Origin: Gammaproteobacteria bacterium
GTDB lineage: Bacteria > Pseudomonadota > Gammaproteobacteria > Xanthomonadales > Wenzhouxiangellaceae
Length of the DNA: 64,000 nt
Direction of reading: 5' to 3'
Assembly: GCA_021772975.1 (NCBI GenBank)
Contig: JAJFKY010000002.1
Span: 62,001 to 126,000 of the forward strand
How positions within the stretch are numbered: position 1 is the first letter of the stretch; the number at the start of each line of letters is the position of its first letter. Positions 1-64,000 of this stretch are shown piece after piece. The notes below the pieces were generated by a model. That model was given only the letters and a program-made list of their open reading frames with translations. It was not told where the DNA came from and did not search any database. The translations under genes and the position numbers were made by a program.

Positions 1-1
1 C

Positions 2-166
2 GGCGCGGAACTGCTGATTATCCGGGTGGTGGCCCGAGATATGCCGCATCTGCGTGAGCTGGTGGATGGTCTGACTAAGTTTGGTGCGACCCGGACGGAT
101 ATTATTTTTGCGACGGTCAAGCAGCAATTGCAGCTTGATGACGCCTTGCGTCAATGTTCCGGCTAA
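2..166 (+). CDS. Lrp/AsnC-family regulator, C-terminal fragment
   Basis: The window opens inside this gene; the last 54 codons are visible, ending in TAA. The phrase LLIIRVVARDMPHLRELV followed by GATRTDIIFATVK is the usual end of the AsnC/Lrp ligand-binding (RAM) domain, where a beta strand and helix precede the strand that packs at the dimer interface. Family members are small DNA-binding feast/famine regulators that sense amino acids or other metabolites. The DNA-binding half lies outside the window, so the effector cannot be guessed. It is followed 75 bases later by an unrelated lipoprotein gene on the same strand. Confidence 0.7.
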   Translation, partial: GAELLIIRVVARDMPHLRELVDGLTKFGATRTDIIFATVKQQLQLDDALRQCSG

Positions 167-241
167 CCGCCGTGCCGCTGCTACAGGCAACAAGTGCAAC
201 GCGCATCCAGTAAAATAGCCGGTTTGGCGGTGAGAATGACT

Positions 242-898
242 ATGCGGGCAAGCGTTGATAGATGGCAAAAGTGGTCGATGATGGTATTCATCATTGCGGT
301 AATACCGGCGTGTTCCGGCGTTTACTACAACACCCTGGAGACATTTGGCGTCGAGAAGCGCGATATTCTGGTGGACCGGGTTAAACAGGCGCGTGGTTCG
401 CAGCAGGATGCGCAGGAACAATTTCAGTCTGCTCTGGACCAGTTTCGGGCGGTGGTCGAGGTGGACGGCGGTGAGTTGGAAAAGCAATATGACAAACTGT
501 CGCAACGCTATGAGCGGACCAGTCGCCAGGCAGATGAAGTGCGTGAGCGCATTGCCGCGGTGGATAAGGTCGGTAAGGACCTGTTTGCCGAATGGCGCGG
601 CGAACTTAAAGACTATGAAAACGCCGATCTGCGCCGCCGCAGTGAAGCACAACTGGAGGATACCCGCGAGCGTTTTGATGAGTTAATGCGGGTCATGCAA
701 CGCGCCGAATCCAGACTCGACCCGGTGCTGGAATTATTCGAGGACCAGGTGCTGTTTCTCAAACACAATCTGAATGCCCGCGCGATTGCCTCCCTGGATG
801 TCGAGCGGGTGCGTATCGAGGAGCGTGTTGCCCGGTTGCTGGAAGAAATGCAACTGGCTATCCGCGAGGCCGATGCATTTATTGCTGATATGAGTTGA
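242..898 (+). CDS. DUF2959 family lipoprotein
   Basis: A 218-residue protein. A short basic N-terminus and hydrophobic stretch end in the lipobox IPAC with Cys24, so it should be a lipoprotein. The rest is almost entirely charged alpha-helix with heptad character (for example EKQYDKLSQRYERTSRQADE), predicting a long coiled coil on the periplasmic face. The features YNTLETFGVEKRDILVDRV near the start and FLKHNLNARAIASL near the end fit the DUF2959 family, which has no known function. Starts at 194 (GTG), 236 and 242 (ATG) are in frame; 242 is preferred because GGTGAG lies 7 bases upstream and it gives a proper signal peptide. Confidence 0.8.
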   Translation: MRASVDRWQKWSMMVFIIAVIPACSGVYYNTLETFGVEKRDILVDRVKQARGSQQDAQEQFQSALDQFRAVVEVDGGELEKQYDKLSQRYERTSRQADEVRERIAAVDKVGKDLFAEWRGELKDYENADLRRRSEAQLEDTRERFDELMRVMQRAESRLDPVLELFEDQVLFLKHNLNARAIASLDVERVRIEERVARLLEEMQLAIREADAFIADMS

Positions 899-1027
899 AC
901 AGGTACGCATATGAATGGTGGCAGCGCAGTTAATGCTGTGCTGATAAGGTGCTGCCGGAGACTTTGACCCTGGTTTAATATCCATGCTAGGTTGAAAATT
1001 CTTGTCAGTATATTTCAGGAGCAAATT

Positions 1028-1294
1028 ATGGCCGGTGGCTGGGCCCGCGATGGGGCCGTACAGGATCAGATTGATGCCAGTGTTGAGGATGCTGTCAAGC
1101 ATGCTCGCAGTCGGCTGGCGCGCGGTGAAAGCTTGAAACAATGCGAGCAATGCGGCGAGTCTATTCCTGAGGCTCGTCGTCAGGCACTGCCCGGGGTGCG
1201 TAAATGTATTGCCTGCCAGGAGGCTGAAGATGCCGACAATCAGGCCAGTAATAGTTTTAACCGGCGGGGCAGCAAGGATAGTCAGCTGAGATAG
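1028..1294 (+). CDS. ybiI: YbiI-like DksA/TraR-type zinc finger protein
   Basis: An 88-residue protein, the same length as Escherichia coli YbiI and carrying the same terminal NRRGSKDSQLR sequence. A single four-cysteine zinc finger (CEQC near residue 38 and CIAC near residue 59) follows an N-terminal helical segment, as in the DksA/TraR superfamily. The relatives bind RNA polymerase in the secondary channel, but the role of YbiI itself is not established. ATG at 1028 is chosen because AGGAG stands 6-8 bases upstream and it begins MAGGWARD as in orthologues. Monocistronic by layout. Confidence 0.9.
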   Translation: MAGGWARDGAVQDQIDASVEDAVKHARSRLARGESLKQCEQCGESIPEARRQALPGVRKCIACQEAEDADNQASNSFNRRGSKDSQLR

Positions 1295-1352
1295 TGGCAG
1301 TCAGAATGCAATGGGTTTTTTTATTATCTACTAAGCACGCTCTGATATTTGC

Positions 1353-1381
1353 TTGACACGGATTATTGCTTCAACTGAACA
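1353..1381 (+). promoter_or_regulatory. candidate sigma70 promoter for the 1484 operon
   Basis: A perfect TTGACA lies at 1353-1358 in a 189-base gap; 17 bases downstream is TGAACA, a poor -10. It sits about 100 bases ahead of the first gene of the six-gene run. The -35 is convincing, the -10 is not, so the promoter may need an activator or may lie elsewhere. Confidence 0.3.
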
Positions 1382-1483
1382 TCTGGTTTGTAACTTATTT
1401 GCTTGATTTGATTAGGGCTGCAGGCGTGGTTCAGTCTGGCGTGTAAATTGACCGCCAACTGAAGTGGGGCCATAATCAATGTT

Positions 1484-2998
1484 ATGAGTCAAATTGACCA
1501 TAATAATAATAACTTCAGATGCGCTAAATTTTTTCTCCTGGTCATATTTACGTTAGCGTGTGTTTCGACGTCTGTTACCTATGCGCAACCCGCTAAGGGA
1601 CAACAAGCCGATAGGCAACAACAGGCTCGTAAGGCTGCCGCTGTACAGGATTGGTTAACGGTCATCACTCTTCTGGAAAGCTCGCCGGCCGGTGCGGAGC
1701 GTAACCGGCTGCTCGGCCTGGCTTATTATCAGGAGCGTGATCTGGAGCGCGCCCAGCCTTTATTGCGCCAGGCCGCGGAGTTAAATCCAGCCGATCAGGC
1801 CGTCAATCTGGCTTTGCTGGAAACCTTACTGGCCAAGTCAGATTATGCAGCTGCCGCGGCATGGCTGGAGCGTATTCCGGATAGTTCCAAGGATATCTAC
1901 CGGTTGTATCGTGCCCGTATTGCCACCGCCACCGGAGAGCTGACTGAGGCACAGGCTATTTATCAGCGATTACTGCAATCGCAGGATCGTTCCATCGCCC
2001 AGGAAGCGGCTGCGGAATATATTCAAATCCTGCAGCAAAACGGCGATCAACAGCAGGCCTACAACGTAGCGCAACAGGCCCTGCGCGGAGATTCGGATTC
2101 ATTTTTGAGTTATCGCTTTGCCCAGGTTGAGGCACCGTCAGGCGGCACGGACAGCACCTGGGCTTTCAGCGCTGGCTACCGGTTTGAATACGACGATAAT
2201 GTGGCATTGCTGCCGGATCAGCTGTTGCCGGCGGGTAACCAGGATGAGGATGATTTTCGCCACGTACTGACCGCTGATGCAATTTATCAGCTGGCGCTGC
2301 CCAATCACTGGTTATTGTTTGGCGAAGCGCGTGGTTCGCAGTCACTGCATCATCAGGCCAGCGAGTTTGACTTTACCCGACTGAATGCCCTGCTGGGCAC
2401 CGGCCAGGCATTTGATCACTGGGGCTGGCGGTTGCCGGCGGAAATCAGCCATGACCGGTTTGACGGCGATGGTTTCAGCACTACCTTCACGGTCACGCCG
2501 GGTGCCTACCTGCGGGTGGCGAAAAACTTCTATACCCACCTGTATGGACGCTATGCCAGCAGTGACTTCGAGCAGGTGAGTTTCCCCGAGGACGATCGCA
2601 GTGCCGAAATTCTGGGCGGTGGGTTGCTGCTCAGCGGTCATCTCAGTCAGCGCTGGAGTGTGCGCGGAATAGTTGAATATCTGGATTACGACGCCGATGG
2701 CAGTAACTGGGACCGCAGCGAGCAACAGGTCTATTTATATACCGAATACGGTTTAACCACGGATTGGTCAGTGGGGGCGGGCGCGCGTTATACCGAGATC
2801 GATTTTGACAATCTGAATATACCGTTTCTGGCTGTGCGCCAGGATGAAAGCTGGGAGTATTTTCTCAGCTCTACCTACCAGGTGGCGACCGGCTGGTATC
2901 TGCGTGCGCAGCTGTCCCTGGTCGATCATCAATCCAATATTGCGGCGTTTGATTACGACCGGCTGGTTACTTCGCTCGGCTTGAGCTGGCGGTTCTGA
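1484..2998 (+). CDS. TPR-containing outer-membrane beta-barrel protein
   Basis: A 504-residue secreted protein. Residues about 15-35 form a signal peptide ending near TYAQ. Residues about 55-205 are tetratricopeptide-like helical pairs (LLGLAYYQERDLERAQPLL, then AYNVAQQALRGD). From about 225 to the end alternating aromatic/polar strands describe an outer-membrane barrel, finishing in LGLSWRF with the C-terminal Phe recognised by the BAM complex. This periplasmic-TPR plus barrel layout resembles DUF560/SLAM-like proteins that move or modify surface proteins. It is separated from the FecR gene by one base and lies two genes before a giant surface protein, so a role in exporting or anchoring that protein is a reasonable inference only. 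Confidence 0.75.
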   Translation: MSQIDHNNNNFRCAKFFLLVIFTLACVSTSVTYAQPAKGQQADRQQQARKAAAVQDWLTVITLLESSPAGAERNRLLGLAYYQERDLERAQPLLRQAAELNPADQAVNLALLETLLAKSDYAAAAAWLERIPDSSKDIYRLYRARIATATGELTEAQAIYQRLLQSQDRSIAQEAAAEYIQILQQNGDQQQAYNVAQQALRGDSDSFLSYRFAQVEAPSGGTDSTWAFSAGYRFEYDDNVALLPDQLLPAGNQDEDDFRHVLTADAIYQLALPNHWLLFGEARGSQSLHHQASEFDFTRLNALLGTGQAFDHWGWRLPAEISHDRFDGDGFSTTFTVTPGAYLRVAKNFYTHLYGRYASSDFEQVSFPEDDRSAEILGGGLLLSGHLSQRWSVRGIVEYLDYDADGSNWDRSEQQVYLYTEYGLTTDWSVGAGARYTEIDFDNLNIPFLAVRQDESWEYFLSSTYQVATGWYLRAQLSLVDHQSNIAAFDYDRLVTSLGLSWRF

Positions 2999-2999
2999 G

Positions 3000-3788
3000 A
3001 TGCATAAACAAGTAGTAGCAATACGTTTGATGATCTGGTTGTTCGCGGTTGGCCTGGGTTGTCTGCTGGCGCTGCCGGTTAGCGCGCAGGATGACCAGGT
3101 GGTCGGCTCAGTCAGCCGCCTGCAGGGCCAGGCTCAGGTGGTCCGTGCCGGACAGGCGGCAATAGCGGTAGCGCAGGGTGATGATGTGCTGCGCAGCGAT
3201 CGCTTGATCACCCTGGAGAATGCTCTGGTCGAGGTGCTGTTCAGCGACGGCAGCAGTTTTACCCTGGATGAAAACGCTCAGGTGACAATTGCGCAATATG
3301 CACCGGGCGCGGCCCCACAGGGTTTGCTGCAATTGACCCGGGGCCGTTTGCGCAGCCGGGTATCCAGTGCATTTTCCAGTCGTAAGGACAGTTATCAGGT
3401 GCAGACCCGCGAAGGCGTGATGGGTGTGCAGGGTACGGAGTTTGAAGTCATTGCCGCGCTTCGCGAAACCTCCGTGATTGTTTATTCGGGGGTGGTTTCG
3501 GCCACCAGCCTGGACCCGGCGTTTCCCGGCACGCAGATACTGCAGCCTGGTCAGATGCTCAGTATCAGGGCCGGAGAACCTATGCAGCCGCCGGTACAGG
3601 CTTCCGGCTTGACTCAGGCAGCGGCCGGTATGTTGATCAATGCAGCGATTGGTTCGGGCGGCGCACAGGCGATTATTTCGGGCGGTTTTCAGGCATTTGA
3701 CCCCACCGCGCCGGCACTGACCAGGTCTGATCAGCCAGCCGGTCCGGGCGGCACGCAACCGCCGCCACCCAGACCGCCCGGAGGCTGA
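3000..3788 (+). CDS. secreted FecR-domain protein
   Basis: A 262-residue protein with signal peptide (cleavage near VSAQ), then a FecR fold: VVGSVSRLQGQAQVVRAGQ, LEVLFSDGSSFTLDENAQ and GVMGVQGTEFEV are the hallmark strands. The C-terminus is a Gly/Pro-rich tail (PPPPRPPGG). FecR domains are periplasmic signal-transmitting modules, classically acting on anti-sigma factors. Here there is no sigma/anti-sigma pair beside it; its partners are a surface repeat protein and a CHASE2 cyclase, an association seen in several proteobacteria. The start ATG overlaps the end of the preceding gene region by one base after the stop, so the two are surely cotranscribed. Confidence 0.85.
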   Translation: MHKQVVAIRLMIWLFAVGLGCLLALPVSAQDDQVVGSVSRLQGQAQVVRAGQAAIAVAQGDDVLRSDRLITLENALVEVLFSDGSSFTLDENAQVTIAQYAPGAAPQGLLQLTRGRLRSRVSSAFSSRKDSYQVQTREGVMGVQGTEFEVIAALRETSVIVYSGVVSATSLDPAFPGTQILQPGQMLSIRAGEPMQPPVQASGLTQAAAGMLINAAIGSGGAQAIISGGFQAFDPTAPALTRSDQPAGPGGTQPPPPRPPGG

Positions 3789-3888
3789 TTCGTCTATCTG
3801 ATTGTTAAGGGCAGGGACAGGATTGGCCACAGAGCGTGAGGGAACAGCTATTTATTCAGCCAAAGGCGGGCCAGAGGTAAACAACGAC

Positions 3889-6800
3889 ATGTTCCAAAGA
3901 CACAAGGCTAAATCAGAGTTTTTAAGCACAGCAGGGGTAATGGCAGCGCTTTTGATCAGTGTATCAAGCAGCCACGCGCAGAGTATTGATGTCGATCCGG
4001 GAGCCGTTAACTTTAACGTGGGTGACGGCTTGTGCAGCCTGTATGAAGCTGCCCAGAGTGTTATCGACGGTGCGCCCGTTGACCCGGTTTGCAACAATCC
4101 CGCTGTCGGCTTCCTGACCAACATTAATCTGGCGCCCGCCAGTACTTATGTATTGGATACCGACCCTGATCTGGATGGCGTTTATCTGCCCCAGACAAGC
4201 TTTGCCCTGAATGGCAATGGCTCGGTGATCATGCGCAATGCCGCGGCGCCGGAACTGGTGTTTATACGGTTCCCGCCCAGTTCAGAGGGCATCATCAACA
4301 ATACCCGGCTGGCTAATGCCGGCGCCGGTGGGGTGGCGCTGGATGTCATGACGCCCAATGTCATCGTCGATGGCGTGGGTTTTATCAACAATGGACAAAG
4401 CGTCTCCATCAGCAATTCCAGCGGTTTCCAACTACGCAACTCCACACTGCGCGGAACCGGCTCAGAAATCGGCATGTTGATTAATGGGGGTATGGGCACA
4501 ATCGCCAATTCGACGTTTTCCGGGCTGGCGGTAGGTATCTCGATTACCAATGCCCAATTTACGCTGAATAATAATACGATTGTTAATAACGCCATCGGGA
4601 TTGATGCGATCGGCGCCGGCGCTGGCAGTATCGCTAACACCATCGTGGCCAACAACTCAAGCAGGGATTGCAGTGGTGATGCCGGAGACCAGCTGCAATC
4701 CGCGGGCTTCAATATATCGTCGGATGCAGCCAATACCTGTTTTTTGGTACCGGCAAATAATGATTTGATTGATACCGATCCGCTGCTCGGCCCGTTGACC
4801 GATAATGGCGGATTTAACCAGACACACTTACCGCAAACCGGCAGCCCGGCCATCGACAATGGTAACAATGCCAGTTGTGAAGCCAACGACCAGCGCGGCA
4901 TGATGCGGCCTCTGGATGGTAATGGTGATCTGGTGGATGATTGTGATATCGGTTCAGTCGAGATCAGACTGACTGATGCTGACCTGAGCGTCATCAGTCA
5001 GGTCAATACCAAGTCCGCCACCGCCGGCGACACGTTGATCTACCAGTTGATCATCGGCAACAGCGGGCCGGCCGGTATTGACGGGCAGAACGGCAGCGTC
5101 AACGCGCAATTTCCTCCCGAACTGATCAATACCAGCTGGACCTGTGCGGGCACCGGCGGCGCCTTCTGCGCACCCGGTGGCACCGGCAATAACATCAATG
5201 AGAATCCGCTGATTCCTGCGGGTGAATCGATAACATATACCGTTACCACTGAAATTGCAGCCGGTGTGACAGGCAACATTGCCGTTACCACGACAGCCAT
5301 GACAATGGGGATCAATGATCCGGTAGCCGGCAATGATTCGGCCACCACCACGGTGGTGGTCGGGGCGCCCAATCTCGATTTTGCGATCAGCAAGACGGAC
5401 GGTGTAGCCGCTGCGTTGCCCGGGGATATTCTGAGCTATGTTATTACGGTGCAGAACCTGGGTGACATGACCATCAACAACGTGATGGTCAACGATACCT
5501 TCCCGAACGGATTAATCAACATTAACTGGACCTGCGCAGCAGACCCGGGAGCGATGTGTGCGGCTACAGGCACTGGGGACATCAATGAGATGGTCAGCAT
5601 GGCGCCCGGCAGCGAGTTGACGTTTACCGCCAATGCCGAAATTGACTCGATGTTTACCGGGGTGATAAGCAACACCGCAACGGTTTCTCTTAACCCGCCT
5701 GATGTTGATCCTGATCCTGCCAATAACACGGCCACTGATGTGACCAACGTGGTGATGAGTTCAGCCGATTTATTTGTTACCAAATCAGTCAACCGCCAAT
5801 CCGCCAGTCCGGGCGACGTGATTGAGTACACGGTGACTGCCGGGCAGAACCTTATCACCCGGCAGGCGCATGAAAGTATCCGGGGTGGGTTTGGCGAGGT
5901 CGCTGCCACGGTAATCGACTTTATTCCGGCGCAATTAAATGATGTTACCTGGACCTGTGCAGCCGATACCAACTCGCAATGTCCGATGGTTGGGTTTGGA
6001 GATATCGAGGCACCGGTGAGTATTGCTGAAGATGAGCAGGTGGTGTTCAGTGTTTCCGGAGTAGTCAGGCAGGGCGCGAGCGGCGATCTCAGTAATCAGG
6101 CCAGCGTGGTATTGCCGCCGGATGTGGTGGATATCGATCCTGCCAACAACTCGCAAACGGTCAACACAGTGATTAATCGCGCTTTTGATGTGGCTATCGA
6201 AAAAACCGATGATCAGGACGCCAGTACTCCCGGAGCAGAGATTGTTTATCAACTCAGCGTCGATAACAACGGCATGTTCGGCATGTTCGCGGATGTGGTC
6301 GACGAGTTGCCGGAGGTATTGGAAAATGTTTCCTGGACCTGTTTGCCGGCTGAAGGAGCAAGCTGCGCCAACGAATCAGGCACTGGTGATATTCAGGAGA
6401 CCATTGATATTCCGGCGGGTGGCAGCGTGGTGTTCGAGGTCGCGGCCACCATCAATGCGGAATTTGAGGGCGAACTGGAAAATACCGCCAGCGTAATCCC
6501 CCAGCAGGGGATTATGGATCAGTTCCCCGCTGACAATAGTTCGACCGATAGCACTGAAATCCGGGCTGCGGCTGATCTTGATGTGAGCAAAACCGGACCG
6601 ATCACAGCGGTCAGCGGAATGCAGGTGATATTCGAAGTGGATGTCACCAACAATGGTCCGAACACCGCTCTGGATGTGGTTTTGCTGGACCAGTGGACAG
6701 CGGGTTTGTTGCTGCAGGATATCAATGATGACGGTTTTACCTGTGCCGGTACGGGCGCCACCGCCAATGGCACCTTTAGCGGCGTGCAATGCACGCTCGA

Positions 6801-9123
6801 CGCATTGGCCGCGGGTGAATCCAGACTGTTGCAGTTCACGTTTATGGTGACGGCCCAGATTGGTGAAATAGTCGGTAATGCGGCGGATATCACCTCAGCC
6901 ACCGCTGATCCCGACCCGGATAACAATCTGTCGCTGGCCGAGGTGGCGGTGGCTTCGGTGTTGAGATTGCAGCCGGATGTGGCGGCCTTGCCGGACGGAG
7001 ATACCGGGCAGCCCTACAGTGTTGTCATTACCGCGCTGGGCGGTATCGAGCCCATCAGTCTGACGGTCATCGGATTGCCCAACGGGCTGACGGCCAGCAG
7101 TGACGGCCGGATATTGACGATTTCCGGTGTGCCGGATACCGCCGGGATCGCACAGCTTCAGGTCAGTGCCAGCGACGCGCTCAACCCACCCCAGTTTAGC
7201 CAGCGGACTTACACCCTGCAGGTTATGACCGTGCTGGAATTTGCACCGCGGATGCTACCGGTAGCCAATACCGATGAGCCCTATCTGGCTCGGATTACTC
7301 CAGCTAACGGGGTGGCTCCCTATGTGGTGGAAGTTGACGGTTTGCCGGCCGGATTATTCAATAACAATGGCAATCTGCAAGGCCAGCCACAGAGCGTGGG
7401 TGAATTCGAGCTGCAGGTGATGGCCACCGATATTCAGGGCAATACCGGACAGCAGGACTATACTCTGACGGTGGCCGCTGGCCTGCAACTGACTGAGCAG
7501 GATTTGCCGCCCGCCGTGCAGGGGGTCAGTTACGGTCAGCAGTTACGCTCTTCCGGCGGGCAGGGGCCCAACAGCTGGAGTGGCGGCAACGGCCTGCCGG
7601 CAGGTTTGAGCCTGTCGAATACCGGCTTTATCAGCGGCATTCCACAGGCTGCTGGAGAATTCAGTTTGAGTGCCGCGGTAAGCGATTCGGCCGGCGCTCG
7701 GGTCAGCGGACAATTTAACCTTGCTGTGGCGCCCGCTGGCCTGATTCAGCAGGAAATCAATTTCCCCAACGGCGTGGTGGGACTACCGTACACAACGCCC
7801 ACCGCGATAGCGGGAGGCAGCCAGCCTTATGCCTGCATGGTGCTGGAGTCCAGTCTCCCGCCTGGTTTGATTCTGAACGGTTGTAATTCCGGTATTGAAG
7901 GTACTCCGGTGCGCGGTGGCAGCTATCGGTTTGTACTGGCTGTTGAGGATAACCAGACCCCGCCCCAGACACTGCTGGTGCCCGCCCGCATTCAGATTGC
8001 CGAGCGCACGCCGATAGCATTGGACCAGCCGCCCGATCCTGCTTTCCAGCCGCCGATCGAGGTGCCGGTTCCCGAGTTTGGAGCAGGTGCTCCGGCCGAC
8101 AGTTTTGCCGATGAATCGCTGCAGGCCGTGGCCAGCGATGCATTTGGGAACCGCTATCTGAGCGGTTTTGGCTGGAATGGCGACAACTATGATATCCGGG
8201 TCCTTAAGTATGACGCCCAGGGCGCTTTGGTATGGGAGCAGCGCTTCGATTCGGGTGATCAGGATTACGCTTATGCGGTTACTGTCAGTCCGCTGGATCA
8301 GCGCCTGTATGTCGGTGGTTACAGCCTGCAGGGTGGTCAGTTTGTGGCGACCCTGCTGCGGTATGATCTGGCTGGCGTGCTGCAGCAGGCCAGTTTTGAT
8401 AGTGCAGGCTCCGTGGTCAAAGCTTATTACGCACTGCAGGCCGACAGTGTGGGCGTATATGCCATCGGCGAGAGCTACAACGGCCGTGATTTTGATGGCC
8501 TGGTGGTGCGCTATGATCTGGCCGGCAACCGGCTGTTTGAAACGGTCAGAAACGCCGATGATTCGCAGACCGCGTATGCCGCTGCGCTGAATAACTGCGA
8601 CAGCTCAGGGGTATGCGATCTGGTTATCGGTGGTTTTGCCGGCAATACCGACCGCACCGGGTGGCTGGCCTCGGTCAGCCGGACGGGTGGTCCGGTGCAA
8701 ATGCTGGCTACGCTGGCCGATCCGGTATTTGCGCTGCAGCCATTTGCCAACGGTGACTGGCTGGTAGGTTCCAGCAGCAACGCTGATGACTGGGTGGTGC
8801 GGCGTTTGTCCGCGGCTGGCGCAGCCATCTGGGCAACCACCATCAGCCAGGGCGAACGGTTGCGGTCCGTCAGCATTGATGCGGGCGGGTTCGTGCTGGC
8901 GGCCGGCAGCAGCCAGGGTGCGGGTGGCAGCGATGGCTTGCTGATCGTATTGGATGGCGATGGTGTGCAACGTGATGCCATGATGTTTGACAATGGCCAG
9001 CGTGAAGTTTTCAGCGGTGGCCTGATTGGTCCGGAAGGTATCCTGACCCTGGTGGGTGAGCGCGGAGCAACTGGCGATACGCGTTTTCTGTATCTGAATG
9101 TGAATACCGGCAAGGCGTTTTAG
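3889..9123 (+). CDS. giant secreted CSLREA-like/DUF11/Ig-repeat protein
   Basis: A 1744-residue exported protein. Residues 1-31 are a signal peptide (cleavage near SHAQ). GLCSLYEA at about 46 is a CSLREA-type motif leading into a right-handed beta-helix (to about 360) with the choice-of-anchor signature around DNGGFNQTHLPQTGSPAID. Five DUF11 repeats start near residues 364, 493, 625, 764 and 895, each with the ...WTCA... strand. Four putative-Ig (He_PIG) repeats run about 1023-1373 (GLPAGL, LPPGL). The last 340 residues look like a beta-propeller of the SBBP type. ATG 3889 with AGAGG upstream is preferred over an upstream TTG at 3802. Likely a surface adhesin or stalk; the function is inferred from architecture alone. 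Confidence 0.8.
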   Translation: MFQRHKAKSEFLSTAGVMAALLISVSSSHAQSIDVDPGAVNFNVGDGLCSLYEAAQSVIDGAPVDPVCNNPAVGFLTNINLAPASTYVLDTDPDLDGVYLPQTSFALNGNGSVIMRNAAAPELVFIRFPPSSEGIINNTRLANAGAGGVALDVMTPNVIVDGVGFINNGQSVSISNSSGFQLRNSTLRGTGSEIGMLINGGMGTIANSTFSGLAVGISITNAQFTLNNNTIVNNAIGIDAIGAGAGSIANTIVANNSSRDCSGDAGDQLQSAGFNISSDAANTCFLVPANNDLIDTDPLLGPLTDNGGFNQTHLPQTGSPAIDNGNNASCEANDQRGMMRPLDGNGDLVDDCDIGSVEIRLTDADLSVISQVNTKSATAGDTLIYQLIIGNSGPAGIDGQNGSVNAQFPPELINTSWTCAGTGGAFCAPGGTGNNINENPLIPAGESITYTVTTEIAAGVTGNIAVTTTAMTMGINDPVAGNDSATTTVVVGAPNLDFAISKTDGVAAALPGDILSYVITVQNLGDMTINNVMVNDTFPNGLININWTCAADPGAMCAATGTGDINEMVSMAPGSELTFTANAEIDSMFTGVISNTATVSLNPPDVDPDPANNTATDVTNVVMSSADLFVTKSVNRQSASPGDVIEYTVTAGQNLITRQAHESIRGGFGEVAATVIDFIPAQLNDVTWTCAADTNSQCPMVGFGDIEAPVSIAEDEQVVFSVSGVVRQGASGDLSNQASVVLPPDVVDIDPANNSQTVNTVINRAFDVAIEKTDDQDASTPGAEIVYQLSVDNNGMFGMFADVVDELPEVLENVSWTCLPAEGASCANESGTGDIQETIDIPAGGSVVFEVAATINAEFEGELENTASVIPQQGIMDQFPADNSSTDSTEIRAAADLDVSKTGPITAVSGMQVIFEVDVTNNGPNTALDVVLLDQWTAGLLLQDINDDGFTCAGTGATANGTFSGVQCTLDALAAGESRLLQFTFMVTAQIGEIVGNAADITSATADPDPDNNLSLAEVAVASVLRLQPDVAALPDGDTGQPYSVVITALGGIEPISLTVIGLPNGLTASSDGRILTISGVPDTAGIAQLQVSASDALNPPQFSQRTYTLQVMTVLEFAPRMLPVANTDEPYLARITPANGVAPYVVEVDGLPAGLFNNNGNLQGQPQSVGEFELQVMATDIQGNTGQQDYTLTVAAGLQLTEQDLPPAVQGVSYGQQLRSSGGQGPNSWSGGNGLPAGLSLSNTGFISGIPQAAGEFSLSAAVSDSAGARVSGQFNLAVAPAGLIQQEINFPNGVVGLPYTTPTAIAGGSQPYACMVLESSLPPGLILNGCNSGIEGTPVRGGSYRFVLAVEDNQTPPQTLLVPARIQIAERTPIALDQPPDPAFQPPIEVPVPEFGAGAPADSFADESLQAVASDAFGNRYLSGFGWNGDNYDIRVLKYDAQGALVWEQRFDSGDQDYAYAVTVSPLDQRLYVGGYSLQGGQFVATLLRYDLAGVLQQASFDSAGSVVKAYYALQADSVGVYAIGESYNGRDFDGLVVRYDLAGNRLFETVRNADDSQTAYAAALNNCDSSGVCDLVIGGFAGNTDRTGWLASVSRTGGPVQMLATLADPVFALQPFANGDWLVGSSSNADDWVVRRLSAAGAAIWATTISQGERLRSVSIDAGGFVLAAGSSQGAGGSDGLLIVLDGDGVQRDAMMFDNGQREVFSGGLIGPEGILTLVGERGATGDTRFLYLNVNTGKAF

Positions 9124-9148
9124 CGCATAACAGTGACGGTCAAGTAAC

Positions 9149-11338
9149 GTGCGGGAGGCCCACAATAACGACAACAGCCGCCGCCGGGATGTGCGTTTCC
9201 TGCATCGCCGCTGGCAGGTTCTGGTATTCGCGGTAGCCGCCTCGGCACTCAGCCTGGCCAGCTACTGGTACCAGCAAAGCCAGCATCCATTATTGCTGGA
9301 AAGTCTGGATCAGCGCACCCGGGATATCGTCTTCCGGCTGCGCCAGCCGCCGCGGCCACCCGCGGAAATAGTCATCGTGACGGTGGACGAGCCGTCCATC
9401 AAAGACTATGGCCGGTGGCCCTGGCCGCGTGCACTGCAGGGCGAGTTGATCGGCAGAATCAAGCAGTATGCCGGCAGCGTGGCACTGGATATCGTGTTCG
9501 CGCAACCCTACAGCAACGCCGCCGAAGGGCAACAGCAGGATAGTGCGCTGATAGCCGCTCTACAGGCGCCCGGAGCGCCAGTGGTGGGTGGCTATTTCTT
9601 CCGCAATCATAAAAGCCGTCTGACCGACGATGCCGCGCTTGATCAATTGTTCGATAACCGTGTCAAAATCAAGCTGATGGGACCTGGCAGTGATCTGGAC
9701 GATGTTCAGTATTATGAATTCGCGGAAACCAATCAGGCCCATATCGCTGAGCACTTTGCCGGTCTGGGGGCATTTAACCGCGATACCGATGTCGATGGGC
9801 TGGTCCGGCGTGCACCGTTGATACTGCGCTATCGGGATGAAATCTTTCCCACTCTGGCGCTGCGGGCACTGGCGGTTTACGCTGGTGTCAATGAGGGGCT
9901 GGTAGCCGCACAGGAAGGTATTACCGAAGTCCGTCTGGACACTTTCGGCATTCCGGTGGATGAGCACGGCCGGCTGATCGCCAACTTCTACAGTCAGAAC
10001 GAACTCAGTGCCGGTATTCCGATGTACTCGGCTGCCGATGTACTTAGCGGGGTGGTCGGCGAACAGCAACTGGCGGACCGGCTGGTATTTGTCGGGGTGA
10101 CCGAAATTGGCGTTGCCGATCTGCTGCCTACCCCGGTCAATCCGATCTTCCCCGGTGTGGCCATGCATGCCACCATCGCCGCCAATATTCTGCAGGAGGA
10201 GTATTTATACAGTAACTGGGATACCGTGCTGATTGATATCGCACTGACCACATTGATTCCACTGATTGGGGTATTGGTGCTGGCGCGGCTCAGACAGCTA
10301 TGGCAGATGCTGGTGGCCAGCCTGCTGTTCATGGCTTCGCTGGGCGGATTGTTTTACTGGCTGGTGGCTTATAAAGGTCAACTGGTCAGTCTGTTGTATC
10401 CATCCGCGGCCATGCTGACCGCGTTTGTGAGCTTTGGCAGTTACTATGTGCTGACATCGCAGCGTACCACTAGGTTTCTGACCGGGGCGTTTGGGTCCTA
10501 CGTGTCGCCGGATGTTGTCGATCAGTTACTCAGCCAGCCGGATAGTCTGGGTTTATCCGGTGAAAAGCGCGAAGTCACCCTGCTGTTTTCCGATATTCGC
10601 GGTTTTACCGGCATCTCCGAAAAACTCGAGCCCGAGCGGCTGGTGGAAATGCTTAACCACTACTTTGATGCGATGACGCAGACCATACTGGACCGCCAGG
10701 GCACCCTGGATAAATATATCGGTGATGCCATCATGGCCATTTTTAACGCCCCGCTGACGCTGGAAAACCATCAGCTTGCCGCCGCGCGGTCAGCCCTGGA
10801 TATGGACCAGCGATTGCAGGACATGCAGCCTGAACTGCGGACCAGGTTTGGCATCGAGTTGCACATAGGCATTGGTCTGCACAGCGGTGAAGTGGTGGTT
10901 GGTAATTTGGGTTCCAGTCAGCGTTTTGATTACACTGCCATAGGCGATGCCGTTAATCTGGCCTCGCGGGTGGAATCGATTACCAAACTATACGGTGTAA
11001 CCATTATTGTCACCGATGCCATTAAACAGCAGTTAGACAGTGAATTTATCCTGCGGCCGCTGGATAAGATTCAGGTCAAAGGCAAAACCGTGCCGGTCGA
11101 TATCTATGAGTTGATGCAGCCGAATGAGCACAATGCCCGGCTGGCCGCACAGTTTGGCAAAATGTTCAGCGTTTATCTGCGCGGCGAGTTCGAACTGGCC
11201 AGACAGTCACTGCTGGAATTGCAGGTAAATTACCCGGATGACCAGCCGGTCCGGCTTTATCTGCAGCGCTGCAGCGAATTTTTGCAGCAGCCGCCCGGCC
11301 AGGACTGGGATGGCGTTTATGCGGCACAGGGAAAATAG
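9149..11338 (+). CDS. CHASE2-domain class III adenylate/guanylate cyclase
   Basis: A 729-residue membrane enzyme. After one N-terminal TM (about 20-38) a periplasmic CHASE2 sensor fills about 45-340 (IVIVTVDEPSIKDYGRWPWPR, LDIVFA). Three TMs follow at about 350-430, then a cytoplasmic class III cyclase domain about 465-650. Metal-binding Asp482 (FSDIRGFT) and Asp526 (GDAIMAIF) are present, as is purine-selecting Lys522. The second purine position reads YTAIGD, a Thr pattern typical of class IIIb adenylate cyclases, so cAMP is the likely product. The C-terminal 80 residues are helical, TPR-like. GTG start at 9149. It lies 25 bases after the giant protein gene and 4 bases before a phosphodiesterase-like gene. 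Confidence 0.9.
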   Translation: MREAHNNDNSRRRDVRFLHRRWQVLVFAVAASALSLASYWYQQSQHPLLLESLDQRTRDIVFRLRQPPRPPAEIVIVTVDEPSIKDYGRWPWPRALQGELIGRIKQYAGSVALDIVFAQPYSNAAEGQQQDSALIAALQAPGAPVVGGYFFRNHKSRLTDDAALDQLFDNRVKIKLMGPGSDLDDVQYYEFAETNQAHIAEHFAGLGAFNRDTDVDGLVRRAPLILRYRDEIFPTLALRALAVYAGVNEGLVAAQEGITEVRLDTFGIPVDEHGRLIANFYSQNELSAGIPMYSAADVLSGVVGEQQLADRLVFVGVTEIGVADLLPTPVNPIFPGVAMHATIAANILQEEYLYSNWDTVLIDIALTTLIPLIGVLVLARLRQLWQMLVASLLFMASLGGLFYWLVAYKGQLVSLLYPSAAMLTAFVSFGSYYVLTSQRTTRFLTGAFGSYVSPDVVDQLLSQPDSLGLSGEKREVTLLFSDIRGFTGISEKLEPERLVEMLNHYFDAMTQTILDRQGTLDKYIGDAIMAIFNAPLTLENHQLAAARSALDMDQRLQDMQPELRTRFGIELHIGIGLHSGEVVVGNLGSSQRFDYTAIGDAVNLASRVESITKLYGVTIIVTDAIKQQLDSEFILRPLDKIQVKGKTVPVDIYELMQPNEHNARLAAQFGKMFSVYLRGEFELARQSLLELQVNYPDDQPVRLYLQRCSEFLQQPPGQDWDGVYAAQGK

Positions 11339-11342
11339 TGCC

Positions 11343-12425
11343 ATGCAGCAGCTAAGCAATCATGCGGTAAAAACCGTCTGGCCGGCCGACTCGGTGGAGC
11401 GGCAGATTCCAGGTATCAGCGAAGCTGAGGACTATTTGCGCCGGCATCGGCCGGAGCTCCTGCAGACCACCAGGGAACTCAACCGGGAACTGGTCACACA
11501 GTTCGGTGCGGCGATTCCGGATCAGCCGGATATGGCCTGTCAGGTCAGCGCGGTATGTCTGGCACGGGTATCGCTGCGGCACGGTTCGGGTACTGAGTCT
11601 GGCTATGCCTATCACAATGAAACGCATTCGCTGGAAGTGCTGCAGCAGCTGTGTCGGATAGCACGTCAACAGCCTGCCGGACAATCGCAGCCGCTGGATG
11701 CTTTGGCCTGTTTCTGCCTGGCGGTGTTCGCCGCCGCGCATGATATGCGGCAAACGGAAACCGGTCATGGCGCCGATGCGGTGGGCTGCAATGAGCGCGC
11801 CAGCGCGGATGAAACCGACCGTATTCTGGTCGCGCTTGGCTTGGATCAGGACACTCATCAGGCCATTTTTCAACTGCTCCGCTGGATGATTCATGGCAGT
11901 ACCTTTTTCAGCAAGCCAATGGACTTTGCCGGCTTTTCAGTGCCGCTCGGTGCACTGGCGCCGGTGCTCGCCGGGCAGGTGCTGGAACAGGGCCGGACAG
12001 TCGCTGAGTTAAGCGCCGCGCAGGCGGCCGAACTGATCCTGCTGGCTACTGATATTGATACCGCCAATGTGGCTACCCCGATCAATCAATATGCGCGGCA
12101 ATCGGCGCGTATCTGCCGTGAATTGCATCAGCACAGAGATCTGAGTGGCGCGGACCCATCAGTCAACCGCTCGGTGCTGGCGTTTCTGACTGCCGGCCAG
12201 GAGCATTATTTTTTTAATCAGCAGAGTTTTTACAGTCAGTTGGCACGGCAGGCACTCAATCAGCATAAGCGGGTAACCGGCCAACTATTACAGCAGTTGA
12301 TTGCCTGGATGCGGGCACATTACGCTGCTCAGCCGCCGTCCGGGGAGGTGCTGCTGCAGGCTTTTCTGGCACAGGCCGACCGACTCAGCGAGCAGCCGGC
12401 TCATCAGCGGCGAAGTGCACCATGA
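11343..12425 (+). CDS. class I cyclic-nucleotide phosphodiesterase-like (HD superfamily) protein
   Basis: A 360-residue cytoplasmic protein. It carries the class I PDE signature YHNETH (residues 90-95; canonical YHNxxH), an AAAHD motif (His133-Asp134) and a later ATDID (Asp237), which together match the four metal ligands of PDEase I enzymes. The segment after HD (MRQTETGHGADAVGCNE) is longer than the usual HPGxxN. The gene starts 4 bases after the cyclase stop and its TGA overlaps the ATG of the cytochrome gene (ATGA), so it is translationally coupled to both. Hydrolysis of the cyclic nucleotide made by its neighbour is the obvious inference. Could instead act on another phosphoester. Confidence 0.72.
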   Translation: MQQLSNHAVKTVWPADSVERQIPGISEAEDYLRRHRPELLQTTRELNRELVTQFGAAIPDQPDMACQVSAVCLARVSLRHGSGTESGYAYHNETHSLEVLQQLCRIARQQPAGQSQPLDALACFCLAVFAAAHDMRQTETGHGADAVGCNERASADETDRILVALGLDQDTHQAIFQLLRWMIHGSTFFSKPMDFAGFSVPLGALAPVLAGQVLEQGRTVAELSAAQAAELILLATDIDTANVATPINQYARQSARICRELHQHRDLSGADPSVNRSVLAFLTAGQEHYFFNQQSFYSQLARQALNQHKRVTGQLLQQLIAWMRAHYAAQPPSGEVLLQAFLAQADRLSEQPAHQRRSAP

Positions 12426-13786
12426 CATTGAATTTACTCAAACCATACCAGTTGCTGGGTATGCTGTTGTGCAGCATGCCTGGCTGGACACAGCCGGATA
12501 GTTCAGTTGTCGGCAGTCCTGGCTCCCATCACCAGCAGGACATGACGCAGCACCTGGGGGCCGCTTCCTGCGCGTCCAGCGTCTGTCACGGTTCCGTGCA
12601 GCCTTTTCCGGACAGCCGCATCCAGCAGAATGAATTTATTACCTGGCAAACCGACCGGCACGGCAATATGCACGCCAAAGCGTATGCAAAATTACTCACG
12701 CCGGAGGCGGTTGCTATTGCCCGAAAATTAAAACTGGGCAAGCCGGAACAGGCCCGGGAATGCTTAATCTGTCACGCTGATTACGTCCCGGTGCAGCAGC
12801 GTGGCGAAGAATTCCAACTCACTGACGGGGTTAGCTGCGAGGCCTGCCACGGCGGTGCGCAGCATTATATTGATTCGCATACCAACCGCAATATGTCTTT
12901 AAGTGACAAGCAGCAAGAGGGACTGTATCCCACCTGGGAACCGCGCGCGCGCGCCAAACTGTGTCTGGGCTGTCATATGGGTAATGTACAGCGCCACATC
13001 GATCATCGCATCATGGGCGCCGGTCATCCGCGCCTGCAGTTTGAACTGGATACGTTCACCTATTTGCAGCCGCATCATGTGGTTGATGAGGACTATCGCG
13101 AGCGCAAAGGCGAGCAGGACAATGCCCGCGACTGGGCCGCCGGTCAGGCGCTGGCGGCGGATAACTTGCTCGAGCTACTGCAAGACCCTGAACATGGCTG
13201 GCGAGGAATATTTCTTGAACCGTTGTTGCTGGACTGCCATAGCTGCCATAAACGTCTGGATGGTTCACGCTGGCAGCGCCGTTCAGGTACTGGCCTGGGT
13301 CCCGGAGAAATGCGTTTGAATGACGCCAATCTGGTGATGGTGCGTTTAATTCTATCGGCCATTGATCCATCACTCGCGGACCAGTTAAAACAACAAACCC
13401 TCGCCTTGCATCAGGCCACGACCATCAGTCGTGAGCGGGTGCATGCCGCGGCTGAACAATTGCAGCAAACGCTGGCTGCAGCCACCACCGAATTGATCAA
13501 TCATCAATTTGCCCCCGCTGATCTGGACAAAGTATTTACGCAGTTACAACAACAGGCCGAAAACGGAGAACTGAGTGATTATGCCGCCGCCGAGCAATCG
13601 GCTATGGCGGTAGTGAACCTGGTGACGGCGCTTGAACAAACCGGCATTATTGAAGCACAACTGATGGACTCGGAAATCGATGGGTTGTTTGCCACGGTTG
13701 CGGATGAATATGAGTACCGCGGCGAGCGGCTGGCCGGTGCGCTGCAAAAGCTGAGGGCGGCAATTGGTTTAAGTCGGTCAAAATAA
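12422..13786 (+). CDS. multihaem cytochrome c, c554 family-like
   Basis: A 454-residue periplasmic protein with a weak signal peptide (about 1-25). Four CxxCH haem sites are visible: CLICH (114), CEACH (139), CLGCH (181) and CHSCH (about 276); a fifth, CASSVCH at 50-56, has four residues between the cysteines. GAGHPRLQFE after the fourth site is the c554-type axial-ligand phrase. The C-terminal 150 residues are helical without haem motifs. The family carries electrons in the periplasm, often to terminal reductases or from hydroxylamine oxidation, but no partner oxidoreductase is seen here. Its start overlaps the stop of the phosphodiesterase-like gene, so it is the last gene of the operon. 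Confidence 0.82.
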   Translation: MTLNLLKPYQLLGMLLCSMPGWTQPDSSVVGSPGSHHQQDMTQHLGAASCASSVCHGSVQPFPDSRIQQNEFITWQTDRHGNMHAKAYAKLLTPEAVAIARKLKLGKPEQARECLICHADYVPVQQRGEEFQLTDGVSCEACHGGAQHYIDSHTNRNMSLSDKQQEGLYPTWEPRARAKLCLGCHMGNVQRHIDHRIMGAGHPRLQFELDTFTYLQPHHVVDEDYRERKGEQDNARDWAAGQALAADNLLELLQDPEHGWRGIFLEPLLLDCHSCHKRLDGSRWQRRSGTGLGPGEMRLNDANLVMVRLILSAIDPSLADQLKQQTLALHQATTISRERVHAAAEQLQQTLAAATTELINHQFAPADLDKVFTQLQQQAENGELSDYAAAEQSAMAVVNLVTALEQTGIIEAQLMDSEIDGLFATVADEYEYRGERLAGALQKLRAAIGLSRSK

Positions 13787-13948
13787 TCAGATCAGCCGTC
13801 AGCATAAAAGCAGGGCTAGAAGTTATACCGTGAGTTGCAGGCTTAGTGTGTAAATGTCTCAGCAGAAAACTGTCCATTAATCATTGCGCTTCGGTCAAAT
13901 AGCTAATTAATTTTGACTATTGATTGATAGATTCAAGCATAATCATTA

Positions 13949-14941
13949 CTAATCAATAGTTTTGATAAGAACTTTACTTTCGTTCACAAGGTCATCATCT
14001 TGGATAAGTCTTTTTAATTGCCTGGCAAAGTTAATAGACTCACGAACCTCTAATCTTTCTCTAAATTCCCTGTCCTCTCCACGGCCCCAATATTCGTCTA
14101 CCTGCTTAATTACTTTTCTTGATGTTAAGAATGTAGTTGGTATGTCAATGGCTTTGAGTTGTTGTTTTGCGCTTTTTCTAGGCAAAGCATAGACGCTGAT
14201 ATCGCGTCCGTTTCTAAGTCTCATTGATATGTTTTTTGCCTTCAATTTCGCCTCGCAGTACTCATTGGCCTCGCTTCTGGACATGAACTTACTGGGAATT
14301 AAAATTGTCAATGAAAAGTCATCGTCCAAAACCCATTCTGGAAAGCCATCATGGAGATCAATAGCCTGGTTTTGATCTTGAGAAATAATGGCTGGTTGAA
14401 TAAAGTTTGAATAATAACCGTTTGCTAAGCCTGATCCTGGTAAATCAGAATGGAAAATTAAATTACCAAGTTTTTTTAAATCATGCTTTATTCTGCTGCA
14501 GGCCTCTCCGGTAGCGGCTGTGTAATTATTGTCTCTGCGTTGCTCATAGGTTAGTGGATTTATTCCAGTGAAATAGGACGGTAGTTGTACTTCTATAGAT
14601 TGAGGTACAAGCATAAATGTTTTTGATAATCCATACCTGGCCATCGTTGCGCCAAGTTCAAAAATAACGTTGTCGCGAGGAATATTTATTCGTTCATCTG
14701 ATTCTGGGCTGCTTAATCTAACGTCATCATTTCCTAAAACAATTATAGCTGCGTCAAAATAGAGCAGTTTTTTGAGAAAGGTATCAAGTGGAGACAGGTT
14801 TGTTTGATCAAAGAAACCTTCTCTCCAAAGAGTTGTTTCATAATCCCTGCTTAAATTGCTCCGTATGCCTTCAGCATATTTGTAATTTTCAGAAGAAGAT
14901 AAAATAAGAATGTCAGGTTTGTCTGCAGCGTTATTGCTCAT
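13949..14941 (-). CDS. TIR-STING protein, CBASS Cap12-type NADase effector
   Basis: A 330-residue protein (numbering from a possible upstream ATG at 14947). Residues about 11-155 are a CBASS/Pycsar-type TIR domain: PDILILSSSE at strand A, then IPRDNVIFELG with putative catalytic Glu97, ARYGLSKTFML and LPSYFTGI. Residues about 165-330 match the bacterial STING domain: GLANGYYSNFIQP at 173-185 (compare GLAWSYYIGYL in animal STING), an Arg-containing strand at 243-248 and the DIPTT ligand-pocket motif at 268-272. In known TIR-STINGs, cyclic di-GMP binding drives filament assembly and NAD+ destruction. ATG 14941 is preferred, as AGGG lies 8 bases upstream. The gene is AT-rich, opposite to its neighbours and has no CD-NTase beside it. 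Confidence 0.82.
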   Translation of the reverse strand: MSNNAADKPDILILSSSENYKYAEGIRSNLSRDYETTLWREGFFDQTNLSPLDTFLKKLLYFDAAIIVLGNDDVRLSSPESDERINIPRDNVIFELGATMARYGLSKTFMLVPQSIEVQLPSYFTGINPLTYEQRRDNNYTAATGEACSRIKHDLKKLGNLIFHSDLPGSGLANGYYSNFIQPAIISQDQNQAIDLHDGFPEWVLDDDFSLTILIPSKFMSRSEANEYCEAKLKAKNISMRLRNGRDISVYALPRKSAKQQLKAIDIPTTFLTSRKVIKQVDEYWGRGEDREFRERLEVRESINFARQLKRLIQDDDLVNESKVLIKTID

Positions 14942-15005
14942 GGTCATATCCCTTTATACAACTACTTTAACATAACCTTATTATTTTCCGGTAAGGTTGC
15001 GCTGA

Positions 15006-15011
15006 ATTATA
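15006..15011 (-). promoter_or_regulatory. possible -10 for the TIR-STING gene
   Basis: Read on the minus strand, 15011-15006 is TATAAT, about 65 bases before the TIR-STING start codon, in an AT-rich spacer. No good -35 is seen at 16-18 bases, so this is a tentative assignment. Confidence 0.25.
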
Positions 15012-15040
15012 AAACAGCTAAAGTTTTGTTGCTAGTGGTT

Positions 15041-15072
15041 TTTAGTGGGTAACTGTATACTTCTCGTATAAT
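15041..15072 (+). promoter_or_regulatory. candidate promoter for the DUF2339 gene
   Basis: A consensus TATAAT at 15067-15072 lies 68 bases before the DUF2339 start codon. The best -35 (TTAGTG near 15042) is weak and spaced about 19 bases away. The -10 is the stronger evidence. Confidence 0.4.
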
Positions 15073-15139
15073 ACAATAACGCAGAGCAGTCTCTGTGTGT
15101 GAGGTTGCTCAGTGCTAACAATAGCAATGGGAGTGGTGC

Positions 15140-17896
15140 ATGGAAGGTTTTTTAGTCCTGATTGGCCTGACACTGCTGGCAGTGCCGGTAGCTATAGTCT
15201 ATTTATTGGTCAAAGTGGCCAGGCAACAGCGCTTTATTGAGCTACTGCACAACAAGGTTGGCGAGCTGATAGACCGTCAGCAGGCATCGCAAGCCAGCAA
15301 TGAATCGCAACAAAGTCAACCGGTCGGTTTTCAACCGGATCAGACCCAGGAACCGCCAGTTGCAACCCCGGCTACCGCCAGCAAAAACCTATCGTCAGCA
15401 CAGCCCGTAACGACACCGCCAACTAAAGAAACACCCGAGCCGGACAGCCCCATACCCGTCGTGCGGCAGAGTGCAGCCAATATCAAGCGCCAGACGGTTC
15501 CTGCTGAAACATCTGTATCCAGGCAACCAGATCTCGGCGATAAAATCGGTCAATATATTAAGAACTACTTCACCGAAGGCAATCTGATCGTCCGGGTGGG
15601 CGTGATCGTATTGTTCTTCGGCGTGGCGTTTTTGTTGAAATACGCGGCCGAACACAATGCCTTTCCTATTGAGCTGCGTCTGACTGGCGTTGCGGTGGGC
15701 GGGATCGTGTTGCTGATGGTCGGTTGGCGCTTGCGCTTCAAGCGCAGAGTTTACGCCTTGATTATGCAGGGCGCTGGCATCGGTGTGCTGTATTTGACCA
15801 TGTATTCGGCGCTGCGGTTGTATCAGCTATTACCGGCGGCAACCGTTATCGCGATGATGCTGTTAATGGTGTCGCTGGCCGCTATTCTGGCGATATTACA
15901 AAACGCCCGTTCGTTGGCCGTGCTGGCGGCAGTCGGTGGTTTTCTGGCGCCGATCCTGACCTCTACCGGACAGGGCGATCATATCACTCTGTTCAGTTAT
16001 TACCTGATACTGAATATTGGAATTCTGGTCATTGCCTGGTTTAAATCCTGGCGCATGCTGAACCTGATCGGTTTCGCATTTACGTTTGCGATTGGTGCGA
16101 TCTGGGGTGTGTACCGTTATCGGCCCGAACAATTTGTCAGCACCGAAATATTCCTGGTGATGTTTTTCCTGTTTTATGTCGCCATTGCCTTGCTGTATGC
16201 ACGCCGGCAACCGCCGAAATTACGCGGCCTGGTTGATGCATCACTGGTATTCGGTACGCCATTAATTGCCTTCAGCCTGCAGGCAGGTCTGGTGCATCGC
16301 TATGAATATGGTTTGGCCTGGTCAGCGTTCGCGGCGGGTGCGTTTTATCTGCTGTTGGCTTTGCAATGCTGGCGTTTTGGCGGTCAGAATTACCGTCTGT
16401 TAAGCGAGACCATGTTGGTGTTGGGCGTGATCTTCGCTTCATTGACGATTCCATTTGCACTGGACGGCAATGGTATTGCCGCCGCCTGGGCGCTGGAAGG
16501 TGCAGGCATACTCTGGGTCAGTGTCAGACAGCGGCATCAACTGGGCGTAGCATTCGGGATATTGCTGCAATTGGGTGGTGGTATGGCCTTGCTGGCTGAG
16601 CATACTCTCAAAGGGTATACCCAACCGGTGTTCAACAGTGTGTTTGCGGGCGCGGTATTGGTCGCGCTGGCCGGATTATTCAGCAGTTATTACCTGTTGC
16701 GTAAATACCGTGCAACCCGCTCGTGGGAATATCAGGCCAACCTGCCGTTATTGCTGTGGGGGTTGTGCTGGTGGTTTGGTAACGGGATTACTGAAATCAT
16801 CGAATACCAGGCGCTGTTGCCGTGGTTGAACGCATTACACGCAACGCTGGCATTTGTTGCGCTATCGGTGGCCATATTGGGTCTGTTGGAAAAAAAGCTG
16901 GACTGGCATGCCTTGCGCTACGCAACAGCAGGATTGACGTTGGCGATGGGCTGGTTATTCTTCCAGGCGCTCGATATTCAAGCGCACCCCTTTGGCAAGG
17001 GCGGCGTACTGGCCTGGCCGTTCGCTTTTGTGGTGTTATACATTCTGCTATGGCAACGCGACAGGTCATCAGAAATCGGTGCTAATTTGTCTGGGTTGCT
17101 GCCCTGGCTGCATATCGCTGGCGCCACGCTGCTGGTCGCGGTATTGACCGCTGAGTTGCAATGGCTGGTTGGTGATAAATGGAATCTGGGGAGCGGATGG
17201 TATGCCGTCAGCCTGGCATTGATCGCGTTGCTGGCCTGCGCGGCCGTGTTGCGATTCAGCATCTGGCCAATAGCGCAACATCCGCGGGCTTATCAGTATG
17301 GGCTGATGGGTTTGTGGTTGATTTATTTGCTGGGTTGGATGTTGGCGGTCAATGCTTTTGTCACCGGCGAGGCGCTGCCGTTGCCTTATCTGCCGATCTT
17401 AAATCCAGTGGATATAGTGCAGGCCATGGTCCTGCTGACATTGTTTGCCTGGTGGCGGCAGCCCGCTTTGCAGGCATCGTTTGCTCAGTGGCAACCCCGG
17501 TTCTTATTGGTATTTGCCAGTCTGACCTTTATCTGGTTGAACGCCGTGTTGCTGCGCACGCTATATCACTGGGCCAATGTACCGCTGAATATTGACGGCA
17601 TAATGGATTCAGCACTGGCGCAGGCCTGTCTGTCGATATTCTGGACGCTGCTCGGTTTGAGCGTGATGATCATGGCTTCCCGTCGGTATTGGCGCAATGT
17701 CTGGATCGCCGCTGCCATATTACTGGGTGTGGTGGTGCTTAAACTGTTCAGCGTGGATCTGTCGGACCGCAACACGCTGGAGTCGATCATTTCATTTATC
17801 GTGGTCGGTGCGTTGCTATTGGTGATTGGATATTATTCACCGATACCACCTGGCGAGGATCAGGCAGACGAGACGCGGCGGAACCCATCGGCATAG
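15140..17896 (+). CDS. DUF2339 polytopic membrane protein
   Basis: A 918-residue integral membrane protein. One N-terminal TM (about 3-25) is followed by a Gln/Pro/Thr-rich linker to about 130, then GDKIGQYIKNYFTEGNLIVR and a chain of about 25 hydrophobic helices to the end. The phrases VRVGVIVLFFGVAFLLKY and LGVVVLKLFSVDLS are DUF2339 landmarks. Members are thought to be cell-envelope proteins; the biochemical role is unknown. DUF2339 is normally followed directly by a DUF3999 gene. Here DUF3999 lies 6.4 kb away, behind a decayed copy of this gene's own 3' end (about 24097-24286). The protein itself appears complete. Confidence 0.88.
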   Translation: MEGFLVLIGLTLLAVPVAIVYLLVKVARQQRFIELLHNKVGELIDRQQASQASNESQQSQPVGFQPDQTQEPPVATPATASKNLSSAQPVTTPPTKETPEPDSPIPVVRQSAANIKRQTVPAETSVSRQPDLGDKIGQYIKNYFTEGNLIVRVGVIVLFFGVAFLLKYAAEHNAFPIELRLTGVAVGGIVLLMVGWRLRFKRRVYALIMQGAGIGVLYLTMYSALRLYQLLPAATVIAMMLLMVSLAAILAILQNARSLAVLAAVGGFLAPILTSTGQGDHITLFSYYLILNIGILVIAWFKSWRMLNLIGFAFTFAIGAIWGVYRYRPEQFVSTEIFLVMFFLFYVAIALLYARRQPPKLRGLVDASLVFGTPLIAFSLQAGLVHRYEYGLAWSAFAAGAFYLLLALQCWRFGGQNYRLLSETMLVLGVIFASLTIPFALDGNGIAAAWALEGAGILWVSVRQRHQLGVAFGILLQLGGGMALLAEHTLKGYTQPVFNSVFAGAVLVALAGLFSSYYLLRKYRATRSWEYQANLPLLLWGLCWWFGNGITEIIEYQALLPWLNALHATLAFVALSVAILGLLEKKLDWHALRYATAGLTLAMGWLFFQALDIQAHPFGKGGVLAWPFAFVVLYILLWQRDRSSEIGANLSGLLPWLHIAGATLLVAVLTAELQWLVGDKWNLGSGWYAVSLALIALLACAAVLRFSIWPIAQHPRAYQYGLMGLWLIYLLGWMLAVNAFVTGEALPLPYLPILNPVDIVQAMVLLTLFAWWRQPALQASFAQWQPRFLLVFASLTFIWLNAVLLRTLYHWANVPLNIDGIMDSALAQACLSIFWTLLGLSVMIMASRRYWRNVWIAAAILLGVVVLKLFSVDLSDRNTLESIISFIVVGALLLVIGYYSPIPPGEDQADETRRNPSA

Positions 17897-17908
17897 CCTG
17901 GTGAATAG

Positions 17909-17931
17909 CCGGGCTCGTTGTCCAGAGCCGG
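17909..17931. terminator. weak hairpin between convergent genes
   Basis: CCGGGCTC at 17909-17916 pairs with GAGCCGG at 17925-17931 (seven pairs, one bulged G, 8-base loop). It lies in the 46-base gap between the convergent DUF2339 and winged-helix/TPR genes. There is no T tract, so a terminator role is only suggested by position. Confidence 0.28.
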
Positions 17932-17942
17932 TGAATCATTGA

Positions 17943-20180
17943 TTAAAGGCTGTTCAGAAACGCCTCATCCTGATCACGCCACCAGTCGCCGGCTTTCTGT
18001 CTGGCCTCCAGCGCGGTTGCCATGGCGTCAGTCGAACGGCCCAGGGACTGCAGGTTTTTGGCGCGCAGGATCAGATAGGGATAAGCTGGAGGCGACAGTA
18101 ATTCAGCCTCATCGAGATATTGCCGGGCAGCTTGCGGATCATTGGGGAGATGGCTTCTGACCAAAGCAAGGAGCGCGGCAATTTCCAGTTCTACTTCGTT
18201 GGACGATTGTGCCTCGCTGCGCATGGCCTGCAACTGTTTGCGCCCCAGGGTAGCGTTACCCAGCATCAGATTAATGCGTGCGATCAGCGCATCCACCTGC
18301 AGTTGCAAGTGCTGGTTGATGTCTTCACCGGCAGCATCGACCGCTGCCTGAATTTGATCGGGAAGTTCCGCAGGGTCCGGGTTCTGAGCAAGTTCGATCT
18401 CGAACAGCTTTAGCCGGGTCTCAAGCATCGCTTCGGGTTTGGCCAGTTGCGTGGCCAGCTCAAGTGCTCTTCGGGCATACACGATAGCGTTGTCGTAATC
18501 GTCGGCGGCCATTGCGGTTTCCGCCAGACTGACATTGGCGGTTTGTTGTGAGCTTAGCGAACCTGACTCCAATGCGAGTGCCAACGCTGCATTAGCCAGG
18601 TCTCTGGCCTGACTGAAATCACCGGAGAAACGAACCAGATGTGACAGCCGGACTTTGCCAAGAGCAACACCGGCGATATCACCCAACTGCTGGCGCACAT
18701 CATTGCTGATCGATAGATAATGTTCGGCCTGGGTGTATTGCCCCAGGCGCTGATAAACCTGTGCTGTACGGGACAACACGTTGGCGTAACCGGACCGGTC
18801 GCCGGCCTGATAAAACAGTTCGCTGGAGCTTTCCAACGCGCTCAATGCCTCATTCAGACGTCCTGTACCCATATAAACGCTGGCCAGGCTGTTTTTGCTG
18901 CTGGCAATCACGCGAGGATATTCCTGAGAGTCGATGCCGATGATGCTGGATTCCAGCACGGCAGCGGCGCGGGCATAGTTACCCTGATCGCGCAGTAGCA
19001 GGCCCAGATTAGAGGCAATGACGGCCCTGGGAATCGCGCTGTCGACATTATCCAGAGCAATCTGCAAACTGTCTGCGGCCTGTTGATAACGCCCCAGTTC
19101 GCGCAGGATAATGCCTTGCGCATTGTGGATTCGATAAAGCCAGAAAGGTGACGATTGTCGGCTTTCCAGGGTTTGCAGCAGGGCTAATCCGCGCTCACTT
19201 TGTCCCTGGCGGCGTAGCGTGATGGCCAGTTCGTAGCGCGCGAAGTCGAATTCCTGGTCTTCGGCCAGGCAGGCCTCGAACAGCGCCGCGGCGCGGTCCA
19301 GCTCACCGGCAAATTGGGCGGCCATGCCGCGTAACAGCGTTTCGGTGGCAAACGGGCTTTGCGACACAATGCCGCTGGCAATGCTGGTGTTTTCGCTGAG
19401 TTCGATGGTCGCCAGGATTTTGTCGATGCTGTCCTGCACCGGTTGATTGGTTCGGGTACCGGTTAACGGTCTATCCATCCGTTCTTTTTGTGCCTGCGCG
19501 ATACTGTAGATAAATCTGGTATCCGGGTTGCTGTCGTCAATCGCCAGACTGACGTTGATGATGTTGCTATCAGCATCAATGGGCTCATCGCCTTTGGCTA
19601 CACTTACCCGGTTACTGCCGGCGGCGGTGCCAATCACAAAATTCAGGTACTCCGCAAATGAACTCGAGAGCGATTCACCGTCACCGGCTTCGACAGCGCG
19701 TATCAGCCAGCGGCTCTGTCCGGAATCAGAGGCTTCATTGGTGACCGGGTTTTGACGGGTGAATAAAATTACGCTCAGCAGCAGGCCTGTCAGCAGCAAT
19801 AAGCCGAATCGCCAGCGTGCCCGCAATGTACTCGAACGAGCAGCCGTTGGCTCTGCTGCTGCAGATGCATCGCGTTTTTCGACCGGCGCCACAAATTTGT
19901 AACCGCGGCCATAACGCGTTGCGATGTGCTGGGGAGATTTAGCGGAATCCCCCAGCGCCTGGCGGATATCCTTGATCACCTGCGGGATCGAACTTTCCGA
20001 TAATGACTCATGCCCCCAGACCTCATTAAGAATGGACTCCTTGCTGACCACGGCGGGGGCTTTTTCAATCAGCAGTTTGAGCACCAGAAAAGCCGTGCCG
20101 CGCAGCGCTACAGTGCCGTTGTTGTTGCTCAGCGTTTCCCGAACAGGGTCGAGGGTGAACTCTCCAAACTGGTAAATCAT
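17943..20180 (-). CDS. membrane-anchored winged-helix (CadC/OmpR-type) regulator with TPRs
   Basis: A 745-residue protein. Residues 1-105 are an OmpR/CadC-type winged helix: IYQFGEFTLDP at the start, then LLIEKAPAVVSKESIL, EVWG and VIKDIRQALGD up to IATRYGRGYKFV. A basic linker leads to one TM at about 125-145, and the C-terminal 570 residues are extracytoplasmic with many TPR units from about 290 on. This ToxR/CadC-like plan senses an envelope signal and binds DNA from the membrane. ATG 20180 is chosen because upstream codons do not belong to the domain. It is the first gene of a block that separates DUF2339 from DUF3999; its targets are unknown. Confidence 0.85.
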   Translation of the reverse strand: MIYQFGEFTLDPVRETLSNNNGTVALRGTAFLVLKLLIEKAPAVVSKESILNEVWGHESLSESSIPQVIKDIRQALGDSAKSPQHIATRYGRGYKFVAPVEKRDASAAAEPTAARSSTLRARWRFGLLLLTGLLLSVILFTRQNPVTNEASDSGQSRWLIRAVEAGDGESLSSSFAEYLNFVIGTAAGSNRVSVAKGDEPIDADSNIINVSLAIDDSNPDTRFIYSIAQAQKERMDRPLTGTRTNQPVQDSIDKILATIELSENTSIASGIVSQSPFATETLLRGMAAQFAGELDRAAALFEACLAEDQEFDFARYELAITLRRQGQSERGLALLQTLESRQSSPFWLYRIHNAQGIILRELGRYQQAADSLQIALDNVDSAIPRAVIASNLGLLLRDQGNYARAAAVLESSIIGIDSQEYPRVIASSKNSLASVYMGTGRLNEALSALESSSELFYQAGDRSGYANVLSRTAQVYQRLGQYTQAEHYLSISNDVRQQLGDIAGVALGKVRLSHLVRFSGDFSQARDLANAALALALESGSLSSQQTANVSLAETAMAADDYDNAIVYARRALELATQLAKPEAMLETRLKLFEIELAQNPDPAELPDQIQAAVDAAGEDINQHLQLQVDALIARINLMLGNATLGRKQLQAMRSEAQSSNEVELEIAALLALVRSHLPNDPQAARQYLDEAELLSPPAYPYLILRAKNLQSLGRSTDAMATALEARQKAGDWWRDQDEAFLNSL

Positions 20181-20434
20181 CACTGGACCAACCGCACGCT
20201 CACGGCGAATGGCTGCTCTGATTATTCGGATAGCGGACAGTAACAGAGAAAAACCGCGAGTCAGGATAAAACAAAGCTTTGCTCTTATTTTAAAGTCCAC
20301 GTTATGTTAGCGGATTGGTGTAGTTACAGCCAGGTGCACACGCTCTGGCAGCGGCCTGGTGATCAGTTGGTCGCTGCCATGAATGAATCACGCAGCAGGA
20401 ATTTTGCATCCTGGGAGTGTTTCAGGCTCAGCGG

Positions 20435-21403
20435 CTAATTTTTGAGCCAGATGACCGCGGTGAATTCATAGCCGGGACTGCCTTTTTTGATCGCGCGTGG
20501 AGCGAGATACCCGGTATGTGGCTGGTAGCCAGGCCTGGCTTCCGAAATAGGCTCAATCTCACCGTTACTGGCGGTGTAGTCAAAGCTGCGGATAATCTCG
20601 TTATCCGATTGCCGGGAGATGGTAATTTCATACTCGCCGCTGCGGGTCCAGTCCGCCTTCATAAATGGTTTGGCGTTGGGCGAAGCCTGGCGATCATGCG
20701 GATGGTAAAGATGTGCCTCGATGCGTTGGTAATGTTTATTCGGAATACTGCCCTGGGTTAGTTTGGAGTGGGCAACCAGTTCGCCATTGCGTTTCATCTC
20801 GACCATAAACGGTTCCTGAAAGGCAGTTTCGGCAAAGTCTCGCTGGCCAGCCCAGAAGGACAAGACAGGCCAGTCGCTGCCCTGCCATTGGTCCATCTTA
20901 ATATGCGCGTAACGTGACCATGGACCGTGAAAGCGCAGCGCGGCATCCGGGTTGAACGCATCGCCAGACCCGATCCGTTCCAGGCTGACCGGAAATTGGT
21001 TGCCGGGTTGTCCATTAACCGAAAACTCGATGAGGTAGTTGCCGGGTTCGGTCAGCGTTACATCGGCCGGATTTTCCAGCGAGGCCCGTGCGATAACGCC
21101 AGCGCGGTTACGATATGCCGGATGAAACCGGAAGCTCGCCGCTTCGGAGCCATCGGAATGCAGCACGGTGATCCGTGCATCTAATGGTTCATCCGGAGCA
21201 AAGGCCAGGTCGTAGTCATCAAATGCGATCAGCCCCGAGCGGTCATCAAAATAAGTGTCCAGCAGCCCCTCGAACAGGAAGGTCGGCGGGTTCTCCGCAA
21301 ACACGGGTAATGCGCCGGAGGCAACCGTTAATAAGCACAGCAGCGCAGCGTTGCTCAGCATACCGCCTGACAAAGGTTTAACTATTCTCGCTATCATTTG
21401 CAT
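20435..21403 (-). CDS. hypothetical secreted beta-rich protein
   Basis: A 322-residue protein with a signal peptide (hydrophobic to about 28, cleavage near VFAE). The mature part is beta-rich with strand pairs such as ARITVLHSDGSEAASFRFHPAY and NYLIEFSVNGQPGNQFPVSL; it lacks Cys in the mature region and ends AVIWLKN. I do not recognise the family; the middle (residues about 60-150) could be an Ig-like or CARDB-like fold. ATG at 21403 has AGGA 9 bases upstream. It is on the same strand as the flanking regulator and repeat-protein genes, with gaps of 250 bases or more on both sides, so operon membership is uncertain. Confidence 0.7.
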   Translation of the reverse strand: MQMIARIVKPLSGGMLSNAALLCLLTVASGALPVFAENPPTFLFEGLLDTYFDDRSGLIAFDDYDLAFAPDEPLDARITVLHSDGSEAASFRFHPAYRNRAGVIARASLENPADVTLTEPGNYLIEFSVNGQPGNQFPVSLERIGSGDAFNPDAALRFHGPWSRYAHIKMDQWQGSDWPVLSFWAGQRDFAETAFQEPFMVEMKRNGELVAHSKLTQGSIPNKHYQRIEAHLYHPHDRQASPNAKPFMKADWTRSGEYEITISRQSDNEIIRSFDYTASNGEIEPISEARPGYQPHTGYLAPRAIKKGSPGYEFTAVIWLKN

Positions 21404-21662
21404 TATTGAAATTCCTGGTGAAGTGGACTTGAAGCCTAGCTTGTGACGTGTTCGCAATCCCGATTGTGGAATGAAATGGCATGCAAAGTTGTTTCGGTAG
21501 AACACCAGTTTTACTGGTTTGATCAACCTTTTGATCCGCTCTCAGAATCATCAAACAACACGCCACGCTGCTGCCTGTCAGAGCGAAAATGTTAATGCCT
21601 TAATGATTTTCAGATGATTACTCTGCATGGCTCTACGCTGGCCTGTTTATTCAGGATTCGGG

Positions 21663-23816
21663 TTATTCAAAACCATCAATCAGCAGGTCATCAGCAGCCA
21701 GAAAAATGGCGCCGACCTGTTGGTCGTCGGTGAGTTGCAGGTTGCAGATCTGACCGCTGCAGGCTCCGGTAAAATTCTGGAAACTGGCGTCGTTGTCGGG
21801 TGTGGCGGTCAGGGTAATGTTGGTGTTGGCCGGATAACTGGCGCTGCAGACACCGGGACAATCGATTATCCCGGTGCTGTCCGTGATGCTGCCTGGACCA
21901 GTGACATTGACGTTGAGCGTCGGGTTGTTCATAACGGCGGCAAATCGCGCGGTAGCGCCACGGCTTACGGTGAGCTCCACGGTGCAGATGTTGCTGGTGG
22001 TTTTCGCACACACACCACCCCAGCCGGTAAACTCGCTACCGGCTTCCGGGGTTGCGGTCAGGGTGACTATGGTGCCCTGCGGATAGATTTGCTGACAGTC
22101 AATCGGGCAGTCGATGCCGCTCGGATTGCTGGTCACACCGCCCATTGCATCACCGGGTGCATCAATCAGCACATTCAGCAGGACCGGTTCCAACTCGAAA
22201 CTGGCCGTCACGTCGCGCATCTGGTCCATGCTTACCTGACAGGCGCCGTTACCCGAACAGTCGCCGCCCCAGCCGTTAAACGTACTGGCGCTGGCCGGCG
22301 TTGCCATCAGACTGACCAGGGTACCGACCGGGTAGCTGGCAGTGCAGGCATTCGGACAGTTAATGCCGCCGGGACTGCTGTTGATACTGCCGCTGCCATT
22401 GCCGAGTACGCTGGTCTGCAGGGTGAAATCGTCAACCGGATATTGCAGTTCTATCGCGCCGGCATCGCAGATATCGCCACCCATGCCGGGTCCGCCGGCA
22501 CGCGGGTTACCGACCTGGTCGGGCAGACTCAGGTCACAATTAAAACTGGCTTCGCTGAAGTCTACCGCCGGACCGTCGCGCAAAGGCAGATAGTGATCGC
22601 CATTGCGCATCGGGTCGACGATATTGCGGAAGTCATCGCTGAAGGTGTCGAGCTGGGCCGTGCAGTTATCCTGGTTATCCAGTACGTTGCCGTCAAACGA
22701 CATAAATGTTTGTGACGGGAAATTGCTCTGGCAGTCGGTACCAACAATCATGTTTTGCACAAGCTGTCCATTGCCATGCAAGATACTGCTGCCGTAGATG
22801 ACCAGCCCACTGCCGCCGCTGGCTTCCTGCACAAACAGTCCATCACCGGATGCTGCGCCCGGGCAGGCCTCGGCGTCATTCAATACCAAGGTACTGCGAA
22901 CCAGCTGTACCAGCACATCTTCACCGATCGCTCCGGTGTCCGCGACGGCCACCAGATGAATACCACCGCCGATCCGGCCCTTATTGTCGGCAATGGTTGA
23001 GTCATTAAAGATGGCGAAAGCACCCGCTGAGCTGGTGGCCTCAATCCGCAGTGCACCGCCGGTACCGACGGAGTTGGCGCCGCGCAAGCTGGTGCTGCAA
23101 TCGTTGGCGGCATTGTTCAGCAGCGCGGAACGATTGACGGTCAGTGAACCGTTGAACTGGGCAATCGCGCCACCGCCGGTTTGTGGGCTGGTGCTTTCAG
23201 TGCTGTTACCTTGCAACCGGCTGTGGTTAATTTCGACGGTACTGTCATCCAGTCGTAATGCTCCACCAAAAGCGAATATGTCCCGTGCCTCATTGCCAAT
23301 GATAGCTACCGTGTCAATGGTCAGGTTGCTGCTGCTGGCAAGCAGCGCACCACCACCGGTCATGGGCGTGACCGAGCGGCCACCGGACAGGGTCAGATCA
23401 CGAAGGCTATGCGTGCCGCCGTTAAATTCCAGCAATCGAAAACTTTCGTTGCTGAACGTATCGCGGCTGATGATCGAATTGAAACCCTGAATCTCCAGGT
23501 TATCGGTGATCACTGGCAGGGCATTGTTGCCGCTGTCATAGGGCATTCTGAACTGGTAGTTAAAACTGGCTGCCAGCTGCAGGATGTCATCACCAGTGCC
23601 GCCATTACAGTCGGCATTGATATCGCGATTCTGATTGGCATTTTCGATGGCTTCGATCAGGCTGCACTGGCCATCATCAAGCTCCGGGCTGACGATTGGA
23701 TCAACCTGAATGACGGCACTCCAGGCAGCACAGCTCCAGAATATCAGCCCAGGAATCAGCAGGCTTCTCAGCGCGGTTGTGCGAAGTAAACCGATCGATG
23801 CATTCGTGGTGTGCAT
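21663..23816 (-). CDS. secreted CSLREA-like beta-helix protein with InlB-type repeats and DGFE tail
   Basis: A 717-residue exported protein. Residues 1-34 are a signal peptide ending AAWSA. CSLIEAIENAN at about 50 is a CSLREA-type motif. A right-handed beta-helix with choice-of-anchor features fills to about 470 (SLRDLTLSGG, AVDFSEASFNCDL). Three Cys-containing InlB B-like/bacterial repeats of about 85 residues follow (each with ...CP..C...YP.GT.V.L.ATP and GWGG.C). The protein ends in DDLLIDGFE, resembling the short D-G-F-E tail found on many secreted proteins in Lysobacterales. Start at 23816 gives the signal peptide; the SD is weak. Probably surface-displayed or secreted. Confidence 0.8.
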   Translation of the reverse strand: MHTTNASIGLLRTTALRSLLIPGLIFWSCAAWSAVIQVDPIVSPELDDGQCSLIEAIENANQNRDINADCNGGTGDDILQLAASFNYQFRMPYDSGNNALPVITDNLEIQGFNSIISRDTFSNESFRLLEFNGGTHSLRDLTLSGGRSVTPMTGGGALLASSSNLTIDTVAIIGNEARDIFAFGGALRLDDSTVEINHSRLQGNSTESTSPQTGGGAIAQFNGSLTVNRSALLNNAANDCSTSLRGANSVGTGGALRIEATSSAGAFAIFNDSTIADNKGRIGGGIHLVAVADTGAIGEDVLVQLVRSTLVLNDAEACPGAASGDGLFVQEASGGSGLVIYGSSILHGNGQLVQNMIVGTDCQSNFPSQTFMSFDGNVLDNQDNCTAQLDTFSDDFRNIVDPMRNGDHYLPLRDGPAVDFSEASFNCDLSLPDQVGNPRAGGPGMGGDICDAGAIELQYPVDDFTLQTSVLGNGSGSINSSPGGINCPNACTASYPVGTLVSLMATPASASTFNGWGGDCSGNGACQVSMDQMRDVTASFELEPVLLNVLIDAPGDAMGGVTSNPSGIDCPIDCQQIYPQGTIVTLTATPEAGSEFTGWGGVCAKTTSNICTVELTVSRGATARFAAVMNNPTLNVNVTGPGSITDSTGIIDCPGVCSASYPANTNITLTATPDNDASFQNFTGACSGQICNLQLTDDQQVGAIFLAADDLLIDGFE

Positions 23817-24096
23817 GAAACAACCCGAGTGTGACAGTTGTGCCAAACTACCATCGTCCGCGGCAGCAATCATAAAAACAGTCTGAATGATTATGAAACA
23901 CCATGATAATTCAATAAAAACAGATAGTTATGTCGGTTTTTCTGAGTGGTTTTGTCACAGTAGAGTGACGGTCAAGATCGATTTCAGCATGCTCAGTCGT
24001 TGCTGACTGGCTGGATCGGCATGATCTGGCGGATAGCAGCGCTGGCGGATAGTGAGCGTGACTGCAAAGCTGTTGGCCATTCGATGGCTGTTATGA

Positions 24097-24286
24097 AACG
24101 GCGCTGGTTCAGGCCGGCCTGTCGATATTTTGGACGCTGCCAGGTTCAAGCATTGTCTTGAGCATTATGGTGATGGCTTCCAAAAGCGGCCGGCGTAGCA
24201 TCCGGGTTGCGGTGGCGGCATTATTGGGCGTGGTGGTTAAACGGTTTAGTATGAATCTGGTAAACAGCAGACTCAGGAGTGATCCG
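24097..24286 (+). pseudogene. decayed duplicate of the DUF2339 gene 3' end
   Basis: About 190 bases here align with 17612-17790 of the DUF2339 gene: both contain CTGTCGATATT, TGGACGCTG, TCATGGCTTCC/TGATGGCTTCC and GGGTGTGGTGGT/GGGCGTGGTGGT. One frame reads VMASKSGRRSIRVAVAALLG against IMASRRYWRNVWIAAAILLG in the intact protein. The frame runs on into the DUF3999 gene without a stop, but the DUF2339-like part lacks a start and the conserved ending. It lies where the end of DUF2339 would sit in the usual DUF2339-DUF3999 operon. The rest of 23817-24096 shows no gene. Confidence 0.75.
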
Positions 24287-25744
24287 ATGTTAAGCGTTAT
24301 ATCCAGCCCTGGTCTGGTCAGGCCAGGTGTGATCCTAATGGCGGCACTATTGACCGCGGGTTCGGTGGGGGCCAATGAATGGCGGCCGCAGGATTTTGCC
24401 TACGGCATAACCATCACACCGGGCGATGACAGCGCGTTGCAGGCCGTCGAGTTGCCCGCGCATTATTATCAGCACAGTGCCCGCCGGGGCGGTGGTGATC
24501 TGCGCGTGTTTGACAGCGCCGGCCAGCCAGTGCCGCATTTGATTGAAAGTCCGGTCAGCAGTGAATTTCGGGTGGCGGATCATCAGCTGCCGTTGTTTCC
24601 GGTCTATGCTCCGGAGCGCAGCGAGCTGGACAGCCTGTCGCTGCAACTGGAGCGGCGCGCGGACGGTTCGCTGATCAATATCAGCTCGCAATCACCGGCA
24701 ACAAGTCCGGACGTGCAAGTTATCGCCTATATTATCGATGCCAGTCAGGCCAATCAGCGCTATGCCCAGGCCAGGCTAAGTCGTTTGAGCTTTAACTGGT
24801 CGGAGCCGGAATATGGCGTGATCAACCAATTGCAACTGGATGCCAGTGACAATCTCAATGACTGGTTACCGCTCAGCTCCGGGCAAAGCCTGTCACGGTT
24901 GGAATATGCCGGGCAAACCCTGGGTAAAAAGGATATCAAACTGGCCGGCAGGACGGGCGCTGATTATCTGCGGTTAAGCTGGCCCGCTGGCCAGTCGCCA
25001 GTGATTCTGGATTCCGTGAATGGGCGCTACACCTGGACCCAGCTCAATCAAGCCATTGAGCTGCGGATGTTACCGGTGCCGATAACGCCTGTCTCCGAAG
25101 CCCTGACTGAGCTGGAAGCTGGTGCTTATATTTTTGCTACCGGTGGACAGTTCCCGTTGGAGCAGTTGAGTTTTACCGCACGCTCCGATGGCGGCAATCA
25201 GTTTTTCTCGGGCAGCCTGTACACCCGGCTGAGGGATAATTCGCGCTGGCTAAAGCACAGTGAGTTTGAACAGTTTGTGCTGAATGAGCGGGCCGGCAAG
25301 GTCACCAGTGAAGCGCATGAAATGCAACGCAATCGCGCGCGGCACTGGTTGATCCGCTGGACCTTCCCACCTGCGCTGGCCGAGCAGGGACTGGTTTCGG
25401 CCCGGCTCGGCTGGCGCCCCGAGCGCTTACTGCTGCTGGCTCAGGGTCAGCCACCCTTCACACTCGCTTATGGCAACCCGGAGGTGCCGGCGCTAAATGA
25501 TCAGCAAACCCGTTGGTTTTACAGCCTGCCGGAGGCCATGCAGAAACCGGACGCCCCGGTCGCAGCCAGCCTGGGTGATCCCCTTGCTCTGGGTGGGCCA
25601 GTGCTCCAGCACCCAACCGGGCAAGCCCCGAACTGGCGAAAGATATTGTTGTGGTCGGTACTGGTGATCGGTGTGTTACTGATGTTGTGGATGGCCAGCC
25701 GTCTGTATCAACAAATGAATCAGGCTGACAGGCCGGAAGCATAA
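24287..25744 (+). CDS. DUF3999 membrane-anchored protein
   Basis: A 485-residue protein with an N-terminal signal/TM segment (to about 30, GSVGAN), a large beta-rich periplasmic domain (WRPQDFAYGITITPGDDSAL, LFPVYAPERSELDSLSLQLER) and a C-terminal TM (about 448-468) followed by a short basic/acidic cytoplasmic tail. This is the DUF3999 layout; function unknown, presumed to work with DUF2339 in the envelope. ATG 24287 is chosen because AGGAG sits 7 bases before it; an in-frame upstream TTG at 24158 only adds the degenerate DUF2339 remnant. Confidence 0.85.
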   Translation: MLSVISSPGLVRPGVILMAALLTAGSVGANEWRPQDFAYGITITPGDDSALQAVELPAHYYQHSARRGGGDLRVFDSAGQPVPHLIESPVSSEFRVADHQLPLFPVYAPERSELDSLSLQLERRADGSLINISSQSPATSPDVQVIAYIIDASQANQRYAQARLSRLSFNWSEPEYGVINQLQLDASDNLNDWLPLSSGQSLSRLEYAGQTLGKKDIKLAGRTGADYLRLSWPAGQSPVILDSVNGRYTWTQLNQAIELRMLPVPITPVSEALTELEAGAYIFATGGQFPLEQLSFTARSDGGNQFFSGSLYTRLRDNSRWLKHSEFEQFVLNERAGKVTSEAHEMQRNRARHWLIRWTFPPALAEQGLVSARLGWRPERLLLLAQGQPPFTLAYGNPEVPALNDQQTRWFYSLPEAMQKPDAPVAASLGDPLALGGPVLQHPTGQAPNWRKILLWSVLVIGVLLMLWMASRLYQQMNQADRPEA

Positions 25745-25855
25745 ACCAATGCAAGCGCGGTCAGGCAAACGCCGCCGGTTGTCAGCGGTCGGCGTGCGTC
25801 TCAGTCAGGCATAATACTGGCCGGCATTATTTTTGCTAAGCAACAGGAATCGATC

Positions 25856-27523
25856 ATGATGCATCCCCAACTCAAACTGCCGAGGCTGTTAATTGCTTCG
25901 CTTGGATTATTGCTGCTGACCAACAGCAGTACCGCACGGAATAATGAGGCCGAGCCTGTGGCCGCTGGCGGCTATGCTGAGCTGACAGCCCTGTTCAATG
26001 ACTGGCGGGCGTTTGAGCGTCCAGCCATGCAGGCCGGGGTACCCGATTACAGCACGGCGGCGATGACGCTCAAGCATCAGCGGTTGAAGGATTATCAGCA
26101 GCGCCTGCAGGCCATTGAGATCAGTCAATGGCCGATCGAGCAGCAGGTTGATTATCATCTGGTGCGTGCGGAAATGAATGGTCTGGATTTTAATATTCGG
26201 GTGTTGAAGCCATGGCAGCGTGACCCGGCGTTCTATACCTCCATCTGGACCTATCAAAGCGACACGCCTGCGCATGAAGGCCCCACCCACGCAGCGATTA
26301 TTGAACTATGGACATATGAATTTCCTTTGTCCTCCGCAGCAGAGGCAGGCTTAACCGCTGAGTTAAAAACTATCCCACCGTTGTTACAGCAGGCCCGCGT
26401 CAATCTGACCGGCAATGCACGTGAGCTGTGGATAGCAGGTATTAAAAACATTACCGATCAGGTTCGTGACCTGGATGAGTTGGATGAAAAAGCCTCTCAA
26501 TCCGGTGAGGCATTTAAATCGGCATTAAGCAGTGCCAGACAAGCCAGCGTGGCATTTGTTGAATGGCTGGAACAACAATCCGCCAGCAAAACCGGTCCAT
26601 CAGGTATTGGTAAAGACAATTACACCTGGCATTTACAGAATGTGCATCTGGTGCCACTAAACTGGGAACAGGAAGTCAGCTTGTTACAGCGCGAGCTGGA
26701 TCGAGCACATGCCTTTTTACGTCTGGAAGAGCATCGCAACAGAAACCTTCCACCATTAAAAGCTATTGCTAGTGCCGAAGAATACCAGCAGCGGGCAGAG
26801 GCGTCGGTCACCCAATATATGGCGTTTTTAAAAGCACAGGATATTCTGCCTATTAAAGATTATATGGATCCGGCGATTCGGGCTCGTACCGGTGAATTTG
26901 TGCCACCAGAAACCCGTAATTTTTTCTGGACGGCGGTACATTTCGAACCGATCACTTTATGGACCCACTTCTATCACTGGTTTGATCTGGCCCGGATGCA
27001 GGCCGAGCCACACGCCAGTCCGATCCGCCGTGGTCCACTTTTGTACAACATCTGGGACAGCCGGGCCGAGGGGCTGGCTACCGGTGTTGAGGAAATGCTG
27101 ATGCACGCCGGACTCTACGATGACAACCCCCGGGCTCGCGAGATCGTGTATATCATGCTGGCGCAGCGGGCGGCCAGAGGTTTGGGGTCGTTATACGTGC
27201 ACGCCAATCAGTTCACCATGCAGCAGGCGCGTGACTTTCATGTGGAGTGGACCCCGCGGGGCTGGATGCGTGACGATCTGGACCTGCTGGGTTTCGAGCA
27301 ATTGCTGTATCTGCGTCAGCCGGGTTACGGCAGCAGTTATGTGACCGGCAAGTATTTGCTGGAGAGGTTGCTGGCGGAGCGGGGCAGGCAGCAGCGCCAG
27401 GGTTTTAAACTGAAAGATTTTTTTGCCGAACTCAATCAGGCTGGTTTAATTCCGGTATCGCTGCTGCATTGGCAGTTGAGCGGTGATGATAAGGATATTC
27501 AGCGTTTACTGAAGTCCGAGTAG
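25856..27523 (+). CDS. DUF885 family protein, putative metallo-carboxypeptidase fold
   Basis: A 555-residue secreted protein (signal peptide to about 26). DUF885 landmarks include QVDYHLVRAEMNGLDFNIRV, the EGLATGVEEMLMHAGLYD segment and the C-terminal YGSSYVTGKYLLERLL. In many DUF885 proteins the central motif is EGWALY.E next to an HExxH-like helix; here EGLATGVEE replaces it and no HExxH is visible, so peptidase activity is doubtful. The DUF885 fold is shared with M32-type carboxypeptidases by established fold comparison. It stands alone between DUF3999 and a repeat-bearing gap. Confidence 0.78.
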   Translation: MMHPQLKLPRLLIASLGLLLLTNSSTARNNEAEPVAAGGYAELTALFNDWRAFERPAMQAGVPDYSTAAMTLKHQRLKDYQQRLQAIEISQWPIEQQVDYHLVRAEMNGLDFNIRVLKPWQRDPAFYTSIWTYQSDTPAHEGPTHAAIIELWTYEFPLSSAAEAGLTAELKTIPPLLQQARVNLTGNARELWIAGIKNITDQVRDLDELDEKASQSGEAFKSALSSARQASVAFVEWLEQQSASKTGPSGIGKDNYTWHLQNVHLVPLNWEQEVSLLQRELDRAHAFLRLEEHRNRNLPPLKAIASAEEYQQRAEASVTQYMAFLKAQDILPIKDYMDPAIRARTGEFVPPETRNFFWTAVHFEPITLWTHFYHWFDLARMQAEPHASPIRRGPLLYNIWDSRAEGLATGVEEMLMHAGLYDDNPRAREIVYIMLAQRAARGLGSLYVHANQFTMQQARDFHVEWTPRGWMRDDLDLLGFEQLLYLRQPGYGSSYVTGKYLLERLLAERGRQQRQGFKLKDFFAELNQAGLIPVSLLHWQLSGDDKDIQRLLKSE

Positions 27524-27528
27524 GCTGG

Positions 27529-27555
27529 TGGTCGCCCGCAAGCGTGCTCCTACAA
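27529..27555. repeat. degenerate REP-like element
   Basis: GTCGCCCGCAAGCGTGCTCC at 27531 onward is a near copy of the element at 27757-27779, with one base breaking the palindrome. It lies just after the DUF885 stop. Confidence 0.55.
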
Positions 27556-27724
27556 AATCCGGCACATCAACCTTGGTGCCGGTAAATACCTCTACAGCAA
27601 GAACTGGCACTGGATACCCAGTCACTCAGCCTGGAAGAATCGCTATAAGAGCTTTTGATTGAACTGGAATGCATGGCGTTGCTGGCGATCCAGCGCTAAT
27701 CGCTGCTCCATTGACATTAAAACT

Positions 27725-27779
27725 GTAGGAACCCGCTTGCGGGTGACCTGATGAATGTCGCCCGCAAGCGGGCTCCTAC
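27725..27779. repeat. inverted pair of REP-like palindromic elements
   Basis: Two 23-base units, 27725-27747 (GTAGGAACCCGCTTGCGGGT...) and 27757-27779 (its inverted form), face each other across 9 bases. Each contains an internal GC-rich palindrome (CCCGC..GCGGG). This is the head-to-head arrangement of REP/BIME elements, which can stabilise mRNA ends or bind gyrase/IHF. The rest of the 420-base gap 27524-27943 has no convincing gene. Confidence 0.7.
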
Positions 27780-27943
27780 CAGGATTTAGCGATGTTGGCG
27801 CTCAACAGGATTGCTGGCGCGGTGTCCTGCAATCCTCAAGCTATGCGTTTAGTTATGCATACCGGCTTATACGGTGTCATCTCAGGTCCCAGACCCGGTT
27901 GATCCGGTCGGCCGTTTTATCCATTGATGAATAGGTTTACAGC

Positions 27944-29017
27944 ATGCAAGCAATACAGTGTTTGAACAGAGCCGGCGTTTGTCTGGTAGTGGCGTTTTTA
28001 ATCGGCTGTGGCGATGACAAAACGGCTGCTCCGGCAGAGCCGGCGCCGTCGTCCAGCAGGGTTGATGACCGTAAACCGGAAGCCAGACCGGCGTTGAGCC
28101 TGGAGCAGGCGGTGCACGGATTGTCTGAGGACCCCATCGAATTCGCCGCATTTACCCAGCAACTGCCACCGGTGGTCACCGAAACGGCAGCATGTCCATT
28201 CCTGGCCGATGATAAAGCGCTCAATGCTGCTCGGACCAATAAGACTCTGATCCGCAGGTCGGTTGCCAACGATCGATGTCGATGGTCGATCAATATGGGC
28301 TTTTCCGTCAAGGCTGAAATCACGCCTTTGCAGCCCGGTCAATCAGCCCGCAACCCTACCTACAACATGGATGTTGAACCGGTGGTCAAACCTCAGTCAG
28401 GCCCCGGTGAAAACGCCCGGGTGCTGTACGATACCGCGTGGGACGAGGAGCGCCCTTACGCATTTTTATTTGAGCAGGCAGGTCAATCAATTTTGATCAT
28501 GATCACCGGCATGGACACCGACGAGCAACGCTTACGCACAGCGGCTGATGATATTGCACAACGTTTGTCGGATATGCCGGTGATCGAAGCGCAGCAAAGA
28601 ACCGTGGAGCCGGTGTTTGATCTTTGTGAAACCTGGGATGTTGATCATCTGGTTGCGGTGCTTGGCGCTGTTGATATCGAGTCGGCCAGTAAGCGCCTGA
28701 GCGGAAACAACTATTGTGAATATTCAATTTATCTGAGCGGCGGATACTCCCCGGAATACCATTTACAGGTTGGCCTGCAGACCTATGCTGCAAAACCCGA
28801 AGCAGTGGAAAGTCGCCGTCAGAAGGGTGCTGAAGACCTGCCAGGGTTTACCCGGCCGGCCATTATTGAAACCATAACCGCTGAGCAGCCCAGGACCAGC
28901 ATAGCCATGCTGCGTGACGGGCATATGCTGGAGGTGTGGGTCAGTAGCCACGCGCCTTACGGAAAGGCGGCCAATATCGCCCTGGCTAAAAATCTGTTCA
29001 AGCGGCTTGAGCAGTGA
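27944..29017 (+). CDS. hypothetical lipoprotein
   Basis: A 357-residue protein whose N-terminus ends in the lipobox LIGC (Cys22), followed by an acidic, Pro/Ala-rich linker to about 50. The mature part seems to hold two related halves, each with a Cys-containing start (TAACPFLADDKAL and FDLCETWDVDHLVAVLG), a CRW or CEYSI strand and a late hydrophobic helix region, suggesting an internal duplication of a domain of about 130 residues. I do not recognise a family. No operon partner; the nearest genes are separated by 250-420 bases. Confidence 0.72.
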   Translation: MQAIQCLNRAGVCLVVAFLIGCGDDKTAAPAEPAPSSSRVDDRKPEARPALSLEQAVHGLSEDPIEFAAFTQQLPPVVTETAACPFLADDKALNAARTNKTLIRRSVANDRCRWSINMGFSVKAEITPLQPGQSARNPTYNMDVEPVVKPQSGPGENARVLYDTAWDEERPYAFLFEQAGQSILIMITGMDTDEQRLRTAADDIAQRLSDMPVIEAQQRTVEPVFDLCETWDVDHLVAVLGAVDIESASKRLSGNNYCEYSIYLSGGYSPEYHLQVGLQTYAAKPEAVESRRQKGAEDLPGFTRPAIIETITAEQPRTSIAMLRDGHMLEVWVSSHAPYGKAANIALAKNLFKRLEQ

Positions 29018-29264
29018 ATCAATAGCGCGCTGATGAGTGGGCACTGCCTGCTTAAGCTGCCAGCGATTTAACCAGGATGGTCAGATAATGGCTGCCTGGG
29101 CGGACCCGCTAAGTGCGGAACTGACGTGCTGATGGGATTCGCGGTTTAAACGTTTGCCGGGCTGCCTATTGCGCCGCTCAATAATGGCGTCCAATGCCGG
29201 TTGTCCATGGCGGCTGGTTGAGCGCATACTGACCGTTGTCCGCAGCCATCAGTAAAACCATGTA

Positions 29265-30515
29265 ATGAGCGAGGAAACCAGGCAACCACCGTCCAGGCAT
29301 CTGCGGGTTAGTGATATTCGCGGCCTATCGAAGCTGGCTGTGCAGTCAGTCTCAGGGGTCACGCAAATCGTAGAGGGCGTGCATCTGGCGGTACTGAAAA
29401 CCATTGGTGTGCCGACCGGCACACAAGCACAGAAAACCCGCGGCATTACGGGTCTGACTTACTCCAGTATCCGTGGTGTAACAGGGCTGGTGGGTAAGGG
29501 ATTGGATACGCTGTTAACCAGGCTGGAGTCTTCGGCATCGGTGGAGGGTTTCGCAACGCCGCAGCGGGAAGCCGTTCTGGCGGCGTTGAATGGCATCATC
29601 GGTGATCGGCTCAGTGCGGATAACAGCCCGTTTGCTACCCGCATGACCCTGCGTTACCGAGGCGAAGTCTTGAGCGGGGATAAGCCGGCTTCAATAGATG
29701 CAGCCTCAGGTAAAGTACTGCTGATGATGCATGGGTTGTGCATGAACGAACTGCACTGGACTGTACAACAGCCGGGTCAGGTATTCGGCCATGCTCAGTT
29801 GCTGGCCTCGGAACTGGGTTATACGCCGGTTTATCTGCGTTACAACTCCGGTTTGCACATATCACAAAACGGCCGGGAACTGGCATTGCGGTTGGAACAA
29901 CTGCTTAGCCAATGGCCGGTGGAGGTTACCGAGCTGACGATCATCGCGCATAGCATGGGCGGTCTGCTGGCGCGCAGCGCCGTGCATTATGCCGGACAAC
30001 AGGCACTGCAATGGCCCGGGTATCTGAAAAACATGGTGTTTCTGGGTACGCCCCATCATGGCGCTCCACTGGAGCAGGCTGGCAGCTGGGTGGATCATTT
30101 TTTGCGCAGCACGCCTTACACGGCGCCATTTGCCCGGCTGGGTCAGCTGCGCAGCGCGGGTATCACGGATTTACGTCATGGCTATCTGTTGGACACGGAC
30201 TGGGAAGGTCATGACCGCTTTCAGCGCCGAACGGATGATCACCAGCCGGTGCCGTTGCCTGAATCAGTCGCCTGTTTTAGCGTGGCTGCCACCAAGGCAG
30301 GCCAGGCTGACGCCACGCTAAACCGTTTGCCTGGTGATGGTCTGGTACCTGTGCGCAGCGCGCTGGGGCAGCATACCGCAGCTCATCGCAGACTGATGTT
30401 TAAGCCTGCTTCTCAGTGGATCGCCTATGGCACCCATCACATGGCGCTGCTCAGCCGGTCGGAGATTACTCAGCAGATTAAGTGCTGGCTTAAACCAAAG
30501 TCAGTCGGTCAATGA
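29265..30515 (+). CDS. alpha/beta hydrolase, PGAP1/lipase-like
   Basis: A 416-residue protein without a clear signal peptide. The first 110 residues are an amphipathic N-terminal extension (SVSGVTQIVEGVHLAVLKTI). From about 140 a hydrolase fold follows: LLMMHGLCMNELHW (oxyanion region), IIAHSMGGLLARS with nucleophile Ser230, then FLGTPHHGAPLE. The later GDGLVPVRSALG and YGTHHMALL supply a likely Asp and His. HSMGG followed by GTPHHG is typical of PGAP1-like and triacylglycerol lipases. The N-terminal extension may bring it to the membrane; substrate unknown. It is convergent with ybiT, with 23 bases between the stops. Confidence 0.82.
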   Translation: MSEETRQPPSRHLRVSDIRGLSKLAVQSVSGVTQIVEGVHLAVLKTIGVPTGTQAQKTRGITGLTYSSIRGVTGLVGKGLDTLLTRLESSASVEGFATPQREAVLAALNGIIGDRLSADNSPFATRMTLRYRGEVLSGDKPASIDAASGKVLLMMHGLCMNELHWTVQQPGQVFGHAQLLASELGYTPVYLRYNSGLHISQNGRELALRLEQLLSQWPVEVTELTIIAHSMGGLLARSAVHYAGQQALQWPGYLKNMVFLGTPHHGAPLEQAGSWVDHFLRSTPYTAPFARLGQLRSAGITDLRHGYLLDTDWEGHDRFQRRTDDHQPVPLPESVACFSVAATKAGQADATLNRLPGDGLVPVRSALGQHTAAHRRLMFKPASQWIAYGTHHMALLSRSEITQQIKCWLKPKSVGQ

Positions 30516-30538
30516 GCTTATCTGCCTGGAGATGATCT

Positions 30539-32149
30539 TCAGGCGACTTTGGTTTTTTCGTTATCAGCCTGGGCCAGCAGATATTCATCGTAGCTACCGG
30601 TAAAATCGACCACACCCTCGGGTGTCAGTTCGATGATGCGGGTGGCCAGTGAAGACACAAACTCGCGGTCGTGACTGATAAAGATCAGCGTGCCAGGGTA
30701 GTTCTCCAAAGCCAGATTAAGTGCTTCGATGGATTCCATGTCCAGATGGTTGGTGGGCTCGTCCATGACGATCACATTGGGTTGTTGGAGAATGATTTTG
30801 CCAAACAGCAAACGGCCTTGTTCGCCACCAGAGACCACCCGCACTGACTTTTCACTGTCTTCCTTGGAGAACAGCAAGCGGCCCAAAGTGCCACGCACCA
30901 GCTGATCATCGGCACCGACGGGCCGCCATTGACTCATCCATTCAAACAGATTCCAGTCTGCCGGAAAATCACCGGCATGGTCCTGGGAGACATAGCCGAT
31001 CTGGGCATTTTCTGACCATTTGATCTCGCCGCTATCGGCTTCCAGCGACTTGATCATGCAGCGTGCCAGGGTGGTTTTACCAATCCCGTTGGGGCCGATG
31101 ATCGCCACCCGGGAGCCAGCCTCGATGCTCAGATTCAAGTTTTCAAACAACGGTCCTTGATCAAAACCTTTGCTCAGGTCTTCGATTTCCACCGCTAATC
31201 GACGCAGCGGCTTGTCCTGTTCGAAGCGAATAAACGGACTGACTCTGCTGGAGGGCGTAATGTCCTCGAGCACAATTTTTTCGATCTGCCGGGCGCGTGA
31301 TGTAGCCTGACGTGCTTTCGAGGCATTGGCCGAGAAACGGCTGACAAATGCCTGCAGGTCAGCGATTTTGGCTTTTTTCTTGGCGTTGTCGCTATACATC
31401 CGCTCGCGCGCCTGGGTGGCGGCGGTCATGTATTCATCGTAATTGCCTGGGAACAGCTGGACTTTGCCATAGTCCAGATCGGCCATGTGGGTGCAGACAC
31501 TGTTCAAAAAGTGCCGGTCATGCGAAATGATCACCATGGTCGATTTGGCGTTGCACAGAAAGTTTTCCAGCCAGCGCACGGTGTTGATGTCGAGATTGTT
31601 GGTTGGTTCATCCAGCAGCAGAATGTCAGGATCGGAGAACAGCGCCTGGGCCAACAGGACCCGGAACTTCCAACCCGGCGCAATAGCGCTCATTAAACCT
31701 TCGTGCTGGTCTACCGAGATGCCGATGCCTTCCAGCAGCTCACCGGCACGTGATTCAGCTGAATAGCCATCCATTTCGGCAAATTCGGTTTCCAGGTTGG
31801 CCACCAGAATCCCATCTTCATCACTCATCTCCGGCAGTGAATACAGGCGCTCGCGCTCCTGAATCAGATGCCACAACCGCTCATGCCCCATCATCACTGT
31901 ATCCAGCACGCGGTGCTGTTCATAAGCAAACTGGTCCTGGCGCAACTGACCTATCCGCGCGTAGGGTTCGGTTGACACATTGCCCGCTGTCGGCTCCAAC
32001 TCACCCGCCAGTATCTTCATAAAGGTCGACTTGCCGCAACCGTTGGCCCCGATCAGGCCATAGCGGTTATGGTTTCCAAAAGTCACGGAAACATTTTCGA
32101 ACAAGGGCTTGGAGCCGAACTGAATCGACAGATTTGCTGTTGAAATCAA
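30539..32149 (-). CDS. ybiT: ABC-F family ATPase YbiT
   Basis: A 536-residue tandem ABC protein, nearly collinear with E. coli YbiT (530 residues). First cassette: [12 protein letters not shown], a signature degenerate before [11 protein letters not shown]. The linker has the [20 protein letters not shown] helix of ABC-F proteins. Second cassette: [20 protein letters not shown] and [10 protein letters not shown]. There is no TM domain; ABC-F proteins act on the ribosome. The start is uncertain: no ATG precedes the conserved N-terminus, so TTG at 32149, giving [11 protein letters not shown], is chosen. Confidence 0.92.
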
Positions 32150-32373
32150 GATGGTATACCGGGTTAAGAGGTTGTAACGGAGATCAGAATGGGCCGTTGG
32201 GCCCACTAAGCGATTGTCTATCTGGATTGCACAACCTGCTCAGCGGCGATGATCATAACAGAGTTTGCCGGGTCGCGCCGGGATTAAATGCTGGTAATCA
32301 GCGTTGTGTATTTCAGGAGTGCGGCCTTATTGGAAAAATACTCCGGGAAACCATTGCCATGAGGATGGTTTTG

Positions 32374-32649
32374 TTAACGGTGCTGGTAACTTTTTTTCAA
32401 AAAATCCTGCAGCTCGGCATGTTTCAGCGCCAATTCGGCGTACATTTTTTTAAGCCGGATGTTTTCCTTCTGAAGTTTTTCATACTGATCGGGTTCGGCG
32501 GAGGCCTTGGCGGCAAGTTTTGATTCCCACTGGTAATAGGTTGCCGGACTGATGCCGTGACTGCGGCATACTTCCTCAACCGGGCTCCCGTTGCTGACTT
32601 GGTCGAGTATTGCTGCGATCTGTGCATCAGTGAACTCTGATCTTCTCAT
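32374..32649 (-). CDS. IS3-family OrfA-type transposase subunit, solitary
   Basis: A 91-residue protein: MRRSEFTDAQIAAILDQ, then VEEVCRSHGISPATYYQW is the helix-turn-helix of IS3-family OrfA (HTH_Tnp_1), followed by a leucine-zipper-like coiled coil (LQKENIRLKKMYAELALKH). ATG 32649 has GGGAG 5 bases upstream. No OrfB (DDE integrase) is present downstream within 220 bases, nor are obvious terminal inverted repeats, so this is either the remnant of an insertion or a domesticated DNA-binding protein. It lies in the spacer between divergently transcribed ybiT and dbpA. Confidence 0.8.
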   Translation of the reverse strand: MRRSEFTDAQIAAILDQVSNGSPVEEVCRSHGISPATYYQWESKLAAKASAEPDQYEKLQKENIRLKKMYAELALKHAELQDFLKKSYQHR

Positions 32650-32957
32650 GGCTGCTCCCGGCCTGTTGGTGCCAAGTATCGATGAACTGACTTTTGTGTA
32701 GCTGGCAGGCGCAGTGATGTATGCAGCGTGCCAGACGCACAGCCATCCATTTACACAACTGCAGATAAGGAAATGCCTGGTGTGATAAATCTCCCATAAC
32801 CGGTGCTTATGGCTTAATAACCGATATTTCTGAAAGCAACCGTCCGCGCAGCGGTAAAAACCGCAGTTAAGCGCAGGCCCTGGCCGGACGGTATAATCCT
32901 GCACTGTCAGGTAGACGGTCTGCCTGTTGTCTCAGGCGTCACCAGGGTTTCAGCTTT

Positions 32958-34337
32958 ATGAGCAGTACTTTTTCAAGTCTTTCCATCGCCCCGGCGCAGC
33001 TGACCAACCTGACTGCACTGGGGTATATACAGATGACTCCGATCCAGGCGCAGAGTCTGCCGCACGTATTGCGGGGTAATGATCTGATTGCCAAAGCCAA
33101 AACCGGCAGTGGGAAAACCGCGGCTTTTGGGATCGGGATGCTGGAAAAAATCGAGCCACAGAAGTTTGCTGTCCAGGCATTGGTGTTGTGTCCGACCCGG
33201 GAGTTGGCCGATCAGGTGGGCAAAGAGCTGCGCCGTCTGGCCCGCGGCATTCCGAATATTAAACTGGTCAGTTTGTGCGGCGGTAAACCCTTCGGACCAC
33301 AGAAGGCTTCGCTTGAGCATGGCGCGCATATTGCCGTGGGTACGCCGGGCCGCATCCAGGATCATTTGAACAAGCAAACGCTGGACTTGAGTGAACTCAA
33401 GGTGCTGGTGCTGGACGAAGCCGACCGCATGCTGGATATGGGTTTTATTGACGCTATTAAAGCGATTATTTCCCGCACCCCCAAAACCCGTCAGACCTTG
33501 CTGTTTTCAGCCACTTACCCTGATCAGATCAGAGCAGTCAGCCGTTCTATTCAGCGCAATCCGGTGACCGTAACGCTGGCTGAAGAGCATCAGCCGGAAG
33601 CCATTGAGCAGCTGTTTTATGCGGTCAATAAACATACCCGTAACAGCACGCTGCTGGCTGTCTTCGAGCACTATCAACCTGAATCGGCATTGGTGTTCTG
33701 TCATACCAAAAAACAATGCGATGAAGTGGCGGCATTGCTGCGTGATCATTCGATCTTTGCGCTGGCGATTCACGGCGATCTGGAACAGCGCGAGCGCGAT
33801 CAGGTGCTGGTGCAGTTTGCCAACAGCAGTTGTCCGGTACTGGTGGCTACCGACGTGGCTGCACGCGGGCTGGATATCAAATCGTTACAGCTGGTGATCA
33901 ATTATGAATTGCCGCGTGATCCGGAGATCTACCTGCATCGCATCGGGCGCACCGGCCGGGCCGGGGCAACCGGTATGGCCTTGAGTCTGTTTGCGGAGTA
34001 CGAGCAGGTGCGGGTCAATGCGATTGAAAAATATCTCTCCCGGCGGTGTATCTGCGATGTCCCGGCCTCGCTGGACCGGCACAGCGGCTACTGTTTGCCG
34101 GCAGCCATGGTCACGATCCAGCTTGATGCTGGCCGCCAGCATAAAATCCGCCCGGGGGATATTCTCGGGGCATTGACCGGAGATGCCGGGCTGGCCGGTT
34201 CACAGATCGGTAAGATCGATATTTTCGAGCGGCACAGTTATGTCGCACTGCAGCGACCGGCTTTGCGCCAGGCGCTTAACTACCTGGCGCATGGAACCGT
34301 CAAAGGAAAAACCGTCCGCGCGCGTAAATTGAAATAA
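32958..34337 (+). CDS. dbpA: ATP-dependent RNA helicase DbpA
   Basis: A 459-residue DEAD-box helicase (E. coli DbpA is 457). Motifs in order: Q motif with MTPIQAQSLP, AKTGSGKT (Walker A), PTRELADQV, VGTPGRIQDH, DEAD in LVLDEADRMLD, SAT in LLFSATY, ATDVAARGLD and HRIGRTGRAG. The C-terminal RRM-like domain ends KIRPGDILGALTGDAG...IGKIDIFERHSYVAL, which in DbpA binds hairpin 92 of 23S rRNA during 50S assembly. Complete; monocistronic, convergent with a cyclophilin gene. Confidence 0.95.
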   Translation: MSSTFSSLSIAPAQLTNLTALGYIQMTPIQAQSLPHVLRGNDLIAKAKTGSGKTAAFGIGMLEKIEPQKFAVQALVLCPTRELADQVGKELRRLARGIPNIKLVSLCGGKPFGPQKASLEHGAHIAVGTPGRIQDHLNKQTLDLSELKVLVLDEADRMLDMGFIDAIKAIISRTPKTRQTLLFSATYPDQIRAVSRSIQRNPVTVTLAEEHQPEAIEQLFYAVNKHTRNSTLLAVFEHYQPESALVFCHTKKQCDEVAALLRDHSIFALAIHGDLEQRERDQVLVQFANSSCPVLVATDVAARGLDIKSLQLVINYELPRDPEIYLHRIGRTGRAGATGMALSLFAEYEQVRVNAIEKYLSRRCICDVPASLDRHSGYCLPAAMVTIQLDAGRQHKIRPGDILGALTGDAGLAGSQIGKIDIFERHSYVALQRPALRQALNYLAHGTVKGKTVRARKLK

Positions 34338-34375
34338 TGGGCTCAGGGACAAACCCCGCGCGGCATTTTTTCTGC

Positions 34376-35452
34376 TTATTCGGTTATCGTCAGGTCTCCA
34401 TTGACAATCGCCTGACATAGCGCGCTGGAGGCAATGCGTCGGATTTCTACGGTGTCGTCGCTGACCTCGGGTGAGTCAAAGTCAAACACGATTTCCCCGT
34501 TTTCGCAGTCAGAAAAAGTTACCGTCATGGTGCCGACCGGATCGCCCCTGTTGACCATAAAGCCGGAATCGTTAAACACCCCGCCGCTGGGAGAGAATAT
34601 CTGCAGCATCGCGGTCTCACCGCTGAAGTTGCCATTGGCGGAAAACCAGCGCTGCTGAGTGCTGCCGAAGCCGTCGTTATCACCCGCACCGGGTGGATTG
34701 ATATCAAAGGTAAACCACGCTGCCGCCAATAATTTGGTGGTGCTGGTATCAACCACGTCAAACACTAAGCCCTGGCCGTTGGTGGCGGGATTGAACCAGG
34801 AACCTGCCATACCGAGGTTAATGCCGAATTCCGGGGGCGTGTTGACCACATCAATAGTGGTGAACACCAGATTTTCCGCGTTAATGACTCCGCCGGAAAA
34901 ATCAATGACCGGCAGTACCGGGAAAAGATTGGGTACGTTGGCGACCGGCAGCGCCGCGATCGCATCAACCACGTTCATGCCATCGTCGAGCACCCGGCCA
35001 AACACGGTAAACCCGCCGTTTTGAGTATCCAGGTCCGCGGAGTTGTCATCCAGATTGATAAACCACTCGTTGGTTGCGCTGTTTGGGTCGTTGGGTATTT
35101 TGGCCATTGCGACGGTGCCGCGCAGGTTGGATAGGTTAAATTCGTTGGCCACCGGAGGGTTTCTGGGAACGTTGCCCAACTGACCATTGATAAAGTTAAA
35201 GCCACCGCCCTGAATCACAAAACCTTCCAGGCTGCGATGCATAAAACTACCGTTATAAGCACCGGACTCAACATAGTCCAGGAAGTTTGCCACGGTGGCG
35301 GGCGCGGCATCGTCCAGTAATTCGATTTCAAAATCGCCTAACGGGGTCTGTACCATTACGTTGGTAGCGGTTGCGTAGATTGGCAACCAGGCCAGCAGGC
35401 CGATAAGCAAACGGATCGCAGGGCTGGAAAAAATAGTGGCTGTGTTGATCAT
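34376..35452 (-). CDS. secreted cyclophilin-type peptidyl-prolyl isomerase with extra C-terminal domain
   Basis: A 358-residue exported protein (signal peptide to about 29, YATAT). Residues about 30-190 are a cyclophilin: VQTPLGDFEIELLDDAAP, MHRSLEGFVIQGGG with the catalytic Arg, LRGTVAMAKIPNDPNSATNE and FGRVLDDGMNVVDAI. It should fold periplasmic proteins. Residues about 215-358 form a separate domain (MAGSWFNPATNGQGLVFDV, LLAAAWFTFD, QQRWFSANG, DCENGEIVFDFDSP), of unknown role and known from other secreted proteins of this bacterial group. ATG 35452 has AGGA 5 bases upstream. A paralogue sits at 61578-62660. Confidence 0.9.
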   Translation of the reverse strand: MINTATIFSSPAIRLLIGLLAWLPIYATATNVMVQTPLGDFEIELLDDAAPATVANFLDYVESGAYNGSFMHRSLEGFVIQGGGFNFINGQLGNVPRNPPVANEFNLSNLRGTVAMAKIPNDPNSATNEWFINLDDNSADLDTQNGGFTVFGRVLDDGMNVVDAIAALPVANVPNLFPVLPVIDFSGGVINAENLVFTTIDVVNTPPEFGINLGMAGSWFNPATNGQGLVFDVVDTSTTKLLAAAWFTFDINPPGAGDNDGFGSTQQRWFSANGNFSGETAMLQIFSPSGGVFNDSGFMVNRGDPVGTMTVTFSDCENGEIVFDFDSPEVSDDTVEIRRIASSALCQAIVNGDLTITE

Positions 35453-35650
35453 GATGGTCCTATGCTGTTGCTGACAAGCGTGCCTGAATGACGACATTGA
35501 CCGGTAATCGGCGCTTGTGTTCAACGCGCCATGCTACAACATTTTCAGCGCCATCCCATAGTTTTCACATCTGTCAATGATCAGCCGGCTGATGCTGTGG
35601 TCCAAGCGCTGGCGTGAGCGAAATAACAGCTACCGTGCAGTGGTGATTGA

Positions 35651-36880
35651 TCAGTTGCCGACCGTGGGATCGGGCAGCGCGGCTGAGAGCTGCTCGCTGA
35701 CCATTAAAAAAGCCAGCAGGGTGGCATCAGCCTCGATTTTTTCATTCATAAGCAAGCCAATCACCTCGGCCCGCAGGGCTTGGATTTGCTGCTGATAACG
35801 GCTGATGGTTTCGGTGCTGGTGGCGGCATGCGCCTGCTCGCTGAGCGACAGTGCCCGCGCGAAGTAATCATCCAGGCGGTCTTTGCGGCGTTGTCGCCGC
35901 AGACGTCCAAGCGCCACCAGTCCGGACAGGCTGGCGATCAACAAGGTTACCCCCAGCGCCATGACCTCAGCGTAGCGCTCAAGTAAATTGGGCGATTCGC
36001 GCTGCAGATAACGAATGGTGCCCGGATGCGGCGGCAGGGTCCGGGCCTGAGTGGTTGGCGGTTCCCTCATCAGACTGCGCGCCAGCGGATAGATATTGCC
36101 GATCCGGGTGAAGTTCTGATCGATTTTTGCACTGATGTCGTAAGCGGTTTCCGCCGGCAATGCCTCGCCGCTGACCAGTAAAGTGGTCGCCGCGACACTG
36201 ATCACGGCCTGCCGGCTGAGTGCCGGATACAGATCAGCGGGAATCAGAATCGGATGCAGGTTGGGGTGCCGGAAGGTAATCGCTTCGGCCAGCGAGCCGC
36301 GCTGCCATTGATTCAGTTCGGACAGGCCGATCAGCCGGTAATCACGCAGCCGTGAGACAGCATCATCCGACAGCAGTCCACCAAAAATAAAATAGCTCTG
36401 CTGCCCGGGACCAAAAGGGTTATTGTGCAGCGGCCCATCCCCGGACAAACCATATTCCGCGCGCAGGGATTTTGCCAGGCGGTCAGCGAGGCCGCCCTCG
36501 GGACCTACGTAAACCGGGCCGGTATTCAGCAGTTGCGGCAGCGCCGGTTGCGGGGCAGGCAGGCTGCTGAGCATATGCAGCAGGCTTGGATACAGCGGGG
36601 CAAGCCAGTGCAGCCCGACCAGGGTGGTTTCCGGTTCCTCCAGAATGGCCAGGTCAACACTGCCGTCCAGCAGTTTTTGCCGCAGTTCGACCGCGGTAGC
36701 GAAAGGCTGCGGGCTGATATCGTGCTCAAGCAGTATTTCACTGAGCACCTGGGCGATAGCGGGGGCCGGCTCTTCGGGTAGAAACCCCAGCAACAGTTGT
36801 TTGCCGACGGCCGGTGCACACAGCAGACCGGCTGCTGCGAACATCAGCGCAGCAGCGCAAATGTGTTTATTCAGCTGCAC
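35651..36880 (-). CDS. TAXI-family binding protein with membrane anchor
   Basis: A 409-residue protein. After a signal segment (to about 26) residues 28-300 match TAXI-type solute-binding proteins: LLLGFLPEEPAPAIAQVLSE, VDLAILEEPET, then PLYPSLLHMLSS. A TM at about 318-340 is followed by a basic helical cytoplasmic region (LRRQRRKDRLDDYFARALS) of about 70 residues. Normal TAXI proteins feed TRAP permeases of the DctQM kind; none is nearby. The anchored form with cytoplasmic helices suggests a ligand sensor rather than a transporter part. Cotranscribed with the YHS protein 17 bases upstream. Confidence 0.78.
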   Translation of the reverse strand: MQLNKHICAAALMFAAAGLLCAPAVGKQLLLGFLPEEPAPAIAQVLSEILLEHDISPQPFATAVELRQKLLDGSVDLAILEEPETTLVGLHWLAPLYPSLLHMLSSLPAPQPALPQLLNTGPVYVGPEGGLADRLAKSLRAEYGLSGDGPLHNNPFGPGQQSYFIFGGLLSDDAVSRLRDYRLIGLSELNQWQRGSLAEAITFRHPNLHPILIPADLYPALSRQAVISVAATTLLVSGEALPAETAYDISAKIDQNFTRIGNIYPLARSLMREPPTTQARTLPPHPGTIRYLQRESPNLLERYAEVMALGVTLLIASLSGLVALGRLRRQRRKDRLDDYFARALSLSEQAHAATSTETISRYQQQIQALRAEVIGLLMNEKIEADATLLAFLMVSEQLSAALPDPTVGN

Positions 36881-36897
36881 CCGGGCTGCTCGATCAG

Positions 36898-37416
36898 TCA
36901 GGGAGAAAACCGATCATCCAATAGCTGCAGCGCATTCTGATCGGCCCGCTGCCGATATTCCAGCGGGTTGGTATTCCACAGCGTCCGTCCGTTGGTAAAG
37001 CCGCTGTGTTCGAACAGCAGCAGTGAGCCGTCCTCGATTTTGAAGTTGGTGAATTCCGGGCAGGTCAGCATCCCCATGGATAAAGTGGCCGCGCACCAGC
37101 CGCCATAGCGAGGCAGATAACGCTTGCGGTCGGCCTCGAAGCTGGACAGGTTTTGTGTGCTGGCAAATAGATAGGTCAGGCCATTGTGCTGCGCGGCATG
37201 TTCGGGCTTGCCGAAATAGGGACCATCAGCGGCAAAATAGCTGACCACGTCATAGCCACCCAGGGCGATGCCATCCGGCGCGCAGATGGCATAATCGCCA
37301 GCCGGCAGACTACTGCTCAGAACCAGCCAGATCAGACCGGCTAGCAGCAGCGGATAGCCACCCGGCAATATTCGGCAAACAATACTAATACGGTTGAGAT
37401 CGTTATCTGCTGGCAT
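36898..37416 (-). CDS. YHS-domain secreted protein
   Basis: A 172-residue protein with an N-terminal TM/signal segment (about 18-40), then DGIALGGYDVVSYFAADGP and HNGLTYLFASTQNLSSFEAD, which define a YHS-type domain; GGWCAATLSMGM gives a conserved Cys. YHS domains are small metal-associated modules of uncertain function; relatives are annotated YHS domain-containing (seleno)proteins, though here the residue is ordinary Cys. First gene of a two-gene operon with the anchored TAXI protein. The 326 bases upstream to 37742 hold no gene that I can support. Confidence 0.82.
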   Translation of the reverse strand: MPADNDLNRISIVCRILPGGYPLLLAGLIWLVLSSSLPAGDYAICAPDGIALGGYDVVSYFAADGPYFGKPEHAAQHNGLTYLFASTQNLSSFEADRKRYLPRYGGWCAATLSMGMLTCPEFTNFKIEDGSLLLFEHSGFTNGRTLWNTNPLEYRQRADQNALQLLDDRFSP

Positions 37417-37742
37417 GTTTTATCAGTGCCCTATGCTGGTGAGAACTCAGGCTATATTACCAGCACCGGGCAGCTATAAGCCAAGTAACGCGCCCTGGAC
37501 TGGTGCTTTAAGTCAGCCGTTGGGGTTATGTTTAAGCATCCGGCCAGCTTGATGGTGATTACCGTGTTGGGTTCTGCCGCATATTTTTCCTGTAACGCAG
37601 TGGGCCTTGATGGTTCTCGCTAACAGCAGGCAGTCGCAAAATCAGCCCAGGATTGACAGCCTTGAGCAGGCTGTGAGCGCCTATGAATATTCTCAGGCTG
37701 CCGATAAGCTAATAGATCGAATAGTTCAGCTCAGGTGTCGAT

Positions 37743-38948
37743 ATGACAGAGGCGCAAATGCCGCTCAGCCAGGTGCTTAATGCAGTGACACTCATTCAGT
37801 CGCTTATTTTCGCCATCATAATCGGCTGGCGGGTGGATCATCGATCACTGGCGTCTTTTTTGATCATTGCCTGTCTGCTGGTTATGGCGGCGATAAAAGC
37901 GGACGAGATTTTTCAGATGACCGGCGGGCTGATACGCTATCCACAACTGGGGTTCGTCTTTGCGCCATTTCAGGCGTTAATGACACCACTGCTTTATTTA
38001 TACGTGTGCGCCAGAACCAGCGAGACGTTCCGGTTGCGCCGAGCGCATCTGATCCACGCGCTGCCGGCGCTTGTGTTCGCTGTTTACCTGTTGCTGTTTT
38101 ACTACCGTCTGCCGGTTACCGCGAAGCTTGAGATGTTGATGTCCGGTGGTTTTGATACCCCGCTGCACCGCCTGTTGGTGCCGCTTGCTGGAGACATTGT
38201 CCAGTTTGCTTATGTGGCGGCGGCACTGCGGCGGCTGCGTCGCTATGGCATTGAGCTTAAGAGTTGGTTCTCGTCAACTGTGGGTCGTGATCTCAACGGT
38301 CTGAAAAGGCTGATGGAATTGTGGGGCAGCATTTTTGTTGTGCATGCTTTGTGGACTGTCTCAGCGGGTGTTTTCGGGGCCAGGCCTTTTGCCGCTGGTG
38401 TTCTTATCGGTCTGGATATTGTCCATTTCATTATTATCCATGCGCTTTTCATGTTGGCTATTCTCGGCAGTGCGTCCAGGCAGCCGATAGGGCAGGTGCT
38501 GGTTGCCGCTTCAGCAACTCAGGCGCCGCCGGTCGGCCCGCAAAAATATGCTGGTTCGTCACTGGATGAAAAACAACGCGGTGAATTGTATGCAAAGACC
38601 GAGGCGGCGCTGCGAGAACGGCAACTCTATCTGGAACCTGAACTGACCCTGCCGGACCTCGCCGCCGCGATGTGTGTGACACCGCGTGAGCTTTCCGAAG
38701 CCATCAATGGTGTCGGCGGGCGGAACTTTTATCAGTTGATCAATGCGGCACGGGTCGTACACACCAAGATGCTGCTCAAAACACAGCCACAAATGCGCAT
38801 ACTCGATATCGCGCTGCAGTCGGGCTTCAACTCAAAGACCGCTTTTCATGAGGCATTCAAGAAATTTACCGGCTCAACTCCGTCCGCCTTTCGGCGCGCC
38901 GGCTGCAACGAGAACCCTGATACCAGGACAAATCAGTCACTTTTATGA
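37743..38948 (+). CDS. membrane-bound AraC-family regulator
   Basis: A 401-residue protein. The first 240 residues contain about seven TM helices (VTLIQSLIFAIIIGW, FAPFQALMTPLLYLYVC, FIIIHALFMLAIL). The last 110 are an AraC/XylS DNA-binding domain: ELTLPDLAAAMCVTPRELSEAIN and DIALQSGFNSKTAFHEAFKK, with GSTPSAFRR closing. The 7-TM AraC plan suggests sensing of a membrane or extracellular signal with direct DNA binding. The next gene, an M23 peptidase 81 bases downstream, is the most likely target or partner. Confidence 0.85.
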   Translation: MTEAQMPLSQVLNAVTLIQSLIFAIIIGWRVDHRSLASFLIIACLLVMAAIKADEIFQMTGGLIRYPQLGFVFAPFQALMTPLLYLYVCARTSETFRLRRAHLIHALPALVFAVYLLLFYYRLPVTAKLEMLMSGGFDTPLHRLLVPLAGDIVQFAYVAAALRRLRRYGIELKSWFSSTVGRDLNGLKRLMELWGSIFVVHALWTVSAGVFGARPFAAGVLIGLDIVHFIIIHALFMLAILGSASRQPIGQVLVAASATQAPPVGPQKYAGSSLDEKQRGELYAKTEAALRERQLYLEPELTLPDLAAAMCVTPRELSEAINGVGGRNFYQLINAARVVHTKMLLKTQPQMRILDIALQSGFNSKTAFHEAFKKFTGSTPSAFRRAGCNENPDTRTNQSLL

Positions 38949-39029
38949 GTTCGGGTGCGCGTTTCCGGACGACTGCGGCCAGTGAATGCAGCAGACTCAG
39001 CCTGTCATTTGTGAGAGGAGAGATTAACC

Positions 39030-40214
39030 GTGTGTGTTAAAAAGATGATCGCGCTGTACGTCGCTGTAGCAGTCATGCCGGTAACGGTGTTCGGCCAAAT
39101 CGTTGTCAAGATGGTGCCTGATGAATCGGTTTTAGCAACCGTCGTCAATCAGCAGAAGGGCTACTTCGATCTGATGCTGCAAACCATTGTCGTGGTCAAC
39201 CAGGGTTCCGCCCCGGCTGAGGTGACAGGCCTTAAGCTTGGTGTTGACAGTGATGTTGGCGAGAACGTCTCGGTGTCAATACCGATGACTGCTGTTGTTG
39301 CTCAGACGCAAGAGTTTGCCGGTATGCAGCAGCAGGGCCTGGGTGTCTTTCTGGCTGCACAGTTACTCAATTCCGCCGGACTCGGCGGCGCCGTACACGA
39401 GGACGCGCGGCTTGGCAACAGTGCAACCTTGGCACCGGGTGAAGCGCTCATTGCGACCTCACGGTATCTGGTGTCCCGCTCAGAGCCGGTTTCCGCAAGC
39501 ATCACTGTCGATTATCAAAATACGGATGGCGAAGCAGCGGTTGCGCAAACCATATTGCCGGTCAAGCTGCATGTGTCGCCATTTAACTATCGCGCACCGT
39601 TGCAAGGCGCCTGGTTGATGCGCGCCGCGCCGGCTGTTCACAGTCATCATCGTTTTATACCCAGCAATGAATTCGCGCTGGATTTCTTCAAGACCGGGCC
39701 CGATGGTGCCCTGGATAAAGCAGGTGATCGCTCGGCGACCGATGATTATGGCTGGGGTGAGCCGGTGCTCGCCGCTGAAGAGGGTGAAGTGGTGTTTGTT
39801 ATTAATGGGCAGGTGCAAACCCCGGAAAACCTGTCACGACGTGATGGCGAAAGCGTCGCCGCCGCACGCCAACGCATCACTGCCTATCAGATGCGCCGTT
39901 TCGCGGATGATTTCAGAGCCGCGGCGGCCGGTAACATGATTACGCTACGCCATGAAAAAAATGGACGCATTGAATATTCGTCATATGCCCACCTGAAAGA
40001 AGACAGTCTGAAGGTGCGTGTCGGCGACAAAGTTCATAAAGGGCAGCCAATTGCTGCTGTCGGTAACACCGGGGACTCAACACTGACGCACTTGCATTTT
40101 CAGTTGAATGCCGGTGCTGATGCATTCTATTCGCGCAGTCTGCCAGTGGATTTCGAAAATGATCGATCACTTTATATTGGTCAGGATCCCGGTCGTTTCA
40201 TGCTGTTCGAATAA
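39030..40214 (+). CDS. secreted M23 (LytM) metallopeptidase
   Basis: A 394-residue protein with a signal peptide (cleavage near VFGQ). The N-terminal 180 residues are beta-rich and unassigned. The M23 domain covers about 210-380: HRFIPSNEFALDFF (zinc ligands His and Asp), an ANYAVLAAEEGEV-like lysostaphin strand and TLTHLHFQL with the HxH pair. All zinc ligands look intact, so it may cut peptidoglycan crosslinks or another envelope peptide. GTG start at 39030 with GAGAGGAGAG 8 bases upstream. Follows the membrane AraC regulator on the same strand. Confidence 0.85.
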   Translation: MCVKKMIALYVAVAVMPVTVFGQIVVKMVPDESVLATVVNQQKGYFDLMLQTIVVVNQGSAPAEVTGLKLGVDSDVGENVSVSIPMTAVVAQTQEFAGMQQQGLGVFLAAQLLNSAGLGGAVHEDARLGNSATLAPGEALIATSRYLVSRSEPVSASITVDYQNTDGEAAVAQTILPVKLHVSPFNYRAPLQGAWLMRAAPAVHSHHRFIPSNEFALDFFKTGPDGALDKAGDRSATDDYGWGEPVLAAEEGEVVFVINGQVQTPENLSRRDGESVAAARQRITAYQMRRFADDFRAAAAGNMITLRHEKNGRIEYSSYAHLKEDSLKVRVGDKVHKGQPIAAVGNTGDSTLTHLHFQLNAGADAFYSRSLPVDFENDRSLYIGQDPGRFMLFE

Positions 40215-40525
40215 GCTCACTCATGACGTTATAAAGAATCGCACGATTAATAATGGCTGAGTGCAAAAAAGCGTAGCTGCTGAGGCATGCTTTCAGGTAG
40301 CGTGTTGATTCAAATATTCTTGAATTATGCCTGGCTAGGCTTTTCTCTATTGATTGTTAGCCCGGAGCTTAGGGAGTCTCTGGTTTAATCCGCCATGGCC
40401 GCGGCATATAAAATTTACCAGAGGCACCTTAGTTTCAGTGTTATAAAACTCAAACCTGTGCAAAGCGCAAGGCGCAAAGTGGCTTTGCGGTATACTATGC
40501 AGGCGAATAAAAAAAATTGGGCGGG
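40215..40525. other. gap with a candidate promoter
   Basis: No gene is supported in these 311 bases. A TATACT at 40491-40496, 30 bases before the ECF sigma gene, could be a -10 element on the plus strand; no matching -35 is clear. Confidence 0.3.
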
Positions 40526-41071
40526 ATGACAACAAGCATCAATCAGCTGGTTCGCCGTAGTAGAACCGATCACTCGGCTCAGGAGCGACTCTGGGCTTTG
40601 GTCATGCGCGAAATGCAACAACTGGCGCATGCCAGGCTTAAGCGCGAACGCGCCGGGCATGCGCTTGAAACCGATGCGCTGGTTAACGAGCTTTACCTGA
40701 AACTGGGTAATGTGACTTTGCAGGTTAACGATCGCGCACATCTTATGGCAGTGGCGGCTCGCCAGTTGCGATGTATTCTGGTTGATTATGCCCGCGCCAA
40801 TAATTGTGCCAAGCGAGGTGGCGATGCGTTGCATATTACGTTGCATACTATTGGCAAAGCATCCTCGGTGGAAAATGCAGATGTACTTGACTTGCATGAG
40901 GCTTTGCAACAACTGGAAAGCCATGATGAACGCACTGCATCGATGGTCGAACTGCACTACTTTGGCGGTTTGAGCTTTAAAGATATCGCCGCTGCACTTG
41001 AGGTTTCGATTGCCACGGTGACACGCAAAATGCGCCTGGGTAAGGCCTGGTTGCATAGCCGCATGAGCTGA
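40526..41071 (+). CDS. ECF-type sigma factor (kinase-associated group)
   Basis: A 181-residue sigma-70 family protein: region 2 has LKRERAGHALETDALVNELYLKL and RAHLMAVAARQLRCILVDYAR; region 4 has MVELHYFGGLSFKDIAAALEVS with IATVTRKMRLGKAWL as the helix-turn-helix. This is the ECF subfamily found next to Ser/Thr kinases instead of anti-sigma factors. Its TGA overlaps the kinase ATG (TGATG), so they are translationally coupled; activity may be set by phosphorylation rather than by sequestration. ATG 40526 is preferred over an upstream TTG at 40517. Confidence 0.88.
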   Translation: MTTSINQLVRRSRTDHSAQERLWALVMREMQQLAHARLKRERAGHALETDALVNELYLKLGNVTLQVNDRAHLMAVAARQLRCILVDYARANNCAKRGGDALHITLHTIGKASSVENADVLDLHEALQQLESHDERTASMVELHYFGGLSFKDIAAALEVSIATVTRKMRLGKAWLHSRMS

Positions 41072-43812
41072 TGGATGTTACCTGGAATCATCTAGAAAAG
41101 CTTTTTAACGAGCTGGTTGATGTCTCAAACCAGGAACAACAAAGACGCCTGCAGGAGATAGCAAAGCAAAACCCTTCGCTTGCCAATGAGTTACAAGTAT
41201 TGCTCGCCAGTGCAGACGAAACCATCGATTTCACATCAAACCAGGAAGCGGAACAAATACTGGAGACCAGTAATCTAGGCCCCGACAGCAAGCTCGGTCG
41301 TTATCGGCTGATTCGGCAACTGGGCCAGGGTGGCATGGGCGTGGTTTATCTGGCGCACCGGGAAGAAGATTTTACCCAGCAGGTTGCCATCAAACTTGGC
41401 AGGCTGATGTTAAACCCCGAATCTTCGGTTCAGTTTAGGCGCGAACGACAAATCCTTGCTGATCTGAGACATCCCAATATTGCCCGGTTACTCGATGGCG
41501 GTACTACAGAAACGGGTGCGCCATTTCTGGTAATGGAGTACGTCCAGGGAGAGGCAATAGATGTCCATTGCCGTACCCGGGAATTGGGTCTTGTCGAGGT
41601 ACTAAAACTCTTTAAAAAAGTGTGTTCCGGCGTTGCTTACGCTCATCAACACCTGGTCATTCATCGGGATATCAAGCCCGCCAACATCATGGTTGAGAAG
41701 GGTGGAGAACCGCGCCTGCTTGATTTTGGAATCGCCAAGATTGTGGCCCCGGACACCGCAGTCACATTGACGGTCGCGCAGGCAATAACGCCACAGTATG
41801 TATCTCCCGAACAGGTACAGGGTAAAAGCACAACCACCTTAACCGATGTGTACGCACTGGGTTTGTTGTTGTACGAGTTACTCACTGGCCGTCGCGCCCA
41901 GGATGTCAATTCAGTGGATCTCTCAGAACTGCAAAGAGTGGTTATCGAACGCGATCCCGAACCGCTCTCCAGGACATTGGCCTCCGCAGATAAATTAAGC
42001 GCAGCGGGCAGAGAGCTTCGACAGAAGTCCCGACAGTGGCAGCGTGACCTGCAAAATATTGTGCTGCGTGCACTGGCCAAAGCTCCGGCGCGGCGCTACC
42101 CGAGCGTATCAGCTCTGGCTGCAGATATTTCTCGTCTGATGGATGGCAACCCTGTAGAAGCAACCGGGGATTCACTGTTCTACCGGTTAGGCAAACTGAC
42201 GCGAAAATATCGTTACCGATTCGCGGCTTTATTAGTTGCCGCGGCATCCATAGTGGCATTGGTCATCGGGTTATCCTGGGCCGCCATTGTTGCCAATCAG
42301 GCACGCGACGATGCCCAGCGGCGGTTGGTACAGAGCCAGGACTTGGTTGGTTTTATGTTGGGCGATTTATGGCAACAACTGGAGCCCAAAGTGCGGCTGG
42401 ACATTCTGGATAGCGTGGGTGAAAAAGCCATGGCTTATTTCGCTTCGCTTGTCCCGGCGGATCAAAGCGATGAATCGCTGGCTAAAACCGCGTTGGCTCT
42501 GCGTCAGATTGGTGACGTGCGCATGTCCCAGGGGGAGTTTGCCCAGGCAGAGGCGGCATTTCAGCGCTCGATGGAATTGACTCAATCGTTGTATGAACGT
42601 GATCCCGATAATAACCAGCGGCTTTTTGGTCTGGGGCAGAGCCACTTTTGGGTGGGGTATGCCACATTGCGGCGTGGAGATAATACGGGGGCGCGAGAAC
42701 CGTTTACCCATTACCTTCAACTATCCAAAGAATTGGTTGCTCGCGAACCTGACAATCTGGACTGGTTGCTCGAACTATCCTATGCCCACAATAATTTGGG
42801 GACCTTGAATCTGCAGACTGGCCAGGCCTCAGCAGCGCGTGAGCGTTTCGAGCAGTCGTTGAGACTCAAACGAGACCTGGTGGCCGCGGAACCTAACAAC
42901 ATAGTGTGGCAAATGGAACTCGCCGATACACTGGGTTGGCTTGCCGACTCGGAGCATCGCCTCGGGCATCTTGAGCCAGCCTTGAATTATCGCAATGAGC
43001 GCCTTAGCCGAATCAAACAACTGGCCATTAGTCAATCGGATAACAAGCAAATCAACCAGGCCTTGGGATACGCAGCGCACACCCTGGCATTGCAGTTATT
43101 GACACTCGGTCGGGTTACCGATGCCCGCAATTTGTTTGAGTCGACAATCAAGCTTGCGGATCAACGCGCAGCTTTCGATCCTGAAAATCAAAAATGGCTG
43201 GAAGATGGTGCTCGTTCCCGGCTTGATATGACTAACCTGCTAACTTTGCAAGGCGAGTTCGAGTCAGCTCGCCGATATCTGGGTGAGGCACAGGCAATGA
43301 CTGAACGTCTATTGGCCAAGGGTGATCCCACTTTAGCCTGGCAGCGTGATCTGCATGGCAGGTCGGTTTATCAGCACGCCTTGCTGTTTTATCTAGAGTC
43401 GGAGTTGGCACAGGCCCATAGAAAAATTGAAATCGCTTTAATGCTGTTGAGGTCACTGGTTGAGGATCACGGTGACGATCTTATTCTCACGGAGTTGTAT
43501 CAGCGTTCGCTGTTGTTGGCCGGTGATATTGAACAAGCGTTGTGCGATCCAGATGCTGCGGTCCGGCAATGGCAGCAAGTGACTAACTCAGTTCCAGGTG
43601 CTCACGTGGAACCCGCATTTAGAACGCCGTTAAATCTGGCGTTGCATACCGTAGCGTGGAGGCGATTGGGGCAGATGGAAGCGGCTGATGCTGGTGCAAT
43701 GCAGCTGGGGTCCATGGGCTATGCAAGCCCCTGGTTCTTAATGTTCATAAATTTACAGTTTCAAAATAACGATTGCAATTTTCAAGAGAAAGTGCCGATC
43801 AATGATGACTGA
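41071..43812 (+). CDS. membrane Ser/Thr protein kinase with TPRs
   Basis: A 913-residue protein. Residues 1-70 are an N-terminal helical segment. The Hanks-type kinase covers about 78-360: LGQGGMGVVY (glycine loop), Lys108 in QVAIK, IHRDIKPANI with Asp200, LDFG Asp218 and VSPEQ. A TM lies at about 380-405, after which about 480 residues of TPR-like helices (FAQAEAAFQRSMELTQSLYE, AREPFTHYLQLSK) should lie outside the cytoplasm. All catalytic residues are present. Coupled to the ECF sigma gene upstream; a DUF2589 cluster follows. The likely role is a sensor kinase controlling the sigma factor. Confidence 0.92.
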   Translation: MDVTWNHLEKLFNELVDVSNQEQQRRLQEIAKQNPSLANELQVLLASADETIDFTSNQEAEQILETSNLGPDSKLGRYRLIRQLGQGGMGVVYLAHREEDFTQQVAIKLGRLMLNPESSVQFRRERQILADLRHPNIARLLDGGTTETGAPFLVMEYVQGEAIDVHCRTRELGLVEVLKLFKKVCSGVAYAHQHLVIHRDIKPANIMVEKGGEPRLLDFGIAKIVAPDTAVTLTVAQAITPQYVSPEQVQGKSTTTLTDVYALGLLLYELLTGRRAQDVNSVDLSELQRVVIERDPEPLSRTLASADKLSAAGRELRQKSRQWQRDLQNIVLRALAKAPARRYPSVSALAADISRLMDGNPVEATGDSLFYRLGKLTRKYRYRFAALLVAAASIVALVIGLSWAAIVANQARDDAQRRLVQSQDLVGFMLGDLWQQLEPKVRLDILDSVGEKAMAYFASLVPADQSDESLAKTALALRQIGDVRMSQGEFAQAEAAFQRSMELTQSLYERDPDNNQRLFGLGQSHFWVGYATLRRGDNTGAREPFTHYLQLSKELVAREPDNLDWLLELSYAHNNLGTLNLQTGQASAARERFEQSLRLKRDLVAAEPNNIVWQMELADTLGWLADSEHRLGHLEPALNYRNERLSRIKQLAISQSDNKQINQALGYAAHTLALQLLTLGRVTDARNLFESTIKLADQRAAFDPENQKWLEDGARSRLDMTNLLTLQGEFESARRYLGEAQAMTERLLAKGDPTLAWQRDLHGRSVYQHALLFYLESELAQAHRKIEIALMLLRSLVEDHGDDLILTELYQRSLLLAGDIEQALCDPDAAVRQWQQVTNSVPGAHVEPAFRTPLNLALHTVAWRRLGQMEAADAGAMQLGSMGYASPWFLMFINLQFQNNDCNFQEKVPINDD

Positions 43813-43895
43813 TCATGAACACCGAGTGTTTCCGCTAATTAGAGTATAGGCGTGTTCATTATGGATGCGCAACAAAACGGACCAAGGAGATAGCA

Positions 43896-44489
43896 ATGAC
43901 ACGCAAGCCACTTTATAAACAGCAGGTATTAACCTGTTGCTTTACCAATTTTTTCCGTAAAAAATCAGATTCCAATGATGTGTGTGTAACTGCAGAATGT
44001 GCTTTTTGGGATAGTAATGATGCAGATGTTTTTACGTTGGGTAGCGATGGCGGGTATGTGCTACCGGAGGTCACTCAAAAAAAGGGAAGGCAACCTGGTG
44101 ACTCTGAAAACGCTTTCACTCCACATGGTCAGCTGGTGCTCGTGTATTATATCTCTCCGCAGTGTGACTGGGCTTTCAGAAATGCCACCAATCAAGCCAA
44201 AGAGCTGACAAACTACCCCAATACACCGCTTATTTCGACGGAAAACAATTCCGACTTCATGGTGTTGGGATGGGGGGCTCCCCCTGCCAAGATAACGCCG
44301 CCGGTAAAGCCACCTCTATCGACGGACAAACTGCTGGTTATTTGGGATGCGAATAAAAATCACGGCCTGTTTAAATACAAACTTGCCCTGACAGACGAGA
44401 CTGTATCGGGGAGCAAGTACGTATGGGATCCGAGTCTGGATCCGCAAATCAAAAACGATGGCAGCGGCGGTGCGAATATGCGCCCGTAA
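43896..44489 (+). CDS. uncharacterised kinase-neighbour protein
   Basis: A 197-residue soluble protein with strong AAGGAG 8 bases before the ATG. No signal peptide or TM. It has an even spread of polar residues, Pro-rich centre (PPAKITPPVKPPLSTDKL) and closes with DPSLDPQIKNDGSGG. Four cysteines lie in the first 50 residues (TCCF, VCV, ECAF), and one more in QCDWAF. I do not recognise the family. The gene follows the kinase by 83 bases on the same strand in a region more AT-rich than its surroundings; it may be a substrate or output of the signalling module, which is inference. Confidence 0.6.
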   Translation: MTRKPLYKQQVLTCCFTNFFRKKSDSNDVCVTAECAFWDSNDADVFTLGSDGGYVLPEVTQKKGRQPGDSENAFTPHGQLVLVYYISPQCDWAFRNATNQAKELTNYPNTPLISTENNSDFMVLGWGAPPAKITPPVKPPLSTDKLLVIWDANKNHGLFKYKLALTDETVSGSKYVWDPSLDPQIKNDGSGGANMRP

Positions 44490-44503
44490 GGCTTGCTACA
44501 AGT

Positions 44504-44524
44504 ACCAATGCTGACTGCATTGGT
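44504..44524 (+). terminator. hairpin after the kinase-neighbour gene
   Basis: ACCAATGC at 44504-44511 and GCATTGGT at 44517-44524 pair perfectly (8 bp, 5-base loop TGACT), 14 bases after the stop of the preceding gene. No T tract follows, so factor-independent termination is unlikely to be strong. The rest of 44525-45070 shows no supportable gene. Confidence 0.4.
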
Positions 44525-45070
44525 CCCAGGCAGGTAGATAATGAAGCCATCCAGAGTCATTGCTAGGATCGTGACCCTAATGTAATACGCTCAGCATTTG
44601 GGTGATATCGGCTCTGTGTGTTGATGATCAGATTATTACCGTTGTGGAGAACCTGCTAAAACCCGCGCTAGGGTGTATCCGCGTTCATTCTGAACAAATT
44701 TATCTTGACCAGGGCACGAGCTAATCAGAGATAAAGCTGATTCGCTGTCACGCAAGCTTGCTTCAAAAATACTTTGATTTGAAATTAGTGAGCATGATTA
44801 GGTCGTTTTCCCGCTTTTATAGATGCAAGCGTGTTCATTTCGAACTCGCAAGTGTGAGGCAAGCGCAGTGGCTAAGAAGCGGCAGCTCTGGATATCCGCC
44901 ATGTTATTCACATCTGAAACTATGGGTTTCCAACCGTCGCCTTCATTGACAATAGGTAGGGGTAAGCAGTCTATGCATTATTTACTGCAAACTTAACTTG
45001 TTGTTATTAGCCATTTTGTAGCTTTTATAAACACGGGAATTTTTACAGCAATTAATTAGGAGAAATTATC

Positions 45071-45739
45071 ATGGCGCAACAACCAGCCCTGGTTTCCATG
45101 GCGGAACAGTTTAGTGGATTGCCAATGGAAGCCTTAATCGGCGCACCATTAATGGCGGCAGCAAAAGCTAACAGCGATATGGGTGCGGCACAAGTAGACT
45201 TTTTGCTAAAGACCTGCTTCGCCTATGACAAGGAGGCCGATACCTATACGCCTACAATGATAAAGATGATACTGAAACGTGGGGTATTAGTGCCAGTTGA
45301 TCCAACTGCGGATCCTCCGGTTGATCCGGAAATCAAGGTAGTCGAAACAGAATTTGATCTGCCAATATTGACGATCTTGCCTTTAAATTCATTAGCGGTT
45401 GATGAGGTAAATATCAGTTTCCATATGGAGGTTCAATCGAGCTTCAGTGAAACTGACAGTGACGAGCGTACAGAAGCGCTTGCAGCCGAGGCATCCTGGT
45501 CAGCCAAAGTTGGTTTGGGCCCATTTTCCGCGAAAGTGAAAGGAAGTGTCAGTTACAACAGCGAGAGTACTACATCGCACGAGACGTATTACGAGAAGAG
45601 CAATTCGGCTGAATATAACGTAACGGTGCATGCAGGGCAGTTGCCACTGCCTAAAGGTGTTAATACGATCATAGAAGCGTTTACTAAAGCGATCGAGCCT
45701 GTGACTATGCCAGTATTTGTTGGCGATTCCCCAGGATAA
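45071..45739 (+). CDS. DUF2589 family protein
   Basis: A 222-residue cytoplasmic protein. The N-terminus FSGLPMEALIGAPLMAAAKAN and the strand block FDLPILTILPLNSLAVDEVNISFHMEV are DUF2589 hallmarks; a second beta block ends SVSYNSESTTSHETYYEKS. The family is small, of unknown function, often in pairs and in clusters with signalling genes. The start has TTAGGAG 7 bases upstream. It lies in a run with a zinc-ribbon microprotein and a second DUF2589-like protein, 581 bases after the kinase-neighbour gene; both flanking gaps are AT-rich. Confidence 0.82.
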   Translation: MAQQPALVSMAEQFSGLPMEALIGAPLMAAAKANSDMGAAQVDFLLKTCFAYDKEADTYTPTMIKMILKRGVLVPVDPTADPPVDPEIKVVETEFDLPILTILPLNSLAVDEVNISFHMEVQSSFSETDSDERTEALAAEASWSAKVGLGPFSAKVKGSVSYNSESTTSHETYYEKSNSAEYNVTVHAGQLPLPKGVNTIIEAFTKAIEPVTMPVFVGDSPG

Positions 45740-45821
45740 CCAGGCATCAATCCGCCGCTTGCGATTCGCATTTTATATTAGTGATATACGAATCGCAGCG
45801 GCATTTAATCAGGAGAATAAT

Positions 45822-46004
45822 ATGAATATCAATATTACATGCCCTCACTGTCAATCACGGATTTATGTGGACCCCGCGGAATTGATCAGAGGCAGGCAAT
45901 TCTGCTGTTCAGGATGTGCCGTATCAGTATCGCTGGCTGTAGAAAGTCAAGCGATTGTTAAGCAGAGTATGCAGAAATTAGAGAGCATGCAACAGCCAGG
46001 CTGA
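45822..46004 (+). CDS. zinc-ribbon microprotein
   Basis: A 60-residue protein: MNINITCPHCQSRIYVDPAE and RQFCCSGCAVSV make a four-Cys ribbon (CxxC ... CxxC, plus an extra Cys), then a helical tail of 25 residues. AGGAG is 7 bases before the ATG at 45822. The ribbon resembles the N-terminal zinc ribbons of MJ0042/DUF35-like proteins that bind polypeptide or nucleic acid. Set between two DUF2589-type genes and surely cotranscribed with them; it could recruit or bridge the pair. Confidence 0.72.
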   Translation: MNINITCPHCQSRIYVDPAELIRGRQFCCSGCAVSVSLAVESQAIVKQSMQKLESMQQPG

Positions 46005-46074
46005 GTTGGCTAAGTATATTAATTGATATCTGGTTTTTGAGAAATAAATACATTGAAGCGGAGGAAATATCAGC

Positions 46075-46701
46075 ATGCTAACACTTAATCAATTGGTCGA
46101 AACCGTAAACAACGCAGCGTTGGTTGCGGCCGATACGGTTCGCGCAAAAAATTTGGCGATCATCGAAGATTTCTTTGAACTGGCAGATGGCAAAGATCCT
46201 TCAATAGCAGCTGCCATTGCCGCGCTGGATGCGGCAGCAGAAGATATGGATGACGGTGTCGAGTTGGATAACATCAGGAAAAGCCGTCAACGTCTTGTTG
46301 CCATGGACGGTGGCGATACTACACAAATGCCACCAGGTATCTCGCCGCTAATGCGGCCTAAGATGGTTGCTGTCGCGTATCCTAAAGAAAGCATCGATGG
46401 TCCAGGGTCACACATTGTTTATGTGCCATTGATTGCATTAACACCAATGTCTACGGCTTCGTTATCTAACCTGACTTTCAAAACCGATTTGGAACTTAGC
46501 CAAAGTGATTCCGGTGAGTTACTAATCGCCTTCCCAGTCGCTGAGCATAAAAGTATCAAACAAACAAACAATAATGATGAGCAAAGCCGGGCTGCGCATG
46601 CAAGTTTGGAAATTAGCCTGGATGCCAGTGCTACGCCTCAGGGCCTAAAGAAACTGATTGAAGGCTATGAGCGGTCATTGCGGGCGCAGATACCTGGATA
46701 G
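46075..46701 (+). CDS. second DUF2589-like protein
   Basis: A 208-residue protein. The N-terminal 85 residues are helical and acidic (EDFFELADGKDPSIAAAIAALDAA). The middle, HIVYVPLIALTPMSTASLSNLTFKTDLELS, parallels the DUF2589 strand pair of the gene two places upstream, as does LEISLDASATPQGLKKLIE near the end. Assignment to DUF2589 is by this resemblance and by context; it has an extra N-terminal helical domain. GAGGAA lies 9-10 bases before ATG 46075. With the first DUF2589 protein it may form a heteromer. Confidence 0.68.
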   Translation: MLTLNQLVETVNNAALVAADTVRAKNLAIIEDFFELADGKDPSIAAAIAALDAAAEDMDDGVELDNIRKSRQRLVAMDGGDTTQMPPGISPLMRPKMVAVAYPKESIDGPGSHIVYVPLIALTPMSTASLSNLTFKTDLELSQSDSGELLIAFPVAEHKSIKQTNNNDEQSRAAHASLEISLDASATPQGLKKLIEGYERSLRAQIPG

Positions 46702-46721
46702 TTCTTCTGCCAGGAGTGAGT

Positions 46722-46856
46722 ATGGACACCTACCATGTTTTTACAAGCACTGGTGGATGGCCCTACCAACAAACCCTCACCCTGCGGACCAGGGATTTAT
46801 TGACTAACATTCGGGCGGCAGTGAGATCCAATAAAAAAATAGTTGGGAAAAAATAA
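46722..46856 (+). CDS. possible 44-residue microprotein
   Basis: A short frame MDTYHVFTSTGG... that ends VRSNKKIVGKK, with a strong AGGAG 7 bases before ATG and only 20 bases after the DUF2589-like stop. It begins with TATGGACACC, which is also the left end of the hairpin repeat at 53687, and a right-end copy of that repeat lies 23 bases after its stop (46879-46902). It may therefore be part of a repeat-associated insertion rather than a conserved gene. Basic C-terminal tail. Confidence 0.35.
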   Translation: MDTYHVFTSTGGWPYQQTLTLRTRDLLTNIRAAVRSNKKIVGKK

Positions 46857-47328
46857 TGACATCCACGGTTCTGCCTGTATCAGAAGATGTGGGTGTCTCA
46901 ACGCTTTGCTGATCTAGCCAGTTAAATCAATGCAGGTTCGACGATCAGCTTACTGGCATAAAGGCTCTCTTGTTGAGGGCGATCAGCCTTAGCACTGCAT
47001 GTGCCTGTTCTGAACCTGTCAGCCGCCCTTGCAGCCAATACAGGGCTTGCGGCGGTTGTCCGCAAGGCTGGCAGGCAGGCACGGAATTTCCCTATCCGAC
47101 TCTTCACATTCTACTGTCAGTTGAGAAGCTAAACTGACTGTCGCCTAGCTCATAAAGGCGTTTATGTGATCAGTTGGTTACATACGGATTTTATCGTACG
47201 AGCAAGGCAACAGGGCGGTTAGCAGTGTCGCTGTAATTCACAATCCCAGTGATGGCTGTCGCATGTCTATAAAAAGGGCCGGAAGGTTTAACTGGTCGCA
47301 TAATTTCAGTAACAAAGAGGTGTTTTAT
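46857..47328. other. non-coding gap with isolated repeat copy
   Basis: No gene can be supported. 46879-46902 (ATCAGAAGATGTGGGTGTCT...) is the right half of the 58-bp hairpin repeat found at 53687 and 53832. The stretch 47000-47100 is rich in small GC palindromes. Confidence 0.5.
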
Positions 47329-47946
47329 ATGAAAGCGTTTATTCTATCTATTGGTATTTTTATATTGGCGTCGCCTGCCTTGGCGGCCCCGGATATACCT
47401 CCCGTTCCCGATACCCCGTCGGCGGTGGCTGATCTGGTCCACGTGCGTGCGTTCAGATTGGAAAACGGTTACCGCTACGACTGGCGGCAGGAGCAGCCTA
47501 TGGTTGACCAGGGTGTGCTGGCGGTGTTCAAGGTCAATCCAGACCTGGTTTATCCACGCAATGCGGCTGAACCGGTGCTGTATGCCGGTGACCAGACCGT
47601 GCAGCGTTTGAATTCCGGTCATCAATCCGGGTATGTGATTGCGATCATTCCCGGAGAGGTTGATTTAAGCCGGGCGCCCGTTTGGTTCGGTCAGCCTGAT
47701 CTACCCGAGCGCGTCAACGCGGAGGTGATACGGACACAGCGTGATTTAGCTGATAATGCGGATATCCGGTCATTTAAAGCTGACAAAATCGAAAGCGTCA
47801 GACAGCAGCCGGTAACGGCAACTGATCTATCTGAACTGCTGCGCAAACATATTGCCGAGCTGGTGCTGGAATATTCTCCGCAAGAGCGAGACCTGGTTGA
47901 AACCTGGCGTTTGCCAGCCGGCCAGCCTGGACGTGCAGCGCAATAA
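47329..47946 (+). CDS. hypothetical secreted protein
   Basis: A 205-residue protein with signal peptide (cleavage near ALAA). The mature part reads PDIPPVPDTPSAVADLVHVR, then a beta-rich centre (YRYDWRQEQPMVDQGVLAVFKVNP) and a long C-terminal helix. No family recognised. ATG 47329 has AGAGGTG 8 bases upstream; an upstream in-frame start at 47263 would precede no recognisable domain. The gene ends 37 bases before a VWD-hydrolase gene and probably belongs to its operon. Confidence 0.65.
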   Translation: MKAFILSIGIFILASPALAAPDIPPVPDTPSAVADLVHVRAFRLENGYRYDWRQEQPMVDQGVLAVFKVNPDLVYPRNAAEPVLYAGDQTVQRLNSGHQSGYVIAIIPGEVDLSRAPVWFGQPDLPERVNAEVIRTQRDLADNADIRSFKADKIESVRQQPVTATDLSELLRKHIAELVLEYSPQERDLVETWRLPAGQPGRAAQ

Positions 47947-47982
47947 TCCGCAATTAAATATTGAACTTGGCAAGGGAATACC

Positions 47983-50900
47983 ATGAAAAATACATTGGAA
48001 GTACGAGCAAAAAAATATTATTGGACACTGTCTGTTTGTTTATTGATGCTGATGGTTATGCTGGCATCTTCAGCACAGGCTATGCCTACTCACACACAAC
48101 TGGCAGGTAATTCACTGACGGATTACCCTTTTTTCGAATATGTCAAAGCATTTAACGCCAATGCCAGCGTTAGTGTTGCTATTGACCCCAGCCGCTTTCC
48201 CGGAATTGCCGGGCAAACCTGTGACATCTACGTGGTGACGGCCAAAGGCACCACCGGGTGGGCGACGAATAACACCCTCACCGACGTCACCACCGGCGGC
48301 GCCCAGACACAGACTTTCAGCGCGGCTAATATCCAGAGCAATACCTTTCTGGTGGCCGGGCCATCCGAGTTGAGCGCCAATGCCGGTCTCGGTCTGGGGG
48401 TAGGTTATGACGTGGTCCTGGACTGCGATCAGGACGGCCTGCTCGGTAATGCGGATTTTATTGACGGTCTGAAAAACGAAGCCGGCCTGTACGTCGTTCA
48501 CGACACCACGGCCGCAGGTCCACTGGCGGTCACCGAAACGCTGTACAGTATTAATGCAACGGTGGGCGCAAGCTTCGGTATTCCAGCCAACAAACTGGCC
48601 GAAGATTTATATTACCCGACGACTATCGCGACCATGGGGCAGTTGCCATTGATCATTATCAGCCGCGGCAACGGTCACAATTATCAATGGTATGACCACA
48701 TCGGTAATCATCTCGCCTCATATGGTTATATCGTGATGAGTCACGACAACAACACTGAACCGGGGGTGCAAACCGCGGCTACCACCACTCTGGGGCATAC
48801 CGATGCCTTTATCGATCAGGTGGCTGCCGGAGTGATTGCCGGCGGCGCACTGGTTGGCCATCTGGATACCAGCCGGATTACCTGGATCGGGCATAGTCGT
48901 GGCGCAGAGGGCGTGGCAATTGCTTATGACCGGCTATTTGATGGTACCCACACACCGGTGAATTTCGTGCGGGCCAATATCAAACTGATCAGCAGCATGC
49001 TGCCGACCGATTTTGAAAAAACCAATGTGGCTGATCCGCACGATGCCAATTATCATCTGTGGACCGCGTCAGGTGATTCTGATGTCAATGGTTCAGCTGG
49101 CTGTGATCTCTGCCAGACCTTTCATCTGCATGATCGAGCCACTGGTAATCGTCAGTCCACCACTATCCAGGGCACCGGACATGGCTGGTTTCACGACAAC
49201 AATTCAGCCGCTGCCGCATTTTTCGGCCCGTGCTCGATTGGTCCCACCAACAGCCTGACGCATCAGATTCAGCTGGGTCACTTTTTGCCGCTGGTCAAAC
49301 GCTATATCGAGGACAATATTCCGTCCATTGATTTTTTAACCCGGCAGTATGAAAGTTTCCGCCCGATCGGTGTGCCGACCGGCAATGCCTGCATCGTAGT
49401 CAGCCATGAATACCGCGACGGGACCGCCAGCGGTAATTTCATTATTGACGATTATCAGACCCAAACCGGCACGGGAACCAGCAGCTCAGGTGCCGCGGTA
49501 ACCTTCAATGTGCAAAATCTGACCGAGGGCCGGCTGGACGACAACAACAGCAGTTTCAGCTGGACGACTTCGGACCCGTTCAATGGTGCGACCCAGGGTG
49601 GTCCTGCCGACACCACCCGCGGGGTAGTGTTCGACTGGACCAATCAAGACCGCTTTTATGAGTGGGAAGTGGCTGTCGGGCAGCGCAACTTTGCCAGCCG
49701 ACTGCTGTTTAACGACAACCTGTATCTATCCCTGCGCGGTGCCCAGGGCACCCAGCATCCCAATACCCTGGCGGTGCTGGGTGATCTGACTTTCACGCTG
49801 ACCCTGCGCGATAATACCGGCACCAGCAGTTCCATCAATATCGGTGCGTTCGGTGGTGGCCTGGAACAACCCTATGCGCGCAGCGGCGGCTGGCACAATG
49901 AGATGGAAACCATCCGCATCCGGGTTACCGACTTTCTCAATAATGGCTCGGGTCTGAATCTGGGCAATATCGTTGCGGTGCGGCTAAATGTGGGTCCTTC
50001 CTGGGGTTCCGGTCGGGGTCGCATTGTGGTGGACGAGGTGATGTTGACCAATGACCGCACCGTTTATGATGCATCCAACAATGGCGACCCGCATATCAGG
50101 ACCGTGGACGGCGTTCACTATGATTTCCATAGTGCGGGTGAGTTTGTGGTCTTGCGTGCTGATGATGACATGCAGATCCAGACGCGCCAGTCACCGGTGT
50201 CCACAGCGCCGCCCATTGGCAATGCACATACCGGACTGGCAAGCTGTGTCAGCATTAACACCGCGGTGGCCGCCCGGGTGGGCGCACATCGCGTCAGCTA
50301 CCAGCCCAACCTGAACGGTGAACCCGATCCGGATGGACTGCAGTTGCGCATAGACGGTGTGCTGACCAGTCTGCCTGCCAACGGCATTGATCTCGGACTG
50401 AGCGGGCGGGTGGCGGAAGCCCCGGCCGGCGACGGCATCCAGATAGACTTCGCTGACGGAACTACCATGGTGGCACTGTCCAGGTGGTGGAGCTCGCAAA
50501 GCAGGTGGTATTTGAACGTCAGTGTCTTCAATACCCCGGCCGAGCAGGGCGTGATGGGAATTATCCCGGCTGGTAACTGGTTGCCGGCACTGCCCGATGG
50601 GACTTTACTGGGACCTCGTCCGGGTCCATTGTCGCAACGCTACAGTGATTTAAATAAAACTTTTGCCGATGCCTGGCGGGTAACCTCTGCAACCAGTCTG
50701 TTTGATTACGCCCCGGGTACTTCGACCAAAACCTATACCAACCGGGGCTGGCCACCCGAACAACCACCCTGCGAGATTCCGGAAAGCCCGCCGACGGAAC
50801 CGCTGGACAGCGATGTTGCCAAGGAGTTTTGCCGGGTGATCTTGGACGAGCAAAACAATGCCGATTGTGTGTTTGATGTCATGCTGACCGGCGAACCGGG

Positions 50901-51285
50901 TTTTGCCAAGCTGTATGAGCAGACCCAGCGAATTGAGGCTGGTCTGACAAAAACCATCTTGAGTGGTAACCGTAATCCGTCACGGCCGGGCGAAAAGGTC
51001 ACCTTCACGGCGAAGGTGTTCAGGGCCGCTCTGGATAAAACCATCAAACCCGGAGAGGTTGATCAGGATGCCCCCAAAGGTGCAATTCAGTTTGTTCTGG
51101 ATGGTGACTGGATAGGTGATCCGATTGAGCTGGATGAAAACGGGCAGGCCAGCTGGATAACCTCGCGGCTTACAGCGGGCGGTCACAAAGTGAGCGCTAT
51201 TTATATTCCCGCTGAAAGAGATGAGGTGTTTCTTACCAGTCAAAGCGCTGTTCAGATACATAATGTGACCCGCGAGGGCAGATAG
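47983..51285 (+). CDS. secreted alpha/beta hydrolase fused to VWD and Ig-like domains
   Basis: An 1100-residue exported protein. Signal peptide to about 33 (SAQA). Residues about 190-440 are a hydrolase of chlorophyllase/PAF-acetylhydrolase type: LPLIIISRGNGHNYQWYD, TWIGHSRGAEG with Ser305 and HGWFHDN His. A jelly-roll-like segment follows. Residues about 700-860 form a von Willebrand factor D domain (NNGDPHIRTVDGVHYDFHS, FVVLRADDDMQIQTRQ). Residues about 985-1095 are an Ig-like repeat (GAIQFVLDGDWIGDPIEL). No partner genes; a strong hairpin lies 47 bases after the stop. It is a probable surface esterase or lipase. Confidence 0.82.
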   Translation: MKNTLEVRAKKYYWTLSVCLLMLMVMLASSAQAMPTHTQLAGNSLTDYPFFEYVKAFNANASVSVAIDPSRFPGIAGQTCDIYVVTAKGTTGWATNNTLTDVTTGGAQTQTFSAANIQSNTFLVAGPSELSANAGLGLGVGYDVVLDCDQDGLLGNADFIDGLKNEAGLYVVHDTTAAGPLAVTETLYSINATVGASFGIPANKLAEDLYYPTTIATMGQLPLIIISRGNGHNYQWYDHIGNHLASYGYIVMSHDNNTEPGVQTAATTTLGHTDAFIDQVAAGVIAGGALVGHLDTSRITWIGHSRGAEGVAIAYDRLFDGTHTPVNFVRANIKLISSMLPTDFEKTNVADPHDANYHLWTASGDSDVNGSAGCDLCQTFHLHDRATGNRQSTTIQGTGHGWFHDNNSAAAAFFGPCSIGPTNSLTHQIQLGHFLPLVKRYIEDNIPSIDFLTRQYESFRPIGVPTGNACIVVSHEYRDGTASGNFIIDDYQTQTGTGTSSSGAAVTFNVQNLTEGRLDDNNSSFSWTTSDPFNGATQGGPADTTRGVVFDWTNQDRFYEWEVAVGQRNFASRLLFNDNLYLSLRGAQGTQHPNTLAVLGDLTFTLTLRDNTGTSSSINIGAFGGGLEQPYARSGGWHNEMETIRIRVTDFLNNGSGLNLGNIVAVRLNVGPSWGSGRGRIVVDEVMLTNDRTVYDASNNGDPHIRTVDGVHYDFHSAGEFVVLRADDDMQIQTRQSPVSTAPPIGNAHTGLASCVSINTAVAARVGAHRVSYQPNLNGEPDPDGLQLRIDGVLTSLPANGIDLGLSGRVAEAPAGDGIQIDFADGTTMVALSRWWSSQSRWYLNVSVFNTPAEQGVMGIIPAGNWLPALPDGTLLGPRPGPLSQRYSDLNKTFADAWRVTSATSLFDYAPGTSTKTYTNRGWPPEQPPCEIPESPPTEPLDSDVAKEFCRVILDEQNNADCVFDVMLTGEPGFAKLYEQTQRIEAGLTKTILSGNRNPSRPGEKVTFTAKVFRAALDKTIKPGEVDQDAPKGAIQFVLDGDWIGDPIELDENGQASWITSRLTAGGHKVSAIYIPAERDEVFLTSQSAVQIHNVTREGR

Positions 51286-51332
51286 CAGGACAGCTAACCT
51301 GGTTATTATCCGACCAGGTGGATAATTGATAT

Positions 51333-51366
51333 GAACCGGGTATGGCGTTGTCGCCATACCCGGTTC
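51333..51366. terminator. strong bidirectional hairpin terminator
   Basis: A perfect 15-bp stem: GAACCGGGTATGGCG (51333-51347), loop TTGT, CGCCATACCCGGTTC (51352-51366). It lies between the convergent VWD-hydrolase and PHA depolymerase genes. Only scattered Ts follow, but the long stem fits termination from both sides. Confidence 0.75.
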
Positions 51367-51498
51367 GCTTATTATTGGAAGAGCTGATTTTTAGCCGCGC
51401 TGTGTCTGTGATCGGTTGGCGCTGCCGCCATACTGGCAGTAAAAAATGTCAGATAAGCAGAATATGCTGAGGATATTCCGCCGGTTTCTACCAGGCGG

Positions 51499-53424
51499 TC
51501 AGGGGCACTCACCCCTGTTCCAGACCACACCATCGATACTGTATAGCGTATTGACGCCCCAGGTTGAGCCTGGCATGGGGTCATTGCTGCCATTGGCGAA
51601 ATAGTCCGGGCTGAAGAAAGCGCCGGTACTGTAGGCCCGGTTGCTGGTCTTGTGGTAATAATTGACGGTGGTTTGTTGTTCGCACGTGCCACCCCCATCA
51701 CCGCCGCCTCCCGGATCGCCGCCATCACCACTGCAGGCGACGTTTGGACCTGAACACGAGGCGTCGTCGTCCTGCCAGCGGCACTGAGTTGTGGATAAGG
51801 CGATTTCGCTCAGGGTAAAAGGCAGGCTGGCATATTCCAGGTAGCAGTCGGCGTAATTGGTATAAGCCAGCCGTCCGGCATTGATATGTTCACTCAGCGT
51901 TGCGGTCTGTCCGCTATCAAGACTGAAAAATACCGATTCACTGGTGCTCAGACCACTGAGGTCAGTGGCCACCAAAGTGGCTTCATTGACGCCACCCGGC
52001 AGACCACAGCGTGCGGCGGTAAAAGATGTGCCGCTGATGGTTGCGGTTACGCTGCCATTGCTGAAGGTGGCAATAACGGTATCAAGGTCCTGGTTCTGAT
52101 CAATAACCTCGCCGGTTACCGTCACGCACTGTCCGGCCACGGTGGCAGCGATATTGCTGAATGCCGGGGCTGCTGGCGGCGGCGGCGGACCAATGCGCAC
52201 GGTTGCGGTCACCGGGCTGCTGGTTGAGCCGCTGTCGTCAGTTGCGCTCAGGGTTACGCTATACAGATTATCCGCCAGGCTTGTGCTGAGACCGCTGTAA
52301 GTGCTGCCTGCGACAGTCAGCATCACTGTAGCGACCGGCACGCCAGTATCAGCTTCACTGATCGCGGCGCTTGCTTCGGCGACACTGCCATCGGTATCGG
52401 TGACCGTTGCGGTAATCGCAATGCGGCCGGCATCTTCCGCCAGCAGCAGATTGCTGATCTCAGGCGGTGTATTGCGGTTGACGCGCTGATTATAGGCGGC
52501 AAAAAAACCACCTAAATACGCGGCGTAGTTGATGCTGGCCGCGGATATAAAACTACCTGATGCACCGGCGCCGCCCGACCATGCGTGATCTACACCGTTA
52601 AACCAGAGCCTGGAAACCCGGCCGTTCTGCCATAGGGTTTCCTGCGCGGTCCGTCCGGCCCCATCGGTAACGGTAACGGTGCCGGGCAGCTCGCTCACCC
52701 CATACAAGGCGGCCATGCCAACGGAGTTTTGGGTGTTGTAGCATTGATTGACGGTGGTATCCGCATCGCCCTGCGCGATGGAGGCAATCTGAGTAGCGAA
52801 ATATTGCCGATAGGCGCTGCCTGCATAGCTGTCACAGCGGGCTGCAACATCAGCTGATTCGCATGGGCCCAATGCGCCGTTGGAACTGGTGCCGATACTT
52901 GGGCCGGCGCTGACAGCCACGCCAGCGAATACATCGGGCGCCAGACAGGCCGTGGTATTGGCAAAGCTGGCGCCTGAAGACAGCCCGGAGATGTAGACCT
53001 GATCAGGGTCAATGCCGCGGCCAGGGTCGCTGCTCAGAGTATTGGCCAGGTTGATCAGACGTTGATAGTCATCACTGGAGCGGGATTTTGTACCGGTCCA
53101 GTAAGACCAGCAACTGAAACCGGCCTTATTGACGGCATCGGGTACCGCAATAACCATTCCGTAGCTGTCGGCCGCGTCTTCCAGGTTGGCGGTATCATAA
53201 TTGCTGATGGGCTGAACACAGCCATGCAGAACCAGCAGCAATGATCGTTGTTGCGCTGGTCCGATGGGTGAGAATGATGTCGGGGTGTAGATGTTGACGT
53301 TATTAAAACCGCCCAGGCTGATGCCTCGTTGCCAGCTGCCCGCGCCAGCCAAAGCCGGCAGCAGCAAAGCAATCATCATCACCAGTGCACGAAACTTCGC
53401 AGGGGTATTGCAAGAACCAGTCAT
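51499..53424 (-). CDS. secreted short-chain PHA depolymerase, type 1 catalytic domain
   Basis: A 641-residue extracellular enzyme (signal peptide to about 28, ALAGA). The catalytic domain, about 30-325, has LLLVLHGCVQPISNY (oxyanion region), the lipase box GLSSGAS with Ser149 and VDHAWSGG for the His. This is the extracellular catalytic domain type 1 of short-chain-length polyhydroxyalkanoate depolymerases. Two Ig-like/fibronectin-type domains (about 335-530) and a C-terminal Cys-containing region with a Gly/Asp linker follow, probably for binding the granule surface. It lets the cell use environmental PHB. GAGGGA lies 8 bases before ATG 53424. Confidence 0.9.
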   Translation of the reverse strand: MTGSCNTPAKFRALVMMIALLLPALAGAGSWQRGISLGGFNNVNIYTPTSFSPIGPAQQRSLLLVLHGCVQPISNYDTANLEDAADSYGMVIAVPDAVNKAGFSCWSYWTGTKSRSSDDYQRLINLANTLSSDPGRGIDPDQVYISGLSSGASFANTTACLAPDVFAGVAVSAGPSIGTSSNGALGPCESADVAARCDSYAGSAYRQYFATQIASIAQGDADTTVNQCYNTQNSVGMAALYGVSELPGTVTVTDGAGRTAQETLWQNGRVSRLWFNGVDHAWSGGAGASGSFISAASINYAAYLGGFFAAYNQRVNRNTPPEISNLLLAEDAGRIAITATVTDTDGSVAEASAAISEADTGVPVATVMLTVAGSTYSGLSTSLADNLYSVTLSATDDSGSTSSPVTATVRIGPPPPPAAPAFSNIAATVAGQCVTVTGEVIDQNQDLDTVIATFSNGSVTATISGTSFTAARCGLPGGVNEATLVATDLSGLSTSESVFFSLDSGQTATLSEHINAGRLAYTNYADCYLEYASLPFTLSEIALSTTQCRWQDDDASCSGPNVACSGDGGDPGGGGDGGGTCEQQTTVNYYHKTSNRAYSTGAFFSPDYFANGSNDPMPGSTWGVNTLYSIDGVVWNRGECP

Positions 53425-53472
53425 ATCGTATCCCTCGCCAATGAAGACTGAGCAGCCTAAACGCTGCCAGTG

Positions 53473-53684
53473 AGTGTCTGCGCAGGCCGTGCTCAAGGCT
53501 GGTGCTATATCGGGCCAGGCGCGCAGTTGTTGCGTTAATTCAATTGCTTAGCCGTTTCGATTAACCCTAGGATATTTGCCCGGACGCGTCTATTGTCCAT
53601 ATGGCCATAACCCGGGCAGGCTGGCAGGGCAGCTTTAGCAAGCAGCTGTGCTGCTATGCGGTTTAGCTCCGCTGGCGGCATCGG
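53473..53684. repeat. left copy of a 212-bp direct repeat
   Basis: This stretch (AGTGTCTGCGCAGGCC... to ...GGCGGCATCGG) recurs at 54951-55161 in the same orientation, with shared blocks such as AGGCGCGCAGTTGTTGCGTT and GGCAGGGCAGCTTTAGCAAG and about 85 percent identity by eye. The two copies bracket the unknown gene at 54082 and the hairpin repeats. Confidence 0.8.
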
Positions 53685-53686
53685 AA

Positions 53687-53744
53687 GCGGCTATGGACAC
53701 CCACAATTTAATTTGCATCAGAAGATGTGGGTGTCTCAACTCTG
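53687..53744. repeat. 58-bp hairpin repeat, copy A
   Basis: The unit begins GCGGCTATGGACACCCACAA and ends TGTGGGTGTCTCAACTCTG. GACACCCACA and TGTGGGTGTC form a 10-bp stem around a 26-base AT-rich loop. It is identical over 58 bases to the copy at 53832-53889. Confidence 0.85.
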
Positions 53745-53763
53745 TGCACCCACAATTTTATTT

Positions 53764-53831
53764 GCATCAGGGAAACGGCTATGGACACCCACTATAAGCA
53801 TCAGGGAAACGGCTATGGACACCCACTATAA
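53764..53831. repeat. two exact 34-bp tandem units
   Basis: 53764-53797 and 53798-53831 are identical (GCATCAGGGAAACGGCTATG... ending CACTATAA). Each contains the TATGGACACCCAC left end of the 58-bp element but not its right arm. A partial element (CACCCACAATTTTATTTGCA) lies just before, at 53747-53766. Confidence 0.85.
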
Positions 53832-53889
53832 GCGGCTATGGACACCCACAATTTAATTTGCATCAGAAGATGTGGGTGTCTCAACTCTG
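53832..53889. repeat. 58-bp hairpin repeat, copy C
   Basis: Exact copy of 53687-53744. It is followed by two short GTCAACTCTGCGCTT-like units. Apart from these repeats the gap 53425-54081 holds no supportable gene. Confidence 0.85.
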
Positions 53890-54081
53890 CGCTTCGTCAA
53901 CTCTGCGCTTTGTCGACAAAAGCTCGATTGTGTACGCAACACACCTGATTTCGATGCGCAGACACAGCAGAATTTAATCCTGGGGTTTTAAGGTGTAGGT
54001 TATGGTTTGTAACTCTCGCAGGGCAAGGGAGCCTTTCCGTTTATGGCATACTGATCTGTATATCAAACATGGAGGTTAGTC

Positions 54082-54699
54082 ATGCCAAGTTTCACACTCA
54101 ATGTTGAATTCAATAGTTCCGACCTGTCAACCATCCTGGCGGCTAAGGAACGGGTTGTGATACTTAAAACACCGGTTATCGCTGAACAAAGCGTGGTCTG
54201 GGTTGCTTTCAGTCCTTTCGAGGCAAACGAGGTTTCCTGGGAGGATGATTATGCAGTTTATGCGTCCCAAAGCGAGACGCTCAACGGTGCGGTAATCAAG
54301 AGAATGGCGGAGCAACAGGCTGAGCCGCAGATGTGGTACCCGTTCAAAGAGGGTGCTTTTGGTCCGCCGGTCAAAGCGGCAAATATTGGTCCTGGTGAGT
54401 ATGGCATACGTAATCAGCAATTTGATGTGCCCGCGCTGACCTTCGGCATGGCACAGGCCGCGCAGGTCAATGGTGAAGTTGTTCATTACCAGCCTCTGAA
54501 TGCGCAGACGGTACTACGTGGGCAGGAAGCGGTCTTTACACCGGAAGATAGTATTGCGGTAGCGCTGATGGCCAGGGTGGAATCCGGATTTGTGATATCG
54601 GAAGTATCGGGCACGCCGATTGTGCTGAAGTTTGGTGGTGGCGTGGTCAGTGCCACGATCAAATATGATGGGGAAACGGGCAGGTTTGTGGCCGCCTAA
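54082..54699 (+). CDS. uncharacterised protein in a repeat-bounded island
   Basis: A 205-residue protein with a good SD (GGAGG, 7 bases before ATG 54082). No signal peptide or TM. Regular beta-strand alternation (SFTLNVEFNSSDLSTILAAK, VVWVAFSPFEANEVSWEDDYAVYA, SIAVALMARVES) suggests an all-beta fold, perhaps a two-sheet sandwich. No family recognised. The gene is the only one in a repeat-dense 1.8-kb zone and is bracketed by the 212-bp direct repeats, so mobility as a unit is possible. A small fold resemblance to pore-forming or lectin-like proteins cannot be judged by eye. Confidence 0.6.
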   Translation: MPSFTLNVEFNSSDLSTILAAKERVVILKTPVIAEQSVVWVAFSPFEANEVSWEDDYAVYASQSETLNGAVIKRMAEQQAEPQMWYPFKEGAFGPPVKAANIGPGEYGIRNQQFDVPALTFGMAQAAQVNGEVVHYQPLNAQTVLRGQEAVFTPEDSIAVALMARVESGFVISEVSGTPIVLKFGGGVVSATIKYDGETGRFVAA

Positions 54700-54733
54700 A
54701 AAGCGCTGGTTCTCATCTGGGATAGATATGACC

Positions 54734-54829
54734 GTAGGGTGCAATAAGCATAGCGCATTGCACCAAAATACGGAGGGTGATGATCTGTTGTGACAGTTGG
54801 TGGAATACGCTGCGCTTATTCCACCCTAC
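54734..54829. repeat. inverted pair of palindromic elements
   Basis: 54734-54764 (GTAGGGTGCAATAAGC...) and 54799-54829 (...GCTTATTCCACCCTAC) are inverted relatives of one another, and each is itself partly palindromic (GGTGCAAT...ATTGCACC). Similar GTAGGGTGGAATAAGC palindromes are widespread in bacterial intergenic DNA. Confidence 0.65.
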
Positions 54830-54950
54830 TGGGAATCACGGGTGTTTGTATCGACTATAGATAGTCACAGTTCTATTTTGATCAGCGAGCGTGGGTTTCA
54901 AGAATTTTTCTCTAACCTGTCGTATCTGAGCAGCACCAAAGCCGCCAATA

Positions 54951-55161
54951 AGTGTCTGCACAGGCCATGCCCAAGGCTGGTGGTTTATTGAGCCAGGCGC
55001 GCAGTTGTTGCGTTAATTCAATTGGCTAGCCGTTTCAATTAATCCTCGGATACTTGCCCAGACGCGTCTATTGTTCATATGGTTATAGCCCGGGCTGGCT
55101 GGCAGGGCAGCTTTAGCAAGCAGCTGTTCCGCTCCGCGGCTTAGCTCCGCCGGTGGCGCCG
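54951..55161. repeat. right copy of the 212-bp direct repeat
   Basis: Direct repeat of 53473-53684. Diverged at scattered positions, so the duplication is not recent. It ends about 90 bases before the start of the next gene. No gene is supported within it. Confidence 0.8.
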
Positions 55162-55253
55162 GAAAAATTTTCAAGCACTCTAAACCATTCAGTTTCCGGG
55201 TGCATCTATTAGGGATGCCGCTTTTTCCATCAAGTGAACACCACGGAGTGAAT

Positions 55254-57329
55254 ATGATTCGTCTATTGATATCCTGCGTACTTAGTCTGGCCTGGGTTTG
55301 TTCGGCTCAAGCCGATAACGGCGCGATTGCCTATGCTTATCCGGTTAGTGGGATTACCGTTGATGGAGATCTGAGCGATTGGCCCGATGGTTTACAGCGC
55401 TATCCGATTCAACTCAATGCGCAGCAGGAGGTGACGCCGGGTGACGAGAATTTCAGCGCTGACTTCCGTGCCGGTTATGACGTGGACAGCCGGTCCGTCT
55501 ATCTTGGCATCGAAGTTACCGATCAGTTGCACAGCACTGGTGACATCAGTGATGTCAGCTGGAGTGATCAGGATGGCGTCATTGTGTACTTTGATCGCAA
55601 CCATGAGCCACAAGGTTCTGGTGCGGTACTGTATTCGGCCACCGGCGACCAGCGGCAGTTATTGACCAGCTCGGGGCATTGGGATGCGGATGTCGAACAA
55701 GCCGGTTGGGATAATGTCACGCTTGAAGTCAAACGCCACGAAAATACCACCACCTACGAATGGCGGATCAAAACCGCTCAGCCACTGAAACCGGGTAGCT
55801 CGCTGGGCATTGATTTTTTGATCAGCGACAGCGATGCAGTAGACCATGATGAAGCGGCTGCGCTGTATGTCTGGGGCCCCGGTTTTGCTAAAAGTCAGGC
55901 CGGCGGACGGATTGGCGATTTGCTGTTGATCGATCCGAAAAAAAACCTAGGCACGTTACAGGGCAGGCTTGACTGGCAGGCGGTAGCTCAACAGGCTGAC
56001 AGCGAAACCAGTGACACTCAGCCAGGCCAGCCCCGGCCCCAGCGCGTGCGTATTGTGGCCAGCGATAATCCGGACTTGTGGCTGCACGCCGCGGTTGACG
56101 ACAACGGTAAGTATGCGGTGACGCTGCCAGTGGGTGACTATGCCATCAGCATTCCGGACAAAACCTTCGGTGATCCCTGGAGCGATCTGCAGGTTGTCGC
56201 GCCCGGCAAGGCAGTGGTTGCATCGGTCAGCAACGGCGAGACGGTCAGTGCGCCGCTGTTGCATGTTGCGACCCTAGCGGCTCCGGATATTTTGCACAGC
56301 AAAGGCGTATTGTTTGATTACACGCCGGAGCAGGCTGAGTCCGTCGACAGCACCATTCTGGCACTGATGGACTATTATCAGGTGCCGGGTGTTTCAGTAG
56401 CGTTGGTCAAGGATTCGCAACTGGTTTATCACCGCGCCCTGGGCTTGAAAAACACTTACTCCGCAGAGCCGGTTACCGGCGAGACACTGTTCGAAGCCGC
56501 GTCCATCACCAAAATCGTATTCGCGTTTGCAGTCAACAGGATGGCCCAGCGTGGTGAAATCGATCTGGATAAGCCGCTTTACCTGTATCTGCCGTTTGAA
56601 GATATTGCCCATGATGAGCGCTACAAGAAAATCACTGCACGGCATGTGCTGTCGCATCAAAGCGGTTTTCCCAACTGGCGCTGGTTTAATGAGGATGGCA
56701 AACTCGACATCAAATTCTATCCGGGAATCAAATACGGTTATTCCGGCGAAGGTTTTGAATATCTTGGCCGGGTGATTGCCAAAATCGCCGATAAGCCACT
56801 AGAAACCGTGCTCATGGAAGAAGTGCAACGGCCAATGGGTTTGGTAGAAAATACCTATTTTTCAGACACCGAAGCGCTCTATCCGGTCGCCTCGCGCGGT
56901 CATATTGATGGCAAGGCCGGGCCGTATGGTTTTCCTGAACAAATCGGTGTTGCACACAGTATGTATACCGAAGCGGAGACTTTTTCCAATTTCATGATCA
57001 ACCTGATCAAGCAGCAGGGACTGTCTGCTGAAGGCTATGCCAGGATGCTGGAACCGCAAATAGAAGTGCCGCTGGAGCCAGAGCAACGGCCGCAATGGCC
57101 CAGCCGAATGGGTCTTGGCTTTCATTTGATGAATTCCCCCTACGGGCTGGTTTTTGGCCACGGCGGTAATAACGGTGACTTTCAATGCATCTTTGAAATT
57201 TATCAGGACCACAAGATGGGCTTTATTGTCTTTACCAACAGCAATACCGGGGTCGCGCTGATTGATGATTTACGGGAATACCTGATTACCGGAAAAGAGC
57301 AACCCGAATCAGTTGCCGTTGGCGATTAG
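55254..57329 (+). CDS. secreted serine hydrolase (class C beta-lactamase fold) with CBM9-like domain
   Basis: A 691-residue exported protein (signal peptide to about 20, SAQA). Residues about 25-215 form a CBM9/DOMON-like beta-sandwich: ITVDGDLSDWPDGLQ, VYLGIEVTDQLHST and DQDGVIVYFDRNHEP. A short carboxypeptidase-regulatory-like domain sits at about 225-350. The penicillin-binding/class C hydrolase domain is at about 375-690: SITK with Ser417 and Lys420, GYSGEGFEY with Tyr496 and HGGNNGD with His636. Substrate unknown; beta-lactam hydrolysis is not implied, since D-peptidases and esterases share the fold. GGAG lies 6 bases before ATG 55254. Confidence 0.85.
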   Translation: MIRLLISCVLSLAWVCSAQADNGAIAYAYPVSGITVDGDLSDWPDGLQRYPIQLNAQQEVTPGDENFSADFRAGYDVDSRSVYLGIEVTDQLHSTGDISDVSWSDQDGVIVYFDRNHEPQGSGAVLYSATGDQRQLLTSSGHWDADVEQAGWDNVTLEVKRHENTTTYEWRIKTAQPLKPGSSLGIDFLISDSDAVDHDEAAALYVWGPGFAKSQAGGRIGDLLLIDPKKNLGTLQGRLDWQAVAQQADSETSDTQPGQPRPQRVRIVASDNPDLWLHAAVDDNGKYAVTLPVGDYAISIPDKTFGDPWSDLQVVAPGKAVVASVSNGETVSAPLLHVATLAAPDILHSKGVLFDYTPEQAESVDSTILALMDYYQVPGVSVALVKDSQLVYHRALGLKNTYSAEPVTGETLFEAASITKIVFAFAVNRMAQRGEIDLDKPLYLYLPFEDIAHDERYKKITARHVLSHQSGFPNWRWFNEDGKLDIKFYPGIKYGYSGEGFEYLGRVIAKIADKPLETVLMEEVQRPMGLVENTYFSDTEALYPVASRGHIDGKAGPYGFPEQIGVAHSMYTEAETFSNFMINLIKQQGLSAEGYARMLEPQIEVPLEPEQRPQWPSRMGLGFHLMNSPYGLVFGHGGNNGDFQCIFEIYQDHKMGFIVFTNSNTGVALIDDLREYLITGKEQPESVAVGD

Positions 57330-57519
57330 TTAATGTGTTTATTGTCGGTCAAATTTTGCTATCGCGGCAAGTGCCGCCGATGGCGCTCAGGCAATTCTGT
57401 TTGTCGTGGGTCCGGTTGTTTCACATCCCGGCGGATCGCTGCGGTTGGCGGAATTGGGATGATAGTGAGGCATTAAACTGGTTGCGGGCTGAAACCCGCG
57501 ACAGTTCAACCGCGATGCA

Positions 57520-58203
57520 CTAGTGACCGTCGAGCATCGGGTAGATTTCAAGGTCTGCTATGCGTACATGCGCGGGTTGCTCAATGGCGTATAAGAAGGC
57601 GCGACCGATGTCTTCCGGGCGCAGGGCGTGCGGCTTTTCACTGTCGAAAAAGGGCGTGTCCACCATGCCGGGATCAATGCTGGTGACGCGGACACTGTGC
57701 TCACTCAGTTCATTGGCAAGGTTCTTGGCGTATCCCCGGATAAACCATTTGGTGGCGCTGTAGACCGATCCCGTCAGGGCCCGATGCCCGGCTTGTGAGC
57801 CGGTCAGTACTAGATGTCCCCTGCTGGCTTTCAGGTAGGGTATGGCGTAATGGCAGGTCACGGTAACGCCAAAGTTGTTGACCATCACCAGTTGGCGGAA
57901 GTTTTCAATATCGCCCTGTTCGGTGCCTTTGGCTTTAGCGCCGATGCCGGCATTGGCGAAAACAACGTCAATGCCGCCGAAATGCCGGGCGCCCTCAGTA
58001 AACATGGCTTGTTGCGATTGCGGGTCGGTTACATCGCACTCAACCGCTAAGGCGTTGTCTGTACCGAGTTCCGCTGCCAGAGATTGCAGCTTGTCAATCG
58101 AGCGAGCGGCGAGTATCAGCTTGTGGCCTGCATTCGCAGCGGCGCGCGCGCAGGCCGCGCCTATGCCAGATGATGCACCGGTAATGAGGATAATTTTTGT
58201 CAT
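57520..58203 (-). CDS. SDR family oxidoreductase
   Basis: A 227-residue classical short-chain dehydrogenase/reductase. GASSGIGAA (residues 8-16) is the cofactor loop, ARS after strand B suggests NADP(H), VFANAGIG is the NAG motif, and LTGSQAGHRA with YSATK (Tyr and Lys of the active site) completes the catalytic set; SIDPGMVDTPFF follows. The length is short for the family but complete, as in YdfG-like enzymes. Substrate cannot be inferred. Divergently transcribed from the next gene; the 333 bases 58204-58536 show no gene. Confidence 0.9.
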   Translation of the reverse strand: MTKIILITGASSGIGAACARAAANAGHKLILAARSIDKLQSLAAELGTDNALAVECDVTDPQSQQAMFTEGARHFGGIDVVFANAGIGAKAKGTEQGDIENFRQLVMVNNFGVTVTCHYAIPYLKASRGHLVLTGSQAGHRALTGSVYSATKWFIRGYAKNLANELSEHSVRVTSIDPGMVDTPFFDSEKPHALRPEDIGRAFLYAIEQPAHVRIADLEIYPMLDGH

Positions 58204-58536
58204 GTGCTTTCCTTGGTAGAGCGACAGTGGGCATGGTTATTGACCTGCCAATAATAGCTGATACGTTGATCTATAGGCGGCTTATATCTGGTGCGGGGCT
58301 GGTATCTTTGCCGTTGCAATGCGCCTGTCCTATGTCCAGTGTTCGATATCAGAGCTTGCCTAATTACCTCAGTATGCCCGGTGTGTATTTGCCCTGTTTC
58401 AAATCAATATTGGTTCGGCTGCATCCAATGGCCTGCCAAGTTGCATCCCTATAAGTGAAGACGGTTTAGTTTCAGAGCGCAATCCACTGATCATCTGCCT
58501 GAACCACCCGACTCGCCCGCATCACTGAGGAATGCA

Positions 58537-59355
58537 ATGAAAATCAATTACCCAGGCATCAACCAATCCGTGCTGTCAGCACATATCGCCATACTTTTCA
58601 TAGTATTGCTGAGCTACCAGCCGCCACTGTTGGCGGTGGGCGTTCCGGATGTTGCTGCAATCTCCGCTGAGAGTGTTCGTGACCATGAGCGCATGCTGTG
58701 GGCAGCCTTCAATCGCTGTGATACGGTCAAACTGCATCAGTTGCTGGACCCTGAGTTAGAGTTCTATCATGATCAGGATGGCTTCATTGTTGGTGCCAGG
58801 GCACTGACCGAAACGGTGAAACGCAACCTCTGCAGTGATGGTCAACCACGACTTCGTCGTGAGGCGGTCGGCAGCAGCGATAGCGTGCATCCGATTCCCG
58901 CTTACGGGCTGCTGATCGTTGGCGAACACCGGTTCTACTCTGGACGGGAAGGCCCGTTGGCGACACCAAGCGATGCCAGATACGCACATCTGTGGCGTCT
59001 GCATGACGGTGGCCTGAAGCTGTCACGGGTATTCAGTTACGCCCATCAAACGGGCGCAGAGCTGGCCACAACAGCGCCATTATCGCTGGCTGTCGACAGC
59101 TTGTCGCTTTACGCAGGCAGTTATCACTCAGTGCAAACCGGAGCGATTGTGATCTCCGTCGTCGAGCACCACTTGCTGATCAAAGCTGAAGATTTCGAGA
59201 TGCCGCTGGTCCCGCTTGGCGATGACATTTTCGACGCCGGGCACGCGCCCCTGCAGTTTCGCTTTGTCAGAACCGCGACGGGTAGCATAGAGGGGTTCAC
59301 AATCTCCGAACTTGGCAAACTGGTCGATGAAGCGACCCGGGTCGCACAACCCTAG
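58537..59355 (+). CDS. secreted SnoaL/DUF4440-like protein
   Basis: A 272-residue protein with an N-terminal signal/TM (about 15-35). Residues about 45-180 look like a nuclear-transport-factor-2 fold of the DUF4440/SnoaL type: VRDHERMLWAAFNRCDTVKL, LELLDPELEFYHDQDG and YAHLWRLHDGGLKLSRVFSY. The last 80 residues are a beta-rich tail (SLYAGSYHSVQTGAIVISVV), typical of lipocalin-like add-ons. No catalytic residue can be assigned. It has 87 bases before the next gene. Confidence 0.7.
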   Translation: MKINYPGINQSVLSAHIAILFIVLLSYQPPLLAVGVPDVAAISAESVRDHERMLWAAFNRCDTVKLHQLLDPELEFYHDQDGFIVGARALTETVKRNLCSDGQPRLRREAVGSSDSVHPIPAYGLLIVGEHRFYSGREGPLATPSDARYAHLWRLHDGGLKLSRVFSYAHQTGAELATTAPLSLAVDSLSLYAGSYHSVQTGAIVISVVEHHLLIKAEDFEMPLVPLGDDIFDAGHAPLQFRFVRTATGSIEGFTISELGKLVDEATRVAQP

Positions 59356-59442
59356 TTCAAGCGGTTTAGGCGCATGGACTGCTGTGCCCTGCGGCGGCAG
59401 CTGTCCGGCGCCACCAATGCATTAATACAATAGGAGACACAC

Positions 59443-59823
59443 ATGGATATTTTCGGATTTTGGATATTCTTGTCGGTTATCGGCGGCGGTACGTTATGGT
59501 CCACTGCCGCGAGGCGACGCCTCAAGCATGAAACGCTTCGCGCGCTGATCGAGAAAGGTCACGGCGACGATGAGAGCTTGATCAATAAAATACTGGACAG
59601 CGGTAGCAACAAGTTACCATCGCTGCAGCTATCACTCAGGATCGTCGGCGTCATGGCGTTATTCGCGGGCTCAGGGCTGGCGCTGATGGCACTCATCGTT
59701 ACGGATGCACCGTCAACCAATGGACTGTTGGCAACCGCCAGTCTTTGCGCCAGTCTGGGTATCGGTTTTTTTGTAGCCGCGGCCCTGGCCACAAGGGCCA
59801 GCGGTGATGAGATATCAGGCTAG
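59443..59823 (+). CDS. DUF6249-type small membrane protein
   Basis: A 126-residue protein with an N-terminal TM (about 3-20), a cytoplasmic helix (RRRLKHETLRALIEKGHGDD) and two more TMs (about 68-88 and 96-116). This matches the DUF6249 family, usually first in small ECF sigma operons. GGAGACACAC is 5-6 bases before the ATG. Cotranscribed with the sigma factor, 14 bases downstream; likely the membrane part of an anti-sigma system. Confidence 0.72.
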   Translation: MDIFGFWIFLSVIGGGTLWSTAARRRLKHETLRALIEKGHGDDESLINKILDSGSNKLPSLQLSLRIVGVMALFAGSGLALMALIVTDAPSTNGLLATASLCASLGIGFFVAAALATRASGDEISG

Positions 59824-59837
59824 TCAGGCGTCAACCT

Positions 59838-60386
59838 TTGCGCCCGACACCCACTGATTTCCAGCATGCCAGCGAAGCCGCGATTGTCGGTCTTGCCATG
59901 TTGGACAACAGCCATGCGTTCAACGAGCTGGTGCGCAGAAGGCAATCGATTGTTCGCAACTTTATGTACAGACTGAGCGGCGATAAAACTTTGGCCGATG
60001 ACTTGTCACAGCAGGTTTTTTTGCAGGCATGGCGCACCATCAAGTCCCTGCAGTCGGTCGCAGCCTACCCCGCATGGTTAAAGAAAGTTTCAGTGAATAT
60101 CTGGTTGCAGCATTGTCGCAAATCGCAGTTACCGATCGACCAGCAGGGCGATGCTGAGGTTGAGGTCGATCTCGGCGGCGCCAATCCCGCGCAAGCCATT
60201 GATCTTGACGCAGCGCTGCAGCTATTGCCGGCATCAGTGCGATTGTGCCTTGTGCTGGCGTACCAGGATGGCATGAGCCATCGCGAAATTGCAGCGCTTT
60301 CAAAGTTACCGTTAGGTACGGTCAAATCTCACATAACGCGCGGCGGAAAGCGCCTGCGCGCTTTACTCGCGGACTATCGGAGTTAG
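59838..60386 (+). CDS. ECF sigma factor
   Basis: A 182-residue sigma-70 family protein: region 2 (MYRLSGDKTLADDLSQQVFLQAWRT) and region 4 (LVLAYQDGMSHREIAALSKL, then LGTVKSHITRGGKRL). The start TTG 59838 has AGGCG 8 bases upstream and lies 14 bases after DUF6249; ATG 59898 is an alternative that would cut into region 2. Its TAG is 3 bases before the next ATG. It is distinct from the kinase-coupled ECF at 40526. Confidence 0.88.
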   Translation: MRPTPTDFQHASEAAIVGLAMLDNSHAFNELVRRRQSIVRNFMYRLSGDKTLADDLSQQVFLQAWRTIKSLQSVAAYPAWLKKVSVNIWLQHCRKSQLPIDQQGDAEVEVDLGGANPAQAIDLDAALQLLPASVRLCLVLAYQDGMSHREIAALSKLPLGTVKSHITRGGKRLRALLADYRS

Positions 60387-60389
60387 CAC

Positions 60390-60761
60390 ATGTCAACACA
60401 ATTGGACAATGAACTACGTGGTTTATTTATCAGCCCCCCAAATCCGCTTGAGGGCAAAGACTTCTTGACCAGAGTGTCTAAAACGATTGCAGCAAATGAG
60501 CGGGCGAAATACTGGCGCCGACGCATCGGCACGCTGGCTGGTTTAGGTTTAGTACCACTTGTCTTTAAGTTGAGTATTGATCTGGTGGCTTCAGTCAGTG
60601 CCCAGATCGCTGCCGCATCAGACTGGACAGTTGCAACTGCAGCCAGCCTCGCGCCTACCGGGCTGGCAACAACATTGCAGGCCTACGGCGCTATGCCATT
60701 ATATGCGGTGGCTATCAGCGTCGCGGCAATTATTTTGTGCCGCGATGTGCTGAGCGATTAG
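60390..60761 (+). CDS. putative anti-sigma/membrane partner of the ECF factor
   Basis: A 123-residue protein. The first 45 residues are cytoplasmic (SPPNPLEGKDFLTRVSKTI), followed by two or three hydrophobic helices (TLAGLGLVPLVFKLSIDL; AVAISVAAIILC). GGAG lies 8 bases upstream. Third gene of the DUF6249-sigma operon, in the usual position for the cognate anti-sigma factor; no zinc anti-sigma motif is seen. The following 302 bases hold no gene. Confidence 0.6.
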   Translation: MSTQLDNELRGLFISPPNPLEGKDFLTRVSKTIAANERAKYWRRRIGTLAGLGLVPLVFKLSIDLVASVSAQIAAASDWTVATAASLAPTGLATTLQAYGAMPLYAVAISVAAIILCRDVLSD

Positions 60762-61063
60762 TGCGAAAAGTAGCTGCCTATTTTTCTGCATGTATGTTTC
60801 CGCGGTCTGATGTGCAGGCAGCCATGAGTGGCACAGTCCATTCCAGGAAAATTACCTGCCTGGCTAAATAGCTGTATCCAGTATCGACCTCACCAGTGGC
60901 TCAATAACCAGACGCGTCTGGGGTATAAGGGAGAACCGGGGAAACAGGGATCATAAAATCCTATCAGCGATGGTATCAATAATTGATGACTTAGTAGTGT
61001 GCTAGTGCCGCCGTTATTCAAAGCCGGGTGTTTATAAGCGTTTTATTGGATTAAAATGGTGGC

Positions 61064-61546
61064 ATGAAAAACACCAAATTAGTATCTGCAATTTTAGTTC
61101 TTACTTTGGCTTGTTCGGCATGCAGGCAAAATGATTCCATGCTTTCAAACGAGGATGTGAACCAGATCAACGGGGCGGTTAATCAATCATTTTCGAGGCT
61201 TGCAGCAGCGGCTCAGGCATTGGATGCTGATGCTTATTTCGAACATTTTGATAAACAGCGTTTCACGGCTCTGAATGCGGATGGCACCGTCGCGCACTCA
61301 TTCGAAGTGTTTGAAAAAGCAACCCGCCAACAATTTGCAGCGTTGGAAAGTTACCGGTTGCTTGAGTTCAGCAAGGTGAAAATAAGCGTGATCAATCGTA
61401 GCGCGGTGATTCTTGTTAATGAGTATCAGGCTGATGTTGTGCTCAAGTCAGGTGAAATGGTTTCTGCCGGTGGTGGTGGCACCCAGGTATGGGCTTATAC
61501 GGATGGCATGTGGAAGCTTGTCAGTGTTTCCAGTAGCGTCAAATAA
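61064..61546 (+). CDS. SnoaL/DUF4440-like lipoprotein
   Basis: A 160-residue protein with lipobox LACSAC (Cys20 as the likely lipidated residue; an upstream Cys is in ALTLAC). The remainder is an NTF2-like fold: VNQSFSRLAAAAQALDADAYFEHF, RQQFAALESYRLLEFSKV and GGTQVWAYTDGMWKL. It has no catalytic set. It precedes a convergent cyclophilin gene by 31 bases. Confidence 0.75.
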   Translation: MKNTKLVSAILVLTLACSACRQNDSMLSNEDVNQINGAVNQSFSRLAAAAQALDADAYFEHFDKQRFTALNADGTVAHSFEVFEKATRQQFAALESYRLLEFSKVKISVINRSAVILVNEYQADVVLKSGEMVSAGGGGTQVWAYTDGMWKLVSVSSSVK

Positions 61547-61577
61547 AGGCATGCTAGCGCTATTGAGCTTCACTGGC

Positions 61578-62660
61578 TTATTCAGAGACGGCTAAATCCC
61601 CGGCAACAATGGCCTGACAAACTGCACTGGATGCAATGCGGCGAATCTCAATGGTAGCATCAGCGACGTCAGGGGAGTCAAAGTCAAACGATATATCTCC
61701 ATTTTCACAGTCAAAAAACCTGGCGGTCATGGTACCGACCGGCTCACCCCGGTCAACCACAAAGCCGGCATTGTTGAACACGCCACCAGTGGGTGAAAAA
61801 ATCTGCATGGTGGCGGTATTGCCGGCAAAGCCGCCATTGGCGGAGAACCAGCGCTGTTGCATGCTGCCGAAACCATCGTTGTCATCCATGCCTGGCGGAT
61901 TGGTATCGAAGGTAAACCACGCGGCGGCCAGCAACCGGGTGGTTTCACTATCGACCACGTCAAATACAAAACCCTGGCCATTGGTATCCGGATTAAACCA
62001 GGAACCCGCCATGCCGAGGTTGATGCGAAAATCAGCAACCGGTGTTTCAGGAACGACCGCAATATCAGTAAACACCAGGTTTTCCGCCTGGATTTCGCCA
62101 CCATTGAAATCAATCACCGGCAGTTCGGGAAATTGGCCGGAAATATTGGTTCGGGGCAGGGCGGCTATGGCATCCACCACCTGCATGCCATTGCCAATCA
62201 CCCGGCCAAACACGGTAAAACCACCGTTCTGGGTATCCAGGTTGGCCGAGTTATCCGCCAGATTGATAAACCAGTCGCTGGTGGCGCTGTTGGGATTGCC
62301 CGGCAACTTGGCCATCGCCACGGTGCCACGCAGATTGGACAGGTCAAACTCATTGAGCACGGGAGGGTTCTGGGTAACCCTGGCGAATTCGCCGTCGATA
62401 AAGGTAAAACCGCCGCCTTGAATGACAAAGTTGTTCACACTGCGATTGATAAAGCTGCCCGCATAATCGTCATCGTTGACGTAGTTCAAAAAGTTGAACA
62501 CGTTCCTTGGCGCCAGGGTATCAAACAGCTCTATCTCAAACTCGCCCAATGGTGTTTGTACCAGTACATTGGTGGCGCTGGCGACAGCCGGCAGCATGGC
62601 CATCAGAACGATTAATCGGCGGGTGATTGCTATCAGAGGGCGGATTCTAACGTTCATCAT
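61578..62660 (-). CDS. second secreted cyclophilin with the same C-terminal domain
   Basis: A 360-residue paralogue of the 34376-35452 gene, collinear throughout and about two-thirds identical. Cyclophilin core: VQTPLGEFEIELFDT, FINRSVNNFVIQGGG (the His before the catalytic Arg is Asn here), AMAKLPGNPNSATSDWF and FGRVIGNGMQVVDAI. The C-terminal domain again has MAGSWFNPDTNGQGFVFDV, QQRWFSANG and DCENGDISFDFDSP. ATG 62660 has AGGA 6 bases upstream. The 336 bases to 62996 hold no supportable gene. Confidence 0.88.
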   Translation of the reverse strand: MMNVRIRPLIAITRRLIVLMAMLPAVASATNVLVQTPLGEFEIELFDTLAPRNVFNFLNYVNDDDYAGSFINRSVNNFVIQGGGFTFIDGEFARVTQNPPVLNEFDLSNLRGTVAMAKLPGNPNSATSDWFINLADNSANLDTQNGGFTVFGRVIGNGMQVVDAIAALPRTNISGQFPELPVIDFNGGEIQAENLVFTDIAVVPETPVADFRINLGMAGSWFNPDTNGQGFVFDVVDSETTRLLAAAWFTFDTNPPGMDDNDGFGSMQQRWFSANGGFAGNTATMQIFSPTGGVFNNAGFVVDRGEPVGTMTARFFDCENGDISFDFDSPDVADATIEIRRIASSAVCQAIVAGDLAVSE

Positions 62661-62996
62661 GCGTATCCTGGTGTCGTGGTAGTTGAGCAAAACGCTTGCC
62701 GCTAAAGGTATAAGCGGTTTGGCTGAAAATCCGGGTAATCAGAGGTGTTGGCACGGCCGGGTATAGAATGGTTACCCCTGTGACGCACAACACCGGCGCA
62801 TTCTCTGGCAGGGCCGGAAAGCTGTCAAGTCAGCTTATCCAGGCGTTGTAACAGCAGCGTCGCTATGTGCGTCGAGTTTTGCTCAGAAAATCCCGTGTTC
62901 CCAGCAAGCTCCCCGACTTGCCAGAAAAGTATAAAACTTCAGCGAATCAGTCATTTAGGCTACACTACGCTGAAAATAAAAATGATCGGGATGGCT

Positions 62997-64000
62997 ATGA
63001 TTAGAGTGTTGTTTGCGGCTGGCCGCCGCGCGGGTGGGTTATGTTTGCTGGCTTTCTGCGGTCTCGCTGCTGAGTCTCTCTGGGCCGGCAATAACCTATG
63101 GACGGGTAATGGTCCGGATGGCGGTGATGTCAGGGATATCGCCCTGCATCCGGTCAATCCGGATATTGCTTATGCCGCTACCCCGCAGAACGGGGTGTTC
63201 AAGACGGTTGATGGTGGTCTGAACTGGTTCACGGTCAACGAGGGCATCGCATTTATAAATGGCAATCTTCCACTTATTGCTGCCGTGGCAGTCGATCCGC
63301 AATCACCGGATACCATCTATGCCGCCGGTATCAGTACGATTTTTAAGTCCACCGATGGCGGCACCAGCTGGAACAGTTTTTTGCTGGCTGGTTCTAATAC
63401 CGGCGCTCTGATCATCGATCCGTTCGACCCACAAATTCTGTATATCGCGGGTTTTGTCGGTGTGCAGCGCAGCACCAATGGTGGCCAGAGCTGGATGCTG
63501 ATGAACAATGGCCTGACTACCAATACGGTCTTCGACATCGCGATAGACGCCAATCTCAGCAACGTATTGTATGTGGCGACCAATGACGGGGTGTTCAAAA
63601 GTGTGGACAGCGCCAGCAACTGGTCACTGGCCAATACCGGTATTGCGGGCACTGCAACCGCTCTGGCGGTTGACCCCGACGCACCATCTCCCGGAACGCT
63701 GTATGCCATTACCAGCAACCGGGTGTATAAAAGCACCAACGGCGCAGCCGGCTGGAACAACAGCAGCACCGGGTTGATGGCAACTTCGTTGCGGGATATT
63801 GCAGTTGACCCGCTCAATCCGATGGTGCTGTATACCGTCAACAACGGCGATCCCTGGAAATCCGCCGATGGCGCAGCGAGTTGGAGTATCAGCGATTCCG
63901 GGCATATTGATTCGTTCACCGAAGCCATCGCCGTATCCGCGATTGAGCCTGGGACGGTCTTTACCGCCAATCTCAGTGGGATTTATGCCAGCAGTGACGG
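62997..64000 (+). CDS. secreted BNR/sortilin-type beta-propeller protein, N-terminal part
   Basis: The gene runs off the end of the window; 334 codons are visible with no stop. A signal peptide covers about 1-30 (AAESLWAGN). Repeated units VYKSTNGAAGW, VFKTVDGGLNWF and IFKSTDGGTSW are the Asp-box (BNR) phrases of sortilin/exo-sialidase-type beta-propellers, alternating with AVDP..P..IYA strands; about six units are visible. ATG 62997 is chosen for the SD GGGAT; two nearby in-frame ATGs (62982, 62991) are alternatives. Probably a surface protein continuing into more repeats. Confidence 0.8.
   Translation, partial: MIRVLFAAGRRAGGLCLLAFCGLAAESLWAGNNLWTGNGPDGGDVRDIALHPVNPDIAYAATPQNGVFKTVDGGLNWFTVNEGIAFINGNLPLIAAVAVDPQSPDTIYAAGISTIFKSTDGGTSWNSFLLAGSNTGALIIDPFDPQILYIAGFVGVQRSTNGGQSWMLMNNGLTTNTVFDIAIDANLSNVLYVATNDGVFKSVDSASNWSLANTGIAGTATALAVDPDAPSPGTLYAITSNRVYKSTNGAAGWNNSSTGLMATSLRDIAVDPLNPMVLYTVNNGDPWKSADGAASWSISDSGHIDSFTEAIAVSAIEPGTVFTANLSGIYASSD

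What the first reader, a model, noticed from the sequence alone, without database searches (positions are those of the whole stretch)
40526..46856. ECF sigma-kinase module followed by a DUF2589/zinc-ribbon cassette
A sigma factor and a TPR-bearing Ser/Thr kinase overlap by one base; then come an unknown protein, DUF2589, a four-Cys ribbon microprotein, a DUF2589-like protein and perhaps a 44-residue peptide. All are on one strand, with strong SDs and an AT-rich composition. DUF2589 has no known function. The set could be a signal output system controlled by phosphorylation.
Basis: partly seen in the sequence, partly recalled or inferred. Interest (0 to 1): 0.65.

Follow-up and report, generated by a model that had tools for sequence, protein, structure and literature searches.

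The report
Conserved DUF2589–zinc-ribbon cassette beside sigma–kinase pair
Two members of an almost unstudied bacterial protein family and a tiny zinc-binding protein form a gene set that recurs across many bacterial phyla, often next to cell-wall-cutting enzymes and sometimes next to toxin-like genes, which hints at a new export or delivery module; here it happens to lie behind an ordinary sigma-factor/kinase signalling pair.

Summary
The genes are real. An ECF sigma factor and a one-TM, TPR-bearing Ser/Thr kinase overlap by one base. An orphan 197-aa protein (X) follows. After a 581-bp gap come DUF2589 "A", a four-Cys ribbon "R" and DUF2589 "B". The 44-aa peptide has only a Shine-Dalgarno for it.

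The kinase link is local, not general. The five strong sigma factors of this family in the genome all have a kinase beside them or one gene away; only one lies by DUF2589. A kinase lies within 3 kb of 2 of 80 related cassettes and 0 of 34 others. One Acidobacteriota contig repeats sigma–kinase–ORF–B–A. The window sigma carries Asp where six aligned relatives carry the phospho-Thr.

The new point is the cassette. A, B and R occur together in 72 of 80 loci (mostly AARB or BAR). A second subtype lacks R, has an 86-aa protein and often a GH108 endolysin and a phage-type holin. Wall hydrolases of unrelated families lie beside part of the cassettes; toxin-like ORFs beside a few.

Best reading: A, B (paralogues) and R form a soluble assembly that handles a variable cargo and, in some hosts, leaves by a type-10-secretion-like route. 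That function is inferred; the window shows no adjacent hydrolase or holin.

The parts
40526..41071 (+). ECF sigma factor (TIGR02999 / PF07638); ETDA motif in region 2.2, Asp at the phospho-Thr position
41071..43812 (+). Ser/Thr kinase (Hanks type), one TM segment, C-terminal TPR region; 1-base overlap with the sigma
43896..44489 (+). X: 197-aa orphan ORF, no family match, no relative in 368 other genomes of the class; 83 bp after the kinase
44490..45070 (+). 581-bp gap, AT-rich (43% GC), likely holds the promoter of the A-R-B cassette (inferred); carries one of two GCGTGTTCATT copies that flank X
45071..45739 (+). DUF2589 A-type protein, 222 aa, no hydrophobic N-terminal segment
45822..46004 (+). 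R: 60-aa four-Cys zinc-ribbon protein, conserved third member of the cassette
46075..46701 (+). DUF2589 B-type protein, 208 aa, conserved C-terminus (..RAQIPG), paralogue of A
46722..46856 (+). possible 44-aa ORF with an SD; no relative found; doubtful gene

Best explanation
The locus is two modules side by side. Module 1 is an ECF43-like receptor: a one-TM TPR kinase and its sigma factor (pairing shown; that they sense an envelope or outside signal is taken from published relatives). Module 2 is a mobile, widely conserved cassette A–R–B. A and B are paralogous proteins; A, B and R show no hydrophobic segment that would be a signal peptide or TM helix (shown by hydropathy only). They most likely assemble together with the zinc ribbon R (inferred from co-occurrence). 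In part of the relatives the cassette sits beside peptidoglycan hydrolases of unrelated families, in one subtype with a phage-type holin, and now and then beside toxin-like ORFs (shown). So A/B/R most likely form a cytosolic carrier, chaperone or particle for a variable cargo (X in the window) that leaves the cell through locally opened wall, in the manner of a type 10 secretion system (inferred). In the window the sigma–kinase pair probably takes the place of the regulators seen elsewhere (LuxR-type response regulators, and LysR-like proteins judged by eye) and would switch the cassette on (inferred).
For: A, B and R together in 72 of 80 loci; median spacing 35 bp, CxxC..CxxC in 70 of 74 R hits; A and B homologous (hhalign 97.5%, E 6.6e-12). 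Among 121 operonic neighbours chosen by rule, GH25 matches 6 and is the most frequent family, PG_binding_1 5, M15 4, plus CHAP 2 (seen in the overlapping set); 95 distal genes show none of these among the families listed. GH108 endolysin and holin both beside 15 of 34 loci fetched from the genome search; 17 of 17 holins scanned match phrog_2359. GH19 (L069, L073), GH46 (this genome's third DUF2589 copy, L048), and Amidase_3 plus Tle1-like phospholipase (L071) elsewhere. Toxin-like neighbours: ADP-ribosylating toxin (L086, PDB 9qe9, E 5e-5), CdtB family (L112, E 8.6e-6 but far below the curated cut-off), eCIS core (1 of 95; assigned to L085 by reading its sequence). T10SS core = holin + signal-less hydrolase (PMC13284979, passages).
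Against: No hydrolase or holin adjoins the window cassette; of eight hydrolase HMMs only M23 matches in the window, a protein with an N-terminal hydrophobic segment 4.9 kb from A. Only 16 of 80 R-type loci have a matched hydrolase within 3 kb, with HMMs built partly from those same proteins, and none of the 80 has the holin. If three wall enzymes were hidden in the unlisted part of the control, the excess is no longer significant (12 of 121 against 3 of 95, p 0.06). Some GH25 neighbours have a hydrophobic segment near the N-terminus, unlike T10SS hydrolases (L107, L131). X has no relative and no toxin signature. Toxin-like neighbours are few and were not set against a background. B-A pairs also lie in phage-like contigs beside DNA-metabolism genes, which the export model does not explain. 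No structural relative was found in PDB.
Confidence: 0.38

Rival explanations
1. One reading: sigma, kinase, X and the DUF2589 set form one dedicated phospho-signalling output system, with DUF2589/R as effectors or kinase substrates.
For: Same strand and contiguous. L115 (Acidobacteriota) repeats ECF–STK–ORF–B–A and its A is the nearest outgroup of the window's 8-row clade, though with weak support (80/55).
Against: An STK is near 2 of 80 and 0 of 34 cassettes. The 5 strong TIGR02999 sigmas here go with a kinase whatever lies next to them. 581-bp gap before A; GC shift between kinase and cassette. Asp at the phospho-site.
Confidence: 0.2
2. A/B/R are a general intracellular assembly (stress, storage or chaperone proteins, or a phage-derived scaffold); the wall hydrolases and toxin-like genes are neighbours only because all of these collect in mobile islands.
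For: Patchy, cross-phylum distribution; B-A pairs in 23 IMG/VR loci, of which L172, on a 100-kb contig, has UvsX-like, SbcD-like, exonuclease and clamp genes around the pair; BFVD match to a viral protein (E 2.7e-4); the A and B models match no solved fold.
Against: The neighbouring hydrolases come from many unrelated families and often lie within a few hundred bases on the same strand, while 95 distal genes of the same loci show no such family among those listed.
Confidence: 0.3
3. A/B/R are an immunity or self-protection set for cells that release toxins or undergo programmed lysis, or a phage-defence set.
For: Adjacent toxin-like ORFs and lytic enzymes in some loci.
Against: A, B and R are conserved while the neighbours change, unlike specific immunity proteins (inference). 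PADLOC was not searched.
Confidence: 0.1

Closest known systems
ECF43 sigma / Hanks kinase pairs: EcfK–PknS (Xanthomonas citri), EcfP–PknT (Vibrio parahaemolyticus)
   Same: Sigma gene beside a transmembrane Ser/Thr kinase; the sigma's region 2.2 motif aligns with the QTTA/STTA motif of these sigmas.
   Different: ETDA with Asp at the T51-equivalent instead of Thr; in X. citri the pair drives a T6SS, here it lies before a DUF2589 cassette.
Type 10 secretion systems (ChiWXYZ of Serratia; TtsA muramidase/typhoid toxin and ChiH/ChiP of Salmonella)
   Same: In the other DUF2589 subtype a GH108-type endolysin without an N-terminal hydrophobic segment and a holin lie within about 1.2 kb of the DUF2589 pair; a few cassettes neighbour ADP-ribosyltransferase-like or CdtB-like ORFs (that TtsA is itself of the GH108 kind is recalled, not from a call).
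   Different: The full-text search for DUF2589 returned no T10SS paper; the window locus has no adjacent hydrolase or holin; A/B have no recognisable signal peptide.
PF11655 DUF2589 (e.g. AF0414-AF0417 of Archaeoglobus fulgidus, up on lactate, PMC3949148, one passage)
   Same: A and B are members above the curated cut-off.
   Different: The split into A and B partners, the ribbon or the 86-aa third member and the wall-hydrolase neighbourhood were not found in print (one paper, one passing mention; open-access library only).

Membership tests
DUF2589 (PF11655) | profile score above the curated cut-off of 23 bits | tested here: met
   A 97.4 bits, B 42.8 bits
phospho-activated ECF43 sigma | ECF sigma of the family next to a Hanks-type kinase | tested here: met
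   TIGR02999 150 bits; kinase overlaps by 1 base
phospho-activated ECF43 sigma | Thr at the EcfK T51 / EcfP position (88% of ECF43 members per PMC13147305) | tested here: not met
   window ETDA has Asp; the other four in the genome and L099, L115 have Thr
phospho-activated ECF43 sigma | phosphorylatable or acidic residue at the linker site (EcfK T106) | not tested
   the linker is too variable to place
phospho-activated ECF43 sigma | assignment to group ECF43 by the published classifier | not testable with these tools
   no ECF-group models at hand
Type 10 secretion system (window locus) | signal-less peptidoglycan hydrolase beside the cassette | tested here: not met
   eight hydrolase HMMs over the whole window match only the M23 protein, which has an N-terminal hydrophobic segment and lies 4.9 kb away; not every hydrolase family was tested, and the rest of the genome was not searched
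Type 10 secretion system (window locus) | holin gene | tested here: inconclusive
   the phrog_2359-type HMM finds none in the window; other holin types and the rest of the genome were not tested
Type 10 secretion system (DUF2589 relatives with the 86-aa protein) | signal-less hydrolase plus holin in one cluster | tested here: met
   both beside 15 of 34 loci, 14 of the 15 from one genus; GH108 without hydrophobic segment (one sequence checked); holin phrog_2359 in 17 of 17 scanned
Type 10 secretion system (DUF2589 relatives with the 86-aa protein) | cargo shown to be exported by them | not testable with these tools
   needs secretion assays

The most novel reading that the evidence does not exclude
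A–R–B (and its A–B–86-aa sister type) is a previously undescribed, horizontally spread protein particle or carrier that collects a variable toxin-like cargo in the cytosol and is released through a holin/peptidoglycan-hydrolase exit: a delivery module that different bacteria wire to different switches, here an ECF sigma and a receptor kinase.
Probability: 0.25. Interest if true: 0.85.

Novelty: new variant of a known kind. Interest (0 to 1): 0.57.

Why it matters
DUF2589 has been a name without a function: one passing mention in the open papers searched. Showing that it comes as an A/B pair with a fixed third member, spread over many phyla and in part of them beside wall-cutting enzymes, turns it into a testable system. 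If the export reading holds, it adds a cargo-handling layer to type-10-like secretion and a new place to look for toxins. For the window, it separates an ordinary sigma–kinase switch from the interesting cassette behind it.

Tried and rejected
Phosphorylation-controlled DUF2589 system as a general rule: rejected on the neighbourhood counts.

Structure as a guide to function: A modelled poorly (pLDDT 68.9), B better (84.7). Foldseek against PDB gave nothing at E <= 0.001 for either. VIA-align gave best Z 2.4 (A) and 5.8 over 67 residues (B, rmsd 10.2), within the range the tool calls common. BFVD gave one unnamed viral match for B at E 2.7e-4. PDB sequence searches with the A and B profiles gave 0 matches and one at E 0.16.

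X: no relative in 368 other genomes of the class, one chance-level PDB match at E 2.2, none among the ORFs of the loci held; similarity to the equivalent ORF of L115 is not significant (BLAST E 0.32).

Promoter/terminator scan of 40150-47300: no excess over shuffles (6 against 8.6 and 8 against 6.8). An 11-mer GCGTGTTCATT flanks X twice and occurs 4 times in the genome; too weak to call a promoter.

Phage origin: with an A protein of the other subtype (L037) as query, 1 of 50,697 phage records and 4 of 72,556 plasmid records match; 23 loci in IMG/VR, of which L162 also has the GH108 and 86-aa genes and may be bacterial. Left open.

Biases to tell. The neighbour scan was done twice. The first used 94 neighbours plus X picked by hand: some second upstream genes and near-duplicates were left out, and I had already seen some GH25 sequences. 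The second used every gene of at least 60 aa among the first two same-strand neighbours on each side (gaps under 300 bp) and inside the cassettes: 121 genes from 61 of the 80 loci; the other 19 had none. Each Pfam tally lists only the first 25 families (of 66, 101 and 151), so CHAP is read and single matches in the control may be hidden. The hydrolase HMMs were partly built from proteins near cassettes. The R and A HMMs were built partly from the same loci. The patterns and query favour window-like A proteins, and only 80 of 297 confirmed relatives were kept. Gene starts in the loci are my own calls. Signal peptides and TM helices were judged by hydropathy alone. The tree used 64 of the 74 rows of A6 (viral rows left out) and has long branches.
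Full report
What is there. Sigma 40526-41071 scores 150 bits against TIGR02999 (cut-off 126). The kinase 41071-43812 starts on the last base of the sigma stop codon; it has a Hanks domain, one TM segment and TPRs. X (43896-44489) starts 83 bp after the kinase and matches no family. After 581 bp without a convincing gene come A (45071-45739), R (45822-46004) and B (46075-46701). A and B both pass the DUF2589 cut-off. The 44-aa ORF after B has an SD but no relatives among the loci held. X and the cassette are 46-48% GC, the sigma–kinase pair 52%, the window 54%, so the modules may have different histories.

The sigma–kinase pair is ordinary. One search lists 11 matches to TIGR02999 in the genome; five are strong (four above the cut-off and one just below, 124.8 against 126) and six are weak (about 33 bits or less). 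Each of the five has a kinase next to it or, in one case, one gene away. Such pairs are the published ECF43 kind, in which the kinase phosphorylates a Thr in region 2.2 (PMC13147305: abstract and passages; PMC8999054: passages). An alignment of the five plus two from Acidobacteriota contigs shows Thr at that site in six and Asp in the window sigma (ETDA). The window sigma may therefore be active without that phosphorylation; this is an inference from an alignment, and PMC13147305 reports a second site in the linker that I did not test.

DUF2589 without kinases. PF11655 matched 3 places in this genome, 21 of 299 genomes of the order and 9 of 398 of the phylum, this genome counted in each. I fetched 34 loci from these searches: 26 from the order, including this genome's third copy, and 8 from other orders or classes. 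A scan of GTDB contigs found 297 relatives of A, of which the best 80 were kept; they include Bacteroidota, Pseudomonadota, Acidobacteriota, Myxococcota, Spirochaetota and Cyanobacteriota. A kinase lies within 3 kb of 2 of these 80 (L098, L115), with two further out (L099, L107); among the 34 there are 0. L115, an Acidobacteriota contig, has sigma–kinase–146-aa ORF–B–A in the window's order, so the arrangement is not unique. In the tree L115 is the next row outside the window's 8-row clade (97/87), which otherwise holds Halomonas, two Kangiella, Sphingomonas, Polyangium, Nannocystis and a Saprospiraceae bin; the join to L115 is weakly supported (80/55).

The conserved cassette. Profiles of A, B and R find all three in 72 of the 80 loci. 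Counting only the strand of A and genes near it, nine loci lack one or more; five of these (L096, L115, L120, L150, L157) end within about 300 bp of the last cassette gene, and four (L122, L154, L158, L160) do not. Common orders are A-A-R-B (37), B-A-R (21) and A-R-B (7); median spacing is 35 bp; 70 of 74 R hits keep CxxC...CxxC. A and B are paralogues (hhalign 97.5%, E 6.6e-12). In the 34 other loci R was not found, and an 86-aa protein lies beside the pair in 27. A third type, seen in L047, L048 (this genome's third copy), L072 and L075, has a 213-228-aa partner instead.

The neighbours. In many of the 34, the operon runs LuxR-type response regulator, GH108 endolysin, B, A, 86-aa, a B-like 146-aa protein, small membrane proteins (clusters; Pfam on one locus, L081). 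One of these is a holin: 17 of 17 scanned match phrog_2359. GH108 and holin are both present in 15 of 34; 14 of these 15 come from one genus and are not independent. Other loci have GH19-type endolysins (L069, L073), GH46 with a PG-binding domain (L048), or Amidase_3 followed by a Tle1-like phospholipase (L071). For the 80 loci I scanned, by rule, 121 operonic neighbours from 61 loci against Pfam: GH25 (6) is the most frequent family, then response regulator (5), PG_binding_1 (5), M15 (4) and LuxR-type GerE (4). CHAP (2) is seen in the earlier hand-picked set. In 95 random genes more than 4 kb from the cassettes none of the wall families appears among the 25 families shown and no listed family matches more than two members; single matches could be hidden among the 126 families not shown. 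Taking GH25, M15 and CHAP as 12 of 121 against 0 of 95, Fisher p is 0.0014; with one, two or three hidden in the control it is 0.007, 0.025 or 0.06. By my own HMMs 16 of 80 loci have a wall hydrolase within 3 kb and none further out, with the bias that the HMMs came from such neighbours. A few ORFs resemble toxins: L086 (a relative lies in L089) matches an ADP-ribosylating toxin structure (9qe9, E 5e-5); L112 matches the CdtB family weakly (25 bits against a cut-off of 189, E 8.6e-6) and Exo_endo_phos just under its cut-off; an eCIS-core match I assign to L085 by reading its sequence. These are few and not measured against a background.

How it may work. [quoted passage not shown] The 86-aa subtype of DUF2589 operons often has that pair. 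Hence the reading that A/B(/R) are soluble proteins that hold or form the cargo of such an exit. In the window no such pair was found, so the window is not filed as a T10SS; X occupies the variable-neighbour slot, and the sigma–kinase pair is the likely switch. Shown: gene content, conservation, paralogy, absence of hydrophobic segments in A, B, R and X. Inferred: complex formation, cargo, export, regulation by this sigma. B-A pairs in phage-like contigs beside DNA-metabolism genes are unexplained by this reading.

Verdict. The DUF2589–ribbon cassette deserves attention in its own right; the kinase link is probably a local wiring.

Noticed in passing
G000:C1:138779-139348 (L048:9738-10391, minus strand): The same genome has a third DUF2589 gene of another subtype, beside a GH46-family protein with a peptidoglycan-binding domain.
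   Followed up: partly
window 43850-43860 and 44829-44839: The 11-mer GCGTGTTCATT lies just upstream of X and in the gap before A; only 4 exact copies in the whole genome. Possibly a shared regulatory site.
   Followed up: partly
window 39030-40214: M23 peptidase-domain protein with an N-terminal hydrophobic segment, just upstream of the sigma; its relation to the cassette is unknown.
   Followed up: no
L172:7503-8639, L173:6706-7842: A DUF2589 B-A pair without ribbon in large IMG/VR contigs; in L172 between SbcD-like, exonuclease and clamp genes, so phages may carry this family too.
   Followed up: partly
L071:9343-13817: A–86-aa–B, then Amidase_3 and a T6SS Tle1-like phospholipase on the same strand.
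   Followed up: no
loci L087 to L161: Other regulators near cassettes: response regulators (cluster 2, 12 loci, some with histidine-kinase-like genes) and LysR-like proteins (cluster 4, 9 loci, some of them far from the cassette); names by eye except Response_reg 5 and GerE 4 of 121.
   Followed up: partly
window 47983-53496: Long secreted-looking proteins next door: a 1100-aa protein (47983-51285, +) and a 665-aa protein with an esterase-like N-terminal part (51499-53496, -); read by eye only.
   Followed up: no
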